Assembly (NCBI GenBank): GCA_949957035.1
Contig: CATLIP010000059.1
Span: 1 to 11,367 of the forward strand
Length of the DNA: 11,367 bases
Direction of reading: 5' to 3'
DNA from: an uncultured Lachnospiraceae bacterium
GTDB lineage: Bacteria; Bacillota_A; Clostridia; Lachnospirales; Lachnospiraceae
Both the position numbers and the translations under genes were made by a program. Positions 1-11,367 of this stretch are shown piece after piece. Below the pieces are notes generated by a model. That model worked only from the letters and a program-made list of their open reading frames with translations, was not told where the DNA came from and searched no databases. The stretch's first letter is position 1, and every line of letters starts with the position of its first letter.

Positions 1-1
1 A

Positions 2-574
2 AATGTATACGGCCAGGAGCCGGAGTATAACAGTATCTTGTTCACGATGGCGGACTCGGCTACCAATACGGAGATGGAGAAGGTCGGAAGGGATATCCTG
101 AAAAAGGACGGTGCGCTGAGCGTCAGCTATACCCATGATATCGAGAAGCAGTTAGACGATATGTTAAGGAGCCTGAACCTGGTCATCGTTGTCTTGATTA
201 TTTCGGCAGGGATGCTGGCGTTCGTGGTGCTTTATAACCTGAATACTGTTAATATTGCAGAGCGTAAGCGGGAATTGGCGACACTGAAAGTTTTAGGATT
301 TTACAATACGGAAGTGGCAGAATATGTGTACCGGGAGAATATCCTGCTGACCTTCCTTGGGGCAGTCGTGGGAGTCGTGCTTGGGAAGTTCCTGCATCTG
401 TTCATTATTGAGACGGTGGAGGTGGATTCAGCGATGTTCGGCAGGAATATCAATCTGCCGAGTTTTATCTATAGTCTGGCTCTTACGGTGGCATTTTCAC
501 TGATGATTAACGGAGTGATGTATTTTAAGCTCAAGAAGATAGATATGGTGGAGTCGTTAAAGAGTATTGAGTAA
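2..574 (+). CDS. FtsX-family ABC transporter permease, C-terminal part (5' end outside window)
   Basis: The reading frame is open from the window edge and ends with TAA at 572-574, so the gene continues upstream. About 190 residues are visible. They contain three hydrophobic segments: one starting at NLVIVVLIISAGMLAFVVL, one at ILLTFLGAVVGVVLG, and one near the end at FIYSLALTVAFSLMINGVMY. Between the first two is the sequence NIAERKRELATLKVLGF, which is typical of the cytoplasmic loop of FtsX/MacB-type permeases. The C-terminal VESLKSIE is also typical of this family. Such proteins work with a separate ATPase, often in antimicrobial peptide or lipid export, or in cell-wall control. The partner and substrate are not visible here. 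A TTG at 38 could be read as a start, but the frame is open upstream and the fragment lacks the N-terminal domains, so an internal start is unlikely. Confidence 0.9.
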   Translation, partial: NVYGQEPEYNSILFTMADSATNTEMEKVGRDILKKDGALSVSYTHDIEKQLDDMLRSLNLVIVVLIISAGMLAFVVLYNLNTVNIAERKRELATLKVLGFYNTEVAEYVYRENILLTFLGAVVGVVLGKFLHLFIIETVEVDSAMFGRNINLPSFIYSLALTVAFSLMINGVMYFKLKKIDMVESLKSIE

Positions 575-602
575 AAGTAAAAAGATATGATACGATATCA
601 TA
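567..602 (+). promoter_or_regulatory. Possible promoter with dyad before the AAA-ATPase gene
   Basis: A dyad of TATGATA (586-592), three bases, and TATCATA (596-602) lies in the short gap before the AAA-ATPase-like gene. A weak sigma-A-like pair, TTGAGT (567-572) and TACGAT (591-596) with an 18-bp spacer and an upstream TG, overlaps it. The dyad could be an operator. Both elements are AT-rich and short, so chance is a real alternative. Confidence 0.25.
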
Positions 603-636
603 CAGGGATAATAGGGTGAAAAGGAGGGCGCGGCGG

Positions 637-1923
637 ATGGCGAAGGTATTTAACACGGTCGGTTGTTGTGAACCGGAATTAAACTATATGGTAGATTTGA
701 CCGGCCGGCTGACAGAGATTAAGGGCATGGTAGATGCCGGGCTGTATTTTACGATGAACAGGGCGCGTCAGTTTGGGAAAACAACGATATTGACAGCGCT
801 TGCTGAATACCTGAAGAAAGATTATGAGACAGTCTACATGGATTTTCAGACGATGAGTTCATTAGCGTTTGAAAGTGAACAGTCATTTGTTGCGGCTTTT
901 TCCGAAGAATTACTGGATTTGGCTGAGAATTTGCCAGAGGATATTGAAAAGAAACTTGCTTCATTTGCCGGGCAGACAGATGGTACAAGTTCCCTCCAAA
1001 CACTTTTTAAAGCGTTGAAAAAATGGTGTGCTAAGGCGGAGAGGAAGATTGTCCTGATTATCGATGAAGTGGACGCAGCCTCGAACGACCAGGTATTTGT
1101 AGATTTCCTTGCACAGCTCCGTGCATATTATCTGAGGAGAAGAAAGTTCCCGGCATTTCAATCAGTGATTCTGGCCGGAGTTTACGATGTGCGCAGTGTC
1201 AGACGGAAAATAAGACCTGACGGGGAACACATGGAAAACAGCCCATGGAATATTGCCGCCAGATTTGATATAGATATGAGTTTTTCCTCAGATGATATTG
1301 CCGGTATGTTAAGGGAATATGAAAAGGATTATCACACTGGTATGGATATCACACTGATATCGGGAATGATTTACGCAATGACGTCCGGGTATCCGTATCT
1401 GGTATCCGGGATGTGTAAATATCTAGATGAAGAGATCGCGGGGACAGAAAAATTTAAGGATAAAAAAAGCGCCTGGACAAAGGAAGGGGTCTGTGAAGCT
1501 GAAAGAATGCTGGTGAAAGAAGACAACACTCTTTATCAGTCAATGATAAGAAAACTGAAACTCTATCCAAAGCTCCGGACCGTATTATATGAATTGCTTT
1601 TTACCGGCAGGCCGATTCCCTATACTGCAACAAATGATTATATGAAAGATGCGGTTATGTTTGGTTTTATCAGAAATGAGAAGGATACGGCAGTAGTCTT
1701 TAACCAGATCTTTGAATCGGTACTTTATAATTATTTCATCGCAGAGGAGTTTGCCTCTAGTGAGCTTTATAAAGCAGGGGTGCAGGAGAAGAATCAATTC
1801 ATTGTCGGAGGACATCTGGATGTCAGGAAGGTGCTTGAAAAATTTGTAGAAACTTTTGATTATTTATATGGGGATCAGGATGTTACTTTTTATGCTTGCT
1901 CTGATAGATGCCGTACAAACTAA
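637..1923 (+). CDS. AAA-ATPase-like protein lacking the usual C-terminal nuclease-like domain
   Basis: This 428-residue protein resembles the AAA-ATPase-like family (PF09820 type). Near the N-terminus is NRARQFGKTT (residues 41-50), a Walker A-like P-loop with Lys48. KIVLIIDEVDAAS (about 137-149) is a Walker B motif with Asp143 and Glu144. NSPWNIAARFDIDMSF (about 201-216) matches the conserved family segment after the ATPase core. Family members usually continue for about another hundred residues into a PD-(D/E)XK nuclease-like domain (PF08011 type). Here homology appears to stop after FDYLYGDQDVTF and the frame ends shortly afterwards, inside the 3' end of the convergent gene. The start is ATG 637 because AGGAGG at 622-627 sits nine bases before it. 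A GTG at 616 is in frame but lies upstream of that ribosome site. Family function is poorly known. The protein may be truncated but is otherwise uninterrupted. Confidence 0.8.
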   Translation: MAKVFNTVGCCEPELNYMVDLTGRLTEIKGMVDAGLYFTMNRARQFGKTTILTALAEYLKKDYETVYMDFQTMSSLAFESEQSFVAAFSEELLDLAENLPEDIEKKLASFAGQTDGTSSLQTLFKALKKWCAKAERKIVLIIDEVDAASNDQVFVDFLAQLRAYYLRRRKFPAFQSVILAGVYDVRSVRRKIRPDGEHMENSPWNIAARFDIDMSFSSDDIAGMLREYEKDYHTGMDITLISGMIYAMTSGYPYLVSGMCKYLDEEIAGTEKFKDKKSAWTKEGVCEAERMLVKEDNTLYQSMIRKLKLYPKLRTVLYELLFTGRPIPYTATNDYMKDAVMFGFIRNEKDTAVVFNQIFESVLYNYFIAEEFASSELYKAGVQEKNQFIVGGHLDVRKVLEKFVETFDYLYGDQDVTFYACSDRCRTN

Positions 1924-2512
1924 AAAGCCCCGCTCCTGCGAATAAACAGATTGTTATCCTAAGCCCTGCCAAACTGGAAATTACGGTGAACATAAACAGA
2001 AGAATTGTAAAGATGATAATCTTGACCAGAATATCATCTTTCTTTTTTTTATCCATTTTTACTCGTCCTAATATCGAGAACAGGGCAAGCATAACAAATA
2101 TCCCAATAGCGACAAGCAGAAAAATCGCGCCGATCTTATACGTTGTTTTCAGGTCATATCCTTTGATATAGAATTCATCCGGTCTGTCCGGATTATAATA
2201 GAGCAAGACATACTCTCCCTCTTTGAAAGGGCGATAATTCAGCCGAACATCTGTCTCATCGGTAAATATCTGATTTTCTACCTGGTATTCCACAATAGGA
2301 CTGAACCGACGCTTATGATGATAGGAAGATTCCCGGTAGCCGACGATCCTGCCTTCTGCCGCTGTACTGCATGTTTCTGTCTTCTTATGGGCAGAATGAA
2401 CCATGCCAAAGCCCAGAGCGCCAAAGCCCAGTGCAAACATAGTTAAAAACAGAATCAACAAAAATTTACCGCCTGATTTTTTGCCGGATTGTTTTAAATC
2501 TAAAGTTTCCAT
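1883..2512 (-). CDS. DUF3592-like membrane protein
   Basis: The product is about 209 residues. A basic, polar N-terminus is followed by one membrane helix (about residues 17-37), then an outside domain containing GRIVGYRESSYHHKRRFSPIVEYQVEN and a segment ending in YVLLYYNPDRPDEFYIKGYD. The pattern of GxVV, then Y/SPxVEY, then GxxVxLYYNPxxPxExxI is that of DUF3592 proteins. Three further hydrophobic stretches follow, giving about four membrane helices in all, and the protein ends in a basic KHKK tail. Function in this family is not known. The start is placed at the ATG complementary to 2510-2512, because GGAGG lies five bases before it on the minus strand. An in-frame ATG at 2527 would put that ribosome site inside the gene. 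The 3' end overlaps the convergent AAA-ATPase-like gene by 41 nt. Confidence 0.75.
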   Translation of the reverse strand: METLDLKQSGKKSGGKFLLILFLTMFALGFGALGFGMVHSAHKKTETCSTAAEGRIVGYRESSYHHKRRFSPIVEYQVENQIFTDETDVRLNYRPFKEGEYVLLYYNPDRPDEFYIKGYDLKTTYKIGAIFLLVAIGIFVMLALFSILGRVKMDKKKKDDILVKIIIFTILLFMFTVISSLAGLRITICLFAGAGLFSLYGIYQSKHKK

Positions 2513-2621
2513 ATGCTCCTCCAACATAGATTATCTTATCCACCCATCCGAAGGGAAATGTGTGCCTTTGAGTATACTATACCACTTCTGCTTTATAGAA
2601 TAAAGAAAATAATACTGGCAT

Positions 2622-2645
2622 CAGTAGGGCATCTGCTGTTTTTTT
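2622..2645 (+). terminator. Weak terminator-like hairpin in the divergent intergenic region
   Basis: CAGTAG (2622-2627) can pair with CTGCTG (2633-2638), with one G-U pair and a five-base loop, and seven T follow (2639-2645). It lies in the 260-bp gap between the DUF3592-like gene and the response regulator, upstream of the likely regulator promoter. There is no gene for it to end on this strand. It might terminate stray or leader transcription, but the stem is only six pairs. Confidence 0.3.
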
Positions 2646-2675
2646 AGCCCATTTTTCGGAAGAAAGTAAAAAAGA

Positions 2676-2737
2676 TTGCATAATACAGAAGATAAATGTA
2701 TGATAAATAGAGAGAAAAAGTTCTGAATCTGTCAGAA
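2676..2737 (+). promoter_or_regulatory. Likely promoter and leader hairpin of the response-regulator operon
   Basis: TTGCAT (2676-2681) and TATGAT (2699-2704) are separated by exactly 17 bp and form a reasonable sigma-A promoter. It would give a leader of about 60 nt. Just past the expected start site is the perfect hairpin TTCTGA (2721-2726), five bases, TCAGAA (2732-2737), which could be an operator or an RNA stem. The rest of the 2513-2772 gap holds an AGTATACT palindrome (2571-2578) that may serve as a -10 region for the divergent gene. No clear -35 was found for it. Confidence 0.5.
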
Positions 2738-2772
2738 TATGGAAGTGTTCAAGCAAGAATTGAGGGATAGTT

Positions 2773-4389
2773 ATGTTAAAAGTAATAGTTGCCGATGATG
2801 AAAAGATGATTTGCCTGCTAATCGCACATCTTTTGGACTGGGAGGAACATGGATTTGAGATTACAGGGATGGCATACAACGGACCGGAGGCCTTTGAGTT
2901 AATCGCCCGTCACAGACCGGATATCGTTATATCCGACATCCGCATGCCGGGCTTCGACGGTCTGGAATTGATTAAGAAGACAAAGGACGCCGGCATTAAC
3001 TCAGAATTCGTGATGATCAGCGGCTTCCGTCAGTTCGAATATGCCCAGAACGCCATGAAGTACGGTGTAAAGTATTATCTTCTCAAGCCAATCGAAGAAG
3101 ACAAGCTCCTAGAAATCGTTGAAGAAATCAAAGAACAGATTCTTGCGGCAAGACAGAAGGCAGATTATGAGAGCCATCTGGAACTAGAGGTACGTGAAAC
3201 AAGGGATTTGATGAAAAAGCGGTTTTTAACCGCCATGATCTATCCAGAACAGCCTCAGGCGTCTACAGAGATAGAAGAAGACAGGAATGAGGTCAACAGA
3301 AAGTTCCGGACGAATTTTAAAGAAGGAATCTATCGGGCAATATTCGTGAAACTGGACACAGAAGGAGAAGAAGAGATTGACTCCATCATTGCAGAGATAG
3401 AGAAGAGAATCCGGATTCTGGAGGAAGTGTGTGAAGAGCAGATTATGACGGAGACCCATTCCGGCGTGATTGCACTGTGCAACTACGATGCAGAGCGGGA
3501 GGGCGAAGTGTTGGGCGTTATTGAGAGGCTCTATGAAAATGTAAAGGAATACGTAGAACAGTTCGTAGGTTTTTCCGTAGTTCTGGGAGTGGGGAAGAAA
3601 GAGAAACATTTCTTTGATTCGAATCTTTGCATCCGAAGCGCGATTGATGCAATCAAATACCGTATCCGTTTTCCGGAAACAGGGCTTATCTATGCAGACA
3701 ACTATCACTTTGAGGCGTATCGGTTAGAAGATATCGTGAACAGTGGAAGGAAAAACGAGTACCTGTCCAGAGTGGAATCCGGAGACGCTGAGTCGGTAGT
3801 CGAGTTCCTGCGCGGCCTTATGCGTGAAATCCGATATGGTGAGAAAGAGTATTCCCCTGTGTATTATTTTGATATGCTAATCAGCTACGTAAACATACTT
3901 GCAGATTACTGTAAAAAGAATGATTACTGTAAGGAAGAGGTAGGAAACCTGCTTAAGAGATGGAACGTCCGCGTAGATAATGTGCGTTCGGAGAAGATGC
4001 TGTTCGATATCACGGAAGAGGTGATTCAAAAAACGATGGAAGGGATTGCGAAGGAGAAAAAAGAAAAAGACGCAAAGCCCATACGTATCTTGAAACAGTA
4101 TATCGAAGAACATTATATGCAGGAAATTAGTCTGAGTCGTATTGCGGAGCTGGTAGATATGAACGCCTCCTATTTAAGTTCCATGTTCAAACGTGAGACA
4201 GGCATGACATACTCGGAATACTTGTTCCAGTGTCGTGTAAAACAGGCCAGCAGGCTGCTTGTGGAGACGGCTAAGAGCATCGGAGAGATAGCAAAAGAAT
4301 GCGGATACCAGGACGCCAGATATTTCAGCAAGCAGTTCTCAAAACTGGTGGGGTTAAAGCCTTCTGAATACCGGAAACTGTATTCATAA
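2773..4389 (+). CDS. YesN-like response regulator with AraC-type DNA-binding domain
   Basis: This 538-residue cytoplasmic transcription regulator has an N-terminal receiver domain (about 1-120). It shows the acidic pocket Asp8/Asp9, the phosphate acceptor Asp55 in VISDIRMPGFDG, Ser83, and Lys105-Pro106. A central region of about 300 residues, rich in charged helices, is typical of YesN-type regulators. The C-terminal AraC/XylS helix-turn-helix pair spans about 436-538 and includes ISLSRIAELVDMNASYLS and the conserved IGEIAKECGYQDARYFSKQF. GAGGGA at 2762-2767 lies just before ATG 2773. The kinase gene follows after 22 nt, so the two are very likely co-transcribed partners. The most plausible targets are the sugar transporter genes downstream, where a direct repeat sits next to a promoter. 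The pairing is inferred from gene order. Confidence 0.93.
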   Translation: MLKVIVADDEKMICLLIAHLLDWEEHGFEITGMAYNGPEAFELIARHRPDIVISDIRMPGFDGLELIKKTKDAGINSEFVMISGFRQFEYAQNAMKYGVKYYLLKPIEEDKLLEIVEEIKEQILAARQKADYESHLELEVRETRDLMKKRFLTAMIYPEQPQASTEIEEDRNEVNRKFRTNFKEGIYRAIFVKLDTEGEEEIDSIIAEIEKRIRILEEVCEEQIMTETHSGVIALCNYDAEREGEVLGVIERLYENVKEYVEQFVGFSVVLGVGKKEKHFFDSNLCIRSAIDAIKYRIRFPETGLIYADNYHFEAYRLEDIVNSGRKNEYLSRVESGDAESVVEFLRGLMREIRYGEKEYSPVYYFDMLISYVNILADYCKKNDYCKEEVGNLLKRWNVRVDNVRSEKMLFDITEEVIQKTMEGIAKEKKEKDAKPIRILKQYIEEHYMQEISLSRIAELVDMNASYLSSMFKRETGMTYSEYLFQCRVKQASRLLVETAKSIGEIAKECGYQDARYFSKQFSKLVGLKPSEYRKLYS

Positions 4390-4411
4390 TTTCCACTATC
4401 GGGAGGCGCAC

Positions 4412-5434
4412 ATGAAAGCAGGAAACTATACAGTAAAAAGAATTAAGGATTGTATGAGGGACGGAATACTGTTATCCGCCGTCAGCCTTTCCGGTGTTGC
4501 GATGATGTACACAATAAAATCCAAAGGACTTTTGGGACTTGTACTTCTGATGCTGGCAGCATTGTGGATAATTCATTTCATAAAATACTACCGTCACATA
4601 TATCTTCCTAACCGCGGACTTGAAAAACTGGTAGAAGATTATAAGAACAGCGAAGATTTTGAAAGCTGCGAAGCTCTGTCTGAAACAGAGGATTTGATTC
4701 GGACTATCCAGCAGATGCTTTCATCCTTAGATACTATCGCGATTAAAGAAAAAAACGCCGAAATTCTCATGAAGAATGCGGAAATCAACAATCTGCAAGA
4801 CCAGATTAACCCACACTTTTTATATAACACTTTGGAGGTCATCCGTGGGGAAGCGTTAATCAACAAAGACCGGAAGGTAGCAGAAATGACAGCATCTTTA
4901 GCCAACCATTTCCGCTACAATATCAGCAGAAAAGAGAGCTTCGTCTATCTGAAAGACGAACTGAAAAACAGCATGAATTATTTTAATATCCAGAAGAACC
5001 GCTTCGGGGAAAAGGTTTCCTGTGAGATTCTCTACCATGACATTCAGGCAGAAGAAGTGGAATCCTGCTATGTCCCGAAACTTATCTTACAGCCCATCAT
5101 TGAGAATGCGATTTACCACGGCCTGGAATTAAAGATGGGGCAGGGAACCATCCGGATTCATATTACTGTTGCGGATAGCAACCTGAAAATCACTGTTGCC
5201 GACGATGGGAGCGGAATGTCAGGAGAGCAGTTAGATGCAATCAACAGTGATTATGACCAAAAAAGAGAGAATAATCGGCATAATGGAGTAGCGGTCAGAA
5301 ATATAAAGAAAAGGCTAAAATTGTACTGGGGCGACGACGCTTACATGTTTGCAGCCAGCGAGAAGGGCATAGGGACACAGATTAGTCTATCCATGCCCCT
5401 TGTCTACCAGAAAGAGGAGTATATGAACCAATAA
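4412..5434 (+). CDS. Short LytS/YesM-like sensor histidine kinase without extracellular sensor domain
   Basis: This 340-residue membrane kinase has two adjacent membrane helices (about 17-35 and 39-57) joined by only a few residues, so there is no extracellular ligand-binding domain. A linker of about 50 residues follows, then a helical stretch leading to the His_kinase (PF06580) motif QINPHFLYNT with phospho-acceptor His135. The HATPase part shows the N-box ILQPIIENAIYHG with Asn232, the G1 box DDGSGM (264-269) and the G2-like NGVAVRNIKKRL (291-302). Classical YesM proteins are near 580 residues, with a large outside domain and a HAMP domain. This one resembles short kinases that rely on a partner to sense sugar. 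GGGAGG precedes ATG 4412. The stop overlaps the next start by one base (TAATG), which suggests coupled translation and perhaps a physical partnership with the next product. Confidence 0.92.
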   Translation: MKAGNYTVKRIKDCMRDGILLSAVSLSGVAMMYTIKSKGLLGLVLLMLAALWIIHFIKYYRHIYLPNRGLEKLVEDYKNSEDFESCEALSETEDLIRTIQQMLSSLDTIAIKEKNAEILMKNAEINNLQDQINPHFLYNTLEVIRGEALINKDRKVAEMTASLANHFRYNISRKESFVYLKDELKNSMNYFNIQKNRFGEKVSCEILYHDIQAEEVESCYVPKLILQPIIENAIYHGLELKMGQGTIRIHITVADSNLKITVADDGSGMSGEQLDAINSDYDQKRENNRHNGVAVRNIKKRLKLYWGDDAYMFAASEKGIGTQISLSMPLVYQKEEYMNQ

Positions 5435-6921
5435 TGAAAAAGAGTGTATTACTGCTGAAAAATCTGAAAAAAGAAAAAGCGGGCAGTCAAATCCTCAACC
5501 ATTTTTTTCTGGAGGTATTCAGTGGGGAAATCGTCAATCTGATTGGTCTGGAGGGAAGCGGAAAAGAAGAGGTATATGCTATCTTGTTCGGAGAAGATAC
5601 CCCGGACAGCGGAGAAATTTCATTTGCAGGAAAACGCTGCACCAGAGGGCAGGAGATACCGGTGGAATCAGCCAACGGGATATTCTTTATTGGAAATCAG
5701 GAGCTTCTCATTCCGGATTTGTCCGTGGCAGAAAATCTGTATATTATCGAAAAGATAAATTATTTCCAATTCAGCGTATCCAAAAAAAAGATGGAGCTTC
5801 AGGCAAAACGCATTCTGAATGACTTCCATGTAGAAATCGAGCCGGGTGAGAAGGCAAAGAATCTGAACCGTTATGAAGGATATCTCATCCGTTTGATGCG
5901 GGCGTATCTAAAGCGGGCGAAGATGATTGTAGTGGATGATATTCTGGATGACTGCTCATATGAACATATCGGTCAGATTATTGGGATTCTTGAACGGTTT
6001 AAGAAAGAAGGAATCTCCATCCTCTGGATGAACAGCTATCCGGATGAAATCAGCGAGACAGCAGACCGGACGGTAGTAATTCGCGGCGGGAGGGACAGCT
6101 ATACCTTTTACCGTGGGGAATTTGACCGGACAAGCCTGATGAAAGCGCTGATTCAATGGGAAGATGCTGCTGGTAAACCTGCTGATGGAGAGCTTTTGGA
6201 GAAGCAGGAACGAGAGACAGAAAAAACAGTGGTCTTTCGCATGGAGAGGATTGAAAATGATTATTTTCAAGACCTAAGCTTCAATTGCAGGCGGGGAGAG
6301 ATTCTGGGAATCTACGATTTGCAGAAACGGTTCAGTGGGGAACTCCAAAAACTTCTGATGGGTCAATGTGATTATAGAGGAAGTCTTTTTTTGGAGGGAA
6401 AAACTTTTCATATAGAGGCAGAATATAAGCTGATTCAAAACAGAATAGGCGTTATTGACGGGGCGAAATACCAGTCTTCTGTCTTCCGGGAGTTATCAAT
6501 TTACGAGAACATTGAGATGGCGGTTTACCAAAAAACAGCGAAAGCCGGATGTCTGATTAACCGGCGGGTGAAGAGGTATCTGGATAAAATCGGATTGGAA
6601 GTCTGTGAATCTAACGGTCTGTCCAAATTATCTCCCCAAGTCAGCAGACGGGACGCTATGCAGATTATCTATAACAGATTGGGGCTTTCGAATCCCAAGG
6701 TACTGTTCTGTTTCCAGCCCTTCCTACGGTTGGATGCAGTTTCAAGGAAACAGTTGGAGGAGATATTGAAGGGCTTTGGGCAGCGTGGGATGGGCGTCGT
6801 GCTGAGCAGTGTGCACAGCTCAGAGCTGTCCCCCTTGTGCGACCGTATTCTGATGGTAGAGAACAACAAAATTATCCGTGAGATACACAAGGAAGAATTT
6901 TCAGAGCATTTCCAATCATAG
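5434..6921 (+). CDS. RbsA-like double ABC ATPase with degraded catalytic motifs (probable pseudo-ATPase)
   Basis: The 495-residue protein keeps the full two-domain layout of RbsA/XylG/MglA sugar ATPases, but the ATP-handling residues are largely lost. In domain 1 the P-loop is GLEGSGKEE (38-46): Lys44 remains but the Ser/Thr after it is Glu. The signature position reads LNRYEGY (144-150), the Walker B region is VVDDIL with Asp169 in place of Glu, and the switch-His position is Ser201 (MNSYPDEI). In domain 2 the glycine loop has become GIYDLQKRFSGE, the signature is LSPQVSR, and the Walker B Asp-Glu pair is Phe427-Gln428. The length is nearly the same as the active ATPase at 8091, and there are no stops or frameshifts, so the gene looks maintained. 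It probably does not drive transport. Its coupling to the kinase gene suggests a regulatory or docking role. This is inference. Confidence 0.88.
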   Translation: MKKSVLLLKNLKKEKAGSQILNHFFLEVFSGEIVNLIGLEGSGKEEVYAILFGEDTPDSGEISFAGKRCTRGQEIPVESANGIFFIGNQELLIPDLSVAENLYIIEKINYFQFSVSKKKMELQAKRILNDFHVEIEPGEKAKNLNRYEGYLIRLMRAYLKRAKMIVVDDILDDCSYEHIGQIIGILERFKKEGISILWMNSYPDEISETADRTVVIRGGRDSYTFYRGEFDRTSLMKALIQWEDAAGKPADGELLEKQERETEKTVVFRMERIENDYFQDLSFNCRRGEILGIYDLQKRFSGELQKLLMGQCDYRGSLFLEGKTFHIEAEYKLIQNRIGVIDGAKYQSSVFRELSIYENIEMAVYQKTAKAGCLINRRVKRYLDKIGLEVCESNGLSKLSPQVSRRDAMQIIYNRLGLSNPKVLFCFQPFLRLDAVSRKQLEEILKGFGQRGMGVVLSSVHSSELSPLCDRILMVENNKIIREIHKEEFSEHFQS

Positions 6922-6939
6922 TACACATTTTCCAAAAAT
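6909..6939 (+). promoter_or_regulatory. Direct repeat upstream of the transporter promoter, candidate response-regulator site
   Basis: TTTCCAATCAT (6909-6919) and TTTCCAAAAAT (6929-6939) match at nine of eleven positions and are spaced 20 bp apart, about two helix turns. The proximal copy ends seven bases before the -35 box at 6947. AraC-type activators commonly bind direct repeats in this position, so the YesN-like regulator encoded upstream is the obvious candidate. The distal copy overlaps the end of the pseudo-ATPase gene. Confidence 0.5.
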
Positions 6940-6946
6940 TAACGCA

Positions 6947-6975
6947 TTGATACCTCTTTTGGTGATTGATATACT
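6947..6975 (+). promoter_or_regulatory. Sigma-A promoter for the sugar transporter genes
   Basis: TTGATA (6947-6952) and TATACT (6970-6975) are separated by 17 bp, with an extended -10 TG at 6967-6968. This is a close match to the vegetative consensus. Transcription should begin near 6982, about 27 nt before the binding-protein start codon. It gives the transporter its own promoter, separate from the regulator operon. Confidence 0.7.
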
Positions 6976-7001
6976 TGCTATATCAAAAACACCAAAGGAG
7001 G
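6953..7001 (+). promoter_or_regulatory. Long hairpin that would mask the binding-protein ribosome site in read-through RNA
   Basis: The upper stem pairs 6966-6973 with 6979-6986 around the loop CTTGC. After a small internal loop, 6953-6964 pairs with 6990-7001 over 12 pairs, one of them G-U. The right arm contains the Shine-Dalgarno AAAGGAGG used by the gene at 7009. RNA read through from the upstream operon could fold and block initiation. RNA started at the internal promoter would lack the left arm and stay open. As DNA, the same dyad could instead be a repressor operator. Confidence 0.55.
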
Positions 7002-7008
7002 AGAAACA

Positions 7009-8004
7009 ATGAGAAGGATGTTGAAGAAGCTGTTTGCAGCGACAATTGTGTGTGCAATGCTGTTTTCCTTAGCGGCATGCAGTTCCGGAAGCGGAGATGC
7101 CGGAAGCGGCGGGGACTCAGAAGGCGGAGATTCTAAGGAGATTAAGATTGGATTCGTAGTCAGCGACATGTCGGATGCGTTTTTTGCACATCTTGTACAG
7201 AATATGGAAAAAGAGGCAAAGGAGCAAGGAGTCACGCTGACGACGAAAGAGTGTCCGGAAATCAGTGATAAGATTACGGGAATCGAGAATTTCATCGAGG
7301 CAGGATGCCAGACCATAATCTGCCATGTGACAGACGCAGATGCGTTGAAGGACGCTGCAAAGAGCGCAGAGGATGCAGGCGTACATTTTATTTCTTATGA
7401 TTCTGACATTGAAGGAACGTCCGCATTTATCGGAATCGATAATTATGAATATGGATATGAGATTGGAAAGAATGCGGCGGAATGGATTAACGAGACTTTT
7501 AAGGAGTCTGACAAGGTTCAGGTGGGTGTGTGCAATTACCCGGATTACCCGTTTCTTGTAGTCAGGGAAGAGGGAATCCTTGCAGCATTGGAGGAGCTGT
7601 CCCCGAACGCAGAAGTGGCTGTAACCGCAAAGGCAGGATACACCCCGGAAGGCGTGGATGTGGGCGACGCATGGGTACAGTCCAATCCTGACTTGAATGT
7701 AGTGGTAGGTATCAACGATGCTGGTGTCCTTGGGGTATACGAGACATTTAATGCAGCGGGAATCAAAGGAGAGAAACTGGGAATGTTCGGCGGAGATGCC
7801 GTAGACGACGCACTGGCGGCATTAAAGGACGGAGGCACATTCAGGGGAACGGTTTCTTCCGAGATGCTTGTACACTCTGATTACTTTGTTGACACGGCAG
7901 TAAAGCTGGCAAAGGGAGAAGAGCTTGAGGACAGGGAAATCTTATTCCCGCTGAAACCTGTAACGGCTGAAAATGTAGAAGAAATTATCGAGAGCCGGGA
8001 ATAA
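7009..8004 (+). CDS. Sugar ABC transporter substrate-binding lipoprotein (RbsB/XylF type)
   Basis: The 331-residue product starts with a lipoprotein signal: basic MRRMLKK, a hydrophobic core, then the lipobox LAAC with Cys24 as the lipidated residue. A Ser/Gly-rich linker follows. The mature protein begins IKIGFVVSDMSDAFFAHL, the first strand and ligand loop of periplasmic-binding-protein type 1 (Peripla_BP_4, PF13407). Other family marks are CHVTDADALKDAA, FISYDSD, VREEGILAAL and GINDAGVLGVY. It would be held on the outside of the membrane and deliver a sugar to the permease encoded downstream. The ligand cannot be named from sequence. GGAGGAG at 6997-7003 supports ATG 7009. An 86-nt gap with a terminator-like hairpin separates it from the ATPase gene, so it is probably made in excess, as is usual for binding proteins. 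Confidence 0.94.
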   Translation: MRRMLKKLFAATIVCAMLFSLAACSSGSGDAGSGGDSEGGDSKEIKIGFVVSDMSDAFFAHLVQNMEKEAKEQGVTLTTKECPEISDKITGIENFIEAGCQTIICHVTDADALKDAAKSAEDAGVHFISYDSDIEGTSAFIGIDNYEYGYEIGKNAAEWINETFKESDKVQVGVCNYPDYPFLVVREEGILAALEELSPNAEVAVTAKAGYTPEGVDVGDAWVQSNPDLNVVVGINDAGVLGVYETFNAAGIKGEKLGMFGGDAVDDALAALKDGGTFRGTVSSEMLVHSDYFVDTAVKLAKGEELEDREILFPLKPVTAENVEEIIESRE

Positions 8005-8012
8005 TCATTCAG

Positions 8013-8059
8013 GGATGGTATAGATGGATGGTGTAGTTTATACTGTACCATCCTTTTTT
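8013..8059 (+). terminator. Leaky terminator or attenuator with a duplicated left arm
   Basis: GGATGGTATAG (8013-8023) and GGATGGTGTAG (8026-8036) are near-identical copies, and each can pair over 11 bp with CTGTACCATCC (8043-8053). Six T follow (8054-8059). The second copy gives the compact hairpin with a six-base loop, the first a 19-base loop. Its place between the binding protein and the ATPase suggests partial termination that sets their relative amounts. Confidence 0.65.
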
Positions 8060-8090
8060 AGACTGTTTTTACGAGGTGGTGACGAATCAT

Positions 8091-9575
8091 ATGGAAAATA
8101 TTTTAGAGATAAAGAATGTGACTAAGAGATACCCGGGCGTCGTTGCGCTTAACAACATTTCCATAAACATTAGGCAGGGAGAGGTACATGCCCTTGTGGG
8201 GGAGAACGGCGCGGGAAAATCGACGATGATTAAGACAATCACGGGTGCAATTACGCCGGACGAGGGGGAGATTATCTATCAGGGGGAAAAATATCAGGGG
8301 ATGAACCCTATCCTGTCGGGCAAGGTCGGAATCGAGGCAATCTATCAGGAGTTTAATCTTGCGCCGGAACTGTCCGTAGAAGAAAATATTTACATGGGAA
8401 ACAAAGTAAACGAAGGCATTTTTATCGATAAGAAGGAACTGACAAGACGGACGCTTGACATATTGAAATCCTTGGATGCAGATATCGATCCGTCGACAAA
8501 GATACGGGATTTGACGGTGGCATATATGCAGCTTGTGGAGATTTCCAAAGCGCTGGCGAAAAATGTAAAGCTGTTGATTATGGACGAGCCTACGGCGCCG
8601 CTTACCGACAATGAGGTGGAGATACTTTTCAGGCTGGTAAAGCAGTTGAAGAAGGACGGTGTGTCCATTATCTATATCTCCCATCGGTTGGACGAGATTT
8701 TTGAGCTGGCGGACAGGGTGACGGTCATGCGGGACGGGCAGGTTATCAAGACCGTGGATATCCAGGAGACAAACAAAAACCAGCTGATTTTCGACATGGT
8801 AGGACGGGAACTGACGGAAACCTATCCTTCAAGAGAGCCAAAGTATGGGGATACCATACTGGAAGTCAGGAATCTGTGCGGCCCGTCTAATCTGGAAACC
8901 TCTTTTTGTGTGCGTGCAGGTGAAATCGTAGGCTTGGCAGGACTGGTAGGGGCAGGGCGGACGGAAATCGCAAGGCTGATTATCGGCGCAGACAAGAAAC
9001 ATGGCGGTGAAATCTACGTAAACGGCAGGCAGGTGAAGATTGAGTCCCCGAAAGATGCGGTGGAGAACGGAATCGCATATGTTTCGGAAGACCGAAAAAA
9101 CCAGGGGGTACTGTTGAAAATGCCGATTTACTGGAACATTACGCTCCCGATTCTAAAAAGGCTGTCTAAGCTTGGGTTTGTTGATGTAAAGAAAGAGAAT
9201 GAATGTGTGAATCAATATAAAGAAGCGCTGCATATAAAGACGCCTTCCGTGAACCAGCTTGTGGGAAACTTATCCGGTGGAAACCAGCAGAAGGTAGCCG
9301 TCGCAAAATGGCTGGCGAGCGAATCAAAGGTATTGATTCTGGACGAGCCTACCCGGGGAATTGACGTAGGCGCTAAACAGGAGATGTACGAATTGATTAA
9401 CAAATTGACCGCAGAAGGACTGGGAATCCTGATGATATCTTCTGAGATGGAGGAAATCATGGGAATGTCAGACAGGATGTTGGTTATGGCAGAGGGCAAG
9501 GTCGTAGGAGAGCTTCAAAAAGAAGAGTTTACACAGGATAAGATTCTGAAGCTTGCATCAAATATCACGAATTAG
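8091..9575 (+). CDS. RbsA-like sugar ABC transporter ATP-binding protein
   Basis: This 494-residue protein has two ABC domains in tandem. Domain 1 is complete: Walker A GENGAGKST (37-45), Q-loop Gln86, Walker B LLIMDEP with Asp165/Glu166, and switch His198 in YISHRLDEI. Domain 2 has GLAGLVGAGRTE (281-292), the usual Lys-to-Arg form of this family, plus the signature LSGGNQQKVAVAKWL (from 394) and Walker B LILDEPTRGID with Asp418/Glu419. It energises sugar uptake from the cytoplasmic side of the permease encoded 12 nt downstream. ATG 8091 is preferred: GGTGGTGA at 8075-8082 is eight bases upstream and the protein then begins MENILEIKNVTKRYPG, as in other members. GTG codons at 8076 and 8079 are in frame but lie within that ribosome site. 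It is the active counterpart of the degraded copy at 5434. Confidence 0.95.
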   Translation: MENILEIKNVTKRYPGVVALNNISINIRQGEVHALVGENGAGKSTMIKTITGAITPDEGEIIYQGEKYQGMNPILSGKVGIEAIYQEFNLAPELSVEENIYMGNKVNEGIFIDKKELTRRTLDILKSLDADIDPSTKIRDLTVAYMQLVEISKALAKNVKLLIMDEPTAPLTDNEVEILFRLVKQLKKDGVSIIYISHRLDEIFELADRVTVMRDGQVIKTVDIQETNKNQLIFDMVGRELTETYPSREPKYGDTILEVRNLCGPSNLETSFCVRAGEIVGLAGLVGAGRTEIARLIIGADKKHGGEIYVNGRQVKIESPKDAVENGIAYVSEDRKNQGVLLKMPIYWNITLPILKRLSKLGFVDVKKENECVNQYKEALHIKTPSVNQLVGNLSGGNQQKVAVAKWLASESKVLILDEPTRGIDVGAKQEMYELINKLTAEGLGILMISSEMEEIMGMSDRMLVMAEGKVVGELQKEEFTQDKILKLASNITN

Positions 9576-9587
9576 GAGGAGCGGGAA

Positions 9588-10556
9588 ATGGATAAATTTA
9601 AAAATTTTTTAAAACAGTATTTTGTGTTAGTTATATTGATATTTTTAATCATACTTTTCGGCGCGTTAAGTCCGGAATCATTCCTTAGTATGTCGAATAT
9701 GATTACCAGTGTCAGGCAGTCGTCAATCATGGGAATTGCCACGATCGGGCTTTTGTTCGTGATGATTGCAGGCGGAATCGATCTTTCTCTCAGTTCGGTC
9801 ATTTCCCTGCAGTCAGTGCTTGCTGCGGTGCTGCTGGCCAAAGCCGGATGGGGATTATTGCCCGCATATATCGTTGGTTTGCTGGTGACGACGCTGATTG
9901 GACTTTTGACAGGCGGAATTATTGTTAAGACGGGAATCTTTCCGATGATAGGAACGCTGGCTTTGCAGATTATCCTTCAAGGCGTAGCGTATCTGATTTG
10001 CGGCGGCATGCCTGTATCCGGGCTTCCGGCGTCTGCGAAGGTCATCGGACAGGGGTATGTGGGGCCGGTGCCGATTCCGGTAATTGTGTTCGTGGCGGTC
10101 ATCGTCATAGCGTCTGTCGTGCTGAACCGTACCTACATAGGAAGACATTTCTACGCAATCGGAAGTAACGAGGAGGCGGCCAGGCTTTCAGGAATCAATA
10201 CGGTGAAGCTAAAGGTGGCGACTTATGGTATCGGAGGTTTCCTGTCCGGTCTGGCAGGAATCATCATGCTGGCGAGAATCAGCTCCGGGCAGCCTACGGC
10301 AGGTAAGAATATGGAGATGGACTGCCTGTCTGCCGCGGTCATCGGCGGTGTCAGCTTAACGGGCGGCGAGGGACGTATCTCTACGGCGGTCTGCGGCGTA
10401 CTGATTATCGGTGTATTGACGAATGGTATGACAATCTTGAATATCAGCGAGTATTACCAGTTAGTCATCCGCGGCGGGATCTTCCTTGGCGCCGTATGTC
10501 TGGACGGAATTCAGAAACAGTTGGCAGGAAAGAAGAAAATGAAGAAGGCGGTATAA
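9588..10556 (+). CDS. RbsC-like sugar ABC transporter permease
   Basis: The 322-residue hydrophobic protein of the BPD_transp_2 family has roughly eight to ten membrane helices. Family hallmarks are AGGIDLSLSS (61-70), the cytoplasmic coupling segment RTYIGRHFYAIGSNEEAARLSGIN (about 181-204) that contacts the ATPase, and AAVIGGVSLTGGEG (249-262). The C-terminus is lysine-rich and cytoplasmic. It forms the sugar channel together with the ATPase of 8091 and takes ligand from the lipoprotein of 7009. Only one permease gene is present, so a homodimer is expected, as for RbsC. AGGAGGA at 9574-9580 overlaps the stop of the ATPase gene and supports ATG 9588, so the two are tightly linked. The same coupling surface could also bind the pseudo-ATPase of 5434, but this is speculation. 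Confidence 0.95.
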   Translation: MDKFKNFLKQYFVLVILIFLIILFGALSPESFLSMSNMITSVRQSSIMGIATIGLLFVMIAGGIDLSLSSVISLQSVLAAVLLAKAGWGLLPAYIVGLLVTTLIGLLTGGIIVKTGIFPMIGTLALQIILQGVAYLICGGMPVSGLPASAKVIGQGYVGPVPIPVIVFVAVIVIASVVLNRTYIGRHFYAIGSNEEAARLSGINTVKLKVATYGIGGFLSGLAGIIMLARISSGQPTAGKNMEMDCLSAAVIGGVSLTGGEGRISTAVCGVLIIGVLTNGMTILNISEYYQLVIRGGIFLGAVCLDGIQKQLAGKKKMKKAV

Positions 10557-10558
10557 TA

Positions 10559-11367
10559 ATGGGAGAGTACAGGAAATATATGGAGCCAAAATATGGGGAG
10601 GCCGCGCCGGAGGTAATGATTCCTGCACCGGAGATTCTCGACCTTGAGAATCCGGGGGCGTGGAGGGAAATGCATAACCGGGAGTCGACCGCCGCTATGA
10701 CAGAGGCAATGAAGAAATGCAATTGTTATGAGAAACTGATGGAGGTGTGTGCAGAAGAGGTGTATGTCCGGCTTGCGGGGGAGTGTGTCCGTATGAAAAT
10801 ATTTACTCCGCCGGAGGCAAAAGACGGGATGCCTGTACTGCTCTACTACCATGGAGGCTCATTTTCCATGAACAGTATCGAAGTCTATGAATATGTACAC
10901 CGTTATCTTTCTGCTTACGGGAATATGGTGGTGGTCGCGCCGGATTACCATCTTGCGCCGGAATATAAATTTCCGCAGGGGCTTTATGAGGCTTACGACG
11001 CGCTGTTGTGGGCTCGGGAACATATTGAGGACTATCACGGAAATCCTGATAAGCTCTGTGTGGCGGGGGATAGTTCCGGCGGGAACTTTGCCACAGTGAC
11101 GGCGATGATGGCAAGGGACAAAAAAGGACCGGAGATTCGAAAGCAGATTCTCTTTTATCCGTTGACCACGAATTATGAGGAGGAGATGACAGAGTCGGAG
11201 AAGCGTTATGGACTGGGGTATTTTCTTGAGTACAACTGTATGGACGACCCGATGGCAGTATATTTTAAGGAGACAGAGGAACGCAAGAACCCGATGGCTT
11301 CGCCGCTGTTATGCGAGGATTTGAAACATCTGCCAAAGGCGTGTATTGTGGCAGCAGAATGTGACCC
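10559..11367 (+). CDS. HSL-family alpha/beta hydrolase (esterase), 3' end outside window
   Basis: The frame runs from ATG 10559 to the window edge without a stop, 269 complete codons. It matches the alpha/beta hydrolase fold-3 (hormone-sensitive lipase) group: oxyanion-hole motif YYHGGS (96-101), the conserved APDYHLAPEYKFP region (127-139), and the nucleophile elbow GDSSGG (170-175) with Ser172. The visible end, AAECDP, fits the DPL(R/x)D motif that carries the catalytic Asp (Asp269). The catalytic His would lie beyond the window. The enzyme is probably cytoplasmic, with no signal peptide seen. Only two bases separate it from the permease stop, so it belongs to the transporter operon and may remove acyl groups from the imported sugar. 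The ribosome site is weak (AAGGCGG near 10546-10551), which suggests coupling to permease translation. Confidence 0.88.
   Translation, partial: MGEYRKYMEPKYGEAAPEVMIPAPEILDLENPGAWREMHNRESTAAMTEAMKKCNCYEKLMEVCAEEVYVRLAGECVRMKIFTPPEAKDGMPVLLYYHGGSFSMNSIEVYEYVHRYLSAYGNMVVVAPDYHLAPEYKFPQGLYEAYDALLWAREHIEDYHGNPDKLCVAGDSSGGNFATVTAMMARDKKGPEIRKQILFYPLTTNYEEEMTESEKRYGLGYFLEYNCMDDPMAVYFKETEERKNPMASPLLCEDLKHLPKACIVAAECD

What the first reader, a model, noticed from the sequence alone, without database searches (positions are those of the whole stretch)
5434..6921. Full-length pseudo-ABC ATPase translationally coupled to a sensor histidine kinase
An RbsA-type protein of normal length has lost key residues in both nucleotide sites (Glu after the P-loop Lys, no glycine loop in domain 2, Phe-Gln in place of Walker B Asp-Glu, no LSGGQ). 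The frame is clean and its start overlaps the kinase stop. A normal ATPase gene for the same transporter lies 1.2 kb downstream. This suggests a signalling subunit that competes for, or docks on, the permease and passes transport or ligand status to the kinase. Sensing through a transporter is known for BceAB-BceS, and sugar sensing through a binding protein for XylFII-LytS. A pseudo-ATPase link of this kind is not one I can name.
Basis: partly seen in the sequence, partly recalled or inferred. Interest (0 to 1): 0.82.

Follow-up and report, generated by a model that had tools for sequence, protein, structure and literature searches.

The report
Dead transporter motors wired to kinases
Next to a bacterial sensor kinase that has no sensing part of its own lies a sugar-transporter motor protein that has lost its ATP-burning residues; the same pairing recurs in many other genomes, which suggests that these cells turned transporter parts into signal receptors.

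Summary
Window 5434-6921 is an intact RbsA-like tandem-NBD protein with both nucleotide sites ruined; it starts on the last base of the kinase stop. Its close family (95 listed relatives, 42-82% identity) shares the losses in the representatives checked. Searching from the kinase side gave a rule: kinases under 400 aa, mostly a membrane hairpin plus kinase domain, are directly followed by a degraded RbsA in 81 of 91 loci, against 1 of 45 for longer, mostly sensor-bearing kinases (p = 9e-25; the search profiles came from pseudo-ATPase-linked kinases). Degraded copies keep 0-8 of 14 catalytic residues; canonical RbsAs of the same loci keep 13-14. At least 43 of 299 sampled genomes of one family carry the module. 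In three loci the kinase has no predicted membrane helix and the pseudo-ATPase is followed by a diverged RbsC permease, with no canonical RbsA in the stretch read. One kinase::pseudo-ATPase fusion exists. Best reading: a receptor made from a CUT2 importer whose motor is dead. Docking and signal direction are inferred. Ten literature searches found no report.

The parts
2773..4389 (+). Response regulator, receiver + AraC-type HTH (YesN-like)
   Evidence: Pfam PF00072, PF12833; first gene of the module in L001, L002, L003, L017
4412..5434 (+). Sensor histidine kinase, PF06580 + HATPase_c, 340 aa; N-terminal helical hairpin with a very short turn, no extracytoplasmic domain
   Evidence: Pfam; model with helices 8-34 and 38-79; hydropathy: one segment over threshold in the window kinase, two or three (partly overlapping) in four relatives
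5434..6921 (+). Pseudo-RbsA: full-length tandem-NBD protein with both nucleotide sites degraded
   Evidence: model pLDDT 81.5, tandem NBD fold by Foldseek and VIA-align
7009..8004 (+). Substrate-binding protein, Peripla_BP_4, probable lipoprotein
   Evidence: Pfam PF13407; lipobox-like LAAC read from the sequence; orthologue 73% in L001
8076..9575 (+). Canonical RbsA ATPase of the transporter
   Evidence: Catalytic motifs intact
9588..10556 (+). RbsC permease
   Evidence: Pfam PF02653
10559..11365 (+). Alpha/beta hydrolase (Abhydrolase_3), open at window end; conserved next gene, perhaps a substrate-processing enzyme
   Evidence: Pfam; same place in L001, L002, L003, L017

Best explanation
The protein is the signal-coupling subunit of a receptor built from a CUT2 (RbsABC-type) sugar importer. 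SHOWN: it has lost the residues for ATP hydrolysis, it is kept as a full-length protein predicted to fold as tandem NBDs, and its kind is tied by gene order to kinases without a sensor domain. INFERRED: it sits under an RbsC-type permease in the place of RbsA (the transporter's own RbsC here, a dedicated RbsC' in some relatives), so that substrate-loaded binding protein or permease conformation moves the dead motor instead of driving transport; the dead motor contacts the kinase and sets its kinase/phosphatase balance; the response regulator then controls the binding-protein, ATPase, permease and hydrolase genes.
For: Kinase-first search: degraded RbsA directly downstream of 81 of 91 kinases under 400 aa against 1 of 45 kinases of 400 aa or more, p = 9e-25. 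Seven of the long-kinase family loci sit beside ordinary RbsA-RbsC genes yet have none (L098, L102, L106, L107; L179, L181, L184). Catalytic residues kept: 0-8 of 14 in 43 pseudo-ATPases, 13-14 in 36 canonical RbsAs of the same loci. The kinase is a helical hairpin plus kinase domain. Five kinases with a complete frame and no predicted membrane helix still have the pseudo-ATPase (L070, L144, L161, L162, L165); three of these are RR-HK-pseudo-RbsC' or RR-HK-pseudo-SBP-like-RbsC' with no canonical RbsA in the stretch read (L170, L171, L172). L074 and L084 have an extra RbsC' directly behind the pseudo-ATPase besides a complete SBP-RbsA-RbsC. An 837-aa kinase::pseudo-RbsA fusion exists, P0259. 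Asn of the helix after each former Q-loop is kept (N359 in 43 of 43, N101 in 34 of 43), a stretch that lines the permease groove in ABC importers (recalled). Low dN/dS.
Against: No complex was modelled or measured. 11 of 39 family loci have no RbsA-RbsC pair behind the pseudo-ATPase in the stretch read, which varies up to about 12 kb (L055 ends with its contig). Mirror-tree correlations over 31 loci single out no partner: pseudo-HK r 0.66, pseudo-RR 0.76, pseudo-RbsC 0.59; partial pseudo-HK given RR only 0.15. 10 of 91 short kinases lack the simple arrangement, two of them having a canonical RbsA there (L113, L155). The search profiles were built from kinases beside pseudo-ATPases, and kinase length goes with similarity to them, so the rate may be too high for short kinases in general. 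P0259 could be an assembly or stop-codon error. The one dN/dS pair rests on very few changes.
Confidence: 0.6

Rival explanations
1. The pseudo-ATPase is a soluble sensor: its relict nucleotide clefts bind a cytoplasmic metabolite (sugar phosphate, nucleotide) and it regulates the kinase without any permease.
For: 11 of 39 loci lack a downstream RbsA-RbsC pair in the stretch read, and some lie beside catabolic genes (ROK-SIS-PfkB in L062, PfkB in L066). Many members keep the Walker A Lys (24 of 43; 82 of 120 relatives of the L045 copy).
Against: None of the 14 cleft residues scored is kept in all 43 copies, and some copies have lost the P-loop entirely. It does not explain dedicated RbsC' genes or binding proteins in the cassette.
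Confidence: 0.17
2. It is a transport brake: it competes with RbsA for RbsC and throttles uptake; co-location with the kinase only ensures co-expression.
For: Predicted fold and length of RbsA, and a gene beside the real transporter in many loci (28 of 39).
Against: The association is with short kinases rather than with RbsABC operons: seven long-kinase loci beside RbsA-RbsC have none, and modules occur without RbsA-RbsC in the stretch read. The kinase would still lack an input.
Confidence: 0.1
3. It is a scaffold or phosphatase modulator acting on the response regulator or kinase dimer, with the ABC fold merely reused as a protein-binding platform.
For: Among the four partners compared, its highest distance correlation is with the regulator (r 0.76, partial 0.53 given HK).
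Against: Constraint on the groove-side Asn residues and presence of RbsC'.
Confidence: 0.08
4. It is a decaying duplicate or a still-active ATPase with unusual sites.
For: Some members keep several motifs (L053 8 of 14, L056 7 of 14).
Against: Full-length open frames at low identity across genomes, shared replacement motifs, dN/dS 0.029; H-loop, Q-loop and signature are lost together in the window copy.
Confidence: 0.03

Closest known systems
BceAB-BceS antimicrobial-peptide modules (intramembrane-sensing kinases)
   Same: ABC proteins give input to a kinase that lacks an extracellular sensing domain (PMC10314905 outline, abstract and passages; PMC7828314 passages)
   Different: BceAB is one active ABC transporter, proposed to signal by conformational cycling or flux (PMC10314905 passages); here the linked protein is a separate, dead RbsA-type ATPase of an importer family, with a PF06580 kinase and a YesN-type regulator
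SBP-kinase three-component systems (XylFII-LytS, CuaD-CuaS-CuaR)
   Same: Sugar control with binding protein, sensor kinase and regulator (PMC10384115 passages; XylFII-LytS details otherwise recalled)
   Different: Those kinases have an extracytosolic section that meets the binding protein (CuaS 627 aa, TM 30-49 and 316-339; PMC10384115); ours have practically none, and the passages seen name no pseudo-ATPase
CUT2 importers RbsABC / XylFGH / MglBAC
   Same: Sequence family, tandem-NBD fold, gene neighbours
   Different: Catalytic hallmarks are lost and the gene belongs to the RR-HK unit
Transporter-like receptors: UhpC with kinase UhpB; ABC proteins SUR1 and CFTR (recalled)
   Same: A transporter homologue reused as receptor or regulator
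   Different: UhpC is an MFS protein; SUR1 and CFTR still bind nucleotide and act as or on channels (recalled)
PstSCAB-PhoU-PhoR (PMC5775613: search listing and start of abstract only; rest recalled)
   Same: An ABC importer's state controls a kinase
   Different: The importer is active and a PhoU protein is the link (recalled)

Membership tests
CUT2 ABC ATPase (RbsA/XylG family) as a working ATPase | Tandem NBD fold of about 500 aa related to RbsA | tested here: met
CUT2 ABC ATPase (RbsA/XylG family) as a working ATPase | Walker A Ser/Thr, Walker B Glu, H-loop His and Q-loop Gln in NBD1, LSGGQ-type signature in NBD2 | tested here: not met
   window copy; 43 copies
CUT2 ABC ATPase (RbsA/XylG family) as a working ATPase | ATP hydrolysis coupled to transport | not testable with these tools
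   Needs an assay
Bce-type module | Kinase without extracellular sensor, two TM helices | tested here: met
Bce-type module | BceB-type permease with large extracellular loop and cognate active ATPase BceA | tested here: not met
   The permease of the operon is RbsC-type PF02653 and the kinase-linked ATPase is dead. The FtsX-like protein end at 2-574 was judged by eye only and lies outside the operon.
SBP-kinase three-component system | Extracytosolic kinase domain that binds the SBP | tested here: not met
   Three-residue turn in the window kinase model; at most 24 aa between the TM windows in the 54 pseudo-linked short kinases with exactly two predicted helices
SBP-kinase three-component system | SBP, PF06580 kinase and YesN-type regulator in one cluster | tested here: met
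New class: kinase-linked pseudo-RbsA | Degraded RbsA directly behind a short kinase | tested here: met
   81 of 91 loci against 1 of 45
New class: kinase-linked pseudo-RbsA | Common origin of the pseudo-ATPases | tested here: inconclusive
   One branch separates 53 pseudo from 28 canonical rows (SH-aLRT 100), but the tree is a quick one, unrooted, of a subset, with very long branches

The most novel reading that the evidence does not exclude
A whole class of bacterial receptors was made from a sugar importer: binding protein, RbsC-type permease and a dead RbsA motor form an ATP-independent receptor that docks a kinase without sensor domain, in some cases without any membrane helix. In the most derived loci the pseudo-importer has its own permease and stands beside an unrelated importer that it may control.
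Probability: 0.5. Interest if true: 0.9.

Novelty: new variant of a known kind. Interest (0 to 1): 0.82.

Why it matters
It offers an input for a set of PF06580/YesN two-component systems that have no sensor domain and whose signals are unknown. It is a tractable case of an enzyme family turned into a signalling family, with different stages in living genomes. It also warns that genes annotated as sugar ABC transporter ATP-binding proteins may not be transporter motors.

Tried and rejected
Own-genome search failed: no genome is held for the window. The window family gave no relative in viral contigs. The scan of genome contigs with A1 gave only three true members, L001-L003, among 10 loci; two of the others (L004, L007), hit through a canonical RbsA, carry a pseudo-RbsA module upstream of it. 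Genome searches with A1 found 2 of 397 genomes of the family, 1 of 3 and 2 of 6 and 1 of 16 in three genera and 2 of 145 relatives, so the window's own subfamily is rare in that sample; the kinase-first search revealed the wider class.

Mirror-tree analysis did not discriminate between partners and is not used as support. Pairwise dN/dS of the pseudo-RbsA beyond the L001/L002 pair is saturated at silent sites. The alignment of the fusion protein with half-length rows (A5) looked wrong (invariant columns fell in one half) and was not used. No PDB relative of RbsC was found by sequence at E 0.001, and no RbsA-family chain was among the 14 sequences matched by the window's real RbsA at E 1e-30, so no template complex was at hand. 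Pseudogene decay was considered and rejected. A conserved promoter before the binding-protein gene was considered and dropped: the gap there is only 33 nt in L001.

Literature: ten searches over the open-licence PMC library; in the listings shown I saw no report of a degraded RbsA with a kinase. Only listings and abstract starts were seen, except passages of PMC10314905 (also outline and abstract), PMC7828314 and PMC10384115. Subscription papers are mostly missing from that library.

After the first try at filing I found that one short-kinase place and eleven long ones, and two short ones, had not been read; they were fetched and scored, which moved the count from 79 of 88 and 1 of 34 to 81 of 91 and 1 of 45.

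Full report

IT IS A FAMILY, NOT A WRECK. A protein search lists the window's own protein and 95 close relatives (42-82% identity, some chimeric or short), then drops to 26% for canonical RbsA-like proteins. In 43 representatives of 87 aligned members, Q-loop Gln and H-loop His are lost at the aligned column and NBD2 carries FQPF in 42. Four whole loci besides the window (L001, L002, L003 and the 33%-identical G243 copy in L017) have the same order RR-HK-pseudo-SBP-RbsA-RbsC-hydrolase. L003 is Merdimonas faecis, L002 Lachnospiraceae bacterium MD308. For the only unsaturated pair, L001/L002, dN/dS of the pseudo-RbsA is 0.029 (very few changes).

THE KINASE HAS NO SENSOR. The model has helices 8-34 and 38-79 with a three-residue turn. 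By hydropathy the window kinase shows one clear segment and four relatives two or three within the first 65 residues. Pfam finds only the kinase domains.

THE RULE FOUND FROM THE KINASE SIDE. A profile of four of these kinases was searched in 299 genomes drawn from the family of G003 (up to 7 candidates per genome were scored, so counts are lower bounds). Apart from the query's own loci in G003 and G243, all 105 places listed there were read: 40 + 33 + 20 + 12. Both profiles were made from kinases that stand beside pseudo-RbsAs, which may favour such kinases. An RbsA-like frame longer than 360 aa and starting within 250 nt behind the kinase was called degraded by residues: at most 9 of 14 catalytic residues kept. 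Result: degraded RbsA directly downstream of 81 of 91 kinases under 400 aa and 1 of 45 kinases of 400 aa or more (p = 9e-25). By set: family 68 of 73 short and 1 of 32 long; class 13 of 18 short and 0 of 13 long. The ten short exceptions: L086 has a half-length 251-aa copy upstream of the regulator, L120 a copy cut by the contig end, L122 a copy on the opposite strand, L113 and L155 a canonical RbsA, and L126, L137, L157, L166 and L190 none found. The one long-kinase hit, L053, is the least degraded copy (8 of 14) and lies nearest to the canonical clade in the tree. Length is confounded with similarity: the long kinases are also the weaker matches.

The 42 family genomes with such loci plus G003 make 43 of 299. 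In 74 of 80 loci the pseudo-RbsA begins 35 nt or less after the kinase stop or overlaps it, by the earliest possible start codon.

HOW DEAD. In 43 pseudo-RbsAs (39 loci plus window, L001, L003, G243) the number of catalytic residues kept is 0-8 of 14; in 36 canonical RbsAs (32 of the same loci plus the four transporter ATPases) it is 13-14 of 14. In the 120 listed proteins of the L045-type search, Walker B Asp of NBD1 is kept in 0, H-loop His in 0, NBD2 Walker B Asp in 0, Walker A Lys in 82 and Q-loop Gln in 49. Nucleotide binding in NBD1 may therefore survive in some members; hydrolysis hardly (inference). What is kept looks structural: N359 in 43 of 43, G288 and E289 in 40 and 39 of 43.

HINTS OF MECHANISM. 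(a) L074 and L084 place an extra, diverged RbsC' directly behind the pseudo-RbsA, besides a full SBP-RbsA-RbsC set. (b) Six short kinases with a pseudo-RbsA have no predicted membrane helix (L070, L138, L144, L161, L162, L165); the frame of L138 runs off its contig, so five are secure. In three of them the order is RR-HK-pseudo-RbsC' (L170 = L144, L171 = L161) or RR-HK-pseudo-SBP-like-RbsC' (L172 = L165), with no canonical RbsA in the stretches read; L171 and L172 lie next to a peptide-type importer (SBP_bac_5 by Pfam in L171; L172 by position and gene sizes). L173 and L174 have RR-HK-pseudo-RbsC' and RR-HK-pseudo-SBP-RbsC' with three and two predicted kinase helices. Seven RbsC' copies are on average 24% identical to each other and 27% to seven other RbsCs; those are 46% among themselves, a figure raised by the three close orthologues of window, L001 and L003. 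(c) P0259 is one 837-aa chain with a complete kinase followed by a complete pseudo-RbsA. (d) Seven long-kinase loci beside RbsA-RbsC genes have no pseudo-RbsA. Together these make the pseudo-RbsA the likely input of the kinase, with an RbsC-type permease as the likely membrane partner. The last step is inference.

AGAINST. 11 of 39 loci have no RbsA-RbsC pair behind the pseudo-RbsA within the stretch read, one of them (L055) because its contig ends. Some lie beside sugar-catabolism genes (L062, L066). Distance correlations are high between all module members and do not point to one partner. The fusion is a single cluster (3 sequences, one contig) and may be an artefact. Five short kinases have no RbsA-like neighbour at all and two have a canonical one.

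ORIGIN AND SPREAD. In a quick tree of a subset (53 pseudo, 28 canonical rows) one branch (support 100) separates the two; the root is unknown and branches are very long. Named hosts of L045-type copies include Mobilisporobacter, Anaerocolumna, Lachnoclostridium phytofermentans, Clostridium, Caproiciproducens and Paenibacillus; the names shown call them ATP-binding or ribose/arabinose transport proteins. The Mobilisporobacter protein P0197 equals the L073 copy, which stands behind a kinase and before RbsA-RbsC. The other named copies were not checked for a kinase neighbour.

WHAT IS KNOWN. Bce modules join an active ABC transporter to a kinase without sensor domain and are thought to work by flux sensing (PMC10314905 passages; PMC7828314 passages). 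A sugar three-component system, CuaDSR, uses a kinase with a large extracytosolic part (PMC10384115 passages). Ten literature searches showed no report of a dead RbsA in such a system.

VERDICT. Observation confirmed; interpretation supported in its core (a signalling role tied to the kinase), untested in its mechanism, and extended to a class of modules. New variant of a known kind (transporter-linked two-component sensing), with a dead importer motor as the new element.

Noticed in passing
window 6940-6998: Promoter-like TTGATA-17-TATACT with TG between the pseudo-RbsA and the binding-protein gene, with a TTTTGGTG / CACCAAA inverted repeat around its downstream part; perhaps the regulator's target. 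The number of promoter-like sites in the region is not above shuffles, and the corresponding gap in L001 is only 33 nt.
   Followed up: partly
window 8026-8053: Terminator-like hairpin of 12 pairs with T run between binding-protein and RbsA genes, as if to make more binding protein than transporter.
   Followed up: no
P0082, P0090, P0094, P0096: Chimeric proteins from closely related sequences: RR::pseudo at two different junctions, pseudo::RbsC and SBP::pseudo; probably assembly artefacts or recombination inside the operon.
   Followed up: no
L086:14776-15531 (-): A 251-aa, single-NBD pseudo-ATPase directly upstream of the regulator of a short-kinase module: a half-size version.
   Followed up: partly
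L053: A 565-aa kinase with a sensor region (TM windows 27-45 and 264-282) next to the least degraded RbsA-like protein, 8 of 14 residues: possible intermediate.
   Followed up: partly
L048:5899-8349 (-): Protein with AraC-type HTH, cupin and glycoside hydrolase 39 domains in one chain, next to a pseudo-RbsA module.
   Followed up: no
window 616-2527: AAA_35/AAA-ATPase_like gene whose 3' end overlaps a convergent DUF3592 gene.
   Followed up: no
L001:15100-16293, L003:11310-12533, L017:1762-3375: After the hydrolase comes an Amidohydro_2 protein in L001 and L003, but a mannitol dehydrogenase / fructuronate reductase-like protein in L017, hinting at an esterified or uronate-like substrate.
   Followed up: partly
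P0126: An 829-aa protein joining a BPD_transp_2 permease and ABC_tran domains.
   Followed up: no
L190, L137, L157, L166: Short kinases with no predicted membrane helix and no RbsA-like gene behind them; L137 and L157 have an RbsC-like gene about 3.5 kb upstream.
   Followed up: no
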